From positions 1-6,978 of the forward strand of contig JAJYDP010000262.1 of the NCBI GenBank assembly GCA_021777365.1: 6,978 nt of DNA, written 5' to 3'. The stretch is from Chloroflexota bacterium. GTDB taxonomy: Bacteria > Chloroflexota > Limnocylindria > Limnocylindrales > CSP1-4. The first letter of the stretch is position 1; each line of letters starts with the position of its first letter. Positions 1 to 6,978 of this stretch are shown piece after piece. Position numbers and translations under genes: made by a program. The notes beneath the pieces are model-generated. The model saw only the letters and a program-made list of their open reading frames with translations. It made no database searches and was not told the origin of the DNA.

Positions 1-650
1 ACCGCCGCGATGTCGCGCCGCCGTGCACGCCGGGCTGCGGTGGGCGTGTGCGGCCAGGCGGTCAGGGTGAAGGACGCACCGCCCGGCAGGGCATCGACCG
101 GCTCGACCACCACCTCGATCGAGCCGGCAGAGGCATCGGTGATCGACTCGATCACCGCGCGCAGCTCCGCGGCGGGCTGCGGTGCGAGGCGCAGCACGAC
201 TCGCGGCAGCCGCGGCAGCCAGGAGGCGGTCGCCTGAGGAGCGCGCCCCTCCGCGAGGGACGCCCGCGCCCCGGGATACGTCGGCCGAGGCCGCGCGCGA
301 CCTGTCGCGCGGGGATGACCGGCGCGTGTCGAGCGATCCGGAGGGCGACGCCTGCCCGGGGAGCCTACCGCTCCGCTCCGGGTCGACCCGACAGGCCGCG
401 GCCGTGTGCCTCCCCGCGGGACCCCCGGATCGACACCGGGAAGACGGCCCGCCGGTGTCCATCGGCCGGGGGCGGGAGCCAGCCGGAGCCGGTCCAGCAC
501 CTCGCCGACCGTCCAGAAGCCCGCAACGCGGCGCGGATCCCGGGACCCGATGCCACGCGCCTCGGCCGCCATGACGCCCGATCCCCGCGCGCGGCGCAGC
601 GGCTTCGCGTTCGACGGATCGGGGCGCGGCGCGCGCGGAGCGCGGCTCAC
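1..650 (-). CDS. Unknown Arg/Pro-rich protein with EPVDxLP domain, 3' end beyond window
   Basis: The frame is open from a GTG start for 216 codons and runs off the left edge. The GTG overlaps the stop of the upstream 107-aa gene as GTGA, and a GGTGGGG ribosome-site candidate at 659-665 lies 8 bases upstream. Residues about 40-57 (VAGFWTVGEVLDRLR) could be a helix-turn-helix-like segment, which is only a guess. Residues about 60-140 are rich in Arg, Pro and Gly, with weaker G/C third-position bias, and look like a disordered linker. Residues about 149-216 resemble a folded domain: RVVLRLAP, then VVVEPVDALPGGASFTLTAW, then an Arg-rich stretch. This region aligns by eye with the C-terminal part of the 390-aa protein at 3921-5093. 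An alternative start is the ATG at 572. Function is unknown. The coupling implies co-expression with the helicase gene. The linker leaves some doubt about the N-terminal half or an undetected frameshift. Confidence 0.55.
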   Translation of the reverse strand, partial: MSRAPRAPRPDPSNAKPLRRARGSGVMAAEARGIGSRDPRRVAGFWTVGEVLDRLRLAPAPGRWTPAGRLPGVDPGVPRGGTRPRPVGSTRSGAVGSPGRRRPPDRSTRAGHPRATGRARPRPTYPGARASLAEGRAPQATASWLPRLPRVVLRLAPQPAAELRAVIESITDASAGSIEVVVEPVDALPGGASFTLTAWPHTPTAARRARRRDIAA

Positions 651-970
651 GGGTCGAGCCCCACCGTCTGACGAGCGATCCGTGGATGCGCCGGGGTGCC
701 CTCCCGGCGTCCCCGGCGCGGCCGGCGTGGTCCGTCCCCGGCGGAGCGACACCGTCCACAGAGCCGGTCGTCGACGCCCGGGTCCGGGACCAGCACCGCG
801 ACGGCCGCGGTGAAGCTCACCCCGCAGCCCCCGAGGACCAGGAGCGCCCGCTCCTTCGCGTCCACGCGGTACCCACGCACCCGGTGCAGGTGCACTTCGC
901 CGCGCCGAGCGGGCCAGGGAAGGAACCATGCGCCGACCGACGGGTAGCCGGTCACGGTCGGGTCGCTCAT
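647..970 (-). CDS. Small unknown protein (107 aa) coupled to the helicase gene
   Basis: The ATG overlaps the helicase stop codon as ATGA, and an AGGGGGG ribosome-site candidate (977-983) lies 6 bases upstream, so this start is well supported. The gene ends in a GTGA overlap with the next gene. The protein begins MSDPTVTGYPSVGAWFLPWP and contains a small, basic, His-containing segment (residues about 23-38). A hydrophobic stretch with one Cys follows (about 42-61), then a CGRC pair at residues 71-74. The tail is strongly basic (PRRPRRGRR, about 81-89). The single CxxC and basic tail would suit a small nucleic-acid-binding protein, but one CxxC is not a complete zinc site. I do not recognise the family. 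Its position between the helicase and the left-edge gene suggests an accessory role in the element's replication or control, which is inference from context only. Confidence 0.65.
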   Translation of the reverse strand: MSDPTVTGYPSVGAWFLPWPARRGEVHLHRVRGYRVDAKERALLVLGGCGVSFTAAVAVLVPDPGVDDRLCGRCRSAGDGPRRPRRGRREGTPAHPRIARQTVGLDP

Positions 971-3117
971 GCGTGGCCCCCCTGAGGCTCGACCGCGGGC
1001 GCCGGGTCGTCGTCGCGGGCGTACTCGGGGGCGTGCGCCTCCCGCCAGTGGCGCTCGTATGACTCGTCCGACACGAACGAGCCGGCGCCACAGGTCGGGC
1101 AGAAGCCGTCGGAAGCAGGTGGGGTCGTGGACTCATCAAGCCCGTCAGCGCCGGGTTGCCGGGTTCGCAGGGCGGTTGGCGTACTTTCCTCACGCGCGCG
1201 CGTGGAGGGACTTACGCCATTTGCCTCACGAACCCGGCAACCCGGATCTGGCCCCGAGTCGTCCGGCCAGAGATCGCCGTCGACGCGTAGCCGTGCTCCT
1301 CGGAAGATCGCCCGCTCGTGGCCGTCCTTGTCCGGCTGGACGCGGCCACGGCCATCGAAGGCGCTGCCGAACGCGCGGCTCTTCAGCCGGTCGTCGAGCG
1401 GGACCTTCTCGACCTCGCACCAGTCCAGGTACGCCCTGTGCAAGGCCGGGCGGGTGACCGTCGCATCAGGCTCATACACCACGCGAGCGGCGATGAAGCC
1501 GGCGAGCCGATCCTCGTCCGATCGGTAGGCGGCGGTCTTGGCCTGGACGGCGGCGGGGAAGGGCCAGAGCGACTGGCCCTTCACGGTCGCGACCGCGCCC
1601 CGCACGAGGCGGGCGAGGATGCCAGGAGCCTCGCCGTAGAGCACATCCTGGAGACCGGGATCCTCGGGCGGGTCGTCCCCAGGCTCGCCGGGCTTCCGGA
1701 AGCGCACCTCGTACGGGATGGCCGCGATCCGCCGCCAGGTGCCCTCGTCGGCGTCCTCGACGGCCGGCAGATGGTTGGTCATGAGGTGAATCGTATGGGA
1801 GGGATCCCAGGAGGTCTGCGGGCCGAAGAGCGCGCGGCCGGACTGTTCGTCGATCGAGACGAGCCGCTTCAGGGTCCCGCCCCGCAGCTTGGCGGCCTGG
1901 TCCGGCTCACGCATGAACGCGATGCGCGCCCCGCGGAGGGGCATCAGATCCGGGGTCGCGGCCCCCGCTCGCCGGCGGGCGTCGACCAGCGTCTCGATCG
2001 GGACCGGCACCCCGTAGCCACCCACGGCCCGCTTCACCGTCTTCATCAGTACGGACTTCCCGTTGTTGCCCTTCCCGTGGTGGATCCCCAGCAACTCCCG
2101 CGGGAGGCCGATGAGGGACGCGCCAAGGAACTGCTCGACCCAGGCGCTCAGTTCCTGGTCGCCGGCGAAGATCTCCGGCAGGAACCGCTCGAAGCGCGGG
2201 CAGGTCGCCTCGGGGTCGTACGCGATCCCCGAGGAGCGCGAGACCAGGTCCTCCGGGTGCCCGTCCCGGAGGAGCCCGGTCCGCAGGTCGACCACGCCGT
2301 TCTCGCACCCAAGCAGGTAGGGGTCGCGGTCCCAGGCATCGGCTGGGGTCGCGATCGGGGCCATGGTCGAGGCGATCGAGAGGCCGCCCCCGATGGCCTT
2401 GTCCGAGGCGCCGGCGGCCTGGACGGCGAGGATCGCGGCCGCCCTGGCCTTCTCGTCTCCGATGTCCAGCGCCACCTTGTACCGCCGCGCGAGGACGCGG
2501 CGCCAGAGCTCGTTCACGGTCCCGTTGGGGTCGGGCGTCCAGTGGTGCCCCGACCACAGCAGCCATCGCTTCGTCCCGTAGTCGAACCGCACCAGATGGC
2601 CCACCATCCGCGTGAAGTACCAGGCGGCGAGGGACTCACGTGTCAGGTGGCCCGGCACCTCGGGCGTGGGATCCACCATGGGGATGTCGTCGACGGCCGG
2701 GGGTCCCGCGCCCTCGGCACCGTCGGGCCAGAAGTCGTCCGCCGGTTCGAAGGCGGGGTCCGCCCGCGGGTCCGGTTGCGGCTGCCAGGTGCCGTCGACG
2801 AACCGAGCCTTCTCCGTGACCGGCACCGCGGCGGCGTACTGCTGCGCCCACTCCCGGCCGCCGATGGGATGCGCTGGCCCGTCCGGCGGTGCCGGCTGGT
2901 GCGACAAGCGGAAGGCGTCCAGGATCACCTGCCGCTGGCCTGGAGACAGCGGCAGGGCGGCGGGCGTGCCGGGGTGCCGCTCATTCCACCACTGGACCAG
3001 GACTTGGTCGCTAGGCGATCCGTCCGCCATTGACCCTGAGGGAGCCGCCTCGATGACCGGCTGGGGGATCGGGCCGTCGGGCGGTGTATCCTCAGGCGGT
3101 CGGAGATGTGCGTCCAT
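967..3117 (-). CDS. D5/P4-type superfamily 3 helicase (replication protein) with C-terminal zinc finger
   Basis: This is an SF3 DNA helicase of the phage/plasmid primase P4 C-terminal family, expected to act as a ring-shaped ATPase that unwinds the element's origin. Residues 1-155 are Pro/Asp-rich without a recognisable fold. About 160-340 resemble the D5_N region (YGTKRWLLWSGHHW, then WDRDPYLLGCENGVVDLRTG). Walker A is GKGNNGKS at 348-355. The Walker B-like segment is ARIAFMRE ending in E404. Motif C is HLMTN ending in N448, followed by a WRRI arginine segment at 461-464. About 555-612 resemble the winged-helix tail seen in these proteins. Residues 673-695 form a C-x2-C-x13-H-x4-H pattern (C673, C676, H690, H695), an unusual addition. 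No archaeo-eukaryotic primase domain is visible, so 'helicase' is safer than 'primase'. The start is set by GGAGGT five bases upstream. At 716 aa it is near the family's usual size. The 3' end is coupled to the next gene. Confidence 0.95.
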   Translation of the reverse strand: MDAHLRPPEDTPPDGPIPQPVIEAAPSGSMADGSPSDQVLVQWWNERHPGTPAALPLSPGQRQVILDAFRLSHQPAPPDGPAHPIGGREWAQQYAAAVPVTEKARFVDGTWQPQPDPRADPAFEPADDFWPDGAEGAGPPAVDDIPMVDPTPEVPGHLTRESLAAWYFTRMVGHLVRFDYGTKRWLLWSGHHWTPDPNGTVNELWRRVLARRYKVALDIGDEKARAAAILAVQAAGASDKAIGGGLSIASTMAPIATPADAWDRDPYLLGCENGVVDLRTGLLRDGHPEDLVSRSSGIAYDPEATCPRFERFLPEIFAGDQELSAWVEQFLGASLIGLPRELLGIHHGKGNNGKSVLMKTVKRAVGGYGVPVPIETLVDARRRAGAATPDLMPLRGARIAFMREPDQAAKLRGGTLKRLVSIDEQSGRALFGPQTSWDPSHTIHLMTNHLPAVEDADEGTWRRIAAIPYEVRFRKPGEPGDDPPEDPGLQDVLYGEAPGILARLVRGAVATVKGQSLWPFPAAVQAKTAAYRSDEDRLAGFIAARVVYEPDATVTRPALHRAYLDWCEVEKVPLDDRLKSRAFGSAFDGRGRVQPDKDGHERAIFRGARLRVDGDLWPDDSGPDPGCRVREANGVSPSTRAREESTPTALRTRQPGADGLDESTTPPASDGFCPTCGAGSFVSDESYERHWREAHAPEYARDDDPAPAVEPQGGHA

Positions 3118-3313
3118 GGCACACCTCCGGCTCGGCCGCCGCGGTCAGTCTCATTGACGCGGCGGCCCCCTCGTTCTTGGGGCGGTTCGGGACGGCCGCG
3201 GCGGCCATCGAGGCGCCCGCGATCAACGTCTGCACGACGCGGCGCTGAACGGCGCTCAGCTCGCCGATCGGGACCACGGGCTTCTCCGGCACCATCGTGC
3301 TACCGCGTTGCAT
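3092..3313 (-). CDS. Possible small protein (73 aa) with helix-turn-helix-like start, doubtful
   Basis: An ATG at 3313 is preceded by GGGGA (3319-3323) five bases upstream. It overlaps the end of the 120-aa gene by 14 bases, and the ORF runs 26 bases into the helicase gene, which keeps it in the same unit. Residues about 17-40 (IGELSAVQRRVVQTLIAGAS followed by MAAAA) resemble the first helices of small helix-turn-helix proteins. The expected recognition helix does not follow; instead the sequence becomes Ala-rich across an inverted repeat. I checked the other two minus-strand frames over the next 75 bases and found no convincing continuation, so a simple frameshift is not supported. A second ATG at 3295 is possible. 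It may be a real short DNA-binding protein, a decayed remnant, or a leader region for helicase translation. Confidence 0.4.
   Translation of the reverse strand: MQRGSTMVPEKPVVPIGELSAVQRRVVQTLIAGASMAAAAVPNRPKNEGAAASMRLTAAAEPEVCHGRTSPTA
3123..3128 (-). promoter_or_regulatory. Strong ribosome binding site of the helicase gene
   Basis: On the minus strand GGAGGT is followed by five bases (gtgcc) and then ATG at 3117. It is the clearest Shine-Dalgarno sequence in the window and fixes the helicase start over the in-frame ATG at codon 30. It lies immediately downstream of a hairpin with a 13-bp stem, so access to it could be modulated. Confidence 0.8.
3134..3167 (-). repeat. Imperfect hairpin just upstream of the helicase ribosome site
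   Basis: GGCCGCCGC at 3134-3142 pairs with GCGGCGGCC at 3159-3167. Inside that, GTCA (3144-3147) pairs with TGAC (3155-3158), leaving one bulged G at 3143 and a seven-base loop. The stem ends six bases before the helicase GGAGGT. It lies inside the doubtful 73-aa ORF. It could be an RNA structure controlling helicase translation, part of a replication origin, or a by-product of Ala-rich coding sequence. A further GCGGCGGCC copy is at 3198-3206. Confidence 0.5.
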
Positions 3314-3662
3314 CGGGGTCCCCGGATGGCGCGCTGGCAGCGATGCCTAGGCGCTCCTCGATGGTGGCGATCCGCTCTTCGAGCCGGGCCAACCTCGCGG
3401 CGTCGGCCCGGTCTGGCCTGTCCGGGCGGGCGCGCGCCGCGGCCGACCTGGCGGCGAGGGCGGCCATGTGCGCTTTGCGGGCGGCTTCTGCGCGAGCAGC
3501 TCGCTCCTCGGGCGGCAGCGTGCCGTCAGGGTCGACCTGCCGCTCGAAGGACTGGAGGAACGCACGCCGGCCCGCTGCCGTGTACTGGGCGGGGTCGTGA
3601 GTCGCGCGCAGATGAAGGCCACCGATGCGACCGTACAACTGCGGGAGGGTGGAAGATCGCAT
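3300..3662 (-). CDS. Small conserved-type mobile-element protein (120 aa), function unknown
   Basis: The ATG at 3662 is preferred because GGAGAA (3666-3671) stands just upstream; the frame is open back to 3761, but the extra 33 residues look non-coding. The N-terminal segment LPQLYGRIGGLHLRATHDP is followed by the conserved-looking core at residues 39-52 (FERQVDPDGTLPPE). A basic helix follows (about 53-79, with ERAARAEAARKAHMAALAARS), then a short predicted coiled coil (about 87-106, LARLEERIATIEERLG). From memory, small proteins with this GG-L, F-x-QVDP, ER-R and K-A-H-x-x-x-LA-x-x-S pattern recur on plasmids and integrated elements of high-GC bacteria. They have no established function. 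The helix-rich, basic make-up would suit nucleic-acid or protein binding. It is the first gene after the 258-base gap, hence probably the first of the replication unit. Confidence 0.8.
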   Translation of the reverse strand: MRSSTLPQLYGRIGGLHLRATHDPAQYTAAGRRAFLQSFERQVDPDGTLPPEERAARAEAARKAHMAALAARSAAARARPDRPDRADAARLARLEERIATIEERLGIAASAPSGDPDATR

Positions 3663-3920
3663 GACTTCTCCGGCCCCGACCGCGCGAGTCCGGGCGAGCA
3701 CGTCATGCGGGAGCGCCCACACGGGCGTCCACACTGGGGCTCGTGAGACCGCGTGCGGCAATCGCGACGATCGTCCGCGATGGTCTCCGCTCCGTTCGGC
3801 AACCGCCGAAACGGCGAACCCCTCTGCTGACTTCCTGCGGTGAAGATACGCCGTGGCAGGCCGCGGCGCAAGCGGATGGACCGACCGTTCGACCGCGGTG
3901 TAGCGCCAACCCGGCTGGCG
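3663..3920. other. 258-base gap separating integrase and replication units
   Basis: No convincing gene is seen here. A 68-codon minus-strand ORF (3703-3909) has Cys/Arg-rich sequence without recognisable structure. The gap holds a perfect hairpin at its right end, a weak promoter candidate at 3843-3871, and a second imperfect inverted repeat at 3792-3814. That repeat is CCGTTCGGC, four bases, then GCCGAAACGG with one extra base. It is the largest non-coding stretch in the element and the natural place for the promoter and regulator sites of the downstream unit. Confidence 0.5.
3843..3871 (-). promoter_or_regulatory. Weak sigma-70-type promoter candidate for the downstream unit
   Basis: On the minus strand TTGCGC (3866-3871) is followed by 17 bases and TATCTT (3843-3848). 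The matches to consensus are 3/6 and 4/6. It sits after the 3896-3928 hairpin and about 180 bases before the 120-aa gene, where a promoter for that unit would be expected. The score is poor and the call rests mainly on position. Confidence 0.25.
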
Positions 3921-3928
3921 CTACACCG
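3896..3928 (-). terminator. Perfect 13-bp hairpin at the end of the integrase unit, possible terminator
   Basis: CGGTGTAGCGCCA at 3896-3908 is the exact reverse complement of TGGCGCTACACCG at 3916-3928, with a seven-base loop. The stop codon of the 390-aa gene (3921-3923) lies inside the stem, so the hairpin forms exactly at the end of that transcript. No T-tract follows on either strand, so it would be a non-canonical or Rho-assisted terminator, or an RNA 3'-end protector. A protein-binding palindrome is the alternative. Confidence 0.5.
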
Positions 3929-5093
3929 ATCCACGCACTCGGCTGCCCGATGCTCCGCGTGAGGGTTCACCGAGGATGGTCGCGGCCGCGTCGCGCTCCC
4001 ACGCCTCGAACTCGTCCGCGCTCGCGTGGGCCGCCGCGCCGACGGCATGGACGAACGCCACGATGGCCCGCCCGCGCCGGAGGGAGCAGCGCCGCTGCGG
4101 ATCCCACATGACCGCGAACGGGGCGGCCGGGTTCAGGGGGAGATCATCGACGGGCTCGAACACGACCTGCGCGTGATGCGCGATGCGACGGGCGGCTTCG
4201 TCGAGGACGAGCTGGACCTCTGGCGGCGCGTCGGCCGCCACCACGACCCGGAGGATAATGAGCGGACGCCCCCGGAGTAGTCCACGGCGTCGTGCCTGGT
4301 GAAGTGCATCGCCCATACTGCCAACCGACGTCACCTCGGGTGTCGCCCGCGGCGCTCGTTCCCGGGCGTCCCCGAGGCGCACTCGTTGACGCCGGGAGAG
4401 GCTCTCACTGAAGGGCGGGAAGGGGACGGAGGCCGCCACCGGGTCGCCAGGCGGTTGGCGACTGATGTGCACCCATGCGCCGCATGCACACCGGACTCGG
4501 CAGGGCACGCGTGCCTCGGGACCCTGTCCCGGCTCCCAGAAGGCGGGCTCGTCGCGGTCCGGCCGCGGCACTACTCGTCGTGCGTCGCGCGAGGAAGCCT
4601 CGATGACCAGGTGCTGGAACTCCGGGCTGAGCACGGGGAGCCCGAGCCGGACGGCGGCCAGCACGAGTTGCGCGTCGAACGCGGGATCCGCGATGTCCAG
4701 CCGCAGGCCGGCGAGATGAAAGGTGCCGACGAGACGCATCGCCTGCGCATCGGGCCGAACGCCCCCCCGGGGTCGCTCGTAGACCGCGAGCTCCGGGGTG
4801 CCGTGGGACTCGTCGACCAGGACGCTACGGACCAACTCCGTGCACGGGAACAGCATGCCGAGGCCAAGGTCGAGGCCGAGCTGGCGGCCGATCGTCGCCC
4901 CGCAATACGGGCAGGAGACGCGCACCCGCACGGTCTCGTCGGCCGGGGCCGGGAACGGCCAGGGCTGATAGAGCGCCTCCCGGCCAGGTCGGGACCGGCC
5001 CGGCGTCCCCGCGTGGCCGCGCCCTGGACGCGCGGGGACGCCGGGGTTCAAGCGGCGCACCTCGTGGATCTCGGGCTCATCCGCCCCGCTCAC
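3921..5093 (-). CDS. Unknown cysteine-containing protein (390 aa) coupled to the integrase
   Basis: I favour the GTG at 5093, which overlaps the integrase stop as GTGA and has GGAG (5102-5105) eight bases upstream. A GTG at 5117 would add eight residues but lacks a ribosome site. Residues about 15-40 are a Pro/Gly/Arg segment lying over a strong DNA inverted repeat. A CPYC pair is at 61-64, with a further Cys at 84, and a C-x3-C-x-C cluster (CRVRCACG) is at 198-205. These could form one or two zinc sites. The middle (about 110-170) is hydrophobic and regular, like a folded alpha/beta domain. Residues about 277-350 contain RPLIILRV, then VVFEPVDDLPLNP, then an Arg-rich turn. This resembles the C-terminal part of the protein at 1-650. 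I recognise no family. Coupling to an integrase suggests a role in recombination, excision control or element maintenance, by inference. The stop codon is inside a hairpin. Confidence 0.75.
   Translation of the reverse strand: MSGADEPEIHEVRRLNPGVPARPGRGHAGTPGRSRPGREALYQPWPFPAPADETVRVRVSCPYCGATIGRQLGLDLGLGMLFPCTELVRSVLVDESHGTPELAVYERPRGGVRPDAQAMRLVGTFHLAGLRLDIADPAFDAQLVLAAVRLGLPVLSPEFQHLVIEASSRDARRVVPRPDRDEPAFWEPGQGPEARVPCRVRCACGAWVHISRQPPGDPVAASVPFPPFSESLSRRQRVRLGDARERAPRATPEVTSVGSMGDALHQARRRGLLRGRPLIILRVVVAADAPPEVQLVLDEAARRIAHHAQVVFEPVDDLPLNPAAPFAVMWDPQRRCSLRRGRAIVAFVHAVGAAAHASADEFEAWERDAAATILGEPSRGASGSRVRGSV
4999..5045. repeat. Perfect 15-bp inverted repeat inside the 5' end of the 390-aa gene
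   Basis: CCCGGCGTCCCCGCG at 4999-5013 is the exact reverse complement of CGCGGGGACGCCGGG at 5031-5045, with 17 bases between. It starts about 48 bases into the coding region and encodes part of a Pro/Gly/Arg segment. As RNA it would be an extremely stable stem-loop just after the start codon, able to slow ribosomes or attenuate transcription. No T-tract follows. The high GC content makes short repeats common here, but a 15-bp perfect match is beyond what is usual. Confidence 0.7.
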
Positions 5094-6364
5094 GATCGCC
5101 ACTCCGGAACGGTCCACTCCGCCCGGACGGGCAGGAGGTCCGGCCCCATGTCGACGCGCGTCCAGATGGCCCGCAGCACCGCGTTGATCGCCTCTGGGGG
5201 CCAGGACCAGTCCAGCGTGGGGATACTCACGAGCCGGCCGGCAGCGCGACCGGCAGCTTCGAGCCGGGAGATCTCGGCATCCACCTCGCCCAGGCGCCGC
5301 TGTCGCTCGGGCTTGTCGATCGTGCCGTCCGCGTACAGGTCGATGATGCGTTCTCGCTTCGCCTCAAGGGCGGCCCGGCGGACGCCGTTGTCAGCGTCCT
5401 CGCGGATCGCATCGAACGGGATCCGGAGTCGGGCGGCTTCCTCCTTCACCCAAGGCAGGAGGTTCCGCTCAAGCACGGAAGACCGCCCATGGGGCCTGCC
5501 GATGGCGTTGCCGCGGGAGCAGTAGTACTGCCCGCGCGCCACGTTGGGGGTGAGCATCCGGCCACAGTGGCAGCGGAGGAGCTGCCCGAACATCGCGGCC
5601 GGTGCCCTGACGCGGCGTCCGCTGGCAGCCTTCATGGGCAGCAACTCGGGGGCGTGGTCTTCCAACACCCGGAACAGGGCGGAGTGGCCCCACGTCGAAC
5701 CCTTTGGGCTCGGGATGCCGCGAGCGTTCAGCAGCCGGCAGGCGCCGTTGACCGTGCCGGCTTCATGGTAGGCAGCCAGGACGGGGCCGATCGGACGGGC
5801 CGGATCGGGCTCGCGGACGATGCGGCCGTCGACCTTGGTGTGACGCCACCCGTACCCAGGATGTCCGAGTCGGTCCCCGCGGGCCTGGCGGGCCTTGATG
5901 GCGCCGCGGGCGCGCGCCTTCGCGGTGTTCAGCTCTAGCTCGGAGAAGACGGCCGTGATCTGTGCGAACGCCTGCGCCATCGGCGAGCCGTCCCCGCCTA
6001 GTACCCCCTCGCGGAGCGTCACGACGCGGGCGCCGTGAGCCTTCGCGGCGTCTGTCAGCCGCACGAATGTCCGCATGGACCGATAGAGCCGGTCCAGCGC
6101 GTACGCATACACCGCGGTCACCTCGCCCCGCTCGATGGCGGCCAGCATGTCGAGGAACGCGGTCCGCCTGGCTTCCTTTGCCTCGTCCGCGGAGCGGTCC
6201 CAGTCCACGAACACGCGGAGGTTCCCGTTGTAGCCGTCGCGGTGAGCCAACTCGCGGACGGCCGCCTCTTGCGCCTCCCGGCTCACGTCGCCGGGGTTCT
6301 CGTCATCGGCGGATGATCGCCGGAGGTACGCCACAGGGTACCGGGACGCCATCGTCGGTTCCAT
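5090..6364 (-). CDS. Serine integrase/recombinase (large serine recombinase type)
   Basis: This enzyme cuts and rejoins DNA through a serine to integrate or excise the element. The resolvase-type catalytic domain spans about 10-155: Y13-L-R15-R-S17 carries the nucleophile serine, LDRLYRS (90-96) the usual arginine motif, and ELELNTAKARARG (142-154) the start of the long E helix. The Recombinase domain follows (about 165-245, with LGHPGYGWR and LLNARGIPSPKG). A zinc-ribbon-like part has C265-x-C267, C282 and probably H292 in place of the usual last Cys. A coiled-coil segment is at about 330-372. At 424 aa it is somewhat short for large serine integrases but has all their regions. ATG at 6364 or 6352 both keep the motif; neither has a well-placed ribosome site, so a nearly leaderless message is possible. 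Its 3' end overlaps the next gene (GTGA). Its place beside a flanking host-type gene fits an element end. Confidence 0.95.
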   Translation of the reverse strand: MEPTMASRYPVAYLRRSSADDENPGDVSREAQEAAVRELAHRDGYNGNLRVFVDWDRSADEAKEARRTAFLDMLAAIERGEVTAVYAYALDRLYRSMRTFVRLTDAAKAHGARVVTLREGVLGGDGSPMAQAFAQITAVFSELELNTAKARARGAIKARQARGDRLGHPGYGWRHTKVDGRIVREPDPARPIGPVLAAYHEAGTVNGACRLLNARGIPSPKGSTWGHSALFRVLEDHAPELLPMKAASGRRVRAPAAMFGQLLRCHCGRMLTPNVARGQYYCSRGNAIGRPHGRSSVLERNLLPWVKEEAARLRIPFDAIREDADNGVRRAALEAKRERIIDLYADGTIDKPERQRRLGEVDAEISRLEAAGRAAGRLVSIPTLDWSWPPEAINAVLRAIWTRVDMGPDLLPVRAEWTVPEWRS

Positions 6365-6546
6365 GCCCTGACAATACTATGCGCTGTCAAGAACCCGGAC
6401 GGCTATTGCGGCCTGGAGGGCACGGGGGTGGCCTGCCCGGCGGGGTTGTTCGGGGCGCCGGCCGCGAATCGCTGAGCCGGACGCGCTCCGGGCAAGCAAC
6501 GACGCGACGTGCCGGCGCGCCTGCGAGCGCGTTCGAAGGCTGAGCC
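6365..6546. other. Gap between integrase and host kinase, probable element boundary
   Basis: No gene is seen. The part next to the integrase (about 6369-6392) is the most AT-rich patch in the window. The rest is GC-rich with only weak stems, for example CCGGA/TCCGG at 6477-6491. For serine-integrase elements the attachment site usually lies next to the integrase gene, so one recombined site (attL or attR) is expected here. Its core cannot be pinned down without the other end. A 15-base near-palindrome at 6538-6552 (GGCTGAG, C, CTCAGCC) spans the kinase stop codon. Confidence 0.45.
6369..6390 (-). promoter_or_regulatory. AT-rich patch with TGACA/TGTCA inverted repeat before the integrase
   Basis: On the minus strand TTGACA (6385-6390) is followed by GCGCA, TAGTAT (6374-6379) and TGTCA (6369-6373), ending five bases before the integrase ATG. 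TGACA and TGTCA form an inverted repeat with 11 bases between. TAGTAT is a good -10 candidate, which would place the transcript start at or next to the ATG. The TTGACA is too close (5 bases) to serve as its -35. The patch may be a promoter overlapped by an operator, or part of the attachment site. Confidence 0.4.
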
Positions 6547-6978
6547 TCAGCCCTCGCTGTCGACGACAGCGGCCGGCACTCGGAGCCAGAACCGCGTGCC
6601 GCCGCCCTCCCGCGGCTCGGCGCCGATCGTGCCGCGGTGGGCCCGGACCCCGGCGGCGGCCGTCGCGAGGCCCAGCCCGAAGCCTGGTCCGGTTGCGTTC
6701 GGGCCGCGCCGGAACGGCTCGAAGAGATGCTCGCGCACGGCGTCCGGGAGGCCCGGGCCGCGGTCGAGCATCTCGACGACCAGCGCGGGACCCTGTGCCG
6801 GGTCGAGCTCGCCGCGAGAGCCGGCCGGCGCCCGGTCCGAAGCGGCGTCATCGACCTCGGCCAGGAGGTCCACCTGCGATCCCACGGGGCTGTAGAGGAT
6901 GGCGTTCGTGAGCAGGTTGCTGATCGACTGCTCGAGCCGCACGCGGTCGACCTCGACCTCCCGGTCGCACGCGCGCTG
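6547..6978 (-). CDS. Sensor histidine kinase, C-terminal ATPase domain, 5' end beyond window
   Basis: This is the C-terminal 143 residues of a two-component sensor kinase; the frame is open to the right edge. The HATPase motifs appear in order: N box (NLLTNAILYSP), G1 box (DRGPGLP), F box (LFEPFRRGP) and G2 box (GFGLGLA), ending GGGTRFWLRVP. This domain binds ATP and phosphorylates a histidine located in the part outside the window. A 25-residue insert-like stretch rich in Ala, Asp and Glu (about residues 42-65 of the visible part) separates the N box from the G1 box. The domain is complete and ends naturally, so the element has not visibly disrupted it. Codon use matches its neighbours. The sensor input and partner regulator are unknown. 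It is most likely a chromosomal gene beside the element. Confidence 0.92.
   Translation of the reverse strand, partial: QRACDREVEVDRVRLEQSISNLLTNAILYSPVGSQVDLLAEVDDAASDRAPAGSRGELDPAQGPALVVEMLDRGPGLPDAVREHLFEPFRRGPNATGPGFGLGLATAAAGVRAHRGTIGAEPREGGGTRFWLRVPAAVVDSEG

Follow-up and report, generated by a model that had tools for sequence, protein, structure and literature searches.

The DNA considered here raises the question of whether two uncharacterized proteins, encoded on either side of a helicase gene in a Chloroflexota contig, carry the same domain and, if so, what that domain does. The window, by which we mean the whole 6,978-nt stretch that was analysed, supplies all coordinates, and the genes considered all lie on its minus strand. 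A sequence-only reading had aligned the C-terminal parts of the two proteins by eye and proposed a shared domain, acting through a common partner or forming a duplicated module specific to this element. The features concerned are as follows.

3..650, minus strand: left-edge protein, 216 aa up to the contig end; start GTG at 650-648 overlapping the TGA of the 107-aa gene
3..206, minus strand: shared domain, left-edge copy, from the alignment with P0126-P0130
647..970, minus strand: 107-aa Cys-containing protein between the left-edge gene and the helicase; ATGA overlap with the helicase stop
967..3117, minus strand: D5/P4-type SF3 helicase (Pfam D5_N E 3e-26; TIGR01613 E 4e-53)
3092..3313, minus strand: 73-aa protein whose gene overlaps the start of the helicase; L001 and L002 each show a weak match in the corresponding position (E about 0.045)
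3300..3761, minus strand: 153-aa protein upstream of the helicase; homologues in L002 (55%, 69 aa) and L007 (54%, 52 aa), likewise upstream of the helicase
3921..5093, minus strand: 390-aa integrase-coupled protein; GTGA overlap with the integrase stop at 5093-5090
3975..4268, minus strand: probable, distant copy of the shared domain, C-terminal in the 390-aa protein (profile E 0.005)
5090..6364, minus strand: large serine recombinase, the integrase (Pfam Resolvase E 3e-22; phrog_95 integrase E 3e-47)
6547..6978, minus strand: histidine-kinase C-terminal fragment (Pfam HATPase_c)

Integrase and D5 helicase are both present on the window element according to Pfam, PHROG and NCBIfam, and their combination with small accessory genes recalls P4-type integrative elements with a D5 (SF3) helicase. 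Unlike those elements, the window has accessory proteins with no significant family match in the libraries searched (Pfam, PHROG, NCBIfam). GTGA and ATGA overlaps, read from the bases, couple the integrase and 390-aa genes, the helicase and 107-aa genes, and the 107-aa and left-edge genes.

On sequence grounds, the left-edge frame is a real gene. The earlier concern that it might not be translated is allayed by a start codon that overlaps the 107-aa stop and by the existence of database relatives. The protein opens with the motif VAGFWTVGEVLDRLRLAPAPGR, continues through an Arg/Pro-rich linker and ends in the shared domain, which the contig end cuts in or before the last helix. One relative, P0129 (172 aa), aligns with it across the domain and retains VAGFxTVGEVLxxLRLAxAPGR as its N-terminal motif, the basic linker between the two being different; another, P0128 (92 aa), shares 95% identity in the domain and reveals the part lost at the contig edge, namely the final helix. 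Scored with a profile holding neither window copy, the left-edge protein reaches 87.5 bits (E 3e-25), and it reaches 42 bits in a leave-one-out test in which its near relative P0129 was also removed and the 390-aa copy retained. Its basic, Arg/Pro-rich N-terminal part (read from alignments) and its helicase operon are likewise those of the domain family. Codon log-odds, trained on other genes, favor the left-edge frame at 1-225, are clearly negative from 226 to 450 and lie near zero at 376-525; the poor score across 226-525 would fit the Arg/Pro-rich linker and by itself lends the gene no support. The N-terminal TVGEVL, which we took to be DciA-like, failed by sequence comparison: with a DciA profile made from three of the seven DciA genes found in related genomes (DciA/DUF721, PF05258), the left-edge protein came 861st among 2,844 reported, with the other five below it, and hhalign gave a probability of 0.2%.

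When about 5.8 billion proteins were searched by profile, five (P0126-P0130) proved to carry the left-edge domain. Judged from these comparisons, this is a small domain of no named family, both real and rare. No significant match to it was obtained in Pfam, NCBIfam, PHROG, PADLOC or PDB sequences (PHROG and NCBIfam being searched with the two window proteins only, and PADLOC with seven proteins), which bears out the earlier remark that its signature fits no named family. Weak Pfam matches of P0130 to Bin2_C (E 0.21) and BMC (E 2), and a PDB match of the family profile to a designed repeat protein (E 0.034), were not taken as real. The domain usually belongs to a protein of about 131 to over 216 aa that begins with a long, basic arm predicted to be mostly disordered. 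The arms are basic (net charge +11 in P0130, +13 in both P0126 and P0129, with +6 in the 390-aa linker), whereas the domain itself is near-neutral (-3 to +2). P0126 and P0127 are 131-aa proteins of two Chloroflexi MAG contigs, L002 (JAJYKX010000008.1) and L001 (JAKAHL010000030.1), respectively. These two proteins (L002:10657-11049 and L001:3003-3395) are identical from an RPRV motif to the end and differ in the basic arm. That difference may reflect rapid change in the arm, or recombination there, and does not suggest sequence-specific binding by it.

Beyond the known elements, no clear copy showed in 177 genomes of the L002 class or 400 genomes of the phylum, scored through the best 29 and the best 10 candidates per genome, respectively, a depth at which some copies may be missed. 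Within the class, 18 of 177 genomes gave a match at E<=0.05, two being the known elements and the other 16 being candidates at E 0.002-0.04. Within the phylum, six of 400 matched at E<=0.01. One of these is the L002 genome, and the other five (L086-L090) were rejected as housekeeping-type: Pfam assigns Iso_dh to L086 and the nitrilase-type CN_hydrolase to L087, Pribosyltran in L088 falls below the Pfam cut-off, and L089 and L090 look like L088 by eye. P0129 and P0130 had no relatives in viral contigs, nor P0130 in plasmids or phages.

Membership of the 390-aa C-terminus is a finer question. The protein has Cys at residues 61, 64, 84, 198, 202, 204 and 336, a basic linker, and then the shared domain (residues 284-381 of a 398-aa reading, equivalent to 276-373 of the 390-aa reading). 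Upstream of the domain the two window proteins differ, as had been noted, with Cys at six positions in the one and the Arg/Pro-rich linker in the other. A profile made without the 390-aa copy scores the 390-aa protein at 16.2 bits (E 0.005) in 9,342 ORFs, a set not chosen by the domain profile. It is the first non-family match there, the next lying at E 0.45, and none of 5,000 whole-protein shuffles did as well. With the smaller profile, from which both window copies were left out, it scores 16.0 bits (E 0.006), first after the clear members, with the next at 0.083. When the C-terminal 130 residues were taken alone, their score was reached once among 50,000 full shuffles and 12 times among 50,000 local ones (0 and 35 of 50,000 with the smaller profile). 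The profile-profile comparison that had been proposed earlier, run with hhalign, returned E 6e-4 but a probability of only 28%.

The principal alternative is that short Val/Pro/Asp motifs in high-GC sequence have produced a chance likeness, the 390-aa C-terminus being unrelated to the left-edge domain. In its favor, single-sequence searches are not significant (E 0.19 and 2.7), and in leave-one-out tests the 390-aa copy reaches 16 bits against 35-55 for four clear members. The local shuffles that attain its score point the same way, and in another profile test one chance shuffle gave E 0.0058 (3,006 sequences). Furthermore, four unrelated enzymes (L087-L090) outscore the 390-aa protein with the same profile, at 17-22 bits against 16.2; as the best of 400 genomes, these gauge chance in a search thousands-fold larger and not in the test of one named protein. 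In 7,312 ORFs that include profile-fetched loci, the 390-aa protein is placed 13th by one profile, behind eight family rows and four enzyme matches, and 11th by the other, behind the family rows and two enzyme matches. Chance sits poorly with the lead over the next match in 9,342 ORFs, with the columns of Arg, Leu, Phe and Pro (one each) that are invariant in all seven aligned rows, the 390-aa copy included, and with a model of the 390-aa C-terminus alone that takes the same topology in register. We regard chance likeness as unlikely, though of appreciable weight, and homology of the 390-aa C-terminus to the left-edge domain as probable on both sequence and model evidence. The shared domain of the sequence-only reading is clear at the left edge and probable in the 390-aa protein, and the two window copies are not a recent duplication.

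The model just mentioned was made by AlphaFold2 from 150 C-terminal residues without an alignment, and gives a beta-alpha-beta-beta-alpha order at low confidence (mean pLDDT 50.6). The family model has the same order, with pLDDT 79-88 over the domain blocks and 56 at residues 101-110. The elements are E39-46, H51-63, E68-75, E86-90 and H98-115 in the lone 390-aa model, and E50-56, H61-74, E79-85, E94-97 and H107-132 in the family model; placed on the alignment, the first four coincide within about two residues (counted by hand). The 390-aa copy is one of the seven rows of the family-model input, so the two models are not wholly independent. Structure prediction, also proposed at the outset, thus recovers one element order in register, but with low confidence in the lone model. 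Foldseek gave no convincing match (best PDB E 3e-3, best viral models E 0.015), the fold matches to DinI and to 4-OT/MIF tautomerases falling in the noise range.

In all three readable loci (the window, L001 and L002) the domain lies within a D5-helicase operon, matching the expected co-occurrence with an SF3 helicase. In L001 and L002 its gene shares the operon with a D5 helicase of 63% identity and with a 107-aa-protein homologue (56% over 61 aa), and in L002 overlaps of 4 bases each join the helicase, 229-aa, 131-aa, 107-aa-like and resolvase genes (resolvase by Pfam). These elements also possess the basic arm, yet they differ from the window in placing the domain gene before the 107-aa-like gene and not after it, in lacking the EPVD-LP motif, and in having no 390-aa-like match in either locus. 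Their recombinases are a tyrosine integrase upstream in L002 and a small resolvase downstream in both. Across nine close helicase loci (L001-L008, L034), two have the domain and seven no clear copy; L004, L005 and L008 extend only 0.2-2.4 kb past the helicase match and L034 nothing before it, so that absence there is tentative.

Several observations concern the neighboring proteins. The helicase C-terminus (967-1200) bears a C2H2-like CPTCG...H...H finger kept in the L001 helicase, and one relative of the window helicase is named Candidatus Limnocylindrales in its source; together with the kinase fragment described below, this points to a host that is probably a Chloroflexota bacterium of that kind. 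The 107-aa protein (647-970) matches nothing in Pfam or NCBIfam and nothing significantly in PHROG. It bears conserved Cys (CxRC), with an HRVxxYRVD motif in common with 81-aa proteins of L001 and L002; it matches 39 of 177 class genomes at E<=0.01, strongly only in the two known elements. Between helicase and domain gene, L001 encodes a 229-aa protein (L001:2317-3006) with a treble-clef-like Cys group and a match to DUF2116 (E 0.003) below the curated cut-off. The kinase fragment shares 83% identity with genes from two L002-class genomes. Its DNA similarity to them ends at 6570, and hence the right end of the element probably lies between kinase and integrase; such a stop would be expected of a chromosomal flank. 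Relatives of the integrase at E<=1e-20 occur in 15 of 177 class genomes. Twelve integrase loci were fetched with about 1.5 kb flanks, and the three read gene by gene (L092, L093, L094) have no 390-aa-like protein near the integrase. The L092 and L094 relatives show the highest identity to the integrase (59% overall, and 69% over residues 7-222) and adjoin a gene whose B3/4, B5 and tRNA-binding domains are those of phenylalanyl-tRNA synthetase beta, presumably pheT, suggesting a shared integration site.

Further searches for relatives of the 390-aa protein returned no other protein than itself from the protein database (7,997 candidates scored). Viral contigs scanned with its six peptide patterns gave nothing, and neither did plasmids, phages or the PDB at E<=10, L001-L049 at E<=0.1 or L050-L103 at E<=1e-3. 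A single match came from the 177 class genomes, at E 0.005 over residues 32-92 and interrupted by a stop. The family is a narrow one, and with no relative of the 390-aa protein found, its double occurrence comes from a single contig.

What might such a domain do? Most likely, we infer, it is a dimerisation or docking domain borne on a basic, DNA-binding arm and serving the replication module. The arm would bind element DNA, and the compact, near-neutral domain would dimerise or dock on a common partner in that module, either the helicase or the 107-aa protein. The 390-aa protein, Cys-rich and zinc-knuckle-like and encoded by a gene that overlaps the serine integrase gene, probably ends in a diverged copy of the domain. 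Through this copy it could join the same assembly, and excision or integration would thereby be coordinated with replication. The earlier interpretation is supported in part, its common partner surviving in the docking proposed here. Taken together, fold, family and mechanism make an explanation that we hold tentatively, leaning to doubt. That the domain physically links the recombination and replication machines, with one copy in the helicase operon and another on a zinc-knuckle-like protein cotranslated with the integrase, is by itself quite improbable.

A small DNA-binding regulator, such as a repressor, an origin binder or a recombination directionality factor, would account for the basic arms and for operons that hold recombinases (the integrase in the window, the small resolvase in L001 and L002); the 390-aa copy would then be the integrase's own such partner, in keeping with the overlap of their genes. 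The near-neutral fold domain argues against this, as do Pfam searches that returned no significant HTH, RHH or excisionase match, with the same outcome in PHROGs and NCBIfam for the two window proteins, and we consider such a regulator unlikely. A DinI-like modulator of RecA filaments, which would set the timing of excision and replication by damping or using the SOS response of the host, is very unlikely. DinI (PF06183) resembles the domain in its predicted beta-alpha-beta-beta-alpha order over nearly the whole chain, but the domain here follows a long basic arm; membership failed by sequence match, with no sequence relation found, and the absence of DinI from the 50 fold rows listed for the 390-aa model carries no weight. 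Literature titles listed offered nothing on Limnocylindr integrative elements and none evidently on DinI, RecA, mobile element and integrase together. A tautomerase-like (4-OT/MIF) domain, retained for the trimeric scaffold that it provides, to which the beta-alpha-beta unit is the likeness, is extremely unlikely, and membership is rejected: the catalytic Pro of tautomerases must be N-terminal, here the conserved Pro is internal, behind an arm of 46-77 residues in P0126, P0129 and P0130, the range matched in the low-confidence 390-aa model starts at Ile two residues after Pro, fold scores stay within the range of a common arrangement, and Pfam gives no significant match.

Should the docking reading prove true, integrative elements of a little-studied group of bacteria would gain a protein family, and with it a simple, testable idea of how excision is tied to replication. 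If the family alone is real, annotators would nevertheless gain a profile for proteins that are now without a name.
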